A stretch of DNA of 64,000 nt from a virus, in IMG/VR virus record IMGVR_UViG_3300023174_000094, positions 1-64,000 of that record. The stretch is one strand, 5' to 3'. Numbering within the stretch: the first letter of the stretch is position 1; each line of letters begins with the position of its first letter. Below are positions 1 through 64,000 of the stretch, in pieces. The translations under genes and the position numbers were made by a program. The notes under the pieces were generated by a model. The model made no database searches, was not told where the DNA came from, and worked only from the letters and a program-made list of their open reading frames with translations.

Positions 1-279
1 TGGAGAGGTTACATTTACCTTAGCCCGCAAAAGATTAATATTACCAAATCTATCTACCAGATTACCGACAAGCTTGCCAATTGCAGGTAGATGACTAGAG
101 GCAATATCTGATTCAGATTCATACAGGTGATGTGACATCTGCATTGGTGCATGAGTCCACATTTCACCCTCGTGATAGATATGGCTACGATAGAACCGAT
201 AAGAAACTTGAGGGTCGGTAAAGTATTCATACAGATACCCCTGTTCTTCTATGGGCACATAGTTATCAATAATCAACAT
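1..279 (-). CDS. 2OG-Fe(II) oxygenase-like protein, C-terminus beyond window
   Basis: Open leftward frame of 93 codons running off the left edge. The visible N-terminal part starts MLIIDNYVPIEEQGYLYEYF and later has LLRAKVNV, a layout I associate with phage 2OG-Fe(II) oxygenases whose HxD...H...R catalytic core would lie beyond the edge, so the assignment is tentative. The ATG shares its A with the encoded CCA end of the tRNA, so no Shine-Dalgarno can sit in front of it except within tRNA sequence. A later in-frame GTG (codon 8) is an alternative start. Confidence 0.5.
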   Translation of the reverse strand, partial: MLIIDNYVPIEEQGYLYEYFTDPQVSYRFYRSHIYHEGEMWTHAPMQMSHHLYESESDIASSHLPAIGKLVGNLVDRFGNINLLRAKVNVTSP

Positions 280-354
280 GGCTGGCGAGGTAGGGCTTGA
301 ACCTACGACCCAGGGATTAACAGTCCCTTGCTCTGCCAACTGAGCTACTCGCCA
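279..354 (-). tRNA. tRNA-Asn (anticodon GTT), CCA encoded
   Basis: Read on the minus strand the cloverleaf is complete: 7-bp acceptor TGGCGAG/CTCGCCA, D arm GCTC/GAGC, anticodon stem AGGGA/TCCCT with loop CTGTTAA (anticodon GTT), T arm GTAGG/CCTAC with loop TTCAAGC, discriminator G and a genomically encoded CCA. All stems pair perfectly, so it looks functional. It is the only tRNA seen in the window. The final A of CCA is also the A of the ATG of the next leftward gene. Confidence 0.95.
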
Positions 355-359
355 TTGTA

Positions 360-440
360 TTACTTAATTAATAGTATAGCAATTGTAATTGCATGAAGTG
401 TGAAATACACTGCATGAGTAATTTTATCTTGTTTAGACAT
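360..440 (-). CDS. possible 26-aa membrane peptide
   Basis: Short frame MSKQDKITHAVYF... followed by a hydrophobic stretch (FTLHAITIAILLI) that could form one membrane helix. Its ATG overlaps the stop of the FkbM-type gene by 8 nt, and GAGGTG lies 8-9 nt upstream, although that sequence also encodes the end of the upstream protein. The good RBS, coupling overlap and hydrophobic core argue for a real gene; its size argues for caution. It could be just tRNA leader sequence. Confidence 0.4.
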   Translation of the reverse strand: MSKQDKITHAVYFTLHAITIAILLIK

Positions 441-1194
441 TCTTAATCACCTCAAATCTAAATTCTATTTGCGGATGGGTATTGTGTTGAGCAATATTGT
501 TTTCACCGATAGTAGTGATGTTATAACCAAGAGATTCAACAAACTTAATAAGTTCTTTTCTCCTATCCTCATACCAGGGTTTATAAGTCCAGGCTTCAAA
601 GATAATAGGAGGAAAGTCATTGTCTTTAATTGTCTTTAACGCCCCCTTGAGAACTTCCATCTCAAGACCTTCAACATCAATTTTAATTAGCCTGACATTT
701 TTAAAAGATTGCTCATCAAGGATTTTAACTTCAATCTCTTCCATCAGTCCTTTAGTTGCGCATTCATAATTGTTCTCACGAGTTTGCTCATCAAGGCTGA
801 ATGCGCCAACATTAGTCTCAATTGCATAGTCTGGCATTATCGCCATAAATCTATCATTGCAATCTGATATACCGTAATTATGGCAAATGACATTCTGTAG
901 GGAATTGATCAAGACATTTGAACACAGCTGATAGAAAACAATTCTTTGCGGTTCAAAAGAATGAAAAGTTACATTAGGAAATTTCTGAGCTAGAGGAACA
1001 GAGTAACTTCCTAGATTGGCTCCAATATCTAATACAGAACCACCAAAGCTGTTTACAAGAAACCTTTCTGAGATAGTTTCCAGATGCCCTTCCCAGCCAT
1101 TACCATTTCTGATTCCATTTGAAACCACATCTGGTTTATCAAACAATAAAAACTGAGTTTCGTTTTTCTTTACAATCACGCAGTTTGGAATCAT
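433..1194 (-). CDS. FkbM-family SAM-dependent methyltransferase
   Basis: 253 aa. SAM-binding motif I VLDIGANLGSY at residues 54-64, an acidic residue after strand 2 (FEPQ, ~80-83) and the family-typical IDVEGLE at 172-178 followed by LKGA identify an FkbM-type O-methyltransferase, a family that usually methylates sugar hydroxyls. Its ATG directly abuts the stop of the upstream HExxH gene (TAAATG), so translation is probably coupled. Together with the glycosyltransferase at 7293 it may act on glycans of the virion, DNA or host surface; the substrate is not visible. Confidence 0.85.
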   Translation of the reverse strand: MIPNCVIVKKNETQFLLFDKPDVVSNGIRNGNGWEGHLETISERFLVNSFGGSVLDIGANLGSYSVPLAQKFPNVTFHSFEPQRIVFYQLCSNVLINSLQNVICHNYGISDCNDRFMAIMPDYAIETNVGAFSLDEQTRENNYECATKGLMEEIEVKILDEQSFKNVRLIKIDVEGLEMEVLKGALKTIKDNDFPPIIFEAWTYKPWYEDRRKELIKFVESLGYNITTIGENNIAQHNTHPQIEFRFEVIKNV

Positions 1195-1677
1195 TTACTT
1201 TTTTTTCCTTACTGCTTTTTTAGCAACTCTTGGCTTAGTTGTTTTTGCCCTTGGCATGTCGGGTGTAGGCATCCATTTACCAAGCGACTCAGATATTGCA
1301 TCAATGATTCTTTCAATTTCATAATCAACAACTGATATTGTTGCTTTATGAATAGCTTTACCTTTTTGATCATCTTCTTCTGGCTTAAGGATTTCATGAA
1401 CAACTTCTGATATATGACTCATGTGACAATGAAGAAGTTCATGAACCATCGTTGCACGAATATCTTCAGGCGTATCTTTACGAAAATCTTTATGTAAATA
1501 AATTGTTGCAAGATTCTGAGCATGTATAACTTCTGTTTCACCTAAAGCATCAACATTGCATGGCTTAGGACTCATGTGAATTGTCCAATGAGAAAGACCC
1601 ATCATGTTTTTAAGTTTATTTGCATATCTCTGAATCCAGGGATCAATTGGTTGTACGAGCGGAGTATTTTTACTCAT
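1195..1677 (-). CDS. HExxH putative zinc metalloprotein
   Basis: 160 aa. HELLHCHMSH at residues 79-88 gives a canonical HExxH zinc site, with a further His three residues on, resembling small SprT/ImmA-like metallopeptidase domains; the third ligand is not obvious. The C-terminus is Lys/Arg-rich (KKAVRKKK), suggesting nucleic-acid or membrane contact. The ATG overlaps the upstream stop by one base (TAATG). Whether it is a peptidase or only a metal-binding protein cannot be decided here. Confidence 0.6.
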   Translation of the reverse strand: MSKNTPLVQPIDPWIQRYANKLKNMMGLSHWTIHMSPKPCNVDALGETEVIHAQNLATIYLHKDFRKDTPEDIRATMVHELLHCHMSHISEVVHEILKPEEDDQKGKAIHKATISVVDYEIERIIDAISESLGKWMPTPDMPRAKTTKPRVAKKAVRKKK

Positions 1678-1955
1678 TAGTGTCCACCGTTAAAACCATT
1701 CATATTTTCCATAACAAGCATTCTCTCGGCTTCATCAGAAAAAAGACGAACTGCGTAAATACATGGGTCACTACCCTCTTCCCATTCTAAATCTTCATCA
1801 TGAGTTGTTGGAATGCCATCATGAGTTGAACATACTGGTCTGCTGATCCAACCGTTGTTTATCCCAGTATTAATCCATTGTTCAAAATTCACTTCCATTG
1901 TTCCAAGAAATGGATTAAAATTTTTTTCTGTGTCATTAAAATTATTTGTCATCAC
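1677..1955 (-). CDS. conserved phage protein of unknown function
   Basis: 92 aa, acidic, with a CSTHDGIPTTHDEDLEWEEG stretch followed by DPCIYAVRLF. I recall similar 'WI..G...GW.. PVC.THDG.P' proteins in actinobacteriophages, none with a known role. It overlaps the downstream gene by one base and the upstream TauD-like gene by 14 nt, so it belongs to the same leftward operon. Two adjacent Met codons make the exact start ambiguous by one residue. Confidence 0.7.
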   Translation of the reverse strand: MMTNNFNDTEKNFNPFLGTMEVNFEQWINTGINNGWISRPVCSTHDGIPTTHDEDLEWEEGSDPCIYAVRLFSDEAERMLVMENMNGFNGGH

Positions 1956-2736
1956 TGTCCTCTTTGTATTTATTTATTACAGTATATCCAGTTTCTGGAC
2001 ATAAGCTGGTATCTGTAATATAATCTATTTCTTTTCTTACAACTACTCTTTTCAACCACCGATCTGATCCGTCATATCTTGCGCTAAATGATGTTCTACC
2101 ATGAACAGTTGTTGCGTTGTCAATTATAATTAGATCACCAGTGTTTAAAAAAACTGTTTGTTTATTTCTTTCAATAGATTTATTAAAAATATCCAAAGCC
2201 ATTTGCGCTTCTTCTGTTATTCCCTTCATAACGGTTCTATCATATTTCATTTTGTATTGACCATTTGAATCAGCAGTTAGAACTGGAAGTCTTACAAATG
2301 TATCTTCTTCCCCATTTAGTCTAAAGCTCTCATCAACAGATGTTTCAAACAAATCTTTCTTTAAAATATTAACAACCCCAATATGTATATCTTTCAATAC
2401 ATCAGATAAAAGAGCATATGTTGTTCCAGCATTTTCATCTCCACGCAAACACAGCAATAGCAGGTAGTCTGGGAGATGCGGATGAAAAGCAGCTTCTGTG
2501 TGAAGCTCTAGCGTAGCTTTTGATGATGATGATATTTGATCTTCTGCTGATTTTTTAATCGGAAAAATATTTTGAACAATTTTTCCATTTTGCTCCTGAA
2601 GGTACCCAACAGGATACCCGTATCTTTTTGCATAGGAAAGGATTACTTCGTCAGCTTCATCTGTGCTTGGAATTGTTGATAAGCTAAAAGGTGTTGATGG
2701 AATATCGCCAATATTTAAATCTTTAAATAAAATCAT
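1942..2736 (-). CDS. TauD/clavaminate synthase-like 2OG-Fe(II) dioxygenase
   Basis: 264 aa. The iron-binding HxE motif is HTE at residues 79-81, the distal His is in TVHGRTSF (H212), and Arg residues at 214 and 220 are candidates for 2-oxoglutarate binding. 'LNTGDLIIIDN' preceding H212 is typical of the double-stranded beta-helix of this superfamily. The length fits a single-domain TauD-like enzyme. The substrate is unknown; it could be a free amino acid, a small molecule or a modified residue. It overlaps the upstream DUF1599-like gene by 4 nt. Confidence 0.8.
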   Translation of the reverse strand: MILFKDLNIGDIPSTPFSLSTIPSTDEADEVILSYAKRYGYPVGYLQEQNGKIVQNIFPIKKSAEDQISSSSKATLELHTEAAFHPHLPDYLLLLCLRGDENAGTTYALLSDVLKDIHIGVVNILKKDLFETSVDESFRLNGEEDTFVRLPVLTADSNGQYKMKYDRTVMKGITEEAQMALDIFNKSIERNKQTVFLNTGDLIIIDNATTVHGRTSFSARYDGSDRWLKRVVVRKEIDYITDTSLCPETGYTVINKYKEDSDDK

Positions 2737-3374
2737 AAATCACCCATTGGTAACAAGAACTCTTCACGAATCCACATTATTGCAATCGCAGCGTAGCCGC
2801 CAATATCAAGCAATGTATCATAAATGCTTTCATTTGATACTGCATTAGTTACTCCTTTTGGTTTTGACAGAAGATTTTCTAATCTCGCAACCTTGTCGTG
2901 TAGTCTGATGGTAAGACCATTTAGCCCAAATCTTTCAATATTTTTTGGACCATAGTCTTTTTGTTTCTTAATCAAAGTAGATGTGAGCATTTCTTTATTC
3001 AACTCAATACCATTTACTTTGCAATAATGTAGAGCGACAGCACCAATCATTGACCATAGCCAACTATGGTACTGTCGGCAATACATTAACTTATCATCAT
3101 TCTCTCCTGGGTAATAATGTGGATCGCTCTCCCATGCCTTACTATCAATGCACCAGTCAATAATATTTTTGATATTACTGATGTGGTCATTTGATAGCTC
3201 AATGTTTAAGCCATCCCAATAAAAATTACTCATTCGTGATTTTTGAGAAGTACCGCACTCAAGGGTCATGCCAGTTATATCAAACCTATCTACGAACCAA
3301 AACAAATCCTTTACGGCTTCTTCCGCACAGTATTCCCATGACTTCATATTTCGCACAACCACTTGCTTCTCCAT
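2733..3374 (-). CDS. DUF1599-like (nucleotide modification-associated) protein
   Basis: 213 aa. The C-terminal half (KKQKDYGPKNIERFGLNGL, then IRLHDKVARLENLL and SIYDTLLDIGGYAAIA) matches from memory the DUF1599 family, which was named for its link to phage DNA-base modification and is related to all-alpha MazG-type folds. The N-terminal ~100 aa has no recognised domain. The protein could act on nucleotides, but no base-modification enzyme is recognised next to it. Four-nt overlap with the downstream TauD-like gene. Confidence 0.6.
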   Translation of the reverse strand: MEKQVVVRNMKSWEYCAEEAVKDLFWFVDRFDITGMTLECGTSQKSRMSNFYWDGLNIELSNDHISNIKNIIDWCIDSKAWESDPHYYPGENDDKLMYCRQYHSWLWSMIGAVALHYCKVNGIELNKEMLTSTLIKKQKDYGPKNIERFGLNGLTIRLHDKVARLENLLSKPKGVTNAVSNESIYDTLLDIGGYAAIAIMWIREEFLLPMGDL

Positions 3375-3376
3375 AA

Positions 3377-3832
3377 TTAACTATTTGCTCTTTCTACTTT
3401 TGGATCTACAATTTCAAAATGTCCACGCTTTACTTTCTTAAAGTAACCACGATTAGCATTGTAAAAATTGTAGAATGTTGGCAATGAGATTTCTACATTA
3501 GTAGAAACTTCAATCGGTGTTACTACCTTTCCAACATTGCCTGTCAAAAAACTGACAATATTATCTTGCTTAGATTTTCTTCCAGCCATAATCTTCTCCC
3601 CCCTTTCTGTAAAATCAAAAAGGTCTGCATAGTAGCTATACACTTCCTCTGAAATGTTATAGTGCTTGATTGTCTTAGACGGAGCCCATCCTTTGTAGTG
3701 ACCATATATCACACTATAGGCTTCTCTATGACTATCAACAGGGACTTTGGAAATTAGATTGTCGCAAATATTGTCAAAATCTTTAGTTCCAACAAAATCA
3801 TTATCTTCTTCAATAAAGCTTTCATCTGACAT
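3377..3832 (-). CDS. possible DNA-binding protein
   Basis: 151 aa, first gene of the leftmost operon. After an acidic N-terminus there are two basic, helix-rich stretches: one around AGRKSKQDNIVSFL and a C-terminal one with PTFYNFYNANRGYFKKVKRG that reads like a helix-turn-helix followed by a basic wing. I do not recognise the family. Its position just after a promoter would suit a regulator, but this is inference. GAAAGAAG upstream of the ATG can serve as a purine-rich RBS. Confidence 0.6.
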   Translation of the reverse strand: MSDESFIEEDNDFVGTKDFDNICDNLISKVPVDSHREAYSVIYGHYKGWAPSKTIKHYNISEEVYSYYADLFDFTERGEKIMAGRKSKQDNIVSFLTGNVGKVVTPIEVSTNVEISLPTFYNFYNANRGYFKKVKRGHFEIVDPKVERANS

Positions 3833-3860
3833 CTTGTCTTCTTTCTCTTAGGTCAATGAG

Positions 3861-3889
3861 AGATTACCACTTATAAAAACGAAAATCAA
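3861..3889 (-). promoter_or_regulatory. putative promoter of leftward operon 3832-1
   Basis: Minus strand TTGATT, 17-nt spacer, TAATCT with a TGG extended -10. It lies between the terminator at 3906-3968 and the start of the 151-aa gene. The same TTGATT-17-TANNNT layout occurs before 16432. Confidence 0.45.
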
Positions 3890-3905
3890 GTCATAAATAA
3901 AAAAA

Positions 3906-3968
3906 TAGCGGGTATCTCCACCACCTATATAACCTTTCGGAAAAATATAAGCCTAGAAATACCCGCTA
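3906..3968 (-). terminator. terminator of leftward operon 6799-3972
   Basis: Perfect 10-bp inverted repeat TAGCGGGTAT/ATACCCGCTA, separated by 43 nt that can form a smaller inner hairpin, followed on the minus strand by seven T. It starts 3 nt after the stop of the 78-aa gene. The long loop is unusual for an intrinsic terminator. Confidence 0.6.
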
Positions 3969-3971
3969 AGA

Positions 3972-4208
3972 CTATTTAGCTATAGCTTTTTTAACTGCTT
4001 TCTTAACTACTTCTGTAGCCGCTGTTACAGCATGTGACTCAATATGTCTATCAAGTTTAACTTCTACATTAGAAACATCTTTGTGCAGGTCAGTTAGCAA
4101 AGATGCAACTACTCCATGATCTTGTTTATTTTCTTTTCTTGTTTGCTGAATTAGTGCTGCTAGGATTCCTCCTACAGCAGCAATTGAGGCAACGATTATG
4201 GCTTCCAT
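3972..4208 (-). CDS. small membrane protein, holin or DUF2746-like
   Basis: 78 aa with an N-terminal membrane helix (AIIVASIAAVGGILAALI, residues 3-20), a basic turn, then a charged helix (DLHKDVSNVEVKLDRHIESH) and an Ala/Lys-rich tail. The layout resembles small actinophage DUF2746-type proteins and class III-like holins. It is the last gene before the terminator at 3906-3968. It is far from the endolysin at 28255, so a lysis role is uncertain. Confidence 0.55.
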   Translation of the reverse strand: MEAIIVASIAAVGGILAALIQQTRKENKQDHGVVASLLTDLHKDVSNVEVKLDRHIESHAVTAATEVVKKAVKKAIAK

Positions 4209-4217
4209 CTGTTAAAA

Positions 4218-4601
4218 TTACTCTGCAAGCAAGAAGCTTGCAATGTCCTCAACTGCCATGTCAAACTTACCGAACTGACCTTCATGCTCGGAAAGAATTT
4301 CAATCAAATCGCTCTTCTTAACAGTTTTTGGATCAAGAGCAACTTCCTTTGTTGGCGAAGTCATTCCAGCACCAGATGTTGGAGCAGAAGCTGATCCGCC
4401 AGTCGGTACGCCAGAAACTTTCTTTTCTGGATCAAGAGGAACTTCATTAATCATTCCCTTGATCATATTAACTTGTGAATCGTGCCAAGCAGCAGCCTTG
4501 ATGTGATCTTGCATTTGTTCAGCAGCAGCTTTTGCTGATGTCTCATGCCAGGACTTCATTGCGTTGTGGTCAGAAACCATTTTCTTCATATTGTCTTTCA
4601 T
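4218..4601 (-). CDS. hypothetical protein
   Basis: 127 aa. The N-terminal half is helical and rich in Ala, His and Met (WHETSAKAAAEQMQDH), followed by a low-complexity Pro/Gly/Ser linker and a C-terminal acidic helix pair. No family recognised. AAGGAG precedes the ATG at good spacing. Immediately upstream lies the 20-bp palindrome at 4621-4640, so its expression may be separately controlled. Confidence 0.65.
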   Translation of the reverse strand: MKDNMKKMVSDHNAMKSWHETSAKAAAEQMQDHIKAAAWHDSQVNMIKGMINEVPLDPEKKVSGVPTGGSASAPTSGAGMTSPTKEVALDPKTVKKSDLIEILSEHEGQFGKFDMAVEDIASFLLAE

Positions 4602-4620
4602 AAAATCTCCTTATATCAAA

Positions 4621-4640
4621 GATATGCTTATAAGCATATC
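4621..4640. promoter_or_regulatory. perfect 20-bp palindrome, possible operator
   Basis: GATATGCTTATAAGCATATC is a perfect 20-bp palindrome in the gap between the 464-aa and 127-aa leftward genes. Its half-site ATGCTTA equals the core of the hexamer array at 6880-7002 (GCATGCTTA units), which suggests a shared binding protein. A T-run flanks it only on the plus strand, so it is not a terminator for the leftward genes around it. Confidence 0.5.
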
Positions 4641-4647
4641 ATATTTT

Positions 4648-6042
4648 TTATTTAAGCGGATCTCTATACTTAATCTTGCGAATAGAAACCATTGATTTGT
4701 CAATATTTGCATTCCCATCAGTTATAGGTCCACCAACAACCCAAGCATCACAGGTTCTTTGTCCTGCACACTTAAAGTCAAAAATTTCGCAATATCCGAG
4801 GTTTGCTATGTTGATTACAGCATAGGCGATATCTTCACCGCCAAGACCTTCAGCCATAGCCTCTTTCATATAAGATGTTTGAATAAAAGCCGCACAATTT
4901 TTGCATCGTGCAGTTTTTGCTTCTTCAACTGTGGTATGAAAAATATCTGCTTTTCTTTGCCAGAACTCTGTATTTTCAAGAGCTGGATTCATTGGTCCAT
5001 ATGCAGCTTTATCAATAGCTTCTTGTCTATAAGATATATTTACCTCAATGTCTTGTGTAGCTGCTGGATATCCATTAATCATTTCTTCTGATTTTCCCAT
5101 TTCGGAATCATCAGACATATCTTCATTATCTACTTGAACAACTCCATCTGATATAATTGCAAATCGGCACTTACCTTCGCTCTCAACTTGTTGAGCAATA
5201 ATTTTACAAACACCATTGCCATCATACAAAACGCAATTTGAACACTTAACACCAATATCTTTTACATCATTCTCTTCTGGTGAATCATAACCAGCCCAGA
5301 TACCAGTCTGGTCTTCATTGAACTTACCATACAGGTTAGCAAGCATGGTCAACATGTCGGCAAGAACAGCTTCTTCCTGCGCCAAATCCTCGGCTACCTT
5401 CTCTACTGAATCAATTGATTTTGAAACCGTTCTGTAACCACCACCACGCTTTTTATATTCACGGACAAGCCATGCATTTGCGTAGGCGGATGGATAAACA
5501 TCAAACTTCGCTTTAGCCTCAGCCTTGACTCGGGCATAAAGGGCTGGGTTTGTCGGAACATTGCGAGATGCTTTCTCAACCTGTGTTGAAACATTGATCG
5601 GCTTCTTATCTTCCCTGGTTTGGGATGATTCAGCTGTGCGCTTACGCCTAACGGCTGATGCGATTTGCTCAGGTGTCATTCTTGCAGCACGAGCGGCTGG
5701 AACACATTTTGGATACTTACCAGAACTTGCATCTGCTCTACCGCATGGCTCAAATCCACCACCAGCTTTTGGTCTTGAAAGATCAACCCATTTTTCTTTA
5801 AACCACTGGGTGAGACTTTTTTGAACCATGTATAGATCAATTACATCTTCTGATAATTGTAGGGCTAATTCTTCTGTTGTTTTTTCAAATTTAAATTCAC
5901 CCATAGCAGTTGCTTGAGCAAGAGCTTTTTTTCTTGCGTCAGTCATTGATTTCTTATTTCCCTGAGTGTATGTATAACAAGCTCCAGAATCACCCCATTT
6001 ATAACCTGGCTTACCATCTTTTGAGCAATTATTAATCGGCAT
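4648..6042 (-). CDS. DUF5872-like protein with Cys-rich C-terminus
   Basis: 464 aa. The N-terminus (CSKDGKPGYKWGDSGACYTY) and the block WVDLSRPKAGGGFEPCGR...YPKCVPAARAARMT, then NVPTNPALYARVKAEAK and YPSAYANAWLVREYKKRGGG, match from memory the DUF5872-type module common in phages. The C-terminal third has two Cys clusters (CSNCVLYDGNGVCKI and ARCKNCAAF...CEIFDFKCAGQRTC) reminiscent of high-potential iron-sulfur-like or zinc modules. Such proteins are usually suspected to be virion-associated. It sits far from the head genes, on the opposite strand. Confidence 0.65.
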   Translation of the reverse strand: MPINNCSKDGKPGYKWGDSGACYTYTQGNKKSMTDARKKALAQATAMGEFKFEKTTEELALQLSEDVIDLYMVQKSLTQWFKEKWVDLSRPKAGGGFEPCGRADASSGKYPKCVPAARAARMTPEQIASAVRRKRTAESSQTREDKKPINVSTQVEKASRNVPTNPALYARVKAEAKAKFDVYPSAYANAWLVREYKKRGGGYRTVSKSIDSVEKVAEDLAQEEAVLADMLTMLANLYGKFNEDQTGIWAGYDSPEENDVKDIGVKCSNCVLYDGNGVCKIIAQQVESEGKCRFAIISDGVVQVDNEDMSDDSEMGKSEEMINGYPAATQDIEVNISYRQEAIDKAAYGPMNPALENTEFWQRKADIFHTTVEEAKTARCKNCAAFIQTSYMKEAMAEGLGGEDIAYAVINIANLGYCEIFDFKCAGQRTCDAWVVGGPITDGNANIDKSMVSIRKIKYRDPLK

Positions 6043-6065
6043 AGTACCTATTAGTTTATCATGAA

Positions 6066-6353
6066 TTATTGATAAACGCTATATAAGTCATCACGACCCC
6101 ATCTTTGAACGGGTATCTTTACATCATGATAATAAGCATAAGCGTCTTCTGATGAATAGTATATTCTAGCATAGGCTTGTAGGGCACCTTCATCATAGAC
6201 TGGGCAATCAGGGTTTGGGTCTAAGTATAAAGCTTTGTAGTGATACTTATCTCCTTCCCAATGTATTGCATTAGCAACGGTTAGTTTCTTAAAGCAATAC
6301 GGACAAATTTTTTCAGGATAAGGAAAATCCTCAATCACTCTCCCCAAAATCAT
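6066..6353 (-). CDS. small protein with CPYC zinc-type motif
   Basis: 95 aa. KICPYCFKKL near the N-terminus gives one CxxC; only a single later Cys (DCPVYDE) is seen, so a full zinc ribbon is not certain. The rest is rich in Tyr and aromatic residues. Function unknown. It overlaps the upstream gene by 23 nt, consistent with translational coupling. Confidence 0.6.
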   Translation of the reverse strand: MILGRVIEDFPYPEKICPYCFKKLTVANAIHWEGDKYHYKALYLDPNPDCPVYDEGALQAYARIYYSSEDAYAYYHDVKIPVQRWGRDDLYSVYQ

Positions 6354-6618
6354 CTATTTCTTTCTCCTCTTCCTCTGCATTTCTAAATATCTTTTTTCTT
6401 AAAAGATAATCAATGATTTCATCAAGCCTTGCTTTTGCAATCTCAACTCCATCCATTAACGCATTTATTTCATCAATGTCCATTTTATAGTTATCGTCAG
6501 GTGAAATAATTAAAAATGCGGGAACAAACGAATTCTCAAACGGAACCGCTTTAATCATTACAGACAAACTTTCAATGTCTTGTAAATTAAGTTCGCTATC
6601 GTAGTTACTTATTCTCAT
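6331..6618 (-). CDS. hypothetical acidic protein
   Basis: 95 aa from the ATG at 6618 (MRISNYDSELN). A longer version from GTG at 6660 is possible, but would overlap the membrane-protein gene by 56 nt; the ATG start gives a 14-nt overlap and has GAAAG upstream. Helical middle, strongly acidic C-terminus (EEEEKEIDDFGESD). No family recognised. Confidence 0.6.
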   Translation of the reverse strand: MRISNYDSELNLQDIESLSVMIKAVPFENSFVPAFLIISPDDNYKMDIDEINALMDGVEIAKARLDEIIDYLLRKKIFRNAEEEEKEIDDFGESD

Positions 6619-6799
6619 ACTTACTTTCAGTAATGACTGCAATGAATAACGCAAAAACACTAAAAATCATCTGGAGAGAATATACAGCAAGTAATGGAGA
6701 AATCCAACCGATATCTATATTCGCACCAATCTCAATAGAATACTTAATGCCTAAAAGCGATAAAAAACTCCAGATAATATAAGCAATAAAATTTTTCAT
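6605..6799 (-). CDS. small two-helix membrane protein
   Basis: 64 aa with two hydrophobic segments (residues ~3-20 and ~31-57) and charged termini. The first gene of the leftward operon. There is no Shine-Dalgarno; instead TGG-TATCAT ends 6 nt before the ATG, so the mRNA is predicted to be leaderless. Function unknown; a holin or a superinfection/envelope protein are both possible. Confidence 0.6.
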   Translation of the reverse strand: MKNFIAYIIWSFLSLLGIKYSIEIGANIDIGWISPLLAVYSLQMIFSVFALFIAVITESKYENK

Positions 6800-6805
6800 A
6801 TGTAC

Positions 6806-6814
6806 ATGATACCA
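6806..6814 (-). promoter_or_regulatory. extended -10 promoter, leaderless start of 6799 gene
   Basis: Minus strand TGG-TATCAT, 6 nt before ATG, with no clear -35. The identical TGGTATCAT string occurs on the plus strand at 41009-41017 and 41862-41870. Confidence 0.5.
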
Positions 6815-6858
6815 GATTGCTTCGGAGAAAAAATTAATAAAAAAATATTTTTATCCCC

Positions 6859-6886
6859 TTGACAAGCTCTTAAAAAATGATATGCT
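6859..6886 (+). promoter_or_regulatory. strong rightward promoter overlapping the hexamer array
   Basis: Consensus -35 TTGACA (6859-6864), 16-nt spacer, -10 TATGCT (6881-6886). The -10 coincides with the first hexamer of the array, so a protein binding the array would block it. The transcript would carry a ~155-nt highly self-complementary leader before the 79-aa gene. Confidence 0.6.
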
Positions 6887-7002
6887 TCGCATGCACAGCA
6901 TGCTTAGTATACTAGCATGCTTAGCATACCTAGTAAACTTAAGTAAACTATAAATACTCATGTATACTTAGTATATCTAGCATGCTAAGCATACTAGTAT
7001 AC
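6880..7002. repeat. array of ~14 alternating hexamers at ~9-bp phase (iteron/operator-like)
   Basis: Hexamers of the form GYATRC (GCATGC, GTATAC, GCATAC, plus variants GTAAAC, ATATGC, AAATAC, GTATAT) begin at 6880, 6889, 6898, 6907, 6915, 6924, 6933, 6943, 6952, 6962, 6971, 6980, 6989 and 6997, mostly joined by TTA or TA. The phase is 8-10 bp. The block is non-coding and sits where leftward and rightward transcription diverge. It could be a multi-site operator, replication iterons or a partition centromere. Alternating purine-pyrimidine hexamers might also favour unusual DNA structure. Confidence 0.8.
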
Positions 7003-7032
7003 ACGGGACAACTATTGTTTTTATCAAAGAAG

Positions 7033-7041
7033 TGGTAGTAT
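7033..7041 (+). promoter_or_regulatory. extended -10 promoter, leaderless start at 7047
   Basis: TGG-TAGTAT with the ATG 5 nt further on. No convincing -35. If used, the GTG at 7032 cannot be the start because it lies inside the -10 element. Confidence 0.4.
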
Positions 7042-7046
7042 GTTGT

Positions 7047-7286
7047 ATGGAGATAATTGCGATTGTTGAGTCTGATGATTATGGACCTGCCGCAATTGTT
7101 GATCCAGCTGATATCACTATCTCTCGTTTTGATGATTTTTACATCGGTGCTGCCCGATGTGTATTTACGGGTATGCCTATCACCTATGAAATTTCTGAAG
7201 AAGTCGCCCTTAAGCTTATGAAAAAGGGTGTAAGATGTTTGAACCTTTCATCGGAAAAAGTAATTTTGGAGAACGAGGCAGAGTAG
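7047..7286 (+). CDS. hypothetical protein
   Basis: 79 aa from ATG 7047 (MEIIAIVESDDYGPAAIVDP). An upstream GTG at 7032 would add five residues (VVVCC), but lies within the predicted -10. Mixed alpha/beta composition, acidic, no family recognised. It is the first rightward gene after the hexamer array and ends 6 nt before the glycosyltransferase, so it may be an autoregulatory or early gene; that is only positional inference. Confidence 0.6.
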   Translation: MEIIAIVESDDYGPAAIVDPADITISRFDDFYIGAARCVFTGMPITYEISEEVALKLMKKGVRCLNLSSEKVILENEAE

Positions 7287-7292
7287 CAACAA

Positions 7293-8306
7293 ATGAAAAA
7301 AATTTCATGGTTTAGTTTGAACAATCAAGATGCCTCTGGCGACCTCTGGTATAGCCAGGGTTACTTCAACGCTGCCCTCTCAACAATCCGTAGCCTTCAG
7401 TCAAAACAAGTCGCTGTATTTTATAACCGAGAAGATATTGATTACCATGTCAACTTCTGTCCACCTCCGTACTATCAGTTTCCTTCAAAGTACAATATTG
7501 GCTACACACCCTGGGAGTCAACGAAAGTTCCTCACTCATGGATGGATGGAATGAGAAAATGTGATGAGGTTTGGGCTACATCTAATTTCATCAGAGATGT
7601 TTATATTGAGAATAATGTTAATGCAAATGTCTACACAATCCCTCATGGTGTATCTCCAGAGTTTGAGATATTTGAAAGAGAGCTGACTGGTCGTTTTAAT
7701 TTCCTTCATGTTGGCGGAGATTCAAAAAGAAAAAATGCACAAATGGTTGTTGATGCTTTTCTTGATCTGTATGAGGGTGATGATAACTTTAGACTTGTAT
7801 TGAAATATAACAAGTTCTGTTTTGCAGAATGCTACATTGATAATCAATTAGTTCCTGCATCTAGACATCCTCAGATTATTGCAATCCCAGAAACATTTAC
7901 AACTGATCAGATGGTTACTCTATACCACAAATGTCACTGCATGGTTTATCCAACAAGTGGTGAGGGGTTTGGTTTAATTCCTTTTGAATCAATGGCAACT
8001 GGAATGCCAACTATTGTAACCAACCTTACTGGTTGTGCTGACTTTGCGCAGTATGGAATACCTCTTGACGCTACTTACACTAAAGCTGATTGGCAAGATC
8101 ATTTATATGCAACTGATGCTGGAGACTGGGCTTCTCCAGATTTTGAACAACTTCTTGATTTAATGACTCATGTTGTTTCTGAATATGATGAGTTTAAAAA
8201 GTATGCCCTTAAGTCTGCAAGAATTATTCACTCGGAGTGGTCATGGGAATCAACTGCCGATAAAATTCTTGAGCGATTGAATTTTTATCAAAATTCTTTA
8301 TCGTAG
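7293..8306 (+). CDS. glycosyltransferase, GT4-like GT-B fold
   Basis: 337 aa. The N-terminal domain contains YTPWESTKVP and DEVWATSNF, typical of the GT-B acceptor half; HVGGDSKRKN (~139-148) carries phosphate-contacting basic residues and GEGFGLIPFESMATGMP (~223-239) gives the E-x7-E donor-site signature. It probably transfers a sugar from a nucleotide-sugar to a phage or host acceptor. There is no signal peptide, so it acts in the cytoplasm, perhaps on virion protein or on modified DNA. The next gene has its own promoter. Confidence 0.85.
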   Translation: MKKISWFSLNNQDASGDLWYSQGYFNAALSTIRSLQSKQVAVFYNREDIDYHVNFCPPPYYQFPSKYNIGYTPWESTKVPHSWMDGMRKCDEVWATSNFIRDVYIENNVNANVYTIPHGVSPEFEIFERELTGRFNFLHVGGDSKRKNAQMVVDAFLDLYEGDDNFRLVLKYNKFCFAECYIDNQLVPASRHPQIIAIPETFTTDQMVTLYHKCHCMVYPTSGEGFGLIPFESMATGMPTIVTNLTGCADFAQYGIPLDATYTKADWQDHLYATDAGDWASPDFEQLLDLMTHVVSEYDEFKKYALKSARIIHSEWSWESTADKILERLNFYQNSLS

Positions 8307-8322
8307 TCCTTAGTACTAATCT

Positions 8323-8351
8323 TTGACTCTGCTAGTCTTAGCATCTAAACT
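8323..8351 (+). promoter_or_regulatory. promoter of the ribonucleotide reductase gene
   Basis: TTGACT, 17-nt spacer, TAAACT between the glycosyltransferase and RNR genes. The spacer holds GCTAgtctTAGC and CTTAGCAT, which resemble the hexamer-array units, so control by the same protein is possible. Confidence 0.5.
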
Positions 8352-8380
8352 GGTCTCTCTATTATTTCGGAGGTAATTGA

Positions 8381-10309
8381 ATGTCACTATTAACAAAAGA
8401 ATTTATCGCAAAGTACGATACACAAACCCCGCCTTGGGGTTTTGGCGGTCTAGGGGAGATTGTATTCCTTAGGACATATAGCAGAAAGATTGAAGGCACT
8501 GATGCTACGGAGTCCTGGACACAAACTATTAAAAGAGTTATTGATGGCGCTGTAGAGATTGGCGTTCCATACACGCAAGAAGAAGCAGAGGCTTTGTTTG
8601 ACCACATGTTTAATTTGCGTTGCTCCGTTGCTGGAAGAGCTTTATGGCAATTAGGCACACCACTTGTTTCACAATTTTCTGGAACATCTCTTAATAATTG
8701 CTTTTACACAAACATTGAGAAGATTCAAGACTTTGAATTGCTTTTTGATTATCTAATGCTTGGCGGTGGAGTTGGATTCTCAGTTGAGCGTTCTAAGATT
8801 CACGATCTTCCGAAAGTGAAGAAAGTAAATTATATTACTGCAGAAAGATCAGCAGACGCTGATTTCATTGTTCCAGACTCACGACAGGGTTGGAGAGAAT
8901 TGCTTCACAAAGTTCTTGAGTCGTATTTCCACACTGGGAAGTCTTTTACATATTCAACAATTCTTATTCGTGAATATGGCGCTCCGCTAAAGACCTTTGG
9001 TGGAATTGCATCTGGTCCTGGCGCTCTTGTTGAGGGCTTAATTGATATTTGTAAAGTTCTTGATGCAAGAGTTGGAAAGAAAGTTCGCTCTGTTGATGTG
9101 TTGGATATTTGCAATATTATTGGTCGCATTGTAATCTCAGGCTCATCACGCCGTTCAGCACAGATTGCAATCGGTGATCCTGATGATGTGTTGTTCCTTC
9201 GTGCCAAAAACTGGGGTAGTGGTAATGTTCCAGCTTGGAGATCAAACAGTAACAATAGTATTTATGCAGACAGTTATGATGAAATTATTGCAGAATTCTG
9301 GAAAGGTTATGACGGAACTGGCGAGCCATATGGTTTGTTAAACAGAAAACTTGCAAGAACACATGGAAGACTCGGTGAGAAGTCACCAGACCCAAGTATT
9401 GAAGGTTTTAATCCTTGTGCAGAAATTGCACTTGCTGATGGTGAGTCATGCAATCTTGCAACAATTTTTTTGCCAAACATTGAATCGCTTGCGCAGATGA
9501 TGGAGGTTTCTAGACTTCTGTACATGTTGCAAAAGCAAGTTACTAGACTTTCATACCCTTATGAAAAAACAAATAGTATTGTTCACAAGAATGCTCGTCT
9601 TGGTCAATCAATTACTGGAGTGTTGCAATGCAGTGAAGTTCAAATTGGTTGGCTTTCAAAGACTTATGAGTACTTGAAGAATTTTGATAAGGCTTATAGC
9701 AAGGAGCGTGGATGGAATCCATCTGTTCGCTTAACCACAGTTCAGCCTTCAGGTACATTGTCATTGCTACCTGGAGTCACCCCTGGTATTCACCCAGCAT
9801 TTGCTAAGTATTACACAAGAAGAGTTCGCTTTAGCTCTGTAGATCCGCTAGTTGATGCTTGTAGAAAGCGTGGTTATAAAGTTGTTTGGGATATTGGCTT
9901 GGATGGTCGTGAAGATCACACCAGATATGTTGTTGAATTCCCATGCAAATCACCAGAGGGATCTATCCTTGCCTCAGAAATGACAGCTGTACAGCAACTT
10001 GAGGTGGTTCAGTCAATGCAGAAGGAGTGGGCGGATAATGCTGTCTCAGTAACTGTTTATTATCGTAAGGAAGAGCTTCCTGCGATTAAAGAATGGTTGA
10101 GTGAGAATTATGATAATGGTGTTAAGTCGGTATCTTTCCTTCTTCATGTTGATCACAACTTTCCTCTTCCTCCATATGAAGAAATTAGTGAAGATGAATA
10201 TAACAAATCTGTTGCAAAACTTGATTTTTCAACACCAATTCATCAAAATGCTACAGACTTAACCCTTGATATGGATAATTGTGCTACAGGTGCATGCCCA
10301 GTCAGATAA
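8381..10309 (+). CDS. nrdJ: adenosylcobalamin-dependent (class II) ribonucleoside-triphosphate reductase
   Basis: 642 aa, single-chain RTPR type. The thiyl-radical site is in NPCAEIAL (C346, E348); the partner redox cysteines are NNCFY (C107) and GESCNL (C357); the C-terminal shuttle pair is C634 and C639 in CATGACPVR. It converts NTPs to dNTPs in the cytoplasm for phage replication using host-made B12, without oxygen or a separate radical subunit. It is shorter than the Lactobacillus enzyme (739 aa), but all key residues are present. Start ATG 8381 follows CGGAGG at good spacing. Class II RNRs are common in phages of B12-using actinobacteria. Confidence 0.93.
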   Translation: MSLLTKEFIAKYDTQTPPWGFGGLGEIVFLRTYSRKIEGTDATESWTQTIKRVIDGAVEIGVPYTQEEAEALFDHMFNLRCSVAGRALWQLGTPLVSQFSGTSLNNCFYTNIEKIQDFELLFDYLMLGGGVGFSVERSKIHDLPKVKKVNYITAERSADADFIVPDSRQGWRELLHKVLESYFHTGKSFTYSTILIREYGAPLKTFGGIASGPGALVEGLIDICKVLDARVGKKVRSVDVLDICNIIGRIVISGSSRRSAQIAIGDPDDVLFLRAKNWGSGNVPAWRSNSNNSIYADSYDEIIAEFWKGYDGTGEPYGLLNRKLARTHGRLGEKSPDPSIEGFNPCAEIALADGESCNLATIFLPNIESLAQMMEVSRLLYMLQKQVTRLSYPYEKTNSIVHKNARLGQSITGVLQCSEVQIGWLSKTYEYLKNFDKAYSKERGWNPSVRLTTVQPSGTLSLLPGVTPGIHPAFAKYYTRRVRFSSVDPLVDACRKRGYKVVWDIGLDGREDHTRYVVEFPCKSPEGSILASEMTAVQQLEVVQSMQKEWADNAVSVTVYYRKEELPAIKEWLSENYDNGVKSVSFLLHVDHNFPLPPYEEISEDEYNKSVAKLDFSTPIHQNATDLTLDMDNCATGACPVR

Positions 10310-10346
10310 AAATTGAACATCTCTGTACCATTTTTTACAATATTGA

Positions 10347-10355
10347 TGATATAAT
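10347..10355 (+). promoter_or_regulatory. extended -10 promoter, leaderless start at 10363
   Basis: TGA-TATAAT followed after 7 nt by ATG 10363; no SD between them. Confidence 0.55.
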
Positions 10356-10362
10356 TTAACTT

Positions 10363-10695
10363 ATGTCGTCAGATATGATTAAAAGTAAAAAACTTTGGGT
10401 TCCAGAAAGAAGATATGGAGTTTGTGTCTACTTTACAAAAGATGGCGAAGCTTTGTCCGATGGCGATGGAGTTCTTTCAGCAGAAGGTATTGTTGATGAC
10501 CCATCCATTGAAAGAAGAGTCCTTCAGGCTGGTAAGTACTGGTCAGGCGATGATGACGGATATATTAGATGGGTTGCTGGTGCTAGAAAAATTAGTGCAT
10601 CTGAAAGAGATGATCAAACAGAAAGATTAGCTGCAGGTTTTGTAGCTGACCCTTATGAAGACATGTTTGATGAGCACTTTGGAAATAGGGGTTAA
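10363..10695 (+). CDS. hypothetical protein upstream of portal
   Basis: 110 aa. Contains KKLWVPERRYGVCVYFTKDG and KYWSGDDDGYIRWVAGARK, aromatic-rich and probably beta-structured, with an acidic C-terminus (DPYEDMFDEHFGNRG). No family recognised. It begins at a leaderless-type ATG and ends two bases before the portal ATG, so it is the first gene of the head operon, where terminase genes normally lie, but it shows no terminase motif. Confidence 0.65.
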   Translation: MSSDMIKSKKLWVPERRYGVCVYFTKDGEALSDGDGVLSAEGIVDDPSIERRVLQAGKYWSGDDDGYIRWVAGARKISASERDDQTERLAAGFVADPYEDMFDEHFGNRG

Positions 10696-10696
10696 C

Positions 10697-12331
10697 ATGG
10701 AAAGAAAAATGGAAGTTGTTGAAGACTTTATTGTTGAAAATGAAATAGATGATATTTCATATATTGGCAATCTTGAAAAAGTAGAAGAGTATGATCCTTT
10801 TGATTCCGTAAAAATTTCTACGCTATCGCCAAAAATGAAAAGAAAAGCGCAAAGGCTTCAGAAGAAGCATGAAGGTGCTGATGGCACTCCATCTAAATAT
10901 ATTGATCCAGAAAGAGTTAGTGGTTATTCGCTTTATGACATTGTAAATCCACCTTATGACTTAGATACGCTTGCTGGTCTTTACGATCAAAGTTCAATTC
11001 ATTACGCTGCAATTAACGCTAGGGTTATGAACACTGTAGGTCTTGGTTATAGTTTTACTGAAACACTGAAGGCAAAAAGAAAGATTGAAAGAGCTCAAGA
11101 TGATCCAGCAAAGCTAGAGCGTGTAAGAAATTCAATGCAGGATCTTAAAGAAGGTCTTGACGAACTTTTTGAAAATTTAAATGTTGAAGAAACACTTATT
11201 GAAACACTAGTCCGTGTCTGGCAAGATGTTTTGACTGTGGGTAATGGATACCTGGAAATCGGTAGAAACAATTCGGGTCAGATTGGCTACATTGGTCATG
11301 TTCCAGCAACATTGGTTCGTGTAAGAAGAAAGCGTGATGGCTATGTGCAGATTGCAAAAAGCAATAAGATTCAAGCAGTCTTCTTTAGGCAGTTTCAAGA
11401 TAAAGAAACTCAAGATCCAATTAATAACGATCCAAAGCCGAACGAGTTAATTCACTTTAAAATTTATTCACCAAACAATACTTACTACGGTGTTCCTGCA
11501 GCCGTTTCTGCAGCGGCGGCAATTATCGGAGACAAGTTTGCAAAGGAATACAATATTGACTACTTTGAAAATAAAGCTATCCCTCGCTATGCAATTATTT
11601 TAAAGGGTGCAAAGCTGAGTAACAAGTCTAAAATGGAATTGATTAACTACTTTAGAAATGAAGTTAAAGGTCGTAATCATGGAACTTTGGTTATACCAAT
11701 TCCGTCAAGCATCGGTTCAGATGCAGATATTAAATTTGAAAAGCTTGAAGCTGGAGTGCAAGATGCTTCTTTTGATAAGTATCGTAAATCAAACAGAGAT
11801 GAAATTCTTGTAGCAAACAGAGTGCCAGCTCCAAAGGTTGGAGTTTATGATAACGCTAACCTGGCAGTGTCAAGAGATGCGGATAAGAGTTTTAAGATGC
11901 AAGTAATTGGACCAGATCAAGCTGTTATTGAAAAGAAGCTTAATAGATTGATTGCAGAGTTTACAGATATGGTTCAGATCAAACTAAACAAGATTGATCT
12001 TATTGATGAAGATATTCAATCAAGAATTAATGATAGATATCTTAGAACAGAAGTTATTACACCTAATGAGGTTAGATCACAAATTGGTCTTCCTGAAAGA
12101 ACAGAGGGTGATGATGTTCTTCCTTTCCCAACCAATGTTAAGAAAGAGCAAAACGAATCTGGAAATACTGGACCAGGTGCTCCAGTAGGAAATTCTAATA
12201 ATGACTCTGCTAATCCGCCAAAGTCACCAACTGGTGATGGCGCAACCAGTGATCCTAGAGCTGATGGCGCTCAAGCCGAGCGTGGTCAGAATCAAGACAA
12301 TGGTACTAATAATGATTCAGGAGGTAACTGA
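10697..12331 (+). CDS. portal protein (PBSX/HK97-type)
   Basis: 544 aa. The central region (FAKEYNIDYFENKAIPRYA, LVANRVPAPKVGVYDNANL, FKMQVIGPDQAVIEKKLNRL) is typical of PBSX-type portal proteins, which form the dodecameric DNA-entry ring of the capsid. The C-terminal ~70 aa is disordered (Pro/Asn/Gly-rich). I chose ATG 10697 (MERKMEVVED), preceded by AGGGG; an in-frame upstream ATG at 10655 would overlap the previous gene and adds unconserved-looking sequence. The stop overlaps the next ATG (TGATG). Confidence 0.88.
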   Translation: MERKMEVVEDFIVENEIDDISYIGNLEKVEEYDPFDSVKISTLSPKMKRKAQRLQKKHEGADGTPSKYIDPERVSGYSLYDIVNPPYDLDTLAGLYDQSSIHYAAINARVMNTVGLGYSFTETLKAKRKIERAQDDPAKLERVRNSMQDLKEGLDELFENLNVEETLIETLVRVWQDVLTVGNGYLEIGRNNSGQIGYIGHVPATLVRVRRKRDGYVQIAKSNKIQAVFFRQFQDKETQDPINNDPKPNELIHFKIYSPNNTYYGVPAAVSAAAAIIGDKFAKEYNIDYFENKAIPRYAIILKGAKLSNKSKMELINYFRNEVKGRNHGTLVIPIPSSIGSDADIKFEKLEAGVQDASFDKYRKSNRDEILVANRVPAPKVGVYDNANLAVSRDADKSFKMQVIGPDQAVIEKKLNRLIAEFTDMVQIKLNKIDLIDEDIQSRINDRYLRTEVITPNEVRSQIGLPERTEGDDVLPFPTNVKKEQNESGNTGPGAPVGNSNNDSANPPKSPTGDGATSDPRADGAQAERGQNQDNGTNNDSGGN

Positions 12332-12591
12332 TGAGTGAAATGTCAATGGTATTTTCAATGCCAAATGTTACAAGTAGTAATGGTGTTGTGTCCATTGGGT
12401 CACATACATCTGAAATAGGGTTTATGAACCAATCTGCAGATTTTGCAGATATTAAATTAAATGGAAAATTTATTGTAAAAATTGGTCATGGACAAACGGA
12501 GGCGCATTTTTATAATGTGTTTGCAGGGGATTATACAACTTTTGAAATTCTTACCGCAAATACTGTAATATCAATGTATGCCCTTGGTTAA
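12331..12591 (+). CDS. small beta-rich virion protein, paralogue 1
   Basis: 86 aa. Shares with the next gene the pattern N.TSS.GVV.IGSHT, LNG, GDYTT.E.LTAN..I...A.G, so the two arose by duplication. No family recognised. Position between portal and protease suggests a head or decoration protein. Its ATG overlaps the portal stop (TGATG), so translation is coupled. Confidence 0.7.
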   Translation: MSEMSMVFSMPNVTSSNGVVSIGSHTSEIGFMNQSADFADIKLNGKFIVKIGHGQTEAHFYNVFAGDYTTFEILTANTVISMYALG

Positions 12592-12600
12592 GGAGGAAAA

Positions 12601-12867
12601 ATGGATTTTGGAAGTTTAGTATATTCAAACACTGGTATTACAAGCTCAAGTGGTGTCGTCAATATTGGAAGTCATACAAATGCTATTCATTTGTGTAATT
12701 TAAATTCAACAACATCTGCAAGCGTTAATCTTAATGGGAGATACACTGTTTTGTGCCCCCATACACCATCTCAGTCATCTGCTAGATATATTCAAATATT
12801 TGGCGATTACACAACTGTTGAAGTATTAACAGCAAATTGCACTATTGCTTTATTTGCTATTGGATAA
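12601..12867 (+). CDS. small beta-rich virion protein, paralogue 2
   Basis: 88 aa, diverged copy of the preceding protein (shared SSSGVVNIGSHT, LNGRYTVL and FGDYTTVEVLTAN). AAGGAGG lies directly before the ATG. Probably a head-associated or decoration protein by position; the duplication could allow mixed oligomers. An AT-rich inverted repeat (12874-12892) follows the gene. Confidence 0.7.
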   Translation: MDFGSLVYSNTGITSSSGVVNIGSHTNAIHLCNLNSTTSASVNLNGRYTVLCPHTPSQSSARYIQIFGDYTTVEVLTANCTIALFAIG

Positions 12868-12873
12868 TTTGCA

Positions 12874-12892
12874 ATATTGTTAAAAACAATAT
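12874..12892. repeat. AT-rich inverted repeat, possible weak terminator
   Basis: ATATTGTT/AACAATAT with a 3-nt loop after the second paralogue. No T-run follows, so its role as terminator is doubtful; it may slow RNA polymerase or protect mRNA ends. Confidence 0.3.
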
Positions 12893-12916
12893 ATTATATA
12901 GAGTTACGAGGCTTAC

Positions 12917-15265
12917 ATGACTGATTTTAATATTTCATTCCCTATTGATATGATCAAAAAGGAACAACGAATTGTGAGTGGTATTGCTACCGCAGATAAT
13001 ATTGACAAATCTAACGATATTGTTGATTTTGAGGCTTCAAAAGAAGCTTTTGCTAATTGGGGTGGAAATATTCGTGAAATGCATGCGCCAATTGCTGTTG
13101 GCAAGGCTGTTAATTATGAGCCAGTAACAATTACTGACAAAGATGGAAACACATATAATGCTTTTAAGGTAGAGGCATATATCTCAAAAGGTGCCGAGGA
13201 TACTTGGCAAAAAGTCCTTGATGGCACTCTTCGTTCTTTTTCTATTGGCGGAAAAGTCATTAAAAAAGAAGAGATGGCTAATAAAATGTACAATGGAAGA
13301 CCGATTAATATTATTAAAAAATATGTTCTAGGCGAACTTAGCCTTGTAGATAACCCAGCAAATGCTTTAGCGGTTATTGACCTTGTAAAAATGAATAACG
13401 AGGGTGGTTTAAATTACGCTCTTGATTGCGATTTGGATTGTCAATTAGCAAAAGCAAAACAACCTTTGAAAGACCCTAAGGGTGGATTGACAGCTGCTGG
13501 AAGAAGACATTTTAAAGAAACAGAGGGTGCCAATCTAAAACCAGGCGTTAGAGGTGCAGCAGATACTCCAGAAAAAATGCGCCGCAAAGGTTCATTCTTG
13601 ACTAGATTTTTTACCAATCCATCTGGTCCAATGAAAAAGCCAAACGGTGAGCCAACAAGGCTTGCCCTCTCAGCAGCAGCTTGGGGTGAACCTATTCCTC
13701 AAAATGCTCAAGATGCGGCTGAATTAGCCGCTAAAGGAAGAAGATTGTTAGAGCGATATCAGAATACTAAAGAAAAATTTGATATTGAGAATGAATTTGA
13801 AAATATTACTCTTGAAGAGTCAATACTTAAAGGAATTGCGGATCAATTAGAGGATTGCGACTGTGGTTGTGGTTCTTGCGGTAATTTAGAAAAAGATGGT
13901 CTTGGTGCTGGCGGTGGGTCTCCAGCTGTTTCTGTAAGTACAGACAATTCTGAGTCAAAGTATCCATCACGAAACGGGATTAAAAGCCCAACAATTCCTG
14001 GATTCCCTTCTGGTTATCCAAAGTTTAGATCAAAAAGGAAAAAGAAGAAGGAGAAAAATATGAATAGTGAAGATCCTATCAGTAAAGAGGTGAGTGGTGT
14101 GAACAGTACCGTTGCATCACTTCAGGAGCTCCTTGCGAATATGACTGTATTTTATGCGTCAGCTCATAGAGCTCACTGGAATGTAGAAGGTGTTGACTTT
14201 GCTCAATATCATGAGCTTTTTGGAGAAATTTATGAAGATGCTTATGGTTCAATAGATCCAACAGCAGAGCTTGTAAGAAAGCTTGGCGCATTCCCTCCGA
14301 CACTCTCAGAATCTGAGGATATGGCTATGTTTGAGGATGATTCATCCACTACTAGCGCAAGAGATTTAGCTATGGATCTTTACATAAAAAATATGGGTCT
14401 CCTTGCAGTTCTTAAGTCTGTTTTTGATGTAGCAAATGCTGCAAATGAGCAAGGTGTTGCAAACTTTGTTGCGGAAAGAATTGATATGCATCAGAAATGG
14501 GACTGGCAGCTTTTGGCTACCCTTAGAGTTGATGGCGTTCAAATCCCTTCTTTAGTTGAAGATGACACTGAAGAAAACGACACTGAAGAACCAACCGCTA
14601 GAGACATCATGAATATGATTAATGATGTTTTTGGTAGTTCAACAAATAAGTCTTTTAATGCACAAACTGTTAAAGAATTTGATACAATTGATCAAGAAGA
14701 AAATAAAAATATGGAATCAATTATTAAGCAAGATATTGAATTGCAGGAAAACAATAATTATGATAAGATCTCTGACATGAATGAACAAGAAGCAAATAAG
14801 CTTAGTCTTTTGAAGAAGTTTGTTGGTTGGTTGTTCCAAGATGTCAAGGAAACAACTTCAACTTCCGTTGAAGTAAGTGGAAACACACAGGAGGAAGAAA
14901 TGGATATTAACATCCTTAAAGACGCTCTGAGTGCTGTTGTTGATGAAAAACTGGCTAGTTTTGCTACTTCAATCAAGGAAGAAGTTGAAGCCTCTGTTCA
15001 GGAAAAAATTGAAGCAGTTGCTAAGAGTTTTGAAGTTCAGAGTGCTGAACTGCAACAAAAGCTGGAAACAGCAGAGCTTGCTCTATCAGAGCAAACAGAA
15101 AAAGTTGAGGCATTTGCCGCAGCTGGCGCTGTAAAGAAAAGCGTAGATCCAGAAGACGCTGAAGAAGAGGAGGGTGAAGCACTTATTAAGTCAGCTCCAA
15201 CTTCTTTCTGGAAGAATACATATTTGCCACAGGAGTTAATTAACTCCCTAGGTTATAGGTCATAA
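12917..15265 (+). CDS. prohead protease fused to DUF6321-like, Dps-like and scaffold domains
   Basis: 782 aa, far longer than usual prohead proteases. Residues ~1-160 resemble XkdF/S78-type proteases, with H56 (REMHAP) and S109 (SFSIGG) as likely catalytic residues. Residues ~175-290 (PLKDPKGGLTAAGRRHFKE, MRRKGSFLTRFF, GEPTRLALSAAAWGEPIP) match the DUF6321-type module. Residues ~395-525 form a Dps/ferritin-like helix bundle with H420, H432, D447 and E451. Residues ~660-782 are an acidic coiled coil typical of scaffolds. Internal ATGs with excellent RBSs (14060 and 14900) suggest nested products. It directly precedes the major capsid gene. Confidence 0.8.
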   Translation: MTDFNISFPIDMIKKEQRIVSGIATADNIDKSNDIVDFEASKEAFANWGGNIREMHAPIAVGKAVNYEPVTITDKDGNTYNAFKVEAYISKGAEDTWQKVLDGTLRSFSIGGKVIKKEEMANKMYNGRPINIIKKYVLGELSLVDNPANALAVIDLVKMNNEGGLNYALDCDLDCQLAKAKQPLKDPKGGLTAAGRRHFKETEGANLKPGVRGAADTPEKMRRKGSFLTRFFTNPSGPMKKPNGEPTRLALSAAAWGEPIPQNAQDAAELAAKGRRLLERYQNTKEKFDIENEFENITLEESILKGIADQLEDCDCGCGSCGNLEKDGLGAGGGSPAVSVSTDNSESKYPSRNGIKSPTIPGFPSGYPKFRSKRKKKKEKNMNSEDPISKEVSGVNSTVASLQELLANMTVFYASAHRAHWNVEGVDFAQYHELFGEIYEDAYGSIDPTAELVRKLGAFPPTLSESEDMAMFEDDSSTTSARDLAMDLYIKNMGLLAVLKSVFDVANAANEQGVANFVAERIDMHQKWDWQLLATLRVDGVQIPSLVEDDTEENDTEEPTARDIMNMINDVFGSSTNKSFNAQTVKEFDTIDQEENKNMESIIKQDIELQENNNYDKISDMNEQEANKLSLLKKFVGWLFQDVKETTSTSVEVSGNTQEEEMDINILKDALSAVVDEKLASFATSIKEEVEASVQEKIEAVAKSFEVQSAELQQKLETAELALSEQTEKVEAFAAAGAVKKSVDPEDAEEEEGEALIKSAPTSFWKNTYLPQELINSLGYRS
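14048..14053 (+). promoter_or_regulatory. internal Shine-Dalgarno for Dps-like product
   Basis: AAGGAG 6 nt before the in-frame ATG at 14060 (codon 382), inside a Lys-rich linker coding region. Confidence 0.55.
14060..15265 (+). CDS. nested Dps-like/scaffold product (internal start)
   Basis: In-frame internal start giving a 401-aa protein that begins MNSEDPISKEVSGV just before the ferritin-like domain. That domain has the Dps signature HWN at H420 (numbering of the long protein), H432 twelve residues later, D447 and E451, which match the spacing of E. coli Dps ferroxidase residues H51, H63, D78 and E82; the D67 equivalent is Gly436. Dps proteins oxidise and store iron and protect DNA. Separate synthesis from the RBS at 14048, or release by the protease, would give a capsid-associated Dps. 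Whether it is made separately is inference. Confidence 0.5.
   Translation: MNSEDPISKEVSGVNSTVASLQELLANMTVFYASAHRAHWNVEGVDFAQYHELFGEIYEDAYGSIDPTAELVRKLGAFPPTLSESEDMAMFEDDSSTTSARDLAMDLYIKNMGLLAVLKSVFDVANAANEQGVANFVAERIDMHQKWDWQLLATLRVDGVQIPSLVEDDTEENDTEEPTARDIMNMINDVFGSSTNKSFNAQTVKEFDTIDQEENKNMESIIKQDIELQENNNYDKISDMNEQEANKLSLLKKFVGWLFQDVKETTSTSVEVSGNTQEEEMDINILKDALSAVVDEKLASFATSIKEEVEASVQEKIEAVAKSFEVQSAELQQKLETAELALSEQTEKVEAFAAAGAVKKSVDPEDAEEEEGEALIKSAPTSFWKNTYLPQELINSLGYRS
14900..15265 (+). CDS. nested scaffold protein (internal start)
   Basis: In-frame ATG at 14900 (codon 662) with AGGAGG 5 nt upstream, the best RBS in the region. The 121-aa product (MDINILKDALSAVVDEKLAS...) is a charged coiled coil ending in SFWKNTYLPQELINSLGY, typical of capsid scaffolds with a capsid-binding C-terminus. 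It mirrors the lambda C/Nu3 arrangement in which scaffold is translated from within the protease gene. Confidence 0.65.
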   Translation: MDINILKDALSAVVDEKLASFATSIKEEVEASVQEKIEAVAKSFEVQSAELQQKLETAELALSEQTEKVEAFAAAGAVKKSVDPEDAEEEEGEALIKSAPTSFWKNTYLPQELINSLGYRS

Positions 15266-15285
15266 GGTAAGGAGGAATAACTACT

Positions 15286-16332
15286 ATGGCAACACAAGAA
15301 GAAATTTTGGCGAAAGCCAATGAAGTAACAACTACGGTTGTTTCAAATAGCAGCCCAGTAAGCGGTGGTGGTGGTCTTCTCTACCCAGAGCAGGCAAACC
15401 GTTTCTTGGACTTCATCGTGGATCAGTCGGTTCTCATGCAGAACGCAAGAGTGGTTCGTATGCGTACACCTCAGATGGACATTGATAAGGTGTCTGTTGG
15501 TACTCGTTTGCTTGCAAAAGCAACTGAAGCAACCGATGATGGTGCAAACGCAGCAGTAACATTCAGCAAGGTTTCGCTTTCAACTGTAAAGCTCCGTCTT
15601 GACTGGAACATTTCAACAGAATCGTTGGAAGACAACATTGAAGGTGCATCGTTGGAAGACCATATCGCACAGATCATGGCTCGCCAGACTGCAAACGACA
15701 TGGATGACCTCTTCATTAACGGTAACACATCGTCAAACAACGGTCTCTTGAAGGCTCTTGATGGCTTTAACAAGTTGGCAAGAACATCGGGTCGTGTTGT
15801 AGATTTCGCTGGAAACAATGTTTCTAGAGCAACTTATGACAAGATTCTCCGTAACTTGCCAAGCAAGTACTTGCAGCGCCGTAATGAACTGAGATTCTTC
15901 TCAGGTCCAGGTGTTGTTCAGGACTCAATCTACAGCTTGGGTAATCCAAACTCGGCAACTGACGCAACAGCAGGCGCACCTGCTCCAATGTCAACGGCTG
16001 GTGAAATGGCATTCTTGCAAGGTTCAATGAGAGCAAATGGTGGTCCAGGTGCAACTGGTCTTGCACCATTTGGTATTAACCTCATTGAAGTGCCTTTGAT
16101 GCCAGAAACGGCAGCTGGTGACTACTCAGGAACAGCTGGTTCGCATGGTTTCGTGGAACTTACATTCCCTAACAACCGTGTAATCGGTATCCACCGTGAC
16201 ATCACAGTGTACCGCCAGTTCAAGCCAAAGACTGACACAATTGAGTACACACAGTACATGAGAGTAGCAAACAACATTGAAAATGCTGATTCATATGTAA
16301 TCGGTAAGAATGTTAAGTTGCGCACACTCTAA
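15286..16332 (+). CDS. major capsid protein (HK97-fold)
   Basis: 348 aa, directly after protease/scaffold and closed by a strong terminator, as expected of the most expressed head gene. LLYPEQANRFLDFIVDQSVL followed by RMRTPQMDIDKV and KLRLDWNISTESLEDNIEG fits the N-terminal arm and spine helix of HK97-like capsid proteins; the C-terminus has FPNNRVIGIHRDITVYRQF, typical of this group. Codon use is more G/C-ending than in the neighbours, consistent with high expression. GGAGG precedes the ATG by 10 nt. Confidence 0.88.
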   Translation: MATQEEILAKANEVTTTVVSNSSPVSGGGGLLYPEQANRFLDFIVDQSVLMQNARVVRMRTPQMDIDKVSVGTRLLAKATEATDDGANAAVTFSKVSLSTVKLRLDWNISTESLEDNIEGASLEDHIAQIMARQTANDMDDLFINGNTSSNNGLLKALDGFNKLARTSGRVVDFAGNNVSRATYDKILRNLPSKYLQRRNELRFFSGPGVVQDSIYSLGNPNSATDATAGAPAPMSTAGEMAFLQGSMRANGGPGATGLAPFGINLIEVPLMPETAAGDYSGTAGSHGFVELTFPNNRVIGIHRDITVYRQFKPKTDTIEYTQYMRVANNIENADSYVIGKNVKLRTL

Positions 16333-16353
16333 TTAAAAATTAGTAAAATGGTG

Positions 16354-16383
16354 AAAGGCGGGGCTATTTACGCCCCGCCTTTT
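16354..16383 (+). terminator. strong intrinsic terminator after major capsid gene
   Basis: Perfect 11-bp stem AAAGGCGGGGC/GCCCCGCCTTT with a 7-nt loop, ending in TTTT. Confidence 0.92.
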
Positions 16384-16395
16384 ATCATATATAGA

Positions 16396-16424
16396 TTGAT
16401 TTAAATAGATATAAGTGATAGTAT
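16396..16424 (+). promoter_or_regulatory. promoter, leaderless start at 16432
   Basis: TTGATT, 17-nt spacer, TAGTAT with TGA extension; ATG follows after 7 nt. Restarts transcription after the capsid terminator. Confidence 0.6.
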
Positions 16425-16431
16425 TGATAAT

Positions 16432-16731
16432 ATGACTAAACAAGAAGTAAGCATCACTACAGAAAATATTAACAAACCAAATAAAGCACCTGTCAAAAAA
16501 GCTGCTCCTAAAAAAGAAGTGGAATTAAAAGATATTTCTCCAGAAGGAAAAATTATTATACTTTTTGAATCTGGTGCTGGATATACAACTAGCTCTGGTT
16601 TTGAGTTTTCTCAAACAAGAAAAATGGCTGAATTACCAGAGCAAGAAGCAAACCTGCTTCTTGCACTAGATAATTTCAGATTACCTAGTGATGAAGAAAA
16701 AGAATTGTACTATACTAATCAGGAGGATTAA
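16432..16731 (+). CDS. hypothetical head/neck-region protein
   Basis: 99 aa. A basic, Lys/Pro-rich N-terminus (residues 14-30) precedes a compact domain with KIIILFESGAGYTTSSGFEF and MAELPEQEANLLLALDNFRL. No family recognised. Position after the capsid gene would suit a head-completion or minor virion protein. It starts at a leaderless-type ATG; the next gene starts after 2 nt, so the two are co-transcribed. Confidence 0.65.
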   Translation: MTKQEVSITTENINKPNKAPVKKAAPKKEVELKDISPEGKIIILFESGAGYTTSSGFEFSQTRKMAELPEQEANLLLALDNFRLPSDEEKELYYTNQED

Positions 16732-16733
16732 TA

Positions 16734-17117
16734 ATGGCAGGCAATCTTACAAACTATCTTGAGAACAAGCTGATTGATCACTTTCTTGGGACTACCACTT
16801 ACACGAAGCCAGCGGCTGTCTATGTAGGGTTGTTTACAGTATCTCCAGGTGAAGCTGGTGGTGGAACAGAAGTTACTGGCGGATCATATGCTCGCAAAGT
16901 TGCAACATTCACTGCCGCCTCAAGCGGAGCAACATCAAATGATGCCAATATTGATTTTACAGGAATGCCAGCTGCTACTACTGTAGCAATCGGTATCTTT
17001 GATGCTATAACTAGTGGTAATATGTTGCTGTACGGAACTCTTACTACAAATAAAACAACTGATGCTGGGGATACTCTAAGAATTGCAACAGGCGATCTTG
17101 ATATCAGCATTGACTAG
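16734..17117 (+). CDS. 'YVGLFT'-type phage structural protein
   Basis: 127 aa. LTNYLENKLIDHFLGTTTYT, VYVGLFTVSPGEAG and the later SYARKVATF belong to a widespread phage family of small virion proteins (N.ENK.LDH.FG...Y..P...YVGLF..DPGE) seen near tail-fibre or head genes; the exact position in the virion is not established. Expected to be a beta-sandwich. AGGAGG lies upstream of the ATG within the end of the previous gene. Confidence 0.7.
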   Translation: MAGNLTNYLENKLIDHFLGTTTYTKPAAVYVGLFTVSPGEAGGGTEVTGGSYARKVATFTAASSGATSNDANIDFTGMPAATTVAIGIFDAITSGNMLLYGTLTTNKTTDAGDTLRIATGDLDISID

Positions 17118-17126
17118 GGGATTACT

Positions 17127-17471
17127 ATGTTGAGAAGAGAATTTAGCGGTGCTGTTCTTAGAACTACTATAACGAGTAGCCTTTCTAACTCCGCTACTTC
17201 TTTTAATGTTGTTGATGGATCAACATATCCGACTGGTGAAAATCATCCTTTTGTTATCGTTATTGATCGTGGTTACATCTCTGAAGAAAAAATTTTAATT
17301 TCTTCAAGATCCTCAAATACTTTTACTGTAAATCAAAGAGGATATGACGGAACAACCGCTGTTGCTCATGATTCTGGTTCGTTTATTGATCATGTTTTAG
17401 ATGCATCTGTTATTCAAGATATGAATACAACAACTTATGATAATGAAGTTTTAATGTGGATGGGGGTATAA
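17127..17471 (+). CDS. small tail-associated structural protein
   Basis: 114 aa, mostly beta. FVIVIDRGYISEEKILISSR followed by NQRGYDGTTAVAHDSGS is a motif recurring in phage tail proteins ('EKI.V.SR...RG.DGT.A..H..G'); a diverged copy (EEIILCSQSS, EERGYAGSIARSHASG) is found inside the tail-tip protein at 49722. Probably a virion component close to the tail fibres. Confidence 0.6.
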   Translation: MLRREFSGAVLRTTITSSLSNSATSFNVVDGSTYPTGENHPFVIVIDRGYISEEKILISSRSSNTFTVNQRGYDGTTAVAHDSGSFIDHVLDASVIQDMNTTTYDNEVLMWMGV

Positions 17472-17472
17472 G

Positions 17473-17805
17473 ATGGCAAATTTAACGCCAAAAAGTTTCT
17501 ATATAGGGAGCGGAACTGCTTCTAATGTATATACAACTGCAAACACGGTTGGCAATTATTCAATTATTAAAAATATTAATCTTTGTAATTCTACTTCTTC
17601 AACTGCAGTATGCAGTATACATATTCTTGTAGGAGCGGCTACACCAGCAGCAAATAACAAAGTTGTGAGCAATATTAGTGTGCTCGGAAACAATGTTGTA
17701 TTTTATAACACAGCCTTAGTCGTACCTGCTAATAGTAAAATCTATGTAGATCAAGTAACAGCTAACGCTGTGACATTTACAATTAGCGGTGTAGAATATG
17801 CCTGA
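17473..17805 (+). CDS. small beta-rich structural protein
   Basis: 110 aa. Ser/Thr/Asn-rich with alternating hydrophobic residues (IIKNINLCNST, NNVVFYNTALVVPANSKIYV, ANAVTFTISGVEY), a pattern of T4-like small virion proteins. Weak similarity in layout to the two paralogues at 12331-12867. Function unknown; probably part of the tail-fibre attachment region. Starts one base after the previous stop. Confidence 0.6.
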   Translation: MANLTPKSFYIGSGTASNVYTTANTVGNYSIIKNINLCNSTSSTAVCSIHILVGAATPAANNKVVSNISVLGNNVVFYNTALVVPANSKIYVDQVTANAVTFTISGVEYA

Positions 17806-18658
17806 TCTCAGTAAATCTCTGGTTGTTGATACAACTGTTGATCTAACTAGCACCCAGACGCTTTCTAATAAAACTCTTACGACCCCAATTATTAATGGAC
17901 CAACTATCACAGATACTGGTCAAACCCCAGTCATTCACGGAGTATATCTTCCAGCACCTCATGTAATTTATTTTGAGGGAGCAACAGCTGACGATTATGA
18001 AACAATTCTAACAGTTGTAGACCCAACTGCAGATCGCACTATTAGTCTTCCTAACGCAAGCGGTACACTCACCCTGGCAAACTCGGATGTGACATTTGCT
18101 AATCTAACAGTGTCTGGTGATTTGATTGTTAGCGGTAACACGACAACTCTTAATACCGCTAATCTTAATGTTGAAGATAATTTCATCCTTCTTAATTCTG
18201 GCGAGACTAGTTCTCCAACATTAAATTCTGGTCTTGAAATTGAACGAGGAACATCAACCAATGTCTTTATTCGCTGGAATGAGACCACCGATAAATGGCA
18301 ATTTACTAATGACGGAACTAATTTTACAGACCTGGGTGCTGGCGGAGCAAGAGTTTCAGATACAGCACCGACATCTCCTGAGCCTGGATCATTATGGTAT
18401 GACTCTTCAACTGGTGGTACTTATGTTTACTATGATTCATACTGGGTGGAAGTTGGTGCATTAGCGATAAATACTCTTTTATCAATTATTGATGCAAAAG
18501 GAGATTTACTAGTTGGTAGTGCTGATAATACTGTGGTAAGATTGGGTGTAGGAAGCGATAATCAGTTTTTAGTAGCTAACTCATCTGCTACAAATGGTCT
18601 TTCTTGGTCTTCCGTTGAAAATGATCAAATTGTTTTAGTTGGAAGAGTTTTTAGTTAA
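17798..18658 (+). CDS. tail fibre-like protein (mosaic module donor)
   Basis: 286 aa. TLSNKTLTTPIINGPTI, DPTADRTISLPNASGTLTL and NEDNFILLNS-like repeats are typical of phage tail-fibre shafts. The same blocks recur in the fibres at 29470 and 31430; for example 32 bp at 18290-18321 are identical to 32417-32448. The C-terminal TAPTSPEPGSLWYDSSTGGT and YWVEVGA are also shared with the later fibres. It overlaps the preceding gene by 8 nt. Confidence 0.7.
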   Translation: MPDLSKSLVVDTTVDLTSTQTLSNKTLTTPIINGPTITDTGQTPVIHGVYLPAPHVIYFEGATADDYETILTVVDPTADRTISLPNASGTLTLANSDVTFANLTVSGDLIVSGNTTTLNTANLNVEDNFILLNSGETSSPTLNSGLEIERGTSTNVFIRWNETTDKWQFTNDGTNFTDLGAGGARVSDTAPTSPEPGSLWYDSSTGGTYVYYDSYWVEVGALAINTLLSIIDAKGDLLVGSADNTVVRLGVGSDNQFLVANSSATNGLSWSSVENDQIVLVGRVFS

Positions 18659-18666
18659 GGAGAGTT

Positions 18667-19035
18667 ATGGCAACATTCAGCAAAATATCACTACAGCCAG
18701 CAGGTACAACGGGAACTGGTCTTGGAATTCCTGTAACGGCAACATCAAGTCCTGGAACTGCTGTTCACACTGCTTCATCAACACCAAGCACCATTGATGA
18801 GGTATGGCTATATGCTGTTAATTATGATACAGCAGATCGTAAATTAACAATTCAATTTGGCGGTACAACTGCTGGTGATAATGACATTGAATACACTGTT
18901 AAAGCGGAAAATGGTTTATATCTTATCGTACCAGGTCTTCTTTTACAAGGAAATGCATCGGCTAAAGTTATTAGAGCATGGGCTGCAACTGGAACTTCAA
19001 TTGTTATTTATGGTTATGTTAATAGAATTGCATAA
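18667..19035 (+). CDS. small tail structural protein
   Basis: 122 aa. STIDEVWLYAVNYDTADRKL followed by TIQFGGTT and a C-terminal GTSIVIYGYVNRIA is a pattern I recall from small virion proteins of T4-like and marine phages. Beta-rich, no signal peptide. AAGGAGAG precedes the ATG. It ends 5 nt before the first FN3/Gly-rich fibre and may be its adaptor. Confidence 0.6.
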   Translation: MATFSKISLQPAGTTGTGLGIPVTATSSPGTAVHTASSTPSTIDEVWLYAVNYDTADRKLTIQFGGTTAGDNDIEYTVKAENGLYLIVPGLLLQGNASAKVIRAWAATGTSIVIYGYVNRIA

Positions 19036-19040
19036 TTCCT

Positions 19041-20771
19041 ATGGTAGCTTTTAATAAGAAAACAGAAGGTGGAAAGCAAGTCTCTACCCATTTAAGCCCT
19101 CGTGGAAATCGTACTAGCTCGGGGCAAGTGCATTCTGTATGGGTAGGAGTAAGCGCACCTCAAAATGCTGCAACTTCTCTATCAGCAACACCTGTTAACA
19201 CTTCTGTTTCAATCTCTTTTACTGCACCGACTGATAACGGCGGTATGGATATCACCAACTACCAATATGCTATTTCAACCAATGGTGGTTCTAGTTATAG
19301 CGCATATGCTGCGCTGTCACCAGCGGATGCTATTTCTCCAATTACGGTAACTGGTTTAACACAAAATACTGCTTATTTAATTAAATTAAAAGCTGTAAAT
19401 GATATTGGTGTTAGTGATGTAGAATCATCTGCTGTTTCATTCACAACTGAAGGAGTTCCTACATCTGCGCCAAGCGGTCTTTCAGCAATCCAAACAGATA
19501 CATCTGTTGCAATATCATTTACCGCAGCAGCAAGCAGTACAAGTCTAACAAATTACGAGTACTCCTTTAATAATTCAACATGGACCGCATTATCACCTGC
19601 TGACGCTGTTAGCCCAGTAACTATTTCTGGCTTGTCTCAGAATACTGCGTATAATATATATCTTCGTGGAGTGAACTCGTATGGTTCAGGTCCTGGCTCA
19701 ACAGCAGTTAGTTTTACAACATTTGGACCACCAACAGGTACAACAACAATTTCTTCTGTATCATCAATTGGTACAACAACAGCAACCGTAAACTTTTCTA
19801 CAACTGCTGGTGGTAGCGCCATAACTGGTTATGATTATTACCTTACATCTTGGCTTGATGCTGGTGTTTCATCAAGTCCAAAAAACTTAACTGGATTAAC
19901 TTCAAATACTGGTTATACGGTATACATGCGACCAAAGAATGCTTATGGTGTTGGTCCACAGTCTGCTGGATATCCATTTACAACACTTGCTCAGTTTGCA
20001 GTTGACTTCCTTGTTGTTGCTGGCGGTGGTTCAGGTGGTTCTGCAAGAGGTGGCGGAGGTGGTGCTGGAGGTTATAGAACATCTGCAGGAACATCTGGAG
20101 GAAACTCTGGTGCTGAATCAGCAATAACCGTCACAAGTGGTGGTAATACTTATGGCGTAACTGTTGGCGGTGGTGGAAACCAAGGAAATGGTGGAAACTC
20201 CGCATTCCATACAATCACCTCTACAGGTGGTGGTCGTGGTGGTAATGGAAATGCTACAGGCAGTATTGGTGGTTCAGGCGGTGGTGGTGGTGGTACTTCT
20301 GGAGCTGGTGGTGCAGGAACAGGAAATCAAGGAACTAATGGTCGTAATGCTGTTGGTGGTGTGCAAAGTGGTGGAGGCGGTGGTGCAAGCGTTGGTGGTG
20401 GAACAAATAAAGATGGTGGTGCTGGACTAGCGAGCAGTATTACTGGGTCATCTGTTAACTACGCAGGTGGTGGAGGCGGTGGTTCTAGTAGCGGCTATTT
20501 GCCAGGAAATAATAACGGGACATATGGTGGTGGTGACGGAGGTGGTGGATCAGACCAAGGAATTGCTGGAACTAACGGAAAGGGTGGAGGCGGTGGTGGA
20601 GCAGGAAATTCAAGTGGTGGTGTCGGCGCAACTGGTGGTTCTGGTGTTGTAATTATCAGATATGCAGCAACACAACCAACTGCATCATCTACAACTGGAT
20701 CTCCAACATTCAGTAATGATGGAACATACAAGCGTTATACATGGACTGGTTCAGGGAGTATTACTTGGTAA
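19041..20771 (+). CDS. FN3-repeat and Gly-rich tail fibre, copy A
   Basis: 576 aa. Three fibronectin type III repeats (~35-133, ~138-227, ~230-313) with characteristic ITNYQY/LTNYEYSF, TALSPADAVSPVTI and LSQNTAYNIYLRGVN strands, then a region ~320-545 with long GGGGGAGG runs that begins DFLVVAGGGSGG, as in Gly-rich receptor-binding tips of phage fibres. FN3 repeats often bind glycans or act as spacers. The second fibre at 22333 is a close paralogue (29 bp at 19470-19498 equal 22693-22721). Start ATG 19041 has no strong SD. Confidence 0.8.
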   Translation: MVAFNKKTEGGKQVSTHLSPRGNRTSSGQVHSVWVGVSAPQNAATSLSATPVNTSVSISFTAPTDNGGMDITNYQYAISTNGGSSYSAYAALSPADAISPITVTGLTQNTAYLIKLKAVNDIGVSDVESSAVSFTTEGVPTSAPSGLSAIQTDTSVAISFTAAASSTSLTNYEYSFNNSTWTALSPADAVSPVTISGLSQNTAYNIYLRGVNSYGSGPGSTAVSFTTFGPPTGTTTISSVSSIGTTTATVNFSTTAGGSAITGYDYYLTSWLDAGVSSSPKNLTGLTSNTGYTVYMRPKNAYGVGPQSAGYPFTTLAQFAVDFLVVAGGGSGGSARGGGGGAGGYRTSAGTSGGNSGAESAITVTSGGNTYGVTVGGGGNQGNGGNSAFHTITSTGGGRGGNGNATGSIGGSGGGGGGTSGAGGAGTGNQGTNGRNAVGGVQSGGGGGASVGGGTNKDGGAGLASSITGSSVNYAGGGGGGSSSGYLPGNNNGTYGGGDGGGGSDQGIAGTNGKGGGGGGAGNSSGGVGATGGSGVVIIRYAATQPTASSTTGSPTFSNDGTYKRYTWTGSGSITW

Positions 20772-21118
20772 TGGCACATTTTGCAAAACTTAACGAAAAT
20801 AATATTGTAGAAACAGTGATTGTTGTAGCAAATGAAGAACTTTTAATTAATGGGGTTGAGTCGGAAGAAAAAGGAATCCAATTCTGTGTATCATTATTTG
20901 GTGGGAAGTGGATTCAAACTTCTTATAACAATAACTTTAGAAAAAACTATGCATCAATAGGTGGTTACTATGATCCAGATAAAGATGAGTTTGTTTTAGC
21001 AAAACCTTATGATTCATGGATTCTTAATTCAAACAATGACTGGGAGCCTCCATTCCCAAAACCAACCACAGATGGTGATTGGGAATGGGATGAAACAGAG
21101 AAGATATGGAAGCGCTAA
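20771..21118 (+). CDS. fibre-associated Trp-rich small protein, copy A
   Basis: 115 aa from ATG 20771, which overlaps the fibre stop (TAATG). MAHFAKLNENNIVETVIVV, FCVSLFGGKWIQTSYNNNFR, RKNYASIGGYYD and the C-terminal PKPTTDGDWEWDET match a family frequent next to tail fibres in T4-like and marine phages. A diverged copy at 24051 follows the second FN3 fibre. Likely a fibre partner or tip; exact role unknown. Confidence 0.75.
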   Translation: MAHFAKLNENNIVETVIVVANEELLINGVESEEKGIQFCVSLFGGKWIQTSYNNNFRKNYASIGGYYDPDKDEFVLAKPYDSWILNSNNDWEPPFPKPTTDGDWEWDETEKIWKR

Positions 21119-21591
21119 GATTCGGTGCATTCCCTCGTTCAGGATCGCATTTCTTTACAAATATCACAAAATGCAAATGGCTTGGTCACACAATTCATTC
21201 TCTTGAAAAAGAACAAAATGTTGTTGTATCAATTCGTAACCCATTGGAGTGCGTACCCAGCTGGGTAGTCTTTACAAAAGATTCCCGCCCAGACAGGACA
21301 GAAAAAATTCTTGAATGGTATTGCGCCTACTATGAATCGTGTAAAAAATTTAATGTTTTTATAATCTCATTTGAGCAATTAGTAAAAGAACCTATGTTTT
21401 GTATCAACCATGTTTGCAATTTTTATGGGTTAGGGCAGGTAGAAAACATAGAATTTGATTTATCAACCGATTTTCATATCCCAACAAAAGACAAGAGTGA
21501 TTATGAAGTAATTATTAATGAAATGATCAAATCCCCTAGTTACTCTAAGGCTATGGAGTTATTTGATGAATTAGCAGTGCCTATTGTTTAA
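21106..21591 (+). CDS. sulfotransferase-like protein
   Basis: 161 aa. FPRSGSHFF (residues 9-17) resembles the 5'-phosphosulfate loop of PAPS-dependent sulfotransferases and SIRNPLECVPSW the 3'-phosphate motif (RxP). Length is short but comparable with other phage members. It would transfer sulfate from PAPS to a hydroxyl or amine acceptor. It overlaps the small fibre partner by 13 nt, so it is part of the fibre cassette; modification of fibre protein or glycan is a reasonable inference. Confidence 0.7.
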   Translation: MEALRFGAFPRSGSHFFTNITKCKWLGHTIHSLEKEQNVVVSIRNPLECVPSWVVFTKDSRPDRTEKILEWYCAYYESCKKFNVFIISFEQLVKEPMFCINHVCNFYGLGQVENIEFDLSTDFHIPTKDKSDYEVIINEMIKSPSYSKAMELFDELAVPIV

Positions 21592-21612
21592 TACGCAAAT
21601 TTAAGATATACT
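21584..21612 (+). promoter_or_regulatory. promoter, leaderless start at 21620
   Basis: TTGTTT, 17-nt spacer, TATACT; ATG after 7 nt. Lies over the end of the sulfotransferase gene and starts the second fibre cassette. Confidence 0.6.
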
Positions 21613-21619
21613 AGAAAAT

Positions 21620-22324
21620 ATGGCAATTGACTTTCCCAACTCACCTGCAACCAATGATATTTTTACATCAGATGCAAGAAGCTGGATATGGACAGGTTCT
21701 AAATGGCAAGCTTATGTGCAGGCTATTTCCAATAACTCAGTTTCTTCCGAAATGATTATTGATGGAACTATTGTTAATAATGATATAGCAAACACTACTA
21801 TCACCAATGCTAAGCTTGTTAATACATCTGTAACAATTGGTTCAACAGCAATTTCACTGGGGTCAAGTAATACTACAATCGCTGGTCTTACAAGTGTCAC
21901 ATCTGCTAATGCTAATGTTTCAACCAAGCTTGCTGTCACAAGCGTTAGTGAGCCAGCACTTGTTTCTGCTACTGCAGCAACTGGAACTATTACAATTGAT
22001 TACTTATCAAATCCGACTGTGCTTTACACATCAAACTCAACCGCAAACTGGACTTTGAATGTTCGTGGTAATAGTTCTACTACGATGAATAATAGTATCT
22101 CAACTGGAGATGTTGCTACTGTTGTATTTCTTGCAACAAATGGTGCTACTCCGTATTATGCAAATGCAATTCAAATTGATAGCACCGTAGTAAGTCCTAA
22201 ATGGCAGAATGCTATCGCCCCAACCTCTGGTAATGCTTCATCTATTGATGCATATACATTAAGTATTTTTAAAACAGCAGCAAATACTTATACTGTATTT
22301 GCCAGCCAATCAAGATTTGGTTAG
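21620..22324 (+). CDS. tail fibre protein with MAIDFPNSP head
   Basis: 234 aa. The N-terminus MAIDFPNSPATNDIF...SWIWTGSKW is the attachment motif also found at 34148, 35029, 36610 and 38523. The middle (NNDIANTTITNAKLVNTSVT) looks like a beta-helical shaft; the C-terminus (LSIFKTAANTYTVFASQSRFG) is typical of a phage fibre tip family. Leaderless-type start. Confidence 0.75.
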   Translation: MAIDFPNSPATNDIFTSDARSWIWTGSKWQAYVQAISNNSVSSEMIIDGTIVNNDIANTTITNAKLVNTSVTIGSTAISLGSSNTTIAGLTSVTSANANVSTKLAVTSVSEPALVSATAATGTITIDYLSNPTVLYTSNSTANWTLNVRGNSSTTMNNSISTGDVATVVFLATNGATPYYANAIQIDSTVVSPKWQNAIAPTSGNASSIDAYTLSIFKTAANTYTVFASQSRFG

Positions 22325-22332
22325 GAGTTCTT

Positions 22333-24051
22333 ATGCCATTTTTTGCTAAATTTGGTGGAGGTAATTCAAATAAGTTTGGATTTACAAGAGGAGCTAGTGC
22401 ACCTCTAACAGCACCAACATCTCTAAGCGCAACTCCTGTAAATACTTCTGTTTCAATTTCGTTCACAGATCCAACAAATACTGGTGGTATACCAATCACC
22501 AACTACGAATACTCATTTAATAACTCAACATGGACTGCTCTTTCACCAGCAGATGCAACAAGCCCTGTAACTGTTCCTGGTCTGACTCAGAATACTGGAT
22601 ATACTGTTTATTTGAGAGCGGTAAATGCTATTGGTTCTGGTCCCGCCTCTTCGGGTGTTTCATTCACGACACAAGGAATACCAACATCTGCACCAAGCGG
22701 TCTTTCAGCAATCCAAACAGACACATCTGTTTCTATCTCCTTTACTGCCGCAGCAAGCAGCACAAGTTTGACGAACTACGAGTATTCGTTTAACAACTCT
22801 TCATGGACAGCACTATCCCCTGCTGATGCGGTTAGTCCTGTGACTATATCTGGACTATCACAAAACACTGCTTATACTGTATACCTTCGTGGAGTTAACT
22901 CATATGGATCTGGTCCTGGTTCAACTGGCGTTGGGTTTACTACATTTGGACCACCAACAGGCACTACAACAATTTCTTCAGTGAGCGTTGGTACAACAAC
23001 AGCAACTGTAAACTTTTCTACGGGTGCTGGCGGTAGCGCCATAACAGGCTACGACTATTACCTCCATCCAGTGCTTGGTTGGACCAATGCAGGCATATCA
23101 TCAAGTCCTCTAGGTTTATCTGGACTCACAGCAAATACTGGATATGTCGTATATTTACGAGCAAAAAATGCTTATGGCATTGGTCCACAATCTGCTGGGT
23201 TTTCATTTACTACAAACCCAATATTTATGTCTGCAAGCGGTGGATCTACGCAAGATGTAACAGTTGGTGGGCAAACATATAGAGTTCACACATTCACCTC
23301 TAGTGGAACATTTACAGTATCAACCGTTGGTTCATTTGGCACCGTTGAATACCTTGTTGTTGGCGGTGGAGGTGGTGGTGGAACGAATCCTGGAGGCGGT
23401 GGTGGAGCTGGTGGTTTTAGAACTAATGTCGCAGGAAATACTTCAGGAAATAGTAGCGGTACAGAAGGAGCAATGTCTGTTTCTGCAACTTCTTATGGCG
23501 TAACTGTTGGCGGTGGTGGTAGTAGAGGAAACACTTATCCAGGCACTAATATTTATGCAACAAATGGTGGTAATTCATCATTTAACGGTGTCACTTCTTT
23601 AGGCGGTGGTAAAGGAGGTTTTTACTGGCTTGATGGAGCTGGTGGTTCTGGCGGTGCTGGTGGAGGTAGTGCAGGTGGTGGTGCTGGAGCTGGAACAGCT
23701 GGTCAAGGTGGTAATGGTGGTGCAAACAGTGGTTATCTCTGTGGAGGTGGTGGAGCGGCTTCTGGTAGTGCTGGTGCTGGGAATGGGGCAAGCGGACTCT
23801 CAAGCACCATTTATGGTTCAGCAGGAACAATAACGATTTGCGGTGGTGGTGGTGGAGGGAACTATTACGCTACTCCAGGAACTGGTGGTTCAGGCGGTGG
23901 TGGAAACGGTGACGGATACTCAAACAGGGCTGGTGATGGTTCACAATACGGCGCAGGTGGTGGAGGAGGATTTGTTAATGCTGGATATAATGATAGAGGC
24001 GGTGGCTCTGGAGCAGCTGGTGTTGTTATGATAAGGTACAGGATTGCATAA
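22333..24051 (+). CDS. FN3-repeat and Gly-rich tail fibre, copy B
   Basis: 572 aa, paralogue of the 19041 fibre: N-terminal MPFFAKFGGGNSNKFGF, three FN3 repeats (~27-115, ~118-205, ~208-298), then a linker with GGQTYRVHTFTSSGTFTV and a Gly-rich tip starting VEYLVVGGGGGGG. The FN3 part is nearly identical to copy A over long stretches, whereas the tips have diverged, as expected if tips determine host range. Followed by the same kind of small partner gene as copy A. Confidence 0.8.
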   Translation: MPFFAKFGGGNSNKFGFTRGASAPLTAPTSLSATPVNTSVSISFTDPTNTGGIPITNYEYSFNNSTWTALSPADATSPVTVPGLTQNTGYTVYLRAVNAIGSGPASSGVSFTTQGIPTSAPSGLSAIQTDTSVSISFTAAASSTSLTNYEYSFNNSSWTALSPADAVSPVTISGLSQNTAYTVYLRGVNSYGSGPGSTGVGFTTFGPPTGTTTISSVSVGTTTATVNFSTGAGGSAITGYDYYLHPVLGWTNAGISSSPLGLSGLTANTGYVVYLRAKNAYGIGPQSAGFSFTTNPIFMSASGGSTQDVTVGGQTYRVHTFTSSGTFTVSTVGSFGTVEYLVVGGGGGGGTNPGGGGGAGGFRTNVAGNTSGNSSGTEGAMSVSATSYGVTVGGGGSRGNTYPGTNIYATNGGNSSFNGVTSLGGGKGGFYWLDGAGGSGGAGGGSAGGGAGAGTAGQGGNGGANSGYLCGGGGAASGSAGAGNGASGLSSTIYGSAGTITICGGGGGGNYYATPGTGGSGGGGNGDGYSNRAGDGSQYGAGGGGGFVNAGYNDRGGGSGAAGVVMIRYRIA

Positions 24052-24380
24052 TGAAATTTTTAAATAAAATAGATGAAGAAAATAATTGTATTGATTGCAT
24101 CATTGTCAATGATGATGATGTAGATACACCAGAAAAGCTCTCACAATTTATTGAGCTACTTCAGCTAGATGGTGATTGGATTCTTGATGATGAAAACTAT
24201 AATGGTGGTTATTACAATGCATCTATGGGTAAATTTATTTTACCTAAACCATATTCTTCATTTATTCTTAATGAAGATGATGGGAAATGGTATGCTCCAG
24301 TTCCGCACCCTCAGATTGAAGGTGTAAGTCATGCCTGGGATGAATCAAGACTGGAGTGGATTGTTGTTGCAGAAATTTAA
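24051..24380 (+). CDS. fibre-associated Trp-rich small protein, copy B
   Basis: 109 aa, diverged paralogue of the 20771 product: GDWILDDENYNGGYYN, FILPKPYSSFILNEDDGKWY and HAWDESRLEW follow the same order of motifs. The ATG overlaps the fibre stop by one base (TAATG). Presumed fibre partner; role unknown. Confidence 0.72.
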   Translation: MKFLNKIDEENNCIDCIIVNDDDVDTPEKLSQFIELLQLDGDWILDDENYNGGYYNASMGKFILPKPYSSFILNEDDGKWYAPVPHPQIEGVSHAWDESRLEWIVVAEI

Positions 24381-24924
24381 TTTACATAGAGATGTTTTGG
24401 GTAAAACCCAATTCAGTATTCTAAAAGATGTAATATCTAGCGGGGAATTCCCGTGGTTTTTTCAGAGAGATACAACATACGGAACTGGCTTCAGCACCGA
24501 TTCCTCATATCATGGCTTCAGGCATTGTTTAATCAAAAATAATCAAAAGAACTCTGACTCTACAGAGTTATTTGTTCCAGTAGCATGGAGGGTGTGCGAT
24601 TTATTAAATGCGGAGATAGATACAATTTATTCTATGCATGTAAACTTAATTGAGAATTACAATAAAGTCTCTCCTCAGAGACCTCATACTGACAGAAGAT
24701 TAGACGAGCCAAATATTGATAAAATGTTTACTGCCATATTATACTTTGATCAGGCTGATGGAGATACTGTATTTTTTGATGATGATAAAGAAACGATAAT
24801 TTATCAACAGACTCCTATTGAAAATGCAATGATTATCTTTCCCGTAAAAACATGGCATTCTGGTACAAACCCTATTGTTTCTCCATATAGAAGAGTATTA
24901 AATATAAACATAACTATAAAATAA
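24331..24924 (+). CDS. 2OG-Fe(II) oxygenase in fibre cassette B
   Basis: 197 aa as drawn. RPHTDRRLDEP provides HxD, TWHSGTNP the distal His and SPYRRVLNI the 2-oxoglutarate-binding Arg, all in the order of prolyl-hydroxylase-like enzymes; FTAILYFDQADGDTVFFDD is the typical core strand pair. ATG 24331 overlaps the previous gene by 50 nt; TTG codons at 24361-24367 after GGAGT are alternative starts. It replaces the sulfotransferase of cassette A and precedes the Thr/Pro-rich surface protein, which could be a substrate. Confidence 0.8.
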   Translation: MPGMNQDWSGLLLQKFNLHRDVLGKTQFSILKDVISSGEFPWFFQRDTTYGTGFSTDSSYHGFRHCLIKNNQKNSDSTELFVPVAWRVCDLLNAEIDTIYSMHVNLIENYNKVSPQRPHTDRRLDEPNIDKMFTAILYFDQADGDTVFFDDDKETIIYQQTPIENAMIIFPVKTWHSGTNPIVSPYRRVLNINITIK

Positions 24925-24925
24925 T

Positions 24926-24955
24926 TTGTTAAATTTATAATTTATAGCTTATAAT
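24926..24955 (+). promoter_or_regulatory. promoter, leaderless GTG start at 24962
   Basis: TTGTTA (24926-24931), 18-nt spacer, perfect TATAAT (24950-24955), then GTG after 6 nt. No SD in the gap. Confidence 0.6.
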
Positions 24956-24961
24956 CTTTAT

Positions 24962-27721
24962 GTGAAGATTAACTTTCGTAAAGGTTCTTGGGCAATACTC
25001 CCTGCTTTAATTATATCTCTTGTATCTACATTTGTATCATCATCATACGCAGCTGCAACTTCTGTTTCTATTCCAAATGCGGGATTTGAAGACAATACCT
25101 TTACTGGCTGGTCAAGAGGATCACAGACAGGATCTCTTGGGGCATCAATTAATGGAAATGGTACTGGAGTAACCATATTCAATGGCTCTAGATTGTTTAG
25201 TCATGGTGCGCATTCAGCGATGGGTAGTCCAACACTTTCAAATGGAACAGAAAACCCATATTATGCACCTGCAGTAACAGCTGGAAATTGGAACTTCTCT
25301 CCGAAAGGTGGAACCTATGCTGTTGCTCTGCAACCAAAAAGTCAACAAACATTCAGTCAAGCAACTGCTGCGCTTGGTCTTTCTGGAACACAGGCATCAG
25401 CAATAATCGCACTTCTTTCAAGTCAAGCTTCTGCTTCTGGATTTGGCGGAGGAAATCCAACTGATGCTGCGTGGATTACTCGTGAGGTTGATCTTACTGC
25501 AGGAATAACTTATACAATGTCATGGAACTATATTGCAACTGATTATATTCCATATAATGACGGTTCTATAACATCACTAGTCGCTGTAAGTACAGCATCC
25601 ACTCCAGTCATAACTGTAAATAATTTTGTACAACCTTATGCCCTTCTTGGTTTTACTAATCCAGGAACTGGTGATTACTCAACAAACTCATACGGCTCAA
25701 CTGGCTGGCAAACTTCAACATATCAAGTCTCTGTTTCTGGAACTTATAAACTTGGTTTTGCTGTATTTAACCTAGATGATACAGCACTTTCACCAGTCTT
25801 GCTCGTTGATAACGAAACAGGTACAACTCAGACCTGCACTCAATCTGGAACATGCACAGCATTTGGTGGAGTTGAGGCTAATAATGAAACAGCCCCTACA
25901 GTTCCACAAACTACTACAATTCCACCTACAACCACTACAACTACAACAGTTCCATCTACTACAACGACTACCACTATTCCGCCTACAACTACGATAGCAC
26001 CAAATACCACCACAACAATGCCAGCTACAACTACTACAACAATACCAAGCGCAACTACTACTGTTGCGCCATATTTTAATTCAATTCAAAATTTAACAGC
26101 GACAGCAAATGAAAATGGGAGTGTAACTCTAGATTGGGATGCACCTAGCGCAAGCAACACACAGCCACACATGTATAACATTCTTTTTTATGATTTGAAT
26201 AATGGCGTTGAATCTGGTGGCTGGGGTGTCTGGACATATGCTACAAATACTACTTACACAATTAACACATCTACACAAACTGGTTACGGTTCTGTAAGAT
26301 TTAAAATTCAAGCAGGCACTGCCCCATGTGTGGGGGAGGGAAATGGGAATTGTCTATATGGTCCTCAAGAAGTTATTGACATAACAACATCTGAGCCAAC
26401 TACATCTACCACCACAACTAGTACAACCACCACGACCACCACGACCACCACCACTACTACAGTTCCAGACACTACAACGACCACAGTTCTTATAAATACA
26501 ACAGAGCCCCCAGATACTCAACCAGAGGTTATAGATCCACCAGAAACGCTCCCAGAGCCCCCTGCGGAGGTATTTCCACAGCCCAGCCCAGATATAATTC
26601 CAGATCCAGAGCCAATTGTTGAGGAAATACCTGCTGATACCACAAGCTCAATTCCTGAAGAAGTTGTTCCTGACACCAGTGTGCCAGTGGATACGACTAC
26701 CACTGAGCCAGAAATTGTGACTACAATTCCAGAAGAAGTGACTACAACTACAGAGCCAGTTGATACTACACCTGAAGAAGTGACTCCAGAAGAGGTAGCG
26801 GCGATTGTAGAAGAAATTACAAACGCTTCTGCTGAAGAAATTGTTTCTGTACTATCTGAATTAAGTACTGAAGAGGTCACGGCTGTAATTGAAAATATCT
26901 CAGCTGAGCAACTCACTGAAGTTCTTAACAACCTACCTGCGGAAGAAGTTATAAATCTAATTGAATCAATTGATTCTCCAGACGCTCTTGAAAACATTGT
27001 AGATGCAATTAGTGGAGAAACCATTAGTCCAGACACTGCAATTGCGGTTATTGCAAATGGTAATTTTAATGAAATACCGATTGATAAAATAACAGAAGTA
27101 TTTGCTGCGATTGAACCAAATCAATTTACAGAAGAACAGAAGTCAGAACTTGCTGCCGTACTTACAGAAGCCCCAACTGAGGTTAAGGAAGCGTTTGAAG
27201 AAGAAATTGACATCTATGGCGATGGGTTTGATGATTATACCCCAACAGGTTCTTCAATTGATGTTGGTACTCGTAAAACAGTTCTTGCTGCAGCAACAGC
27301 TATGGCAACAGTAGCTGCGGTTGGTACAGCAACATCTGGTGGAACTACTGGAGGCTCAGCTGGAGGTTCTGGTGGATCTGGAGGCTCTGGTGGTACAGAA
27401 GGTCGTTCCAAGAGAGAAGAAGAATCGGAAGATGGTTTTTCTGGAGAAATTGCTGGTCCAGGCGAAGATGACAATGAGGATTTTGCAAAAAATAGTATAT
27501 ACAAGTATTATACAAGGGAGGGTAAAGAAATGAAAAAGTTTAATTGGTTTGGTTTTAGCAAAAAAGTTTGGGACATCACTGCTGGATTGGGATTCACCCT
27601 CGCAGGAAGCCTTGTTGTTTATGTAACTCTTTCTGGAGTAACGCAGAAAATTGCTGGAATTGCAACGCTTACAGCTATTCTTGTACATTATGTACATGAA
27701 ATTCTAAAGAATGACAAATAA
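24962..27721 (+). CDS. secreted Thr/Pro-rich membrane-anchored surface protein
   Basis: 919 aa. Signal peptide at residues ~1-32 (basic RKGS, hydrophobic ALIISLVSTFVSSS, then SYAAA). Residues ~33-310 are a beta-sandwich-like ectodomain (FEDNTFTGWSRG ... LLVDNETG) as in carbohydrate-binding proteins. Two mucin-like Thr/Pro segments (~320-370 and ~480-520) flank an FN3-like domain. An acidic helical repeat region (~600-760), a Gly/Ser linker and a C-terminal segment with two membrane helices (~865-915) follow. It would be exported by the infected host and anchored in the membrane. GTG start, leaderless. Such Thr-rich linkers are common in actinobacterial surface proteins, suggesting host origin. 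Function unknown. Confidence 0.75.
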   Translation: MKINFRKGSWAILPALIISLVSTFVSSSYAAATSVSIPNAGFEDNTFTGWSRGSQTGSLGASINGNGTGVTIFNGSRLFSHGAHSAMGSPTLSNGTENPYYAPAVTAGNWNFSPKGGTYAVALQPKSQQTFSQATAALGLSGTQASAIIALLSSQASASGFGGGNPTDAAWITREVDLTAGITYTMSWNYIATDYIPYNDGSITSLVAVSTASTPVITVNNFVQPYALLGFTNPGTGDYSTNSYGSTGWQTSTYQVSVSGTYKLGFAVFNLDDTALSPVLLVDNETGTTQTCTQSGTCTAFGGVEANNETAPTVPQTTTIPPTTTTTTTVPSTTTTTTIPPTTTIAPNTTTTMPATTTTTIPSATTTVAPYFNSIQNLTATANENGSVTLDWDAPSASNTQPHMYNILFYDLNNGVESGGWGVWTYATNTTYTINTSTQTGYGSVRFKIQAGTAPCVGEGNGNCLYGPQEVIDITTSEPTTSTTTTSTTTTTTTTTTTTTVPDTTTTTVLINTTEPPDTQPEVIDPPETLPEPPAEVFPQPSPDIIPDPEPIVEEIPADTTSSIPEEVVPDTSVPVDTTTTEPEIVTTIPEEVTTTTEPVDTTPEEVTPEEVAAIVEEITNASAEEIVSVLSELSTEEVTAVIENISAEQLTEVLNNLPAEEVINLIESIDSPDALENIVDAISGETISPDTAIAVIANGNFNEIPIDKITEVFAAIEPNQFTEEQKSELAAVLTEAPTEVKEAFEEEIDIYGDGFDDYTPTGSSIDVGTRKTVLAAATAMATVAAVGTATSGGTTGGSAGGSGGSGGSGGTEGRSKREEESEDGFSGEIAGPGEDDNEDFAKNSIYKYYTREGKEMKKFNWFGFSKKVWDITAGLGFTLAGSLVVYVTLSGVTQKIAGIATLTAILVHYVHEILKNDK
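26396..26470 (+). repeat. ACC/ACG/ACT triplet-repeat tract coding poly-Thr
   Basis: Near-perfect run of Thr triplets (ACCACGACC-type units) inside the surface-protein gene; an earlier, less regular run lies at ~25909-26065. Such tracts expand or contract by whole triplets, changing linker length without frameshift. Confidence 0.7.
27516..27521 (+). promoter_or_regulatory. internal Shine-Dalgarno for nested holin candidate
   Basis: GGGAGG 8 nt before the in-frame ATG at 27530. Confidence 0.5.
27530..27721 (+). CDS. nested holin-like protein (internal start)
   Basis: In-frame internal ATG (codon 857 of the surface protein) with GGGAGG upstream. The 63-aa product begins MKKFNWFGFSKKVWD and has two hydrophobic segments (ITAGLGFTLAGSLVVYVTL and IAGIATLTAILVHYV) and a charged C-terminus, a class II holin layout. 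Two other small membrane genes and the endolysin follow at once, so this is probably part of the lysis cassette. Whether it is translated separately is inference. Confidence 0.5.
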   Translation: MKKFNWFGFSKKVWDITAGLGFTLAGSLVVYVTLSGVTQKIAGIATLTAILVHYVHEILKNDK

Positions 27722-27739
27722 ATAACTCTTAGATATACT
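27711..27739 (+). promoter_or_regulatory. promoter of lysis genes
   Basis: ATGACA, 17-nt spacer, TATACT, at the end of the surface-protein gene. Followed by the hairpin GCCC-gtt-GGGGC directly upstream of AAGGAGG. Confidence 0.5.
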
Positions 27740-27774
27740 ATTATCAACGCCCGTTGGGGCAAGGAGGTGGTCTT

Positions 27775-27972
27775 TTGTCTACTTTGTTGAATGAGTCAAA
27801 TAAGAAAATGGTTTCGTCTTGGGCGAGATCGTTTATTGGAGCTGCGCTTGCTGTCTACATGACAGGCAATCACGATCCTAAAGCAATTGCTACAGCAGGT
27901 GTTGCTGCTCTTGCACCAGTAATTATGCGTTGGTTGAATCCAAACGATAGCGCATTTGGTCGTACCAAGTAA
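27775..27972 (+). CDS. small membrane protein, holin candidate
   Basis: 65 aa from TTG 27775, which has AAGGAGG 7 nt upstream; an upstream TTG at 27754 would place the SD inside the gene. SWARSFIGAALAVYMTGN and IATAGVAALAPVIMRWL form two amphipathic to hydrophobic helices. I recall similar 'WARSF..A..A.Y..G..D.KAI..AG.AA..PV..R..NP' proteins beside actinophage endolysins. Holin or holin partner. Confidence 0.65.
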   Translation: MSTLLNESNKKMVSSWARSFIGAALAVYMTGNHDPKAIATAGVAALAPVIMRWLNPNDSAFGRTK

Positions 27973-27997
27973 TACTAAATTAAGTTTAGAGGTTTAA

Positions 27998-28255
27998 ATG
28001 GCACAAGTTAAGAATATTCTTTTGAGGATATTGGCTACATTTGCTGCATCGGGTTTAAGTGTAATCGGTGCTGGAGCTATAGCTAATGTACCTTTATGGA
28101 AAGCCTGCTTTATGGCAGGTATAGCTGGCGTTGCCGTGGTTGTGGAAGGACTCTCACGAGCATTCCTGGATGATGGTAAACTTAGTCTAGATGAAATTAA
28201 TGCGGTGTTTTCTAAAGTTGATAAAAAGAAACCCGCAGAAGGAGAAACTAAATAA
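27998..28255 (+). CDS. small membrane protein, holin candidate
   Basis: 85 aa with two hydrophobic helices (IATFAASGLSVIGAGAIA-like at ~10-28 and WKACFMAGIAGVAVVVEGL at ~34-52) and a charged, Lys-rich C-terminal tail (KVDKKKPAEGETK), the classic class II holin layout. It overlaps the endolysin start by one base (TAATG), which supports a lysis role. Confidence 0.72.
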   Translation: MAQVKNILLRILATFAASGLSVIGAGAIANVPLWKACFMAGIAGVAVVVEGLSRAFLDDGKLSLDEINAVFSKVDKKKPAEGETK

Positions 28256-28800
28256 TGAATAAAGTAGCATGGGATTATATTGTTCCAGTTAAACTTCCAG
28301 CCGACCTTAAAGGTGTAGAGCCTGGAAAGCTTCCAGCAAATCTTTTGAAGGCGGCAGCTGGCGGTGGAAAGCTTCATCATCGTGCATGTGATGCTTGGAA
28401 TGCAATGGTTGAGGCAGCCGCTGCTGAAGGAGTTGTTTTAAAACCGACTTCCAGCGGGGACACATATAGAGAATACGAGTTGCAAAAAAAAGGATTTCTA
28501 CAAAGATACAGTCTTCAAGATACGGGAACGGGTAAGACAAAAACTTTTGAAGGCAAGACTTGGTATTTGAAGAAGGGCATGGCGACATTGGCTACACCTG
28601 GTAAGTCACAGCATAACCTCGGTTTGGCTGTTGATATTCATAGTGCTGCAGAACCAAAACGACTTAATTGGTTAATCGCTAATGTTAAAAAGTTTGGATT
28701 CAGTTGGGAAGTAGTGCCTGAAGAGCCTTGGCATTTGCGTTATGTTTGTGGTGATGCTGTTCCTGAAGCAGTTAGTGCATGGGTTGCATCTAAAAAGTAA
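28255..28800 (+). CDS. endolysin, VanY/M15-type peptidase
   Basis: 181 aa. Zinc ligands H120 and D127 in SQHNLGLAVDI (SxHxxGxAxD motif) and H160 in EEPWHLRY, with E157 as catalytic base, identify an M15B-type D-Ala-D-Ala carboxypeptidase or L-Ala-D-Glu peptidase domain that cleaves peptidoglycan peptides. No signal peptide, so it depends on a holin to reach the wall. No separate cell-wall-binding domain is visible; the N-terminal ~40 aa may serve that function. It follows the holin candidates. Confidence 0.87.
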   Translation: MNKVAWDYIVPVKLPADLKGVEPGKLPANLLKAAAGGGKLHHRACDAWNAMVEAAAAEGVVLKPTSSGDTYREYELQKKGFLQRYSLQDTGTGKTKTFEGKTWYLKKGMATLATPGKSQHNLGLAVDIHSAAEPKRLNWLIANVKKFGFSWEVVPEEPWHLRYVCGDAVPEAVSAWVASKK

Positions 28801-28821
28801 ATTGCTGATATAACTAAAATT

Positions 28822-28830
28822 TGATAATAT
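28822..28830 (+). promoter_or_regulatory. extended -10 element upstream of 28846
   Basis: TGA-TAATAT; a second candidate, TGA-TATAAC, lies at 28806-28814. Unlike the leaderless starts, a normal SD (TAGGAG) follows at 28835-28840. Confidence 0.4.
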
Positions 28831-28845
28831 CTTATAGGAGATATT

Positions 28846-29184
28846 ATGGCTGCAAATAGGAATATTGATATTTATAAAGGTGATACTTATGTGCATGAGC
28901 TGCGTTTAAAAAATAGTTCTAATACTGCTATAAATATAAACTCTAGAACATACACTGGTCAAATTAGAAAAAAAAGAAATTCTGAAATTGTTTTAGCTCA
29001 ATTCACGACACAAATAACTGACGCTGCAAACGGTGTGGTTATTTTTTCTCTAACCCCAGTGCAAACATCTACCTTATCTGCGGGTATCTATGTTTATGAT
29101 TTTCAAGAGATAAATGCCTCAGTTGTAACAACATTGGTAACAGGTAATGTAACTGTTACTGGAGATGTTACTCGTGCCAGCTGA
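28846..29184 (+). CDS. BppU/fibre N-terminal-like structural protein
   Basis: 112 aa. RNIDIYKGDTYVHELRLKN followed by YTGQIRKKRNSEIV and VFSLTPVQTSTLSAGIYVYD has the layout of phage fibre or baseplate-attachment domains that start with an immunoglobulin-like fold. It is the first gene of the long fibre block and overlaps the next gene by 20 nt. Confidence 0.6.
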   Translation: MAANRNIDIYKGDTYVHELRLKNSSNTAININSRTYTGQIRKKRNSEIVLAQFTTQITDAANGVVIFSLTPVQTSTLSAGIYVYDFQEINASVVTTLVTGNVTVTGDVTRAS

Positions 29185-29470
29185 GTCTACAACCGTAAGA
29201 GTCACCACTGGTGATATCACTGCGTTAACGATTTCTAATGCATCTTCTAATTTAGTAGTTGCATCTGATATTACTTCTGTGACTGTACAACAATCTGCAA
29301 CTTCAGTTTTAAATGCAGTCCCAGCAACAATTGCAATGCCAAATGCTTTTGCAACATCAGCGCCAAGCGATGTTGCAAGATCATCAAGCGTAGGGGTGAG
29401 TTCGTTAGCGGCTAGAGCAGATCATGTTCATAGCGCAGCTAATTTATTAATGGATGGAGGAAATTACTAA
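29165..29470 (+). CDS. tail fibre-associated protein
   Basis: 101 aa. Val/Thr/Ser-rich repeats (VRVTTGDITALTISNASSNL, VVASDITSVTVQQSA), then ASRADHVHSA-like C-terminus (SSLAARADHVHSA), a motif common at fibre joints in phages. A GTG at 29174 is an alternative start that reduces the overlap with the upstream gene. Its stop overlaps the next ATG by one base. Confidence 0.6.
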   Translation: MLLVPAESTTVRVTTGDITALTISNASSNLVVASDITSVTVQQSATSVLNAVPATIAMPNAFATSAPSDVARSSSVGVSSLAARADHVHSAANLLMDGGNY

Positions 29471-31416
29471 TGGCGAATACGCTGAGAATTAAGAGAAGGG
29501 CGACTGGCAATGCTGGCGCACCTACAAGTTTGGAGAATGCAGAATTAGCATTTAACGAAGTAGATAATATTCTTTACTACGGTAAAGGAACTGGTGGAGC
29601 AGGCGGTACCGCTACCACTATTGAAGTAATTGGCGGTTATGGCGCTTTCTTGACGCTTACGAGCGATCAAACTGTTAGCGGTAATAAAACATTTAGTGGA
29701 AACACAATTGTTGCAACCCCAACCGCAAATGGTCATGCAGCTACCAAGCTCTATGTTGATAGCGCAATATCCAATGTAGCAACAGCGTTTACTGTTTCTG
29801 GAGACAGCGGTGTAAACCAAACTATTACATCTGGCGCAGATACATTAAATATTGCTGGCGGTGTTGGTCTTACATCGGTAGGAAGCAATACCGATACATT
29901 AACAATTAATCTTGACAACACAGCCGTTATCGCTGGCACATATGGCAACACATCTGCTGTTGGTGTGTTCACAGTTGACGCTCAAGGTCGTTTGACAGGA
30001 GCAACTAGCAATACAATTTCTATCTTGTCTTCACAAGTTAGTGATTTTACAGCAAATACAAGAGCATCAATCAGTGTTTCTGGAGATCTCGCCTATAATA
30101 CTACAACTGGCGTAATCAGCTTTACCAACGATGCTGGTGATATTGAATCAGTAACCGCTGGAACTGGATTATCTGGTGGTGGAACATCTGGTGCTGTTAC
30201 TTTGAATCTTGCCAATACCACTGTTACAGCCGCTACATATGGTAACGCATCTTCTGTAGGAGCATTTACTGTTGATGCACAGGGTCGTTTGACCAACGCA
30301 GTATCTACATCAATTTCAATCGCATCTAGCGCAGTTACTGACTTTACTGAAGCAGCACAAGATGCTGTAGGGAATGCAGTTGGCACAGGTCTTACCTATA
30401 CTGACTCAACAGGTGCAATTTCAGTAACAGCAAATACTTACGATGCATATGGTTCAGCCTCAACAGTTGCAGGGAATCTGACAACTCATACAGGAGCAAC
30501 AGAAGCTCATGGTGCAACAGGTGCAGTAGTTGGAACTACAAATGTTCAGACACTTACAAACAAGACTCTTACTACGCCAACCATCAATGGTCCAACCATT
30601 ACGGCAGTTGGTCAAACACCAGTTATTCATGGTATTTTGCTTCCAGCAACGCATAACATCATTTTTGAGGGAACGACAGATGATGCTTTTGAAACAACGC
30701 TGTATGTTGTAGACCCAACAGCCGACAGAACCGTAAGTCTTCCAGACGCAACTGGTACTGTAGCGCTTACTAATAATAAGCTTTCGGATTTTGCAGCTAC
30801 TTCATCATCAGAACTTGCTGGAATTATTTCAGATGAAACTGGCACTGGTGCTCTAGTATTTGCTAATACACCAACACTCATAACACCAAACATTGGTGCT
30901 GCTACTGGTACATCACTTGTTCTTTCAGGTGACTTAACAGTTAACGGTACAACAACGACTATTAACTCAACAGAAATCACAATTGATGACAAGAATCTTA
31001 CTCTCGGTTCAGTCGCAAGCCCAACAGATGCTGGCGCAGATGGCGGCGGTATCACTCTTAAGGGCGCAACAGATAAGACACTTAACTGGGTTGATGCTAC
31101 AGACGCTTGGACATCTTCTGAGCATTTCAATATTCTTGCTGGTAAGTCATTCTACATTGGGGGCTTGGCGGCACTTTCAAATACAACCTTGGGTTCAAGT
31201 ATTGTTACATCAAGCCTTACATCAGTAGGAACAATTGCTACTGGTACCTGGCAGGGAACTGCTGTTGGTATCGCTTATGGCGGTACTGGTTCAACAACTG
31301 CTGGTGATGCAAGAACTGCATTAGGTCTTGCAATTGGTTCAAATGTTCAAGCCTATAGTGCTCAGCTCACAGCTCTTGCTGCGAACACTGCTATAATTGA
31401 TGGTGGTACTTTTTAA
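29470..31416 (+). CDS. tail fibre protein
   Basis: 648 aa. N-terminal LRIKRRATGNAGAPTSLENA followed by ELAFNEVDNILYYGKG is a widespread phage fibre attachment domain. Repeats in the shaft (AGTYGNTSAVGVFTVDAQGR twice, GTGLSGGGTSGAVTLNLANT) suggest a trimeric beta-helix. The block TLTNKTLTTPTINGPTITAV to SLPDATGTV is shared with the 17798 protein, showing module exchange inside the genome. The C-terminus (GTGSTTAGDARTALGLAIGS) is typical of fibre tips. Confidence 0.8.
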   Translation: MANTLRIKRRATGNAGAPTSLENAELAFNEVDNILYYGKGTGGAGGTATTIEVIGGYGAFLTLTSDQTVSGNKTFSGNTIVATPTANGHAATKLYVDSAISNVATAFTVSGDSGVNQTITSGADTLNIAGGVGLTSVGSNTDTLTINLDNTAVIAGTYGNTSAVGVFTVDAQGRLTGATSNTISILSSQVSDFTANTRASISVSGDLAYNTTTGVISFTNDAGDIESVTAGTGLSGGGTSGAVTLNLANTTVTAATYGNASSVGAFTVDAQGRLTNAVSTSISIASSAVTDFTEAAQDAVGNAVGTGLTYTDSTGAISVTANTYDAYGSASTVAGNLTTHTGATEAHGATGAVVGTTNVQTLTNKTLTTPTINGPTITAVGQTPVIHGILLPATHNIIFEGTTDDAFETTLYVVDPTADRTVSLPDATGTVALTNNKLSDFAATSSSELAGIISDETGTGALVFANTPTLITPNIGAATGTSLVLSGDLTVNGTTTTINSTEITIDDKNLTLGSVASPTDAGADGGGITLKGATDKTLNWVDATDAWTSSEHFNILAGKSFYIGGLAALSNTTLGSSIVTSSLTSVGTIATGTWQGTAVGIAYGGTGSTTAGDARTALGLAIGSNVQAYSAQLTALAANTAIIDGGTF

Positions 31417-31429
31417 CTAAGAGGCTTAA

Positions 31430-33985
31430 ATGGCTAATGTAATTAGAATTAAAAATTCAGGAACGGCAAATAGCGCCCCTACCTCACTTGAGCTAGGGGA
31501 GCTTGCTATTAACTATAATGACGGAAAGATTTTTTATAAAAACTCAAGCAATGCAATTGTTCAGTTTGGCAGTTCAGGTGGTTCTGGAGGTGTAACGGTA
31601 TCAGACACACCTCCATCATCTCCATCCGCTGGTGATTTATGGTATGAATCAGATACTGGTAAAAGCTTTGTTTACTACGATTCATTCTGGGTAGAAATTG
31701 GTGCTGGTTCAGGAGTTGGTTTAGACTCTATTGTGCTAGGAACTGATACAACAGGGAATTATGTTGCTTCATTAGTTGCTGGAACAGGGGTTACGCTTTC
31801 AAATAATTCTGGGGAATCATCAACTCCTACAATCGCTGTTGATACATCGGCAATACAGGTTCGTGTTGCAAATGTTTCAGACACAGAAATTGGATATCTT
31901 GATGGCGTTACTTCTGCCATCCAAACGCAAATTAATACTAAGGCAAACTCTAATAGCTCACCTGTCATCACTCTTTCGGGTGATTTAAGTGGTTCTGCAA
32001 CTTTAACAAATCTTGGTAACGCAACAATTAATGCAACAATTGTAGCAAACTCGGTTGCTCTTGGAAGCGATACTGCTGGTGATTATGTACAGTCACTTGT
32101 TGCTGGAACGGGGATTACCCTTTCTAATAATTCTGGTGAAGGAACAACTCCAACAGTTGCTGTAAACACTTCAACAATAGCAACTCTAGCCTCCCCTGTA
32201 TTTACAGGAAATGTGACAGTAAGTAATAATTTAATTGTTAGTGGAAATCTCACAGTCAATGGATCAACTACAACAGTAAATACTGAAACAGTAACAATTG
32301 ATGACAACATCATTGTTTTAAATAATAACGCAACAGGTTCACCAACAGAAAATGCTGGTGTTGAAATTGAGCGTGGTACATCAACAAATGTACAACTTCG
32401 TTGGAATGAGACAACAGATAAATGGCAATTTACTAATGACGGAACTAACTTCACCGACCTTGGTGCTGGAGGTGCAACAATTTCAGAAACTGCACCGTCT
32501 GCTCCAGAGGCTGGTGCGCTGTGGTTTAATTCTAATTCAGCACAGACTTTTGTTTATTATGATTCATCATGGATTGAAATTGGTGCAACAGCAATGGGCG
32601 CTACGGTCTCCACTACTGCGCCTAACTCACCTATCGGCGGTCAGATTTGGTTTAACTCCGATAGTGGTGGTACTTATGTTTATTATGGCTCTGCCTGGGT
32701 AGAAGTTGGTGCTGCTCCAGTAAATGTCATGCTTCAGGCAATTGATGCCAAAGGTGATTTACTTATTGGAACCGCAGATAACACTGTTGGGAAAGTAAGT
32801 GTTGGAAGTAACAGTCAGTTGCTACGAGCAAATAGCTCAACAGCAACGGGGGTTGAATGGTTTACCCCTACTTACGCTCCAGCCGCATCTCCAACATTCA
32901 CAGGAACAGTCGTTCTCCCATCAGATACATCAATCGGGAATGTCAGTTCTACAGAGATTGGATATGTAGACGGAGTAACTTCAGCTATACAAACACAATT
33001 AGACTCTAAACTTGCAGCAGCTACAGCTGTTACATCTAATCGCAATGCAATTATCAATGGTGCCATGAATGTTTGGCAACGAGGAACAAGTACATCACTT
33101 GCTTTGGGTGGTGGTAGTTATGTTGGTCCTGACCGTTGGTGGTGGTATAACAACGGTTTCACTTCAACTATAAGTCGTCAGTCTTGTGGTTCTACTTTGC
33201 CGCAATTTCAATATTGCGCCCGTATTCAGCGCACCTCTGGTCAGACTGGCACAGCGGCTATGGTTTTATTTTCTCCACAGGAAACCGTTAACTCACTTAG
33301 ATTTGCTGGTAAAAACGCTACCCTGTCCTTTTATGCTCGTGCCAGTTCTGGTATCTCTAGCGCAACCGCTTTGAGCATGAATGTTTACACTGGAACTGGT
33401 GTGGACCAAAATAACTTTACCAATGGTTTTACTGGACTCGTAAATACTGGTGGTATTGCTGCAACACTTACTACATCATGGCAAAGATTTAACACAACTG
33501 TGTCAATAGGTTCAACAGCAACACAAATTGGTTTACAAATTGCTTTTTCACCAACTGGTACTGCTGGTGCATCTGATTATTTTGAAATTACTGGTATTCA
33601 ACTTGAAGAAGGTTCAGTGGCAACACCATTTGAGTTTGAAGACTACGGAACCACGCTTGCTAAATGCCAGCGGTACTACCAAACTGGAGCACAATTTACG
33701 GCATATACGGCTTCATCAACGACTTGTACTGTCTGGGGGCATTTGTTGTCTGAGATGCGAGTAACTCCTACTGTTTCTGTAACTGGTCCATTAAACCTTC
33801 AAGGAGATGGTGCAATTAACGCAACACAATCAAGTGGTTCTGTTGGCGCATTCAACTTTTCAAGCCCAGTTTCTGTGTATTTAACTGCTGTTGGAAACTT
33901 TACTGGATTAACTACAGGTAGGACAATCACTATTTCGGTTCCAGCAAACAATGGAAATTACTTTACTTTTAGTTCGGAGTTGTGA
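31430..33985 (+). CDS. large tail fibre protein
   Basis: 851 aa. N-terminal IRIKNSGTANSAPTSLELGE, ELAINYNDGKIFYKN is a second version of the attachment domain. The shaft has two copies of a SLVAGTGVTLSNNSGE-like unit and several LWYESDTGKSFVYYDSFWVE units. YVDGVTSAIQTQ and the tip start NAIINGAMNVWQRGTS...GPDRWWWYNNG, followed by a jelly-roll-like domain with VATPFEFEDYGTTLAKCQRY, are typical of phage carbohydrate-binding tips. Mosaic: 32 bp are identical to the 17798 gene. Confidence 0.8.
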   Translation: MANVIRIKNSGTANSAPTSLELGELAINYNDGKIFYKNSSNAIVQFGSSGGSGGVTVSDTPPSSPSAGDLWYESDTGKSFVYYDSFWVEIGAGSGVGLDSIVLGTDTTGNYVASLVAGTGVTLSNNSGESSTPTIAVDTSAIQVRVANVSDTEIGYLDGVTSAIQTQINTKANSNSSPVITLSGDLSGSATLTNLGNATINATIVANSVALGSDTAGDYVQSLVAGTGITLSNNSGEGTTPTVAVNTSTIATLASPVFTGNVTVSNNLIVSGNLTVNGSTTTVNTETVTIDDNIIVLNNNATGSPTENAGVEIERGTSTNVQLRWNETTDKWQFTNDGTNFTDLGAGGATISETAPSAPEAGALWFNSNSAQTFVYYDSSWIEIGATAMGATVSTTAPNSPIGGQIWFNSDSGGTYVYYGSAWVEVGAAPVNVMLQAIDAKGDLLIGTADNTVGKVSVGSNSQLLRANSSTATGVEWFTPTYAPAASPTFTGTVVLPSDTSIGNVSSTEIGYVDGVTSAIQTQLDSKLAAATAVTSNRNAIINGAMNVWQRGTSTSLALGGGSYVGPDRWWWYNNGFTSTISRQSCGSTLPQFQYCARIQRTSGQTGTAAMVLFSPQETVNSLRFAGKNATLSFYARASSGISSATALSMNVYTGTGVDQNNFTNGFTGLVNTGGIAATLTTSWQRFNTTVSIGSTATQIGLQIAFSPTGTAGASDYFEITGIQLEEGSVATPFEFEDYGTTLAKCQRYYQTGAQFTAYTASSTTCTVWGHLLSEMRVTPTVSVTGPLNLQGDGAINATQSSGSVGAFNFSSPVSVYLTAVGNFTGLTTGRTITISVPANNGNYFTFSSEL

Positions 33986-34146
33986 TGTATTGGACTGTAC
34001 ATTTTGAAGGAAAACTTAATTGCGTAAAACCAAATGAAAGTGTTTCTATTCCTGCCGACCCTGCTAACTCTGACTACCAGAGATATTTAGCATGGGTTGC
34101 TGAAGGCAACATTGCGGAAGAATGGAATCCAGAGGAGAATATCTAA
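33985..34146 (+). CDS. small fibre-associated protein (DPANSDYQ family), copy 1
   Basis: 53 aa, MYWTVHFEGKLNCVKPNE..., ending in DPANSDYQRYLAWVAEGN and a short acidic tail. The ATG overlaps the previous stop (TGATG). A paralogue sits at 36447 before another fibre gene. I recall this C-terminal motif in small proteins and fibre ends of many phages; role unknown, perhaps a fibre chaperone or cap. Confidence 0.75.
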   Translation: MYWTVHFEGKLNCVKPNESVSIPADPANSDYQRYLAWVAEGNIAEEWNPEENI

Positions 34147-34147
34147 T

Positions 34148-35029
34148 ATGCCGCTTACATTTCCTTCATCCCCATCTAATGGTCAAACCTATGTTGTTGG
34201 CTCCCGCACATGGACATGGAACGGGTCTATTTGGGAGATTAATGGAACCGCTGCTGGTGTTGCTTCTGTTGGAGAAACTGAGCTCACTGCAAATGCTGTA
34301 ACAACAGCAAAAATTGCTGATGGCGCAATTACCACAGCTAAGATTGCTTCTGGTGCTGTTATTGCTGATGACCTTGCTTCTGATGCTGTAACAACGGCAA
34401 AAATTGCCAACAGTGCAGTAACTATAGCAAAGATTGAATCTAACCCAACTTTTACTGGAACGGTAACTCTTCCTGCAAACACTTCAATTGGTAATGTTTC
34501 CAGTACCGAAATCAGTTATGTAGATGGTGTAACATCTGCAATTCAGACTCAATTAAATACTAAAGCACCGACAGCATCACCAACTTTTACAGGAACTGTT
34601 GCACTCCCTACAACTACTGCTTCTGGTGTTTTGACTGCTACTGCTCAACCAAGATTTCTTGCAACAAGAAGCGGGAACTTGTCTTTTACTGGTGGAAATG
34701 TTCTTGTTTACAATGCAACTTCGTATAACATTGGCTCATATTACAGTACTTCTACTGGATTATTCACTACACCTATCTCTGGTAACTATATATTTTCTGC
34801 AAGCGTCTATCAAAGTGGTGGAGTTTACCAACTATGGTTCATCATAAACGGCAACAGAGAAAGAACTTTTGCTTTTACTGGTTCAGCAGACAACATTTTG
34901 ACTGGAAGCAATGTTGTTTACCTAACAACAGGCGACACTGTAGGCATAACTTCTTGGTCAAATGCTGAAGCAAGAACATTGTATCAAGATGGCAATCATA
35001 CATTTTTTAGAGGAGCGTTGATTTCATAA
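34148..35029 (+). CDS. tail fibre protein with C1q/TNF-like tip
   Basis: 293 aa. Attachment motif MPLTFPSSPSNGQTYVVGSR, a shaft of AKIADGAITTAKIASGAV repeats, the shared SIGNVSSTEISYVDGVTSAI block, and a tip starting TAQPRFLATRSGNLSFTGGN with FTTPISGNYIFSASVYQSGG, which looks like a C1q/TNF-type jelly roll. Start ATG 34148 is one base after the previous stop. It ends with a stop overlapping the next start (TAATG). Confidence 0.8.
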   Translation: MPLTFPSSPSNGQTYVVGSRTWTWNGSIWEINGTAAGVASVGETELTANAVTTAKIADGAITTAKIASGAVIADDLASDAVTTAKIANSAVTIAKIESNPTFTGTVTLPANTSIGNVSSTEISYVDGVTSAIQTQLNTKAPTASPTFTGTVALPTTTASGVLTATAQPRFLATRSGNLSFTGGNVLVYNATSYNIGSYYSTSTGLFTTPISGNYIFSASVYQSGGVYQLWFIINGNRERTFAFTGSADNILTGSNVVYLTTGDTVGITSWSNAEARTLYQDGNHTFFRGALIS

Positions 35030-36447
35030 TGGCAATTGACTTTCCTAATTCCCCTTCTAACGGAGCAACCTATTCTGCTGGTGGTAAAAACTGGCAATAT
35101 AACGGAACAGCCTGGGTTCTTCAAGGTATTGTTCCATCCATCCCAGATGCTTCTATTGTAGCTACACAGATTGCTTCTAATGCTATTACAACCGCAAAGA
35201 TTCTTAATGGTGCAGTAACTATAGCAAAGATTGAATCTAACCCAACCTTTACGGGTACCGTTACACTTCCTGCAAATACTTCTATTGGCAATGTCTCTTC
35301 TACCGAAATTAGTTATGTAGATGGAGTTACCTCTGCTATTCAAACACAGATAGACACAAAGTCTCCAACAGCTTCTCCAACATTTACGGGAACAGTTGTT
35401 TTACCTGCTAACACTTCTATTGGTAATGTTAGCTCAACAGAGATTGGTTATGTTGATGGTGTAACATCTGCTATCCAAACACAATTGGATTCAAAACTGA
35501 CAGCAACTACGGCTACTACATCAAGTAGAAACCTTCTTATTAACGGCGACTTCAAGGTGTGGCAACGAGGTAATGCTCGCACCTATATGAACGCTGGTTC
35601 ATATCTTGCCGACCGTTGGTGCACTCATCTATACCAAAATGCAGGACATGAGCGTGTTACTGGTCGTTCTACTCAATATGCGATTCGTGTCACCAGCAGC
35701 AGTGTTGCCGAAAATAGTGGTGGAACTCGTATGTGGCTTACTCAAAAAGTTGAGTCTTTGAACTCATATCGTTTGCGAAGCCAGCAAGTTACTTTGTCTT
35801 TTTGGGTGCGTTTTTCTGCGGCTACCTGTTCTTCATCTACGGCAACTGCATACGGAAACTGGACTGCTGGTATCGGGTATTTTAATACAACAACCGATTC
35901 TGCTACTGCCACGACAGACGCACAGTCATTTTCTACACTGGTATTGACTAACGGGTCTTTGCCTACCACTTGGACAAAATATTCAGTTACTGGGACATGC
36001 CCTTCTGATTTGAACAACATTCACGCAACATTTGGTTTTGGTGGTTTGGGCAACACTGCATCTAACTCTGGTGTTTGGTATGAAGTTGCAGAAGTTCAGT
36101 TGGAGGCTGGTGCTGTTGCTACACCATTTGAGTTTGAAGATGCCCAAGTAACACTCGCAAAATGCCAAAGGTACTACGAGTCTGTCAGTTGGGGTAACTA
36201 CTATGCGTCTGCACTTGCTGGAACAGACATCTATCTGCCACTCTCTTACAGGGTTACGAAAAGAGTCGCACCAACCGTGACCCTGCCGTCATCAACTAAC
36301 GCAATCAGAAACACATCAAACGCCAACGCCACACCAATATATGCTTGGACAACAAACAGCACAACAGATATGTTCAACATTTATGCTGGAAGCAACAGCA
36401 TTTGGGCTATCAACGCAGCAACAGCAACAGCATCGGCGGAACTCTAA
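35029..36447 (+). CDS. tail fibre protein
   Basis: 472 aa. Starts with MAIDFPNSPSNGATYSAGGK and NWQYNGTAWVLQG, followed by two tandem SIGNVSSTEI.YVDGVTSAI units that match the neighbouring fibres, then LLINGDFKVWQRGNARTY and a jelly-roll tip with VATPFEFEDAQVTLAKCQRY. The tip is homologous to that of the 31430 fibre, but the sequences between the shared blocks have diverged. Probably a host-recognition fibre. Confidence 0.8.
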   Translation: MAIDFPNSPSNGATYSAGGKNWQYNGTAWVLQGIVPSIPDASIVATQIASNAITTAKILNGAVTIAKIESNPTFTGTVTLPANTSIGNVSSTEISYVDGVTSAIQTQIDTKSPTASPTFTGTVVLPANTSIGNVSSTEIGYVDGVTSAIQTQLDSKLTATTATTSSRNLLINGDFKVWQRGNARTYMNAGSYLADRWCTHLYQNAGHERVTGRSTQYAIRVTSSSVAENSGGTRMWLTQKVESLNSYRLRSQQVTLSFWVRFSAATCSSSTATAYGNWTAGIGYFNTTTDSATATTDAQSFSTLVLTNGSLPTTWTKYSVTGTCPSDLNNIHATFGFGGLGNTASNSGVWYEVAEVQLEAGAVATPFEFEDAQVTLAKCQRYYESVSWGNYYASALAGTDIYLPLSYRVTKRVAPTVTLPSSTNAIRNTSNANATPIYAWTTNSTTDMFNIYAGSNSIWAINAATATASAEL

Positions 36448-36620
36448 TGTACAAAATCATGCGTTCACGCTCCAATGAAATCATGACTATCAATGTTGAG
36501 CAAGCGGATGGGTCTGTAATGTGCATCCCAACCGACCCTGCCAACTCTGACTACCAGCAATACCTAGCATGGGTTGCTGAAGGCAACACCGCAGAAGAAT
36601 GGAGTCCTAATGGCAATTGA
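36447..36620 (+). CDS. small fibre-associated protein (DPANSDYQ family), copy 2
   Basis: 57 aa, MYKIMRSRSNEIMTINVEQA then PTDPANSDYQQYLAWVAEGN, a paralogue of the 33985 product. The ATG overlaps the fibre stop (TAATG) and its end overlaps the next fibre start by 11 nt. Role unknown. Confidence 0.75.
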   Translation: MYKIMRSRSNEIMTINVEQADGSVMCIPTDPANSDYQQYLAWVAEGNTAEEWSPNGN

Positions 36621-38433
36621 TTTTCCTAACTCACCGTCTAATGGTGAGATTTATACTGTCGGATCTAGAAAGTGGAGGTATGACGGACAGAAGTGGATTG
36701 TCCTTGCTACCAGTGAAGGTGATGCAAGCATAAGTGTTTCTTTAACAGCACCGCTATCCCCAGCAGTTGGTGATTTCTGGTTTGAATCAGACACTGGTAA
36801 AACATTTGTTTATTACGATAGCTACTGGGTAGAGATGTCCAGTGTTGATGGTTTGCAAGGAGCTGATGGATCAACAGGTCCAGAAGGCGGAAGTATAACC
36901 TTAACAACAAAAGGAGACATCTTAACAAAGAACTCTTCTAATCTTGCAAGACTTGCTGCTGGATCAAACGGACAAGTTTTGTCTGCAAATTCATCTTCCG
37001 AAGTCGGGCTGGAATGGGTAACTCCAACAGTATATGCAACAGTTGCTAATTTAAGCACATTATCAAATACCGTAACAAGTCTCTCTAGCAATGCAAACAC
37101 TCTTTCAAACACTGTTACAACACTATCTGGCAATGTAAGCACTCTTTCAAATACCGTTTCTTTAAAAGCCAATATTGCTTCTCCAGATTTTACTGGAATA
37201 CCAACAGCGCCTACTGCTAATAGCACAACAAATACAACACAAATTGCAACTACTGCTTATGTAAAAGCTGTTGTTGGTGATTTGATAAATTCCGCACCAG
37301 CGGCATTAGATACTCTTGGTGAGATTGCAACATCTCTGGCAAATAATGCATCTTTGTCATCAACACTTACAACCTCAATTGCTACAAGGGCACCATTGGC
37401 AAGCCCAACTTTTACAGGAACAGTAACAATTCCTGCTGGTGCATCCATCTCTGGATTTGCAACACTTGCAAGCCCTACCTTCACAGGTAATGTTTCGGGT
37501 ATTACAAAAACAATGGTCGGTCTTGGAAATGTTGATAATACCACAGACCTTGAAAAGCCAGTCTCAAACGCTACACAAACCGCTTTAAACTTAAAAGCTA
37601 ATCTATCTAATCCAACATTTACTGGAACAGTTTCTGGAATAACTAAATCAATGGTTGGCTTGGGTTCTGTGGACAATACAGCGGATACGGCTAAACCTGT
37701 TTCTACAGCACAACAAACTGCTCTTGACCTAAAGGCAAACTTAGCGTCACCAACTTTTACTGGAAACATAACAGAAGATTTTACTCACGGAATCGTACAC
37801 AGACTGAGACTGCAGGCTGGTGCAAATGGTTTAGGTACTGGTGAAGTAAGTTTTCACTCTTGGATTAGTGAACCAGCCGCAACTTGGACTGGGTGTGGTA
37901 TAGCAAGAAATAGAATAAATACAAGTGGTTCTTTTCCACGACCTAATACTGGTATTACTGCTCAAATGATTCGTTTTGATGAAGGCGGAAACATCATTTT
38001 CTATATGATGAATTCTTCTGGAGGAGAAAACACAATCAGTTTTGATACTGGTGGTCAAGCATATAAGCCTGGCGGTGGATCATGGGCTGCACCATCAGAT
38101 ATCCGCCTCAAAGATAATGTGCGGGACTATGAAAAAGGTACTGCCGAACTGATGCAAGTTCGTGTTCGTGAGTGGGAACACAACGGCAAAGGTGGGATAC
38201 AAGAAGGTTTTAAAGGTCTTGGTGTTATTGCTGATGAGATTGAGTTAGTGCTTCCAGATACGGTTCACACCTATGAGGGCAAACTCAATCCCGAAGATGA
38301 AGAAACTACAGACATTAAATCTGTCAATGCAACAGAAATTACTTGGTTGATGGTAAAGACTATTCAGGAACAACAGGCGGTTATTGAGCAGTTGAAAACT
38401 AGAATTGAAGCACTAGAAAGCGCAGTTGAGTAA
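36610..38433 (+). CDS. tail fibre with C-terminal S74 intramolecular chaperone
   Basis: 607 aa from ATG 36610. N-terminal MAIDFPNSPSNGEIYTVGSR attachment motif; a coiled-coil stretch (STLSNTVTSLSSNANTLSNT); tandem KTMVGLGNVDNTTDLEKPVS-type units common in phage fibres; and a C-terminal peptidase S74 domain beginning SDIRLKDNVRDYEKGT with NATEITWLMVKTIQEQQ. S74 domains trimerise the fibre and then cut themselves off at the Ser-Asp site. This supports a trimeric beta-helical fibre. Confidence 0.87.
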   Translation: MAIDFPNSPSNGEIYTVGSRKWRYDGQKWIVLATSEGDASISVSLTAPLSPAVGDFWFESDTGKTFVYYDSYWVEMSSVDGLQGADGSTGPEGGSITLTTKGDILTKNSSNLARLAAGSNGQVLSANSSSEVGLEWVTPTVYATVANLSTLSNTVTSLSSNANTLSNTVTTLSGNVSTLSNTVSLKANIASPDFTGIPTAPTANSTTNTTQIATTAYVKAVVGDLINSAPAALDTLGEIATSLANNASLSSTLTTSIATRAPLASPTFTGTVTIPAGASISGFATLASPTFTGNVSGITKTMVGLGNVDNTTDLEKPVSNATQTALNLKANLSNPTFTGTVSGITKSMVGLGSVDNTADTAKPVSTAQQTALDLKANLASPTFTGNITEDFTHGIVHRLRLQAGANGLGTGEVSFHSWISEPAATWTGCGIARNRINTSGSFPRPNTGITAQMIRFDEGGNIIFYMMNSSGGENTISFDTGGQAYKPGGGSWAAPSDIRLKDNVRDYEKGTAELMQVRVREWEHNGKGGIQEGFKGLGVIADEIELVLPDTVHTYEGKLNPEDEETTDIKSVNATEITWLMVKTIQEQQAVIEQLKTRIEALESAVE

Positions 38434-38445
38434 TACCAGTATCCT

Positions 38446-38468
38446 TTTATTTAGTGAATAAAGGCAAA
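38446..38468 (+). terminator. weak hairpin after the fibre block
   Basis: CCTTTTATT...AATAAAGG inverted repeat with one bulge, 13 nt after the S74 fibre stop. No clear T-run, so only a weak terminator candidate. Confidence 0.3.
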
Positions 38469-38498
38469 ATAAACATGAAAATTCGTAAAAAAGTTTTT

Positions 38499-38504
38499 TA
38501 TAAT
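38499..38504 (+). promoter_or_regulatory. -10 element upstream of 38523
   Basis: Perfect TATAAT preceded by a T-run, 18 nt before the ATG at 38523. No clear -35. Weak support. Confidence 0.35.
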
Positions 38505-38522
38505 CTATAATGGATACTAACT

Positions 38523-38684
38523 ATGGCTGCTATTGATTTCCCTTCCAATCCCAATATTAACGACACTCACTCTGTCAATGGTAAAATCTGGTCTTGGGAT
38601 GGGGAAAAGTGGATTAAAGACACACAAGAGGTTTCTAATAAAATTAATTATATGGAAGTGTCATTAGTGATGCAGACTTTTTAA
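38523..38684 (+). CDS. short MAIDFP-type fibre attachment protein or remnant
   Basis: 53 aa, MAAIDFPSNPNINDTHSVNG then KIWSWDGEKWIKDTQE, clearly related to the N-terminal ~45 aa of the fibres at 21620, 34148, 35029 and 36610, but ending soon after. It is either a decayed fibre gene that kept its attachment domain or a small cap occupying fibre sites. No downstream in-frame continuation is visible. Confidence 0.55.
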   Translation: MAAIDFPSNPNINDTHSVNGKIWSWDGEKWIKDTQEVSNKINYMEVSLVMQTF

Positions 38685-38704
38685 AGGCTGAAAAACAGTA
38701 TTAC

Positions 38705-38713
38705 TGTTATAAT
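38705..38713 (+). promoter_or_regulatory. extended -10 promoter, leaderless start at 38720
   Basis: TGT-TATAAT followed after 6 nt by ATG 38720. An inverted repeat (AACAGTA/TACTGTT) covers the element and might bind a regulator. Confidence 0.55.
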
Positions 38714-38719
38714 TGAATT

Positions 38720-39646
38720 ATGGATGATGTAAAGATTGAAACAAGCAAGACACTTACCTTAACATTGCCGAGCGATCCTGCCTCAAATGTTGTATCGGTA
38801 AGTCTATATCATGAGTTTGGGAATCTTGTTTCTGGTCCAACAAATGCAACAAGATCAAGTGCTGGAGTTTATACCATCACCTACGGTCAACAGGCATCTG
38901 GTATCTATATTCTAAATGCTGCGGGGAGATACCGAGCTGACTTTACTTATACAGTGAGTGCTGTTTCGTACACTCAGTCTCAGTACTTTAATGTTTATAC
39001 CCCTTATATCACAGCAGCTAGCTTCTTTGAAGATCACCCAGAACTTGAAGATGAATGGTTTGATAAATTTGATAAGATTGAAAAGAAGATAAGAAATATT
39101 ATCAACACATTCTGTGGTCAATCATTTGATTACTACCCGAACAAGACGATAGAGATTTCTGGTTCTGGAAGAAATTTATTGCATCTTCCATTTCCAATAA
39201 CAACTCTTAGAACAATTATTGCTGATGTCGGAACGAGTGATGAAACCACCATTCACAACTACCAGGATTCAACTGTAAACAATGTGGAAAAGGCTAAAGA
39301 GCCTCATAGCTTTGGAGCAACATACTATATTAAGTTTAAGAGATCAACCCTTGATAGCCCAAATGTTCTTATGCTTGTAAATAAGTTTTATAAGACTAGC
39401 GCTTATACAATTAGTGGTGATTATGGATGGCAGTTTGTTCCAAACAATATTGAGCAAGCTGCTGATCTTTTAATTGCTGATCATATGAATGATGATAATC
39501 AATACAGGTCGCATGGAATCAAGAGAGCCGATATGGATGCTATTGACTTGCACTTCTCTGATAAGTTCTATGAATCTACTGGGAATATTGATGCCGATGT
39601 TCTACTCATGGACTATACATTGTTTGTGATGGATTATGTGGTATAA
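38720..39646 (+). CDS. head-tail connector (adaptor) protein
   Basis: 308 aa. The N-terminal ~95 aa is an Ig-like beta domain (TLTLTLPSDPASNVVSVSLY ...). The C-terminal part (FFEDHPELEDEWFDKFDKIE, IRNIINTFCGQSFDYYPNKT, NNIEQAADLLIADHMNDDNQ) has the all-helical layout of HK97 gp6/SPP1 gp15-type adaptors that sit under the portal. The fusion with an Ig-like domain is unusual. First gene of the neck operon, leaderless-type start. Confidence 0.65.
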   Translation: MDDVKIETSKTLTLTLPSDPASNVVSVSLYHEFGNLVSGPTNATRSSAGVYTITYGQQASGIYILNAAGRYRADFTYTVSAVSYTQSQYFNVYTPYITAASFFEDHPELEDEWFDKFDKIEKKIRNIINTFCGQSFDYYPNKTIEISGSGRNLLHLPFPITTLRTIIADVGTSDETTIHNYQDSTVNNVEKAKEPHSFGATYYIKFKRSTLDSPNVLMLVNKFYKTSAYTISGDYGWQFVPNNIEQAADLLIADHMNDDNQYRSHGIKRADMDAIDLHFSDKFYESTGNIDADVLLMDYTLFVMDYVV

Positions 39647-39649
39647 CAG

Positions 39650-40024
39650 ATGGCTGAGAAAACCTATCTTAGATTTCCTCATAAAATAGGGATATACACT
39701 AAGTCTGTAGAAATAAATAGCGCTGGTCAAAGAGTTACAACATTCGTGTATAACTCTGATATTAAAGCCATGTTTCAATCTGTCTCCAGCGAAAGAAGAA
39801 TTGCACCGTATAACGCAAACATTGATGAATTTCAGTTTTATATTTCTCACACAAATTCTCTACTTGCCGACTATGGAAATAGAATTCAGAATGTTAGAGA
39901 TAGATACTCAAATGTTATAGAGACTGGACCTTTTGAAATTATTAACATTGAAAAGAAAATGGGCTTTAATGGAAAGTTAAATCACATTCTACTCACAGCA
40001 AGAAAGGTGGTTGAAGGTGCTTAG
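39650..40024 (+). CDS. head closure protein
   Basis: 124 aa. RVTTFVYNSDIKAMFQSVSS and the C-terminal PFEIINIEKKMGFNGKLNHI resemble small beta-barrel head-completion proteins (HK97 gp7/SPP1 gp16 type). The order adaptor, closure, gp10-like, terminator supports this. Starts 3 nt after the adaptor stop. Confidence 0.6.
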   Translation: MAEKTYLRFPHKIGIYTKSVEINSAGQRVTTFVYNSDIKAMFQSVSSERRIAPYNANIDEFQFYISHTNSLLADYGNRIQNVRDRYSNVIETGPFEIINIEKKMGFNGKLNHILLTARKVVEGA

Positions 40025-40025
40025 G

Positions 40026-40571
40026 ATGACTGTAAACAAATCTGCTTCAATACAGACAGAGGCTGCTGCACTATTCTTTGACACATTTCCAAATAGAATT
40101 CAAGCTGCTCAGGCAAGCGCTATGACAGCAGTTGCCCAAGAGGCTCCAGGAGTTCTTATGAAGTTTGGTAGAGCCGCTAAGTACTTTCAGTTTGCTGTTC
40201 AAAGAACTGGGGCATCTGGAATTAAATTAACAATGTCTCCTGCAACTGGCGGTAAAGTTGCTTCTAGAAGTGATGGCTATAATGCGGCTATTGGCGCAGC
40301 TATTCTTCTTAGTGGTAGAAGAGGCGGTACCGTTATTAAACCAAAAGGTAAGCAAGCCCTTTCCTTCCGAGAAGGAACTTCTACTCATGGTGGAGATGGG
40401 GTTTATGGTGCTTCAAGGGTTTCTCCAATTAGATCAAAAAGACAAGAGATTTCAAGAGAGATGAGAGATATGGTTACAAGACAAATTAATGCTCATTTAA
40501 AGTATGTTGGTTTTGGGTCAAGAGGGTCAACACCAACTGGTCCAGATTTTTTAACAGCTGAGGAGTTCTAA
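40026..40571 (+). CDS. HK97 gp10-like neck/tail-completion protein
   Basis: 181 aa from ATG 40026, with GAAGGTG upstream; TTG 40011 in the same frame is less likely. Basic, Gly/Ala-rich, with helical N-terminus (ALFFDTFPNRIQAAQASAMT) and C-terminal ISREMRDMVTRQINAHLKYV. Position between head closure and tail terminator fits the gp10-type slot; sequence alone is not diagnostic. Confidence 0.5.
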   Translation: MTVNKSASIQTEAAALFFDTFPNRIQAAQASAMTAVAQEAPGVLMKFGRAAKYFQFAVQRTGASGIKLTMSPATGGKVASRSDGYNAAIGAAILLSGRRGGTVIKPKGKQALSFREGTSTHGGDGVYGASRVSPIRSKRQEISREMRDMVTRQINAHLKYVGFGSRGSTPTGPDFLTAEEF

Positions 40572-40573
40572 AA

Positions 40574-40993
40574 ATGCCTATTAGCGTCTATGACATAAAT
40601 ACATACTTAACAAGCGACTCAACGCTTGCTAACACCGCTGGTAAGGTTATGAGCTTCTTTCCCGTGGTTGGGTATGGGGATGAAACAGCCCCATTTGTAA
40701 TTTACTTCTACAGCCCTTCAATTCCATCTGTTGAGGCTTATTGGCAAAGAAGGGATACTATTCGTTATTCAATTTATGATACTGATGTGGATAGATTGTT
40801 TTCAATTGGTGAAAGAATGATTTATCTACTTGGTCGTGGAGATCAGATCCAGAAGACTGGTGGTCCTGTTCCAAACAATGTGAGAGTTTTGTCAACTCAA
40901 CTTGTAACTGCATCATCTATGGAACCCATTGAAAAGCTGGGTTGGTATCAAATGGATCTAGATTTTAGTATATTATCTGTGGATTATAGTTAA
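40574..40993 (+). CDS. tail terminator protein
   Basis: 139 aa. FVIYFYSPSIPSVEAYWQRR, DTIRYSIYDTDVDRLFSIGE and YQMDLDFSILSVDY have the alpha/beta pattern of lambda gpU-type terminators, which cap the tail tube. Its place directly before the major tail protein supports the call. Confidence 0.6.
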   Translation: MPISVYDINTYLTSDSTLANTAGKVMSFFPVVGYGDETAPFVIYFYSPSIPSVEAYWQRRDTIRYSIYDTDVDRLFSIGERMIYLLGRGDQIQKTGGPVPNNVRVLSTQLVTASSMEPIEKLGWYQMDLDFSILSVDYS

Positions 40994-41008
40994 TAGAATT
41001 ATCATTTG

Positions 41009-41017
41009 TGGTATCAT
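41009..41017 (+). promoter_or_regulatory. extended -10 promoter, leaderless start at 41026
   Basis: TGG-TATCAT, then ATG after 8 nt. Same 9-bp string as at 6806-6814 (minus strand) and 41862-41870. Confidence 0.5.
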
Positions 41018-41025
41018 AAATATAT

Positions 41026-41220
41026 ATGAAGTATAATGTAATTACATACATCGGTAAAACCCCTGGCTTTACCGCAAGATTAGGTTCTTATAGTTATGAG
41101 TTTGAATGGCAGAAAGGTCTCGGGATCGGAAGCCGTTCAAATGAAGTAAAAATTGATCACGCCATTAAGTTCGCAAGATGGCGGGATAAAAGGGGCAAGA
41201 AAATATTTGTCCTTGAGTAA
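41026..41220 (+). CDS. hypothetical small protein
   Basis: 64 aa, basic: MKYNVITYIGKTPGFTARLG..., SYEFEWQKGLGIGS, ending FARWRDKRGKKIFVLE. Beta-rich; no family recognised. Its position and spacing before the major tail protein suggest a tail-tube-related or regulatory role. Confidence 0.6.
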   Translation: MKYNVITYIGKTPGFTARLGSYSYEFEWQKGLGIGSRSNEVKIDHAIKFARWRDKRGKKIFVLE

Positions 41221-41235
41221 ATAGGAGGAAATATT

Positions 41236-41814
41236 ATGGCAGTTACAACTGCAAATATTGTCGTAGGTGAAGCAGCTGTTAAAGTCGGTGCTTCAAACAT
41301 TACTATGACGAATAGTGATTTTGATGCATTGAGTGACATTGGCGCAACCCAAGGTGGTGTTGAAATTTCATGGGAACCAGATATGGTTGACATTGAGATT
41401 GACCAGTACGGTGACGCAGCTAAGGTTATTCAATCAAAGGTTAAAGTTATGTTGAAGACAACATTGGCTGAAGCAACGCTGAACAACTTGGCAATTGCTT
41501 GGAGCTATGACAGAGCAGACAATGGTGCTGATATCAAAGTGAATAACGATGGTGCCAACACTAAGACTTTCATGTTCGGTTCACAGAGCGTGTACCCATA
41601 CGAGTATGCATTGCAGATCGTTGGAAACGCACCAGGTTCAACCGCATCGGTTACGAAGACTCGTAAATTTAACACTAAGCGAGCAGTTTCGTTTGAATCG
41701 TCAATGATTTCAATGAAGAGAGCAGAGGCAACGATGTTCGCTGTTTCATTCCGTATTCTCCCTAACCCAGTAGATACGGGTTATGAGTACGGCAAGATTA
41801 TTGATCAATCGTAA
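41236..41814 (+). CDS. major tail tube protein
   Basis: 192 aa. Starts VTTANIVVGEAAVKVGASNI; contains GGVEISWEPDMVDIEIDQYG, typical of siphovirus tube proteins that form stacked rings, and the C-terminal FNTKRAVSFESSMISMKRAE. AGGAGG-type RBS (ATAGGAGGAAAT). Codon use is more G/C-ending than the neighbours, as for the capsid gene, fitting high expression; it is followed by a terminator. Confidence 0.8.
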   Translation: MAVTTANIVVGEAAVKVGASNITMTNSDFDALSDIGATQGGVEISWEPDMVDIEIDQYGDAAKVIQSKVKVMLKTTLAEATLNNLAIAWSYDRADNGADIKVNNDGANTKTFMFGSQSVYPYEYALQIVGNAPGSTASVTKTRKFNTKRAVSFESSMISMKRAEATMFAVSFRILPNPVDTGYEYGKIIDQS

Positions 41815-41845
41815 TATAAAAATATAGTTGTACCAAACTTAGGCG

Positions 41846-41892
41846 AACCCCTTGATGACTGTGGTATCATAGTTAATCAAGGGGTTTTCCCT
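41846..41892 (+). terminator. terminator after major tail gene, with a promoter in the loop
   Basis: Perfect 11-bp stem AACCCCTTGAT/ATCAAGGGGTT followed by TTCCC. The 19-nt loop holds TGG-TATCAT, so RNA polymerase could stop and start at the same site. Confidence 0.75.
41862..41870 (+). promoter_or_regulatory. extended -10 promoter inside the terminator loop
   Basis: TGG-TATCAT. The transcript would begin within the right arm of the hairpin and run to GTG 41919, which has AAGGATGG as RBS. Confidence 0.45.
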
Positions 41893-41918
41893 ATTTTAAA
41901 TTACAAGGATGGTATTAA

Positions 41919-42233
41919 GTGAACGCAAAAAATATTGATCTTTTCAAGGGTACAGAAATTGTATTCGCTGATGGAAAGACAAGAGTTGTTAAGCCTCTTA
42001 CAATTCGTCACTTGCGAGAGTTCATGAAGGTTGCTAACGAAATGAAGGCAACTGATGAATCTGGAATGACGGATGAAGATATTGACAGAATGGTGCAAGC
42101 AGCATCGGTAGCTCTTAGAAAAGCTGACCCAGAGCTTGCTAGCAATCTCTCTGCATTAGAAGACGCTCTTGACCTCCGTTGCTTCGGTGAAATTATGGCT
42201 GCAGCAATGGGTACAGACCCAAACCTAGCGTAG
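41919..42233 (+). CDS. tail assembly chaperone, short form (G)
   Basis: 104 aa, GTG start with AAGGATGG 5-6 nt upstream. KTRVVKPLTIRHLREFMKVA and DLRCFGEIMAAAMG resemble the N-terminal domain of siphovirus tail chaperones that coat the tape measure during assembly. Near its stop is a slippery heptamer (42218-42224) for -1 frameshifting into the next frame. Confidence 0.72.
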   Translation: MNAKNIDLFKGTEIVFADGKTRVVKPLTIRHLREFMKVANEMKATDESGMTDEDIDRMVQAASVALRKADPELASNLSALEDALDLRCFGEIMAAAMGTDPNLA

Positions 42234-42556
42234 GGGATGGGGGCGATGAGCCCTTCGTTTGGGATGAAATCCCCTTATTAAAGTATGAAGCAGAAATATT
42301 AACTCAAGTTGGTGCTTGGAAAAGTCTAGAAGAGTTAGAAGACTCTTTAATCCTTCATGAGATGTTTTTACTTTATCGTGCATGCGCATATCACTTCTCA
42401 AAAGATGTGAAAGGTAGTGCGGTTGCATTTGGAGGAGAGGTTGACTGGGATGACGATTGGTATGACCCAGCACCTTCTGTTAAAGCACAGGATGTTATCA
42501 GAGCCTGGGATATTCCTCAGATGGCAATTGGTCTTGGCTATGAGTCAAGCGTTTAA
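41919..42556 (+). CDS. tail assembly chaperone, frameshifted long form (GT)
   Basis: Joined product 41919..42224 and 42224..42556 by -1 slippage, 212 aa. The T part continues without stop from PSVGDGGDEPFVWDEIPLLK through MFLLYRACAYHFSKDVKGSA to WDIPQMAIGLGYESSV. The T frame has no good start codon of its own near its beginning, and the slippery site falls 7 nt before the G stop, as in lambda G/GT. Such chaperones keep a fixed G:GT ratio for tail assembly. Next gene is the tape measure, as expected. Confidence 0.75.
42218..42224 (+). other. -1 ribosomal frameshift site CCCAAAC
   Basis: Read as C-CCA-AAC in the zero frame (X-XXY-YYZ); after slippage both tRNAs can re-pair on CCC-AAA. A hairpin GGGC-gatga-GCCC (42241-42253) 16 nt downstream and the stop TAG at 42231 may promote slippage. 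Confidence 0.7.
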
Positions 42557-42604
42557 TTTATTGCTTTTTTCTTCATATAATGTGATAATTATATTGGTAC
42601 AACT

Positions 42605-45600
42605 ATGGCTGATATAGATCTAATTATTGCGGTACATACCGATGGCATTAAGCAGGTAACTGATCTTAGTGCTTCTTTACGCAATCTTGCGGCTAATGTT
42701 TCTGGTATTACTGTGCCAATGTCTAAGCTTGATTCGCACACAAGAGCTCTGAATAAGGCTCTTGGTATGGGCACTAGGGGTGCTAAAGAACACGCTACAT
42801 CCTTTAAGGGTTTAATACAAAACCAAAAGACCTTAAGCATTGAAACTAAAAACCTGACCAAAGATATAAAGGCAATGAACGCCATTATCAAGGCTGGTCA
42901 TACAACTGATATCATAAACCCTGCTACCGTAGCAAACCTTAAGACACTACAGACGACATTGAAAAATATGCGTTTGAGAGCTTTTAGCTCTGATATGCAA
43001 AGTATCGGGTTGAATTTAAAGAAGCTTGGCAAAGACGCTCAGTTCGTTGGTAGAAGCTTGATGATTAACCTCACAGCGCCATTTACCTTAATGGCTCGCT
43101 ATGGGCTTAAGGCTCTAACAGATATTGATAAAGAAGCGGTTCGTTTAACAAAAGTTATGGATGGCGTTGCTATGTCTATTGAACAAGCAATGGCTAAAAC
43201 TGGTCAAGACGCATCTTCTCCACTAGTTCAGAAATTAGTTAAAAACTATCAAGAGTTGAATGATGCTTTAACTGCTACAAGTGCTAAGTATGGCATTGCT
43301 AAGTCGCTAACTATTGGGCTTGCAGCCGACTTTGCTGAACTGGGTATCGGCGCTAAAGAAAGCGTTGCTGCCATTACAGAGTTAACAGCGGCTACTGAAA
43401 AACTTGGTGGTATGGATATATCACAATCTCAAGACCTGATTCAGGCAATGTACTTCCAGTCAATCAGGGCTTTTGACCAAGCTGGTAGGTCATTTGTTAG
43501 CGCTGCAGCAAAAGAAAAAGCAGCTATTGAATCAAGCACTGCTCAATTGCAAATGTTTAACGCAATTGAAAACACTACAGCGCTAACAATGCGTGACCTG
43601 GGTGATGCATTCCCAGAAGTTGCGTCAATGGCAACAACATTTGGTTTGTCAATGACAGAGGCTGCTGCGATGTTAGCGCCAATGAAAGCTGCTGGTCTTG
43701 AGGTTGGCGCTTCAGCTAACGCTATTAAAGTCTCTTTGCAGAGAATAGTTGCTCCGACAAAAGCTAATGCTGAAATGCTCGCTTCTCTTTCTGAGTCTTA
43801 CAAGAATACTACTCAGGGATCGCAGGCGTTTAATAATGCGACAAGATCTGGTCTTACTGGTTTGCTGGGAATTGTTGAATCATTCACTGCTGTAAAAGAT
43901 TCTTCTGCTGGAATGGAAGGTGCAATGCAGATGATGGCAAAAATCTTTGGTGTCCGTCAAGGACCAAGAATGATGATTGCTATCCAGCAGCTTGCTCAAT
44001 TCAATGATGAACTAAGAAAAGCAGATCCTCTAGGTCAAAGCGTAGCCAAGACTCTCGTTAATCTTGCTAACGGAGCAAGTAATAGTTCCAAGCTTGCTAT
44101 TAAAAATTTTACTGATATTGGAGTTATTGCGAGAGTAGCAACAGCACAAGTTGGTCAACAAGTTGAAAACTTTGGTGTTGTTACTGTAAAAGATATTAAA
44201 GATGCTAACGCTGCTAGAAAAGCGGTTGCTGATGAGATTTTAAGAGCGAACAGAGAAGGTCGTGACATCATGTCTGAGATCAATACTGAGGCTGGTCGTT
44301 CAATGATTGTTGAACTTGCTGGTTCTGCGAGCGCATCTGTTTTGGCGCAAAGAGAATTGGATGCTTCATTAAAGTCTCTTGATGTTACTATTTCAAAAAT
44401 TAAAAATAATTTTAAAATATTTGCCGCTGACTTGCTCAATAGCACAAGACCTGCAATTGAAAAGATTGCAGAGGTGACAGGTAAGTTGATTGATAAATGG
44501 AATAGCTTGTCAGCCACAACAAAGAAAACTGTAGGCGTTCTTGTTATGTCAATCATGGGAGCGCTCGCAGCGATTGGTCCATTGATTCTTGCTTTTGGTA
44601 CATTGAGTTCTGTAACTGGCATTGCTATGCGAGGAATATTTAAGTTTATACCAAGTCTAAAAAATGCTGAAGGTGGTTTCATTGGACTAGCAGACGCTAT
44701 TGGTAAGTCTGGAAATAAACTTGATGCACTATATAACTCTTTTACTGAAGGGAAGGGGCTCCTTGTACGAAGCACTTCTGGAATAGCCGCTGCTGCTGGC
44801 TTGCCGATGGGACCAGGTGCTACTGCAGCCGCAGCAGCCGCAGGGACTACTCCGCCATCACGCCCATTTAAATTTGCAAGAGTCAAGGGTGTTATTACTC
44901 AAGTCGGTGGTGTTGGTATTCCTGCTCCTGGTGGTGTTGGACCAGCTATGCCAGGAAGCACAAGAGGTCTCACAGCCGCTAGAAGAGCTTATGCATTAGA
45001 AGAGATGGCTTTAACAGATAGGGCTGGAATTACCACAACGAGAACAGGAAGATTTCAGCAATCACCAACTCTCGGCATCAGAGACAGATTTAGACAATTA
45101 CGCACTGGAGCAGCGCCTGGAAGATCATTTATTCCTACATCAGTTGTTAATGATGCAATGGAAAGAAGGCTATCTGCATTTGACAGAGCTGGCATTACAC
45201 GAGGAGCGGGTAGTGGTCAGTTGTTCAATGCAAGAGGTCGTGCATTAAGTGAAGATCGTGCTCTTAGAATAGCAAGAGGTGGTGTTGGTGGTCGTATTTC
45301 CAGTGTTCTCCAAAGAGGTAAAGAGGCACGAGATGCTATGGCTGGAGCAACGCCTGGTAGTGTTGGTAGAGGAGTGTTGGCTGGTCAAAGAAGATTGATG
45401 ACTCAACCTTTTACATCAGCAAAAGGATTGGCAACTGCTGGGATTGGAAAAGTAAAAGATCTTGATGTATACAAAAATGCATTGACAAGAGTTGCTGAGG
45501 CACAAAAGCAATTGCGCATTGACCAGGCAGCTTTTGGTAAAGGTGCAGTCTCAACCTTCAGTCAGGCAAAAACTTCATTGATGGCTTTTATGAATACTCA

Positions 45601-48241
45601 GAAGCTAGCAACGGTTGTAGCTAAATTATTTAGGGTAGCGATGGTAAGTAGTGGAATCGGTATTGTTCTTCTTGCAATTGGTGTAGCAATTTATGCTGTG
45701 ATGAAAAACTTTGATAAGTTTAAGGCAGTTGCTAGTAGCGGAATAGAAAAGGTAAAAGTAGCTTTTAAGATTCTAAAAGGCGCAGCTATGGAGATAATTA
45801 GACCATTCGTTGACCTGTTTGCAATATTTGGTAAAGGTGGAGAAAGTGGAGCTGGCGCTGCTGAAGGAATTGGTGCTGCATTTAATAAAATAGCTAGTGT
45901 TATTGAGTTCCTTGCAAAGATGGTTCATCGCTTCGTAACTCAATTTATACAACCATATCTCTATATGATTATCAATATCGTAATGGCTGTTGTTGAAGCA
46001 TTCAAGGGTAATTGGAGCAAGGCGTTTGATTATGTAAAAGCTGCATTTGGATTCTTTATTGAGCTTCTTGTTAATGGCATTGCTCTTGGAATAAAAATAA
46101 TTCTAAAATCAGTCGGATTGTTGGCAAAGGGAATGATCAGTCTATTTGGTATGGCAATTAAGGTATGGATTGAAATTGCATTTGCTGGCGTTACATTAAT
46201 TATGAAAGCCATATCTTTTATTCCAGGAATTGGAAGCAAAATAAATAATGCATACAGAGGTGTAATTAATGGAATAAAGGGAACGGTTGACGCTGTAACT
46301 GGAGCTGTTAATGGTGGTATTGATGCAACAATAAATGGAATGTCAGGGCTGGTTGACGCTGGTGCTAAAGCCGTTAAGGGCTCACTAAAGGGCTTGAAGG
46401 GCTCTGGTGTTAAGCAGTCAACTGGAAAGATGTTTGATGGATCAAAGAAAGTTGCTAAGACCAAGGGTGATGAAGTTGGTAAAGTCTATAATGAAGCAAT
46501 CACCAACACTGTTGGAGATGGCTTACCTGAATCGGTAAAGAACGCTACTGGAAAAGCGTTTAATGATTCAGTAAAAGATCTTGCCCAGAAACTTCAAGAT
46601 TATGTTAAGGGTGAAATGTCTAATGCCCTTAGCAAACTGCAAAAAGATCTTGAAGCTTCATTGAAGAAGCAAAAAGATGCCGCTCTTGCAGTTTATGATT
46701 CACAAATTGATACTCTTGACAAGCTAGCTAAAGCAGAAGAGTCTCTTACAAAGACAAAAGAGTATGAAGCGACTAGAAGACAGGCTATTGAAGAAAGAGC
46801 ACTCCAGTCTCAGAATTATATTAGAAATCGTGCTCTTGCGATTTATGAGGGAAGAATTGATGATGCAAGAATGCTTGATCTTCAGGATCGCAAAGATGCA
46901 GCAGATAGTGCAAAGTCAATTGGTGAAATTGATTCCTCAAGAAAGAAAGAGCTTGCTGCAGAAAACCTTGATGCATTAAAGAGTGCAATCACAACTGCAA
47001 GAGAAGAGGCAGATAAATTCTTTGACACCACTGCTGAAAAATTTGGCAACGCTGCTTCTGAAATTCTTAAGTTCCCTCCAGTAACAAAGCAAGATTATAT
47101 TGACCAGATGACATCACTTACCGAGTTGGCTAAAAAAACAGCTAACGATAGTGGAACTGAATTTTCAAAAATGTTTGATGACTTTGCATCAACAATAAGT
47201 AGCAAGATGCCAAATGATGTTGTTGGTGCATTTACAACAAATCTTGATGATTTGGTCAAAGTTGCTGTTGATAAATATGGTCTTGGAAAAGGAACTGCTG
47301 ACAGCAGTACTGTGATTGGTTCAACGATTGGAATGCTCATGGATATGGGCGGAGCTATGGGTGATAATAAGCAATTCGTTGTTGACACTTTTGGAGAAAT
47401 AACAACTGGTATTAAAGATAACGCATCTGATGGTTTTAAAGAAATCACAACGCTTATCTACAGTGGATTCGTAGCAGACTTTAATAAAGCAGTAACTGAT
47501 GCTGATCCAACGACTGTTTATCAGAAGGCGATCAAAGATGGCAATAAGGCAATCTTGGATGACTTTAGAAATACTGTTGGCGGTGTTGGTTCTGAAGTTG
47601 AGAATATGAAGGACTTGCTTGATCCTTTAGTTAAGAAGTGGGCATTGCTTGAAGCTCAAGCAAAAGCCGCTGGTGATGCTCAAGCAGCAGCTGCTTCTGG
47701 TGGAGGCGGTGAAACACCTGGCTCAGCAACATTTACTGGGGGTACATACGGTGGAATAAATATGGGCTCAAGAAGTTCTGCCTATTGGAATTCTGTTAAT
47801 ACCGCACTAGGGATAATTCCATCAAGAAGTTCAGTCCTTTCCCCAACAATAGGTCCAAAATGGATGGGTGGAGGTATTCCTAAGTTTGCTACTGGTGGTT
47901 ATTTGAACAAAGCAATGTCACAATCAATACCAGCGCTACTTCATGGTGGTGAATATATTATGAGCGCAAAAGCTGTGCAGAGTATTGGAGCCGCAACTCT
48001 GCAGAACCTTAACAATATGAGATTTAATGCGCCAAGGAATTCAGCACCAAATGGTGGACAAAATGTAACTATGTCAACACAGAATACAAATATTTATGTT
48101 GATAACTTTATTGGTGAAGAAGAATGGTTTAACTCAATGATGAAGGAGTACAATGTTAATGTATTGCCAAAGAATCAAAAAGCGGCTGGTGTACAACCTA
48201 GAGTTGTAAGGTCGTATAACGGAATCAACCAGGGTCTGTAA
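42605..48241 (+). CDS. tape measure protein
   Basis: 1,878 aa, the longest gene. The N-terminal part (~1-400) is helical with the TP901-type core (ITELTAATEKLGGMDISQSQ, MGLSMTEAAAMLAPMKAAGL-like) followed by a region with membrane-like hydrophobic segments (~640-665, ~1018-1042, ~1125-1185). Residues ~1330-1470 form long coiled coils. The C-terminus has GGIPKFATGGYLNKAMSQS and PALLHGGEYIMS, hallmark of tape measures. The length sets the tail length (very roughly 0.15 nm per residue, so about 280 nm). It lies inside the tail tube and is ejected with DNA. Confidence 0.93.
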   Translation: MADIDLIIAVHTDGIKQVTDLSASLRNLAANVSGITVPMSKLDSHTRALNKALGMGTRGAKEHATSFKGLIQNQKTLSIETKNLTKDIKAMNAIIKAGHTTDIINPATVANLKTLQTTLKNMRLRAFSSDMQSIGLNLKKLGKDAQFVGRSLMINLTAPFTLMARYGLKALTDIDKEAVRLTKVMDGVAMSIEQAMAKTGQDASSPLVQKLVKNYQELNDALTATSAKYGIAKSLTIGLAADFAELGIGAKESVAAITELTAATEKLGGMDISQSQDLIQAMYFQSIRAFDQAGRSFVSAAAKEKAAIESSTAQLQMFNAIENTTALTMRDLGDAFPEVASMATTFGLSMTEAAAMLAPMKAAGLEVGASANAIKVSLQRIVAPTKANAEMLASLSESYKNTTQGSQAFNNATRSGLTGLLGIVESFTAVKDSSAGMEGAMQMMAKIFGVRQGPRMMIAIQQLAQFNDELRKADPLGQSVAKTLVNLANGASNSSKLAIKNFTDIGVIARVATAQVGQQVENFGVVTVKDIKDANAARKAVADEILRANREGRDIMSEINTEAGRSMIVELAGSASASVLAQRELDASLKSLDVTISKIKNNFKIFAADLLNSTRPAIEKIAEVTGKLIDKWNSLSATTKKTVGVLVMSIMGALAAIGPLILAFGTLSSVTGIAMRGIFKFIPSLKNAEGGFIGLADAIGKSGNKLDALYNSFTEGKGLLVRSTSGIAAAAGLPMGPGATAAAAAAGTTPPSRPFKFARVKGVITQVGGVGIPAPGGVGPAMPGSTRGLTAARRAYALEEMALTDRAGITTTRTGRFQQSPTLGIRDRFRQLRTGAAPGRSFIPTSVVNDAMERRLSAFDRAGITRGAGSGQLFNARGRALSEDRALRIARGGVGGRISSVLQRGKEARDAMAGATPGSVGRGVLAGQRRLMTQPFTSAKGLATAGIGKVKDLDVYKNALTRVAEAQKQLRIDQAAFGKGAVSTFSQAKTSLMAFMNTQKLATVVAKLFRVAMVSSGIGIVLLAIGVAIYAVMKNFDKFKAVASSGIEKVKVAFKILKGAAMEIIRPFVDLFAIFGKGGESGAGAAEGIGAAFNKIASVIEFLAKMVHRFVTQFIQPYLYMIINIVMAVVEAFKGNWSKAFDYVKAAFGFFIELLVNGIALGIKIILKSVGLLAKGMISLFGMAIKVWIEIAFAGVTLIMKAISFIPGIGSKINNAYRGVINGIKGTVDAVTGAVNGGIDATINGMSGLVDAGAKAVKGSLKGLKGSGVKQSTGKMFDGSKKVAKTKGDEVGKVYNEAITNTVGDGLPESVKNATGKAFNDSVKDLAQKLQDYVKGEMSNALSKLQKDLEASLKKQKDAALAVYDSQIDTLDKLAKAEESLTKTKEYEATRRQAIEERALQSQNYIRNRALAIYEGRIDDARMLDLQDRKDAADSAKSIGEIDSSRKKELAAENLDALKSAITTAREEADKFFDTTAEKFGNAASEILKFPPVTKQDYIDQMTSLTELAKKTANDSGTEFSKMFDDFASTISSKMPNDVVGAFTTNLDDLVKVAVDKYGLGKGTADSSTVIGSTIGMLMDMGGAMGDNKQFVVDTFGEITTGIKDNASDGFKEITTLIYSGFVADFNKAVTDADPTTVYQKAIKDGNKAILDDFRNTVGGVGSEVENMKDLLDPLVKKWALLEAQAKAAGDAQAAAASGGGGETPGSATFTGGTYGGINMGSRSSAYWNSVNTALGIIPSRSSVLSPTIGPKWMGGGIPKFATGGYLNKAMSQSIPALLHGGEYIMSAKAVQSIGAATLQNLNNMRFNAPRNSAPNGGQNVTMSTQNTNIYVDNFIGEEEWFNSMMKEYNVNVLPKNQKAAGVQPRVVRSYNGINQGL

Positions 48242-48660
48242 TGCCTGCTATCCAAAATCAATTACCAACTTTAGTCAATGTAATAAAACTCAATGGCACT
48301 GAAATAACCGAGCATGGCAGAACACTATCAACATCGGTTGATAGCAATTCATCTGATGTAATGATGAATAATGGAAACAAAAAAAGATATATTAAGTCAG
48401 CAAAGAATACATATAGCCTTAGCTATTATTATCTCCCAAGCAATACTGATAAAACCATTGATGGTCGGGTTGGCAGAGATTATTTAATCTCTCTAATGTC
48501 GTACAGGGGTAAAATAACTCTATCAATTGACATTGATCCAAATGAACCACCATTCACAACATATGTCTACGCAGACTCATACTCAGAAGAGCTGGTAAGA
48601 AGAGATATTAAAACAGACTGTTCATATTACAATGTGCAAGTCTCGTTCAGAGAGGCTTAA
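48241..48660 (+). CDS. distal tail protein-like, short form
   Basis: 139 aa. VNVIKLNGTEITEHGRTLST, YSLSYYYLPSNTDKTIDGRV and the C-terminal ELVRRDIKTDCSYYNVQVSF are also found, diverged, at the C-terminus of the next protein (NLIRRDMVDNVYYFDCSISL), so the two are related. Position directly after the tape measure suits a distal tail (Dit) or tip adaptor. ATG overlaps the tape measure stop (TAATG). Confidence 0.65.
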   Translation: MPAIQNQLPTLVNVIKLNGTEITEHGRTLSTSVDSNSSDVMMNNGNKKRYIKSAKNTYSLSYYYLPSNTDKTIDGRVGRDYLISLMSYRGKITLSIDIDPNEPPFTTYVYADSYSEELVRRDIKTDCSYYNVQVSFREA

Positions 48661-49722
48661 ATGTCTGATAATAGCCTATATTCATTCTCAGACCCATTTA
48701 GCCGTGGTATAGATTTTTACCAAGCTGATGAAGCTGATGTCTTTATTGAGATTCAAGTCAGTTCGGGTCTAACTGTTTCGCTCATCAATATTATTAATAT
48801 TGCCTCAGACATATCTGCGTCAGCTTCGCTAGACACATCTTTTACAAAGATAGCCTATGCAGCGGCGGATCTGTCTGTAGATGGCGCAACCGTAATTGTT
48901 GCAACAGAAAGGCAAGATGGTTCAGTAAGCATTTCTGGCGATATATCTGTTAGTACAAATATTACAAAAATTGCATATTCTGATTCTTCAATTTCTGCAA
49001 ATTCAGACATCTCTGTTAACAGCATAGGGTTGCGTATATCTCAGATTTCCATTGAAGCCAATTCTAATGTGGTATCTTCAATTCTTAAATTTGCTCATTT
49101 AAACACAGCGCTTTCATCAAATACAGATGTTTCAGCGTCTGGAACATCAATTAAGTTTGCATCAGCAAACCTTTCTGGGTCTGTAAATCTAAGCACTATC
49201 GGAAGAATTTCTCTTGCAACAATCAAAATTGTTCTCTTACAAAATACAAATGTTAGTGCTAAGTTTGTTAAGTTTAGCTCGGTAACTGGTGTTGATTCAA
49301 GCTCAATAAGAACATTATTGATACTTGATGGAAAGCCATTGACAAACCAAAACAGAACTTTGAATGTATCCTCAATGCCTGTGTTTATTGAAAATAGAAA
49401 TTGGGCTGGTGATAGTTCAAGATATTATAAAAATCAATCATCTGCGGATAAAAAGTCATTCAGTATAAACTGGAGATTTATTCCTAACTTTAGAGAATTC
49501 ACTGTTGATGAAAGACACTCAAGGGACTACCTTAGAAAAATATCATTAGACCCAGATGTTCACCAATTAAAAGTTATTAATCAAGATTCTGATGGGGCTA
49601 CTCCATATACAGAAACTGTTTATAATGTCTTTATTAAAGACTTTTCTGAAAATTTAATTAGAAGAGATATGGTTGATAATGTATACTATTTTGATTGCTC
49701 TATTTCGTTAGAGGAGGTGTAG
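48661..49722 (+). CDS. distal tail protein-like, long form with repeat domain
   Basis: 353 aa. N-terminal ~200 aa consists of ~35-residue repeats (ISISGDISVSTNITKIAYSD-like, SSNTDVSASGTSIKFASANL) forming a Ser-rich beta region; the C-terminal ~140 aa (LLILDGKPLTNQNRTLNVSS ...) is paralogous to the 139-aa protein. Probably a tail-tip ring component with an extension. The stop overlaps the next GTG by one base (TAGTG). Confidence 0.65.
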   Translation: MSDNSLYSFSDPFSRGIDFYQADEADVFIEIQVSSGLTVSLINIINIASDISASASLDTSFTKIAYAAADLSVDGATVIVATERQDGSVSISGDISVSTNITKIAYSDSSISANSDISVNSIGLRISQISIEANSNVVSSILKFAHLNTALSSNTDVSASGTSIKFASANLSGSVNLSTIGRISLATIKIVLLQNTNVSAKFVKFSSVTGVDSSSIRTLLILDGKPLTNQNRTLNVSSMPVFIENRNWAGDSSRYYKNQSSADKKSFSINWRFIPNFREFTVDERHSRDYLRKISLDPDVHQLKVINQDSDGATPYTETVYNVFIKDFSENLIRRDMVDNVYYFDCSISLEEV

Positions 49723-52700
49723 TGTTAACAACTGATATTTACGGAAAGACTTTATCTAGCTCTTTTGAGACAGCATCCACCTCAGTAGCCCAAAGAGTAA
49801 AGCCAAAAATTGTTATTCAATGGTTAGACAGTAGACATATTGATAATTTGGTTGTCACTACAAATGATAGCCATGCAAATTCGGCATATCCTAGTATCGG
49901 TTTTTATTTTGATAAAACTCAAGCTTTTAATGGCGTGGAGAGGCAATCTTTTACATGGGCTGTGGCTGGTGCAAAAGACGAGAACGGCAAAGTTATTACA
50001 GCAGATGGAACCTACCATGCAATGCCTTCCTTGACGGGCAGTGATTTAAGCAATACCCAACTGGGCAGCTCTCTTGAATTTGGGTGGTGGTCAAATAGCA
50101 TTAGTAATTCAAACACTCATTCTACATACAGTGGATATGGCTTCTCAACAAATCCGTATATCCAGGCTGTTTTTGATGAGAGGAAAGTTAATCGTATCCG
50201 CATTGTGACATCTGAGTTTTTTGGCGGTATTTCAAACTATCTAGTTGAGGCTTACAACGCTGCTTCAGCATTAATTCTTTCGGAAGAGGGGCAGATAAAA
50301 GACGGTTCATATTATCAAGATCACATTATATCAACACAAACATCACAAAATGTTGCAAGAATAAGAGTAACTGTTCGCACAACAAAGAACCCTCAAGATA
50401 GGGCAAGAATTCAAGAAGTAATTCCCATCTATGAAACAGATATTACAGACTATGTAATTGATTATGAATTCTCCAGAACAAGAGATGTTCATCAAAGCAG
50501 CTTGCCAATTGGTGGATCTGAAACCGCTAAAGCATCTATCAATCTAGATAATACAGAAAAGAATTTTAGCATTTTTAATAATGCTTCATTGTTTGGTAAG
50601 TATATGAAAAAAGATTTAAAAGTAAATATTGCTACAGGTTGGAGAATTAAGAAAAATTTAGAAGATTTAAATGCAGAGTACTACTCATCCACCATTGCTT
50701 CAAACATCACATCTTCATCAACGACTATCTCTGTGGTAGACGCTACTGGATTTCCATCTGGCGGTGCTGGTAATCATTTTACCCTGATAATTGGTAAGGG
50801 AACTCAGAATGAAGAAATAATTCTCTGTTCTCAGTCAAGTGATGATAGAACAGTTGTTGTTGAGGAGAGGGGTTACGCTGGGTCTATTGCAAGAAGTCAT
50901 GCGTCTGGTACATCCATAACATTTGATTTATTTGAATATGTGTCTGCTGGAACATACTATGTTGATGAGTGGTCCTCTTCTTCATCTTCAATGTCCGTAT
51001 CAGTATCGCTTAATGACTGGTCAAAATATTTAACTGAAAGAACAATTAATACAGGCTTCTTTATGCAAAATGCATATGTTGGAGATGCTGTAAAAAATCT
51101 ATTGATGAGAGCAAACTTTCCAAGTGCCGATGTTAAGAAGCTAGGTAAATATAGTTCTGGTTCTAGGGATCGTGGAGCAATTGCCAATTATTCTTTTAAC
51201 GAAGAAGCAATTGACCGAAGCGGCAATGCTATTATTCCTGGAAGTGGTTTGAGAGCAAGGTTCTGGGGAATGCCTTCTGGTGGTGAGCCTAATGTAAAAG
51301 ATATATTGGCAGATGCGCTAGACAAGCAATTGTCACCACTTGACTTAGCCCTTGGGTTAAAATCATTTGTAAGTCCGAGCTATGTTGCTCTGTCAAAAGA
51401 TATCTCAGCCAATGTGACATCGGCAATTGAAATTACCAATTTCTCTTTTACTGGAACAAATGGCATAACATATAGTCAATACTTTAACGGCGTATTTGAC
51501 GGGTACTACATCCCCAGAACATCTGGTGAGCAGAGACTTGTTGTTTATATTAGATATGGTGGTGTAAGAGTTTATCTGGATGATACTCTGATACTTAATC
51601 AATGGAGAATGAACACAACAACTGGCGGGGCGCTGACCAGGTTCCAATCAGACCTTCTTAACTTAACAGCTGGTTCTCCAAGAAAAATAAGAATTGAATT
51701 CTTTCATGCATTTGATGATAATAACGGATCAAGCTTTTCAATCAAACTCTACAAAGCTGTTGGTATATCTGCTGATGCGCTGATCAGCGCTGGTGAGTTT
51801 TGCACAGTTGTGGCAACTGACTCTATTGGGTCAAGGAATGCCGCATTTACCTCAGATCCAAATAGAAATGTTAACAGGAATAATGGTATCTATATAGCCT
51901 CACCATCTCTATCTCAAGCAACTGGGTTAACATCGGAGCCAGATAATAAGTCTGTGCTTCTTGCATCTAATTCTTATATTAGAATACCTTATCACTCTTC
52001 GCTGGATGTGACTAATTCAAACTCATACCTCTATACTGGCGACTGGTCTTTTGAGTTGTTCACTAAGTTTAATAACGGATCGTTTGCCTCGGATGGGGAG
52101 TATATAAGTAACTGGTCCAATTCAAATCCAAATACTGGTTTTGAATTTTTTAATAATAGCTCATCTCATGGTTTTAAAATAAAAACACTGTCCAATGCAA
52201 CAGTTGTTACAGAAACAGTATCTTCAAACACTGCTCTGTCTAATTCTTCTTTCCATCATATTACTGTCACATATTCAGACAATACTCTTAAATACTATGT
52301 TAACGGTCAAATTGCAGATAGCGAGATTGTAGAAGGAACACCTATTGCATGGACAAGTAGAGATATTACAATTGGTGGTCGTGGTGCTTCTTATACTTCT
52401 GGGACTGGGGAATCAGCCCCGTCTGCATTTAGAGCGTTTACTATTGATGAATTCGCACTATATAATGTCGCTCTATCTGATCAAGATGTTGCGGAGAGAT
52501 ATAGTGAATCAAGTATACAGCCTTTGACAATGTTTCCATTTCTTTATGGTAATGATGAAACAATCAGGTCAATTCTTGACGGTATAACATTTGCTGATCT
52601 TGGTCGTGTATACATAGATGAACAAAACAAAGCAAGATACGAGCATTTCTATCGTTTTTTTGAATCATCAATTCCACAACATGCCAATGTGCAATACACC

Positions 52701-53645
52701 ATTAGCGACTCCTCTAGTATTATTGATGCTGACTACACTGTTGCGCTACAGTGTAATAAAGTGGTTATACCGATTGCAGGGCTTGCATCAGCCGCTGCTG
52801 GAACACAATCTCTATGGAGAGCACCAGACCCTACAACCTTAAGCTCTGTTGCGCTTACTGCAAATATAAACTCAAGTGTTAATACTATTTATGTATCAAC
52901 AACTGAGGATCCACCATTTCCAACTTCTGGTTATCTAAAAATTGAGAATGAAATTGTAAAATATAATTCAAAGACGAGAAATTCTTTTAACAATGTTGAG
53001 AGAGGTCAGTTTCAGACTACCGCCGCTTCTCATGCAAGTGGTGTTAAGGCAAGAGAGGCTAAGTATTACAACCTTAAGTATGACAAAGCACCAGCTTTTA
53101 ATATTAGATCACCTTTCATAACTGGAATTCTATTTGAAGATCCAGATGAAATTGAGATTGTTAAGTTTTTGCCTGGTCCTTATGGAGCTGAGTTAATAAT
53201 TTCAACATCAAATAGTGTCGGGAGTGGAACAATTGTATTTGCTGAGGGAACCAACCCTCTTACAGACAAAGTTGCATTTACATCAATTGCTGGTGTTCCA
53301 GTCATTATCACTGAGCAGAATACTCAGGTTACTCAGCAATCAGCATTGAACACTGATTCAATCAAAAAGTATGGACTAAAGGATGTTATTATTGAAAGCC
53401 CATTTATTAGCGATGCAGTGCATGCTCAGAAGCTAGCTGATTTTATAATCTCTAAAACACAAGACTCTGTTCCAATTCTTAATATTAATGCTACAGCTAT
53501 TCCAAAGATTCAACTTGGTGATAGAATAAGAATATCAACAATGAGCTCTTTTGATATAATTAATGCTGACTACTGGGTGATATCTCAATCACTAAATGTT
53601 GGAGACACTCTGCAGCATCAGTTAACTCTTAGGAAGGTGGTTTAA
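49722..53645 (+). CDS. tail tip protein with PA14-like and LamG-like domains
   Basis: 1,307 aa from GTG 49722, which has GAGGAGG 4 nt upstream; an ATG at 49695 is inside the previous gene. Residues ~1-260 look like a baseplate hub/tail-tip core. Then EEIILCSQSS...ERGYAGSIARSHASG, a PA14-like module (~590-690: QYFNGVFDGYYIPRTSGEQR, RVYLDDTLILNQWR, KIRIEFFHAFDDNNG) and a LamG-like jelly roll (~750-900: GDWSFELFTKFNNGSF, FHHITVTYSDNTLKYYVNGQ, DEFALYNVALSDQDVAERY). The last ~400 aa returns to a tail-tip fold. PA14 and LamG domains bind carbohydrates, so this is a likely receptor-recognition protein. Confidence 0.78.
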   Translation: MLTTDIYGKTLSSSFETASTSVAQRVKPKIVIQWLDSRHIDNLVVTTNDSHANSAYPSIGFYFDKTQAFNGVERQSFTWAVAGAKDENGKVITADGTYHAMPSLTGSDLSNTQLGSSLEFGWWSNSISNSNTHSTYSGYGFSTNPYIQAVFDERKVNRIRIVTSEFFGGISNYLVEAYNAASALILSEEGQIKDGSYYQDHIISTQTSQNVARIRVTVRTTKNPQDRARIQEVIPIYETDITDYVIDYEFSRTRDVHQSSLPIGGSETAKASINLDNTEKNFSIFNNASLFGKYMKKDLKVNIATGWRIKKNLEDLNAEYYSSTIASNITSSSTTISVVDATGFPSGGAGNHFTLIIGKGTQNEEIILCSQSSDDRTVVVEERGYAGSIARSHASGTSITFDLFEYVSAGTYYVDEWSSSSSSMSVSVSLNDWSKYLTERTINTGFFMQNAYVGDAVKNLLMRANFPSADVKKLGKYSSGSRDRGAIANYSFNEEAIDRSGNAIIPGSGLRARFWGMPSGGEPNVKDILADALDKQLSPLDLALGLKSFVSPSYVALSKDISANVTSAIEITNFSFTGTNGITYSQYFNGVFDGYYIPRTSGEQRLVVYIRYGGVRVYLDDTLILNQWRMNTTTGGALTRFQSDLLNLTAGSPRKIRIEFFHAFDDNNGSSFSIKLYKAVGISADALISAGEFCTVVATDSIGSRNAAFTSDPNRNVNRNNGIYIASPSLSQATGLTSEPDNKSVLLASNSYIRIPYHSSLDVTNSNSYLYTGDWSFELFTKFNNGSFASDGEYISNWSNSNPNTGFEFFNNSSSHGFKIKTLSNATVVTETVSSNTALSNSSFHHITVTYSDNTLKYYVNGQIADSEIVEGTPIAWTSRDITIGGRGASYTSGTGESAPSAFRAFTIDEFALYNVALSDQDVAERYSESSIQPLTMFPFLYGNDETIRSILDGITFADLGRVYIDEQNKARYEHFYRFFESSIPQHANVQYTISDSSSIIDADYTVALQCNKVVIPIAGLASAAAGTQSLWRAPDPTTLSSVALTANINSSVNTIYVSTTEDPPFPTSGYLKIENEIVKYNSKTRNSFNNVERGQFQTTAASHASGVKAREAKYYNLKYDKAPAFNIRSPFITGILFEDPDEIEIVKFLPGPYGAELIISTSNSVGSGTIVFAEGTNPLTDKVAFTSIAGVPVIITEQNTQVTQQSALNTDSIKKYGLKDVIIESPFISDAVHAQKLADFIISKTQDSVPILNINATAIPKIQLGDRIRISTMSSFDIINADYWVISQSLNVGDTLQHQLTLRKVV

Positions 53646-54928
53646 TGGCAACAAGCAATTCTATATCTGAAAATGCAATTTCTTTCTATGCCTCTGGTGG
53701 TCACTCTCATGATGGCTCTACCTCTTCCTTAATCAAGACAGACTCATATTCCATTTATGACTTTAATCCAAGTTTCGTTGGAGATAATCCAGAGAGAAGG
53801 CGGGCTCAGGTTAATAACTATAATTCCTTTAGGCAATTAGTTGTTAATACAATTAATTCTACTGTTCTTGAGCCAGCAGGTATTGTACTGCAAGATAATA
53901 TTATTAACAGCAGAAATATAATTTCTGGCTCAATCACGGCAGTAGAAATTGCATCAAACACAATCACTGCAGATAATATTGCGGCAAATACGATTACTTC
54001 AAATAACATTGCAGCAAATACAATTACCGCAAATAATATTGCTACAGGAGCGATCACCGCAGATGAATTATCAGCAAGTCTTGTTCTTGTTAATAATGTA
54101 ATTAGAAGCAATAATTTTAACGGAACTATTGCCGCAAATAATGTAATTACATCTCAAGGAACATCTGGATGGGCTATAACAAGTTCTGGAGATGCTGTAT
54201 TCTCTAATACAGCCATTAGAGGAACAATAACCGCTGGTGCTTTATATATTAATGCAAATAATTATTGGAATGCAAATGGTACAGTAGTCATGGGTAATGC
54301 AGCTGCTAGCAGTGGTTTTTATTTTAACCCATCTACGGGATTAGCGGTGACAGGGCAGATAACGGCTACTAGTGGAGCAATAGCTTCTTTTGATATTGTT
54401 GGCGCTAATTTATACACTGGAAATTCTTTTCTTGGATACATAAATTTAGGTCCAACAACTACGGCTCATGGCGGTGTTCCTGCAGGTGAGATTGTGGTTG
54501 CAACTAGAGACCCTGCTGATAACCATGTAGTCTCTTCATCACTAAAAGGGCAAGAGCTTAGAATTGAAGATGCTGACAATGCAGCCTACACAACAGTGGT
54601 TAATAAATATGGTTTTTACACTAATGGTGTTGTGTCATCTGATTCCGTTGAAACGGATGCTGTTATATATCCATACGGCGCAAATCAAATAGCTTTTAGA
54701 TGGTCAGGAAGTGCGCTATATGCGGTGATTGATGGAGCTACGGAATACCTGTTGAGCACTGGAGGATCAGCCCCAGCAGTTACGGCAGTTAGCCCTTCAG
54801 TTACTCCTGAAGTTAGTCCTTCTGTTTCACCAGGCGGTGGTTGCCCAACTTGCCCTACGCATACAGAGCCATGCTGCCCACCAGCAGTCTGTGGTTATGA
54901 TGAAAAGCTTGGAAATTATTGCTTGTAA
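53645..54928 (+). CDS. tail fibre/tip protein with Cys-rich C-terminus
   Basis: 427 aa. A shaft with NTITADNIAANTITSNNIAA repeats, a middle region GTITAGALYINANNYWNANG as in phage host-specificity (J-type) C-termini, and a Pro/Ser linker followed by six Cys in the last 30 aa (CPTC, EPCC, AVC, NYC), reminiscent of metal-stabilised fibre tips. ATG overlaps the previous stop (TAATG). Last gene of the tail operon. Confidence 0.72.
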   Translation: MATSNSISENAISFYASGGHSHDGSTSSLIKTDSYSIYDFNPSFVGDNPERRRAQVNNYNSFRQLVVNTINSTVLEPAGIVLQDNIINSRNIISGSITAVEIASNTITADNIAANTITSNNIAANTITANNIATGAITADELSASLVLVNNVIRSNNFNGTIAANNVITSQGTSGWAITSSGDAVFSNTAIRGTITAGALYINANNYWNANGTVVMGNAAASSGFYFNPSTGLAVTGQITATSGAIASFDIVGANLYTGNSFLGYINLGPTTTAHGGVPAGEIVVATRDPADNHVVSSSLKGQELRIEDADNAAYTTVVNKYGFYTNGVVSSDSVETDAVIYPYGANQIAFRWSGSALYAVIDGATEYLLSTGGSAPAVTAVSPSVTPEVSPSVSPGGGCPTCPTHTEPCCPPAVCGYDEKLGNYCL

Positions 54929-54955
54929 TTTTTTGATAAAAATAGTTATTTGCTA

Positions 54956-54964
54956 TGATATACT
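54956..54964 (+). promoter_or_regulatory. extended -10 promoter upstream of 54993
   Basis: TGA-TATACT. A short leader with the RBS CGGAG (54981-54985) precedes ATG 54993. Confidence 0.5.
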
Positions 54965-54992
54965 GAAATAATATTGAGAACGGAGATTTGAA

Positions 54993-55517
54993 ATGAGTAG
55001 TGCAGAGCAAAATAGCGTTTGGGAGCCAAAGGTTCCAACAGAGCCAGATAATAATTTCAATGACTGGTTAAATTGGGAGAATAGATTTGGTGAGTATGGA
55101 GAGCCAGGATATGAAAGGCTAACACTCCCAGCAAAAGTTCCAAAAGTCTTTGGTAGTGATTCACCTGTTGATCTTATTTTTACGCTTCTCCGAGATGATG
55201 ATGGTTTGCTTATTGGTGTTCATGCATCATATTTTGATACTGATGGAATCCGACATCCATTTTTAATGACAGTGCATCCTGACCACAGAAGAAAGGGAAT
55301 CGCAACACAGATTGCTCTCTATCTAGAGGAAGAATTTGTTGCAAATGAAGCTCATAAGTATGGAATGTCACCTGCTGAATTTGCTGCAATGCCAAGATCT
55401 GAAATGGCAGCGCTAGTCGTGCCAGATATTTATAAAGATGTGACAGTGAATAATGCTGGCGCTGGTTTTCTTAACAAGATTGTTGACCAGTTTTACAATG
55501 TTGAAAGAGAATTTTAA
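54993..55517 (+). CDS. GNAT-like acetyltransferase
   Basis: 174 aa. TVHPDHRRKGIATQIALYLE (residues ~93-112) is a clear GNAT motif A (R/Q-x-x-G-x-G/A acetyl-CoA loop), preceded by a beta strand (LLIGVHASYF). The rest is diverged. It would acetylate an amine with acetyl-CoA in the cytoplasm; substrate unknown. It starts the last rightward region together with two small proteins and an oxygenase. Confidence 0.65.
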   Translation: MSSAEQNSVWEPKVPTEPDNNFNDWLNWENRFGEYGEPGYERLTLPAKVPKVFGSDSPVDLIFTLLRDDDGLLIGVHASYFDTDGIRHPFLMTVHPDHRRKGIATQIALYLEEEFVANEAHKYGMSPAEFAAMPRSEMAALVVPDIYKDVTVNNAGAGFLNKIVDQFYNVEREF

Positions 55518-55519
55518 TT

Positions 55520-55747
55520 ATGACACCGTATCAAGAATGGAAGAAAAGTCTAGGTGAAACTCGCCCTTGGGATGTTCTTAATCCAAATACGGAGAAAGCA
55601 TCTGAAGAAGAAGCAGAGAGGCGAATGTCTATATGCGAGCAGTGCCCAAGCCTGCTTAAAATTACTAATCAATGTAAAGAATGTGGTTGTGTTATGAAGT
55701 TAAAAACTAAGTTAATGAAAGCGACATGTCCACTTGATAAGTGGTAA
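55520..55747 (+). CDS. DUF6171-like zinc-binding protein
   Basis: 75 aa. CEQCPSLLKITNQCKECGCV, MKLKTKLMKATCPLDKW gives five Cys in the arrangement C..C.........C..CGC.M..KTKL..A.CP..KW, which I recall from the DUF6171 family of small phage and host zinc-binding proteins. Often found near tail or head genes; role unknown. Starts 2 nt after the GNAT gene. Confidence 0.72.
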   Translation: MTPYQEWKKSLGETRPWDVLNPNTEKASEEEAERRMSICEQCPSLLKITNQCKECGCVMKLKTKLMKATCPLDKW

Positions 55748-55748
55748 T

Positions 55749-56348
55749 ATGCCAAAAAAATTAGCACCTGGTATTTATGTTTATAATTCTGATCAGATTT
55801 CTGGCTATCTTGATGCTATAAAAAACAGTATAACTTTATTTTTTAATGACGGAAAACTTGTATCCCTAGATTCAGAAAATGGGCAGTATAACAGTGTTGT
55901 TGATACAGATATAAGAAAAGTAGGTGTTTTTTCTTTTTCACAATCCTATTCATGTCATGAAGATGACCCTGTTAATATTTTTAAAAGACAAATTGAAAAA
56001 ATAGGAGATGAAGTTATTAACTCCTATAGGGGAATTCATAATATGGGTGATTTATTAAAAAATCACGAGTGGCAGATCATAAAGTACGATATTGGTAGTT
56101 TTTTTAAAAATCACATTGACGATTGCGCCGCCTACAGCAGAACTGTTTCTATTCTTATGTATTTTAATGACGATTATGATGGCGGGGAAATTGAATTTCC
56201 AGAGTTTGATATTTTCTATAAGCCTCAATTGGGCGATGTTCTGGTATTCCCTTCAAGCTTTATATATAACCATAGCGTGAAGGAAGTAACCAGTGGAGTG
56301 CGATATGCAGCCGTTAACTGGTTTTCTTATGCAAAACTCAATAAATGA
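55749..56348 (+). CDS. 2OG-Fe(II) oxygenase (prolyl hydroxylase-like)
   Basis: 199 aa from ATG 55749, one base after the previous stop. KNHIDDCAAYSRTVSILMYF carries the HxD motif, FIYNHSVKEV the distal His and SGVRYAAVNWF the 2-oxoglutarate Arg; DDYDGGEIEFPEFDI is the typical central strand. Third complete 2OG oxygenase in the window. It lies next to a virion protein gene (56363), which might be its substrate. Confidence 0.82.
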   Translation: MPKKLAPGIYVYNSDQISGYLDAIKNSITLFFNDGKLVSLDSENGQYNSVVDTDIRKVGVFSFSQSYSCHEDDPVNIFKRQIEKIGDEVINSYRGIHNMGDLLKNHEWQIIKYDIGSFFKNHIDDCAAYSRTVSILMYFNDDYDGGEIEFPEFDIFYKPQLGDVLVFPSSFIYNHSVKEVTSGVRYAAVNWFSYAKLNK

Positions 56349-56350
56349 TG

Positions 56351-56356
56351 TATAAT
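56351..56356 (+). promoter_or_regulatory. -10 promoter element, leaderless start at 56363
   Basis: Perfect TATAAT with ATG 6 nt downstream and no SD. TGATG precedes it. Confidence 0.5.
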
Positions 56357-56362
56357 AGATAA

Positions 56363-57034
56363 ATGGCTTACGAAAACTACTCATTTGTATCTTGGACAGA
56401 TGGAACCCCAATAACTGGAGACCGACTTGCTCAAATGTCCACAAATATAGATCAGGTTAAAGACGCTACTGATGACAAACCGTTTGGTCTTTTAAAGTTT
56501 AAAACTGTTACATCAAGTCCTGGATCTTGGTCAGATTTTACTGATCATGAAATTATCAAGCTCGCCGATGAATCTGGGACTGGTGGTGCTGATAACAGAG
56601 TGACTGTGGGATCTAGTCGTTTTTATAGAGTAACAATTAATTTTACTGGTTTTGTTGTTGATGCAAGAGGTGCTGAGGATTCAACATATAATTTAAAAAT
56701 ATGCACAGGGACTTTTGGAGGGGCAAACACAACCCTTCAGCAATACAGGTTCACTGCTCATCCATTTACATACATTGATGTATCAACCCTTGGTAACTCT
56801 GCAACAATTGCAAATCATTCATTAAAGAACAATGCTTATGATACGAGATTTGGTGCAGGTACTCATTCAATCATCCTCCAGAGCAATTCTGCTGGATTTA
56901 CAAATCAATCTTACTTTGTCAGCGTAAAGAGAGATCAAGGGGCAAGTGCATCTAACGCCCCAGCTTACTCCATTCCAGCATCCGTTGGTGGTGAATTGCA
57001 AATGTACATTGAAGATGTCGGTGGAACAGCCTAA
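56363..57034 (+). CDS. virion structural protein
   Basis: 223 aa. N-terminal YENYSFVSWTDGTPITGDRL, AQMSTNIDQVKDATDDKPFG is a layout common in actinophage minor tail or head-fibre proteins; the rest is beta-rich (FYRVTINFTGFVVD, SYFVSVKRDQG, LQMYIEDVGG). Probably a head fibre or minor tail protein. Leaderless-type start; it overlaps the next gene by 20 nt. Confidence 0.6.
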   Translation: MAYENYSFVSWTDGTPITGDRLAQMSTNIDQVKDATDDKPFGLLKFKTVTSSPGSWSDFTDHEIIKLADESGTGGADNRVTVGSSRFYRVTINFTGFVVDARGAEDSTYNLKICTGTFGGANTTLQQYRFTAHPFTYIDVSTLGNSATIANHSLKNNAYDTRFGAGTHSIILQSNSAGFTNQSYFVSVKRDQGASASNAPAYSIPASVGGELQMYIEDVGGTA

Positions 57035-57470
57035 TCCTATTAGAGGTGGTTTGGCATCTAGGCGAGATGATATAGACTGGTCTGCAAAATTTGCTAATGG
57101 CGAGGAAAGCCCTAATTTTAGCGGTGGTAAATATATAGATGATAAGGGATATGTTCGTGTATTAAATCCAGATCATCCTAAAAATATTCGTGGATATGTT
57201 TATGAACATAGGCTTGTGATTGAGCAGTATTTAAATAGATACCTTCAACCTTGGGAAACTGTTCATCACATTAATGAAATTAAAATAGATAATAGGCTTT
57301 CTAATTTATTTTTATGCACACCTCAAGAGCATAGCGCTCTTCATAAAGAGGGTGTTAGGATGAAGGATGAGCAGAAGCAAAAGATGAGAAAAACTGCTCA
57401 AGAAACAAAACCTCATACAAAAAAGAAAAATGCCTCTAATAAGATTGCAATCAAAAAAAGACTCCCATAG
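57015..57470 (+). CDS. HNH endonuclease
   Basis: 151 aa from ATG 57015. The core is YVYEHRLVIEQYLNR, ETVHHINEIKIDNRLSNLFL and the following PQEHSALH, with HH at 84-85, N93 and H106/H110 as metal and catalytic residues. The C-terminus is Lys-rich, fitting DNA binding. Free-standing homing-type HNH enzymes of this type are common in phages; a role in packaging is less likely because no terminase is adjacent. An in-frame ATG further upstream lies within the previous gene. Confidence 0.82.
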   Translation: MSVEQPNPIRGGLASRRDDIDWSAKFANGEESPNFSGGKYIDDKGYVRVLNPDHPKNIRGYVYEHRLVIEQYLNRYLQPWETVHHINEIKIDNRLSNLFLCTPQEHSALHKEGVRMKDEQKQKMRKTAQETKPHTKKKNASNKIAIKKRLP

Positions 57471-57491
57471 ACAATTTCATTGACTATACTG

Positions 57492-57500
57492 TGGTATGCT
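57492..57500 (+). promoter_or_regulatory. extended -10 promoter of replication genes
   Basis: TGG-TATGCT; a normal SD (AAAGGAG) follows at 57512-57518, before ATG 57524. Confidence 0.5.
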
Positions 57501-57523
57501 AGACGGAAACCAAAGGAGTCCTA

Positions 57524-58690
57524 ATGAAAGTTTGTGCAACAGAAGGTTGTAATATAGAGTTTGAACCAAAAACGGCTAATGCTAAATATGGTGATAAATC
57601 ATGTAGAAAGACCATAGATATTAATGGTCTATGTAGATATAGAAAAGAAAACGGTCTATTTGAGATAGGAGAAAATCCATTGACTGGAACAGTGCCAGAA
57701 ACAGAAAGCGAATTGCGTCTTTCTTATAATAAGTTATTGCAGGAATATAATAAGGCAAAAGAAAAGAATGTTGATCTAGCAGACGCTGTATATCGTGCGG
57801 TGCGAGAAGATATTGAGTCGGTTAAGTATGTACCAGTACCAAAGCCAAAGTTTGGGAAAGCTACTAAAGGTGAGGAAGTCGCTGTTGCTGTTATTGCAGA
57901 CTGGCAGTTGGCAAAAATCACTCCAGACTACAACTCGCAGGTTTGTGAGGAAAGAATCTATAAGTATGCAGAAAAGATTATTCAACTTACTGAGATTCAA
58001 AGACAAGATCACCCAGTAAAAGAATTGCATATTTGGGCTCTTGGAGACATTATTGAGGGAGAGCTTATTTTCCCAGGTCAATCATTCTTGGTTGATGGTG
58101 GTCTGTACAGACAGATTACTGTTGACGGTCCAAGAATTATGAAGAACTTTATCAACATGATGCTTGAAAATTTTGAGAAGATTGTTTTTGTCGGTGTTAT
58201 TGGAAATCATGGTTCAATTGGTGGTAGGGCTAGAAAAGATCATGACCCTGAGACCAATGGTGACAGAATGCTTTATCGCATTACTCAGCTCATGTTTGAG
58301 AATGAAAAAAGAATTGAATTCAGAATCCCTGATGGTCGTGGTGAAAGACACTGGTATGCGGTTGATAAGATTGGCAATTACAAGAGTCTATTGTGTCATG
58401 GTGATCAGTTCGGTAGTCTTTCAACATTCTACGGCTTTCAGAAGAAGGCTTATGGTTGGAAGATCGGGGCTATAGAAGATGATTTTGATGATGTCTATCT
58501 AGGACACTTCCATACTCCTACAAAGATGACATTCAATACTGTTCAGATGAGAATCTCAGGAAGCCCTGAATCAACAAACACTTATGCTGTAGAGAGACTA
58601 GCTGCTGTAGGCAGACCATCACAGCCCCTTATGTTTGTGCATCCTGAAAAGGGTATTGTTACTGCTGAATACAATTGCTGGCTGGATTAA
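57524..58690 (+). CDS. metallophosphoesterase
   Basis: 388 aa. The N-terminus has Cys at 4, 9 and 27 (CATEGCN ... SCRK), possibly a zinc knuckle. The calcineurin-like core follows: VIADWQLAK (D-x-Q variant of D-x-H), LGDIIEGE, GNHGSIGG, CHGDQ and GHFHTPTK, in the right order for a two-metal phosphoesterase. Related phage proteins include SbcD-type nuclease subunits, but no SbcC-like partner is visible here. First gene of the replication/regulation operon. Confidence 0.82.
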   Translation: MKVCATEGCNIEFEPKTANAKYGDKSCRKTIDINGLCRYRKENGLFEIGENPLTGTVPETESELRLSYNKLLQEYNKAKEKNVDLADAVYRAVREDIESVKYVPVPKPKFGKATKGEEVAVAVIADWQLAKITPDYNSQVCEERIYKYAEKIIQLTEIQRQDHPVKELHIWALGDIIEGELIFPGQSFLVDGGLYRQITVDGPRIMKNFINMMLENFEKIVFVGVIGNHGSIGGRARKDHDPETNGDRMLYRITQLMFENEKRIEFRIPDGRGERHWYAVDKIGNYKSLLCHGDQFGSLSTFYGFQKKAYGWKIGAIEDDFDDVYLGHFHTPTKMTFNTVQMRISGSPESTNTYAVERLAAVGRPSQPLMFVHPEKGIVTAEYNCWLD

Positions 58691-58691
58691 T

Positions 58692-58910
58692 ATGGTTAAA
58701 GCAACTGGTCTATATTGTCAACCTTGTGGTTCAAGGCTGTTTGTTGGTCAACAATATTATGCATTTCAAAAAAATTATATTGATGTAACCTGTACCAAGT
58801 GTGCTCATTCAATTGATGTAGAGGTAAGAAAGCTTAACAAAATTCTAGATTATCTTGGCTTTAAAACGATCAAGGAGCGACATGATCTCAGCGAAACCAA
58901 CAACAAATAA
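58692..58910 (+). CDS. small zinc-ribbon protein
   Basis: 72 aa from ATG 58692, directly after the phosphoesterase stop. CQPCGSRLFV and CTKCAHSIDV form a two-CxxC zinc ribbon, the rest is helical. Function unknown; such ribbons often bind nucleic acid or protein. Overlaps the MerR-like gene by 29 nt. Confidence 0.7.
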   Translation: MVKATGLYCQPCGSRLFVGQQYYAFQKNYIDVTCTKCAHSIDVEVRKLNKILDYLGFKTIKERHDLSETNNK

Positions 58911-59316
58911 ATTTTATAAATATGCAGGTAATATTGTCAAGATCAAGAAAATCTCAAGAAACAAGAATAAGATTTATTTAGAAAACCTTATTGATAAGGA
59001 AACAATCGTTATTCCGTATGAGCAATCTGAAATTCTGATTACAAGGCTATACACTGTCGGTGAGGTAGCAAAAATTGTTGAGAGAAGACCAGATACTTTG
59101 AGGAAGTATGAAAGAAGAAATCTTATTCCTTCTGCAGAAAAATTTGGTGAAAAGTACATAGGTTATTCAAATTGGCGCTATTATGATCAAAGTGCAGTTT
59201 ATGAAATGGTTGAGTTCTTTAACCAAAGAGTTCAAGGTCGCCCTGTTACTAAAAAAGGTAATACGGTAGAAAATAAAATACACACATTAGAGCAAAAAGT
59301 AAAACTTCATAAGTGA
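58882..59316 (+). CDS. MerR-type helix-turn-helix regulator
   Basis: 144 aa from ATG 58882 with AAGGAG 4 nt upstream. The HTH is at ~57-82 (YTVGEVAKIVERRPDTLRKY, then ERRNLIPSAEK) followed by a wing containing the YSNWRYYDQSAVYEMVEFFN element; a C-terminal helix (~130-142) may dimerise. The N-terminal ~55 aa is an extra beta domain. It may bind palindromic operators; the sites at 4621 or 6880-7002 are candidates, but this is only a guess. Confidence 0.78.
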   Translation: MISAKPTTNKFYKYAGNIVKIKKISRNKNKIYLENLIDKETIVIPYEQSEILITRLYTVGEVAKIVERRPDTLRKYERRNLIPSAEKFGEKYIGYSNWRYYDQSAVYEMVEFFNQRVQGRPVTKKGNTVENKIHTLEQKVKLHK

Positions 59317-59323
59317 GGATGAT

Positions 59324-59533
59324 ATGAGTGAAAATATTAAAGGTACAGAAATTTGGGCATCGCTTGGAATTACCAAGAATCTTGGCAATTATGAGTCGCT
59401 AAGGCTTGATGCTGGTGCAAGGACTCAGGCTAAAGATCCTGATGATCCTGAAGCCTGGGCAAAGGTTTGGGAATCAATTGATGCTCAAATTGAAGCCAAG
59501 CTTCAAGAGCTAGATAATGAAAGCCCAAAGTGA
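59324..59533 (+). CDS. hypothetical small acidic protein
   Basis: 69 aa: NIKGTEIWASLGITKNLGNY then SLRLDAGARTQ, acidic C-terminal helix. I recall similar small proteins in actinophage early regions with no function. GAGGATGAT before the ATG. Confidence 0.65.
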   Translation: MSENIKGTEIWASLGITKNLGNYESLRLDAGARTQAKDPDDPEAWAKVWESIDAQIEAKLQELDNESPK

Positions 59534-59816
59534 TTGGCTAAACGAAGCTGTCTGTGCAAATGATGAACGACCAACAGCTTGGCTATCGTATGACATTAGC
59601 GATATACAATACGCCAAGCTTGGTTGTTCTAAATGCACTGTGAGAAAGCAATGCATTCTTAATGCATTTCGTAATGACCCATATGTAGGTGTAAACGCAG
59701 GGATATCCGAGTATGACTTTTTAATGCTTACTTGGAAGGAGGCTACAAAAGTAAATGGAAGTAACTGGAGCAGAGCTGATAAAGTTCTTCAAGGAATCGT
59801 GCGACAAGTCAAATAA
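59517..59816 (+). CDS. WhiB-family Fe-S transcription factor
   Basis: 99 aa. Cysteines C13, C37, C40 and C46 (AVCAN ... GCSKCTVRKQC) match the WhiB [4Fe-4S] ligands; VGVNAGISEYD replaces the G-V/I-W-A-G turn of host WhiB proteins; the C-terminus is weakly basic. WhiB proteins are restricted to Actinobacteria and their phages, where they bind the primary sigma factor and reprogram transcription. This is strong evidence for the host. It overlaps the neighbours at both ends. Confidence 0.85.
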   Translation: MKAQSDWLNEAVCANDERPTAWLSYDISDIQYAKLGCSKCTVRKQCILNAFRNDPYVGVNAGISEYDFLMLTWKEATKVNGSNWSRADKVLQGIVRQVK

Positions 59817-60060
59817 ATTATTTATTCCAGACTCTCCTCGCCAAGAGCAAGTAGCTGACGCTCTTGCTGGATTCTATAAGAAAGATGATTTATTCGGTGC
59901 AGTATCGGTTTATGTAAAAGCAAAGACTGGACCATTTTTAATATTTGATTTCGCTGTGGAATCTAAATCATTTGTTGATAAGGTAAAGTTTGATAAAAAA
60001 GCCGAGAACAGTTTTAAAAATATTGTAGAAGAAACAAGGAAGAGAATGGTCTCTGAATGA
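59755..60060 (+). CDS. small protein upstream of helicase, possible loader
   Basis: 101 aa: GAELIKFFKESCDKSNKLFI, DALAGFYKKDDLFGAVSVYV. It overlaps the WhiB gene by 62 nt in another frame, with AAGGAGG 12 nt before the ATG. Next to the DnaB-like helicase gene it may be a helicase loader or accessory factor; sequence gives no family. Alternative: later start with less overlap. Confidence 0.55.
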   Translation: MEVTGAELIKFFKESCDKSNKLFIPDSPRQEQVADALAGFYKKDDLFGAVSVYVKAKTGPFLIFDFAVESKSFVDKVKFDKKAENSFKNIVEETRKRMVSE

Positions 60061-61274
60061 ATTATGAAACAAGGTTGTTGAATGCAATTGTTGATAGCAA
60101 TGGTTATGTTGAAGCTGTCAATCAAGGTGTGGAAAATGTATTTGTAGAAAACAAAGACATTTGGAATTTTATTGTTGGGCATTATGACGAACATAAGAAA
60201 GTTCCGTCAAAAGAGACTGTTAAGCATCACTACCCCGACTTTGATTTTGTTCTGACTCCAGAGCCAATTAAGTATTACATTGATGAAGCAAAGCGTGAAT
60301 CGCTCTCTTATCAAACGAGAACGATTGTTGCCAGAGCGCATGCAATTCTAGGCGAGCTTGGTCCTAAAGATTCTCTTTCATATCTTATGGAAGAAACATC
60401 TCGTCTTTATAAATTCTCAAGCAGTCTGAAAGATACAGACCTCGCTGGTGAATGGAGAGATCGTGCATCAAATCTTAAAGAACGATCCACTAGAGATAAC
60501 AATGAACTTCAAGGTCTACCTAGCGGAATCAATGTTATTGACAAGACATTTGGCGGTTGGCAACCTGGCGACTTTATTGTTCTTCTTGGATGGACAGGAG
60601 TCGGTAAATCATTTATTGCAAGATTGTTTGCAGTAAATGCTTGGAAGGCTGGATACAGACCTCTAATCATTTCTCTTGAGATGAATAAGATGCAAGAGGG
60701 GCAGAGACTTGATACTTTGCTTAACAATGGTGAGGGTAACTTTACCAACACCGATCTTGTAAGAGCAAACCCTCTTGTTGTTGATAAGTATGAGAAGTGG
60801 GCGGAAGCTACATTTGAAGGCAAGCATGCAATCCATCTCGTAACATCAGAGGGTCTTGAGACAGCAGATCAAAACATGGTTCAGGCAAAGATTGACCAAT
60901 ACCATCCTGACTTGGTAATTCTTGATTATCACGGTTTGTTTGATGATGCCAGCGGTGCAAAGACCGAGACTGAGAAAGCAAAGAACCTATCTAAAGCTTT
61001 TAAGCGCATGGCGGTTAAGAATAATGTGCCGATCATAGATGTTGCTGCAGTAACAATGTCTGAGGGGCACTCAGAGAGACCACCAGAGCTAGAAGAAGTA
61101 GCGTGGAGTAAGCAGTTGGCTTATGACGCTGACTTAGTTCTTGCAATCCATAGAGAACCATCCTCGGATGTTTTCCAGGTTGTTTCAAGAAAGGTTAGAC
61201 GAGCCCATCACTTTGGTTTCTATCTTAGATGGAATCTAGAAACTGGTAAGTGGGCAGAGGAGTGGGATATCTAA
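60057..61274 (+). CDS. DnaB-like replicative helicase
   Basis: 405 aa. N-terminal helical domain (~1-125), then the RecA-fold ATPase: LPSGINVIDKTFGGWQPGDF, Walker A GWTGVGKSF (178-186), Walker B DLVILDYHG (~280), and MSEGHSERPPELEEVAWSKQ followed by DLVLAIHRE. Fits a DnaB/gp4-type hexameric 5'-3' helicase at the fork. ATG overlaps the upstream stop (TGAATG region). Works with the primase at 61446. Confidence 0.88.
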   Translation: MNYETRLLNAIVDSNGYVEAVNQGVENVFVENKDIWNFIVGHYDEHKKVPSKETVKHHYPDFDFVLTPEPIKYYIDEAKRESLSYQTRTIVARAHAILGELGPKDSLSYLMEETSRLYKFSSSLKDTDLAGEWRDRASNLKERSTRDNNELQGLPSGINVIDKTFGGWQPGDFIVLLGWTGVGKSFIARLFAVNAWKAGYRPLIISLEMNKMQEGQRLDTLLNNGEGNFTNTDLVRANPLVVDKYEKWAEATFEGKHAIHLVTSEGLETADQNMVQAKIDQYHPDLVILDYHGLFDDASGAKTETEKAKNLSKAFKRMAVKNNVPIIDVAAVTMSEGHSERPPELEEVAWSKQLAYDADLVLAIHREPSSDVFQVVSRKVRRAHHFGFYLRWNLETGKWAEEWDI

Positions 61275-61456
61275 TGGATAGTCCTGCATTAACTGGAACT
61301 GCAAAAGATATAGAAACTATTGCGAAGCTTAGACCCTGGATGGAAGATGAGGCAAGGTTAAAGTATGGCTACACAGGGAAGACCAAGTTATTCACGGACT
61401 ACGACAAGCAGTCTGACACATTCTCGTTTTCAATTGTTTTCCAAGATGAATTTTGA
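61274..61456 (+). CDS. hypothetical protein between helicase and primase
   Basis: 60 aa from ATG 61274, which overlaps the helicase stop (TAATG). MDSPALTGTAKDIETIAKLR then PWMEDEARLKYGYTGKTKLF; no family recognised. Overlaps the primase start by 11 nt. Position suggests a small replication accessory factor. Confidence 0.6.
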   Translation: MDSPALTGTAKDIETIAKLRPWMEDEARLKYGYTGKTKLFTDYDKQSDTFSFSIVFQDEF

Positions 61457-62345
61457 AAATGAAGTAAAGGATTTATTCAATAAGTTTGGTATCCATACTC
61501 ATGGTGAGTCTGGCAATGAGTTAACCATTTATTGCCCATTCCATAAGAATAAAAACACGCCTTCTTTTTATATCAACAAGAAAACTGGGTTATGGCAATG
61601 CTTTAATCCATCGTGCGGTAAGAAAGGTAACTTCAGACAGCTCTTTCGTCAAGTTACTGGTAAGCCCTACGGTAGAGATACTGCACTTGACCCAGTAGCA
61701 TTAAAGAATCAATTAGAGCAAGCTTTAAAGCCAGTCATAACTCCAGAAGAGATTACTATTGATGGTTTAATGATTGATTACGATTCTGATTTGGCTAAGG
61801 AAAAGCTTATGCCATTTCTTGAGCGTGGTTTGTCTATGGATACATTAAGGCATTTTGAAGTTGGTTTCTCTGAGGCTAAGAATAGAATTGTTATTCCAGT
61901 AAGAAATGCTCAATACAAAGTGATTGGTCTTATTGGAAGAGCAATAAGTTCAGAGCAGGAACCTCGTTATCTTTATAACTCGGGTTTTAAACGAGCTACA
62001 ATATTATTCAATATTCAGAATGCAAAAAACTACAGTGAAGTTATTATTGTAGAGGGAAGTGTTGATGCGATGAAGGTGCATGAGGCAGGATTCCCTAATG
62101 TCGTAGCAACTCTTGGAGCGCAAGTTTCACCACAACAAGTAACAATGTTGAAGAAATATTTTGACAGAATTGTTATATTTTCTGACAATGATGACGCTGG
62201 TAAAGCAATGAGGGATGCTATACTGGATACCTGCTGTGGTAAAGAGATTTGGATTGCCGATATTGCCGATGGATTGAAAGATCCAGGGGAGATGGATGCA
62301 AACCAAATTAATAACAGTATAATTAACAAACACATAACAATATAG
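61446..62345 (+). CDS. DNA primase (DnaG type)
   Basis: 299 aa from ATG 61446. CHC2-type zinc finger C30-x2-H33-x18-C52-x4-C57, then the TOPRIM fold with E203 in IIVEGSVDA and the D-x-D pair at 247-249 in FSDNDDAGKAM. This is shorter than cellular DnaG and lacks the C-terminal helicase-binding domain, as in many phages. It primes lagging-strand synthesis with the helicase at 60057. Upstream in-frame ATG at 61365 is less likely because it lies fully within the small gene before it. Confidence 0.88.
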   Translation: MNFENEVKDLFNKFGIHTHGESGNELTIYCPFHKNKNTPSFYINKKTGLWQCFNPSCGKKGNFRQLFRQVTGKPYGRDTALDPVALKNQLEQALKPVITPEEITIDGLMIDYDSDLAKEKLMPFLERGLSMDTLRHFEVGFSEAKNRIVIPVRNAQYKVIGLIGRAISSEQEPRYLYNSGFKRATILFNIQNAKNYSEVIIVEGSVDAMKVHEAGFPNVVATLGAQVSPQQVTMLKKYFDRIVIFSDNDDAGKAMRDAILDTCCGKEIWIADIADGLKDPGEMDANQINNSIINKHITI

Positions 62346-62353
62346 GAGACAAT

Positions 62354-63001
62354 ATGTCATTTCAATCACTTAAAACCCTAAAAGACCTTGAGAGTGCAGT
62401 AGCACCAACTCAAGGCGCTAAATCAGGAGTAAAGAAATACTTTACTCTTCAGTCAGGCGATTCGTTCAGGATTCGCTTTCGTCAAGAGCTCACAGAGGAT
62501 GCTTCAAACTTCACAGAAGAAGTCGGAACTGGTATTACAGTTCCAGTTGTAACTTCACCAATCAACTGGAAGTGGAGAGTTGCATCTACCGCTTCATTTG
62601 AGAAGTACAACTATCGTTGCTGGGCTAGTGAACAGTCAGTAAAGGATAAGGCATGGAGAGCCAAGCCTCACTTGCTTATCAATATCGCAGTTGAAATTGA
62701 GCCAGGAGTATGGGAACCTCGTATCCTTGACACCACTTTTAATCAACGCCATGTTGGTCTTACACTGATTGAATACGCTAAGGAATTCGGTACCATTATG
62801 GACCGAGAGTATAAGTATTCCCGAACTGGTTCATCAGCATCGGATACAAACTACAGCCTTATTCCGCTGAGCGTATCAGAAGTGCCAAAGGGCGTTGCAG
62901 ACATGCCAATGCATGAATTGGAAAATGTCTACATGACACTTCCATATGAGAAGCAACAAATCTTCTTGACAACTGGTGAGTTGGGCAAGGATACTTGGTA
63001 A
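62354..63001 (+). CDS. possible single-stranded DNA-binding protein
   Basis: 215 aa. SGDSFRIRFRQEL, SPINWKWRVASTASFEKY and LLINIAVEIEPGVWEPRILD are beta strands with many aromatic and basic residues, as in phage SSB-type OB folds; position between primase and nucleotidase/polymerase fits. No acidic protein-interaction tail is evident. Good RBS TAGGAG. Strong terminator follows, fitting a highly expressed gene. Confidence 0.55.
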   Translation: MSFQSLKTLKDLESAVAPTQGAKSGVKKYFTLQSGDSFRIRFRQELTEDASNFTEEVGTGITVPVVTSPINWKWRVASTASFEKYNYRCWASEQSVKDKAWRAKPHLLINIAVEIEPGVWEPRILDTTFNQRHVGLTLIEYAKEFGTIMDREYKYSRTGSSASDTNYSLIPLSVSEVPKGVADMPMHELENVYMTLPYEKQQIFLTTGELGKDTW

Positions 63002-63013
63002 AAATTGTAAATT

Positions 63014-63038
63014 GGGGAGGGGGAAACCCCTCCCCTTT
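63014..63038 (+). terminator. strong GC-rich intrinsic terminator after SSB-like gene
   Basis: 9-bp stem GGGGAGGGG/CCCCTCCCC with a GAAA tetraloop, followed by TTT. The short T-run may allow partial read-through into the downstream nucleotidase and polymerase genes. Confidence 0.82.
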
Positions 63039-63052
63039 GACAAAGGATTTTT

Positions 63053-63580
63053 GTGAAGCGTAAAACTATCGCTCTTGACCTTGATGGCGTAATTGCCGAC
63101 ATTGATACTGCAATTACAGATTATTTGTGGTACACATTTGGTGTAGACAATGAAGACTATAGTAGCTGGTTAATTAGCGATACAAAAGATGAAAACGCTC
63201 TAAAGTTATTTTCAGATAAACTATTCTGGAAAAATATGAAACCATTTGAAGACGCATGGTATCAAGTTAATAAATGGTTTTCCGATGATGTTGATATTCA
63301 CATTGTAACTGCAAGGCGGTCAGAAGCTTCAGTAAGCATGACAGAGCCCTGGCTTGATGGATGGGGTATTAATACATTAATACCTACATTTGCCAAAATA
63401 AACGAGAAGCATGAAGTTATATCTAAGATAGATCCCATCTTTGCTGTTGAAGATAACCCTTACGAAGTTATCTCGCTAAGAGATCATGGGATTAACTGTT
63501 ACCTCAGAAAAGCATGGTACAATAAGCCATTCTGGAATGAAGTACCTTGTATTGAAACACTCTACGATTTGGAGATTTAA
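63053..63580 (+). CDS. 5'(3')-deoxyribonucleotidase-like HAD phosphatase
   Basis: 175 aa, GTG start with AAAGGA 5 nt upstream. HAD motif I is LDLDGVIAD (nucleophile D9, acid D11), VTARR is motif II, and AVEDNP is the acidic motif IV. The size matches the NT5C-type deoxynucleotidase family of phages that adjust dNMP pools. It sits between replication genes and with the class II RNR forms the nucleotide-metabolism set. Confidence 0.82.
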   Translation: MKRKTIALDLDGVIADIDTAITDYLWYTFGVDNEDYSSWLISDTKDENALKLFSDKLFWKNMKPFEDAWYQVNKWFSDDVDIHIVTARRSEASVSMTEPWLDGWGINTLIPTFAKINEKHEVISKIDPIFAVEDNPYEVISLRDHGINCYLRKAWYNKPFWNEVPCIETLYDLEI

Positions 63581-64000
63581 GTGACAGATTTTGTTCACCT
63601 GCACTGCCATAGCGAGCACTCGCTACTGGATGGAATGTCAACGCCCGAAGAGATTGCACAGATTTCAAGCTCAAATGGTCAGTTTGCTGCTGCCATTACT
63701 GATCATGGGACAATGGGTGGTGTTCTAAGATTCCAGGATGCATGTAGAAAAAATAATGTAAGACCATTGTTTGGTGTTGAATCGTATTTTGTACCATCAG
63801 TTAAAAGTGATAGTGATGATAAGAGCGAAAGATTTCACTTGATTCTTCTTGCCAAGAACAATCAAGGACTCAATAAGTTATTCAAAATGTCTCAAATTGG
63901 ATGGCAGGATAACTTCTATTACAAGCCAAGAATTGACTTTGAACTTCTTGAGGACTTGGTTGATGATGATGTAATTGCATTGTCGGGCTGCAGAGGAAGC
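63581..64000 (+). CDS. dnaE: DNA polymerase III alpha subunit, N-terminal part (truncated by window end)
   Basis: First 140 codons from GTG 63581 (GGAG upstream), running off the right edge. The PHP domain begins with FVHLHCHSEHSLLDGM (HxHxxxS motif), ITDHGTMGG and FGVESYF, exactly the start of bacterial-type DnaE. Phages with their own DnaE-type replicase and DnaB-type helicase are known among actinophages. The catalytic palm and finger regions lie beyond the window. Confidence 0.9.
   Translation, partial: MTDFVHLHCHSEHSLLDGMSTPEEIAQISSSNGQFAAAITDHGTMGGVLRFQDACRKNNVRPLFGVESYFVPSVKSDSDDKSERFHLILLAKNNQGLNKLFKMSQIGWQDNFYYKPRIDFELLEDLVDDDVIALSGCRGS

Follow-up and report, generated by a model that had tools for sequence, protein, structure and literature searches.

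Gene organization and neighbourhood

The window, i.e. the whole stretch of 64,000 nucleotides of DNA from an aquatic phage that we analysed (positions 1 to 64,000 of the IMG/VR record IMGVR_UViG_3300023174_000094), contains at positions 12917-15265 (+) one open reading frame encoding 782 aa with the domain order protease, DUF6321, linker, Dps, linker and scaffold-like tail. This gene is flanked upstream by a portal protein gene (10655-12331, +; PF04860, 5.6e-31; phrog_12, 1.5e-55) and directly downstream by the gene of an HK97-type major capsid protein (15286-16332, +; PF05065 (Phage_capsid), 1.8e-8; phrog_1623, 6e-80). Portal and protease are separated by two small paralogous ORFs (window 12331-12591 and 12601-12867, about 46% identical), which gave no match in a PHROG search and are kept in relatives, in some as a single copy. 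A B12-dependent ribonucleotide reductase gene (window 8381-10309) was found a short way upstream of the head genes. Another window gene (4648-6042, -) matched DUF5872 (1.3e-13), a domain also present beside a Dps remnant in the corresponding slot of loci L083 and L084. No second ferritin domain was found in the whole viral record (G000, 106,648 bp).

The head maturation protease domain comprises aa 1-165 (12917-13411, +) and matched phrog_9427 at aa 4-162 (4e-50). Peptidase S78 (PF04586) scored 19.1 bits on the window protease, below the curated cut-off of 21 that some relatives pass. AlphaFold yielded a modest model of this domain (pLDDT 77), for which a PDB comparison returned no meaningful match, and the identity as a protease thus rests on PHROG. 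H56, S109 (within FSIGG) and E140 were invariant across 17 protease sequences and are candidate catalytic residues. DUF6321 follows at aa 185-256 (13469-13684, +; PF19846, 2e-28); it is basic (pI 10.75) and in most pairs the slowest-evolving part of the protein (dN/dS 0.01-0.07), and it is exchanged for another domain in some relatives. The adjoining linker ends in a basic tract, KFRSKRKKKKEKN (aa 362-381; 14000-14059, +; pI 10.8, 9 of 20 residues K or R), with the basic stretch RSKRKKKKEK lying immediately upstream of the Dps domain. Behind Dps, an acidic linker (14552-14899, +) with a motif conserved among relatives, NYDK...LSLLKKFVGWL, leads to the scaffold-like core M662-S782 (14900-15262, +). 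This tail (aa 662-782) is acidic, 35-99% identical across relatives and weakly matched (9e-4) the C-terminal end of phrog_9427 (positions 355-447 of 453). Members of the phrog_9427 family from Streptomyces, Rhodococcus and other phages likewise combine an N-terminal protease with a C-terminal scaffold-like segment; among the matches listed, its cultured members showed the protease part only and no Dps match.

Identity of the Dps domain and its ligands

An earlier note had read the gene as a prohead protease-scaffold fusion with a Dps/ferritin-like domain encoded between the two in a single reading frame, and domain searches bore this out. Pfam Ferritin (PF00210) matched aa 400-537 with an E-value of 2.3e-10 for the full ORF and 4e-12 for the domain alone (41 bits, above the curated cut-off of 24.5), and phrog_3636 matched aa 395-536 (4e-22). 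The domain therefore lies where the note had placed it (residues ~395-525) but reaches slightly further towards the C-terminus. Together with its N-terminal segment it occupies aa 382-545 (14060-14551, +; Pfam core 14114-14527). The best solved chain was Bacillus brevis Dps (1n1q; aa 401-534, 2e-14), in whose alignment HWNV...YH...ID..AE of the window stood in register with HWNV...LH...ID..AE of Dps. This register puts H420 (14174-14176, +), H432 (14210-14212, +), D447 (14255-14257, +) and E451 (14267-14269, +) at the Dps ferroxidase ligand positions, as the note had proposed from their spacing of 12, 27 and 31 residues from the first histidine; the clustering of these ligands across subunits is read from the register of the alignment rather than from a dodecamer model. 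None of the four varied among 11 full-length relatives, across a diverse set of 26 phage Dps domains or among the 47 fused Dps domains tested (47/47), which come from several phage families.

The four-helix bundle expected by the note was obtained when aa 382-545 were modelled with AlphaFold (pLDDT 91.5). The model has four long helices and a short BC helix, as in Dps (helices at 6-41, 47-74, 82-88, 100-127 and 131-157 of the segment), and a Foldseek search with it matched Dps crystal structures at a TM of about 0.8-0.9. E-values, fold and conservation together exclude a chance match, and both the sequence comparisons and the structure model solidly support a genuine Dps-type domain in which all four ligands are preserved. 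For pairs that had diverged enough, the Nei-Gojobori dN/dS of Dps was 0.04-0.22, much as for the protease, and by this measure the domain is under purifying selection.

The Dps mini-ferritins of B. brevis (1n1q), B. subtilis (MrgA, 2chp) and V. cholerae (3iq1) have this bundle, short BC helix and HWN...H...D...E ligand pattern in common with the window domain, at about 26-32% identity. Unlike them, the window domain is one section of a phage protease-scaffold protein; it has an acidic pI (4.3) and carries no lysine-rich tail of its own. DNA binding through a basic tail or surface is not universal in Dps proteins. Both basic tracts of the ORF, DUF6321 and RSKRKKKKEK, lie upstream of Dps, so that a predicted protection of DNA by this acidic, tail-less domain would hinge on these tracts or on its chemistry rather than on classic tail binding.

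Internal starts and probable nested products

A Shine-Dalgarno-like AAGGAG (14048-14053, +) stands 6 nt ahead of an in-frame ATG at 14060, exactly where the Dps segment begins. The same combination recurs in most Dps carriers with a long linker, and also in the Dps-less loci L040, L051, L056-L058 and L099. Exceptions are L001 with a GTG, L014 with an altered Shine-Dalgarno sequence and the L003-L008 branch, which has none at this start, so that Dps may occur there solely in the low-copy full-length protein.

The second internal start lies at the scaffold core (M662, ATG 14900), where the sequence reads AGGAGGAAGAAATG, with a Shine-Dalgarno AGGAGG (14889-14894, +) 5 nt ahead of the ATG. A strong, properly spaced Shine-Dalgarno sequence was found at the scaffold-core ATG in 70/70 distinct proteins versus 37/855 other in-frame ATGs; the 70 proteins share descent and are not 70 independent events, and the motif persists down to 54% capsid identity. 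L060, L113 and L114, which fell outside the position window of this count, also have it at their scaffold ATG, and so does the distant 1063-aa protein of L153. The signal is kept, sometimes in another register, while the encoded residues vary (QEEEM, VEEQDM, MEDQM, EGDDIDM). As in the lambda C/Nu3 type, the scaffold is thus preceded by an in-frame internal start with a ribosome-binding site. From these signals, the scaffold core M662-S782 is probably also made alone, and both a Dps-scaffold and a scaffold-only product are likely. L080 encodes the protease as a separate ORF, with Dps still fused to the scaffold. In L073, a stop codon (~6072-6074) within DUF6321 represents either a mutant or a sequencing error; the internal starts would still yield scaffold there.

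Dps as an optional cassette among relatives

With the Dps domain as query, 38 loci were retrieved from viral contigs. At 16 of these, protease, DUF6321 and Dps, together with the scaffold where the contig reaches that far, are encoded in one frame; some of the 16 contigs are near-copies of one another. Across this set, Dps domains are 60-71% and scaffolds 58-93% identical. The capsid protein as query gave 80 loci, including one extra Dps locus (L080). Of the 79 rows in which protease, scaffold and capsid were visible, 62 lacked Dps, 15 carried it and 2 retained a remnant.

To account for this distribution, the capsid (MCP) tree requires 10 changes, and well-supported branches force at least 7 of them. 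Between loci with and without the domain, the Dps segment is taken out in frame: L040, whose protease and scaffold are 98-99% identical to those of the window, has no Dps, and L051 matches L011 on either side of the Dps gap. L003, L005 and L007 have a block of ~600 bp around Dps, most of which is 98-100% identical to that of L008, with flanks of only ~65-85%, and dS between L003 and L008 was 0.02 in Dps versus 1.27 in the protease. These values indicate recent exchange of the cassette by recombination, and the comparison of these sequences establishes that Dps travels as a module.

Other domains occupy the same interval. In L083 and L084 a core-deleted Dps adjoins a DUF5872 domain. A domain of ~100 aa (GRGGTSVG...RYFPRH...GYPSNGRIAW) takes the place of DUF6321 in L064 (2619-2960), L068-L072, L080, L104 and L112. 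It matched phrog_2859, a family of uncharacterised function, gave no match in a Pfam search, and resembles a domain of L153 as well as the N-terminal part of the L164-type Dps-S78 proteins. Judging by the core-deleted Dps beside DUF5872 and the replacement of DUF6321, the stretch from protease to scaffold serves as a general slot. As a side observation from few cases, Dps is decayed in L083/L084, where the scaffold became a separate frame, and intact in L080, where it is fused to the scaffold.

Recurrence with other head proteases

The earlier note had suggested looking for the fusion elsewhere, and it is present in other phages well beyond the at least 16 IMG/VR contigs of the window's own group. 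A search that used a Dps alignment as query yielded 80 loci, mostly ones not obtained before. Many of their Dps ORFs are fusions with head proteases, which belong to at least five different families and stand in varying order relative to Dps. In L164, L174 and about ten more, Dps is on the N-terminal side of an S78 protease, with no scaffold behind in the L164 type. It follows a phrog_80-type protease in L188 and L146, and is joined to a phrog_18402/859-type protein in L152, to phrog_2753 in L185 and to a distant phrog_9427 member in L153. Proteins of L125-L129 and L192 have an N-terminal part like a Bacillus phage prohead protease (33% for L127). Elsewhere Dps is a separate gene beside head genes, e.g. 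in L029 and L010; stand-alone Dps accounted for 42/77 loci examined. The protein of one phage ORF (L165, 4611-7004) contains both Dps and a zeta-toxin domain (PF06414, 5.8e-19).

Similar fusions are deposited in BFVD under the names "Prohead protease" or "Ferritin/DPS". Four proteins of uncultured Caudovirales (A0A6J5N5R9, A0A6J7WIS1, A0A6J7XDU5 and A0A6J7WPK9; 333-763 aa) have the Dps fold, and three of them are named Prohead protease by automatic annotation only. A scan of bacterial genomes added one further fusion, L200 (phrog_2859-like, Dps, S78), on a 17.5-kb contig of an Actinomycetota MAG that is possibly a phage. No Dps fusion was found among the cultured phages of the collection, and the capsid protease genes of DSL-LC01, a lake phage related to L152, had no ferritin domain. 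Phage Dps proteins and protease-scaffold genes with internal starts were already known; the open-access papers searched did not describe a Dps located inside a head protease or scaffold protein, and this combination appears to be new.

A probable cargo of the virus head

Since the fusion arose repeatedly in unrelated phages, sequence comparison makes it probable that Dps enters the virus head as cargo. The involvement of at least five protease families, the in-frame internal starts and the mobility of the cassette strengthen the idea of a procapsid cargo, and the repeated independent joining to head proteases in different orders argues that location in the procapsid is the point. With moderate confidence we therefore favour a reading in which Dps is an optional cargo that scaffold and protease carry into the procapsid as part of nested products, and that is trimmed and retained there and protects the genome by oxidising Fe(II). 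The sequence-level ground for this is firm: the identity of the domain, its intact ligands, the conserved start signals, purifying selection, and the mobility and recurrence of the cassette.

According to this reading, the cargo region of a protease-scaffold gene acquired an exchangeable cassette encoding a Dps that looks catalytically intact. The gene would give three nested proteins: the full-length protein of 782 aa, a Dps-scaffold protein of ~401 aa from ATG 14060 and a scaffold of ~121 aa from ATG 14900. Assembling together with the capsid protein, the scaffold tail would bring Dps into the procapsid, where the protease would then cleave the linkers and the scaffold, and the compact Dps bundle would stay inside with the DNA. 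Oxidation of Fe(II) with peroxide by Dps would protect the packaged or newly injected genome. A contact of the acidic Dps with DNA would require the upstream basic tract or DUF6321. The Dps cage consists of twelve subunits, and tethering or a low copy number might block its formation. We infer the products, their packaging, cleavage and retention, ferroxidase activity, cage formation and DNA protection from the features described above.

Individual parts of this scheme have parallels in known systems. In lambda, protease (gpC) and scaffold (Nu3) share one gene and the scaffold is made from an internal start. The lambda gene is without Dps, and the window gene adds a second internal start ahead of the cargo domain. 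The C-Nu3 complex of lambda has been described (PMC3224144). The internal head proteins of T4 use targeting sequences on the core to enter the head, and the prohead protease gp21 trims them (PMC5694885); they are encoded by separate genes and use a short targeting peptide, whereas in the window the cargo lies covalently within protease and scaffold. Encapsulins such as M. xanthus EncA with EncB/EncC enclose a ferritin-like protein in an HK97-type shell (PMC9321382). These are cellular organelles with separate cargo genes, while the window encodes a DNA-packaging phage head, and no homology is claimed.

Alternatively, Dps could work in the infected cell as an auxiliary stress gene that limits oxidative damage of the host, with the strongly expressed capsid gene as a vehicle and Dps either freed by the protease or tethered. 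Scaffold and protease are late and abundant proteins, and more than half of the loci examined have Dps as a stand-alone gene. For such stand-alone Dps and ferritins of phages, the literature assumes a role in helping the infected cell against stress (PMC6802176 for freshwater phages; PMC8008677 for gut Gratiaviridae). This would leave unexplained why Dps lies repeatedly inside unrelated head-protease polypeptides in differing orders and why the scaffold tail is still on the internal-start product, and we regard the explanation as rather unlikely.

Dps is placed between protease and scaffold and, as a family, oligomerises naturally, so that a bundle or dodecamer might instead space or nucleate the scaffold during assembly, with ferroxidase activity being incidental. 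Close relatives such as L040 have no Dps, however, and assembly can thus do without it, while the invariance of all four metal ligands is also difficult to reconcile with an incidental activity; a structural role seems improbable. An equally doubtful explanation is selfish or neutral shuffling, by which Dps would be a functionless passenger in a permissive linker. The slot indeed takes several domains (DUF6321, DUF5872, phrog_2859-like) and Dps was gained and lost, down to the core-less remnant of L083/L084, but dN/dS values well below 1, ligands conserved in every fused domain and independent recurrence speak against it. That a separate Dps gene was joined by missed stops in assembly or gene calling, as the split frames of L080 and L083/L084 and the stop in L073 might suggest, was rejected together with a chance match on the grounds of independent contigs, fold and selection: at least 16 contigs, originating from many metagenomes, have the frame open, and similar fusions are deposited in BFVD.

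If the preferred reading, Dps as a cargo of the head, is generalized, tailed phages might have, in their protease/scaffold genes, an exchangeable cargo slot for bringing enzymes into the head, with Dps as the most recurrent known cargo and capsids as iron-oxidising, genome-protecting compartments that parallel ferritin-loaded encapsulins. This generalization is tentative, and we would put it slightly short of an even chance. The nested starts and the swappable slot suggest a natural route for loading proteins into phage heads, and the interest would be high if packaging were proven. Phage Dps has so far been read as a helper in the infected cell; if the cargo reading is true, some virions bear an antioxidant, iron-handling enzyme together with their genome. 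Dps riding in the head would bear on the survival of phages in sunlit water, on phage-borne iron (the "Ferrojan horse" question) and on the origin of ferritin-like cargo in HK97-type shells such as encapsulins.
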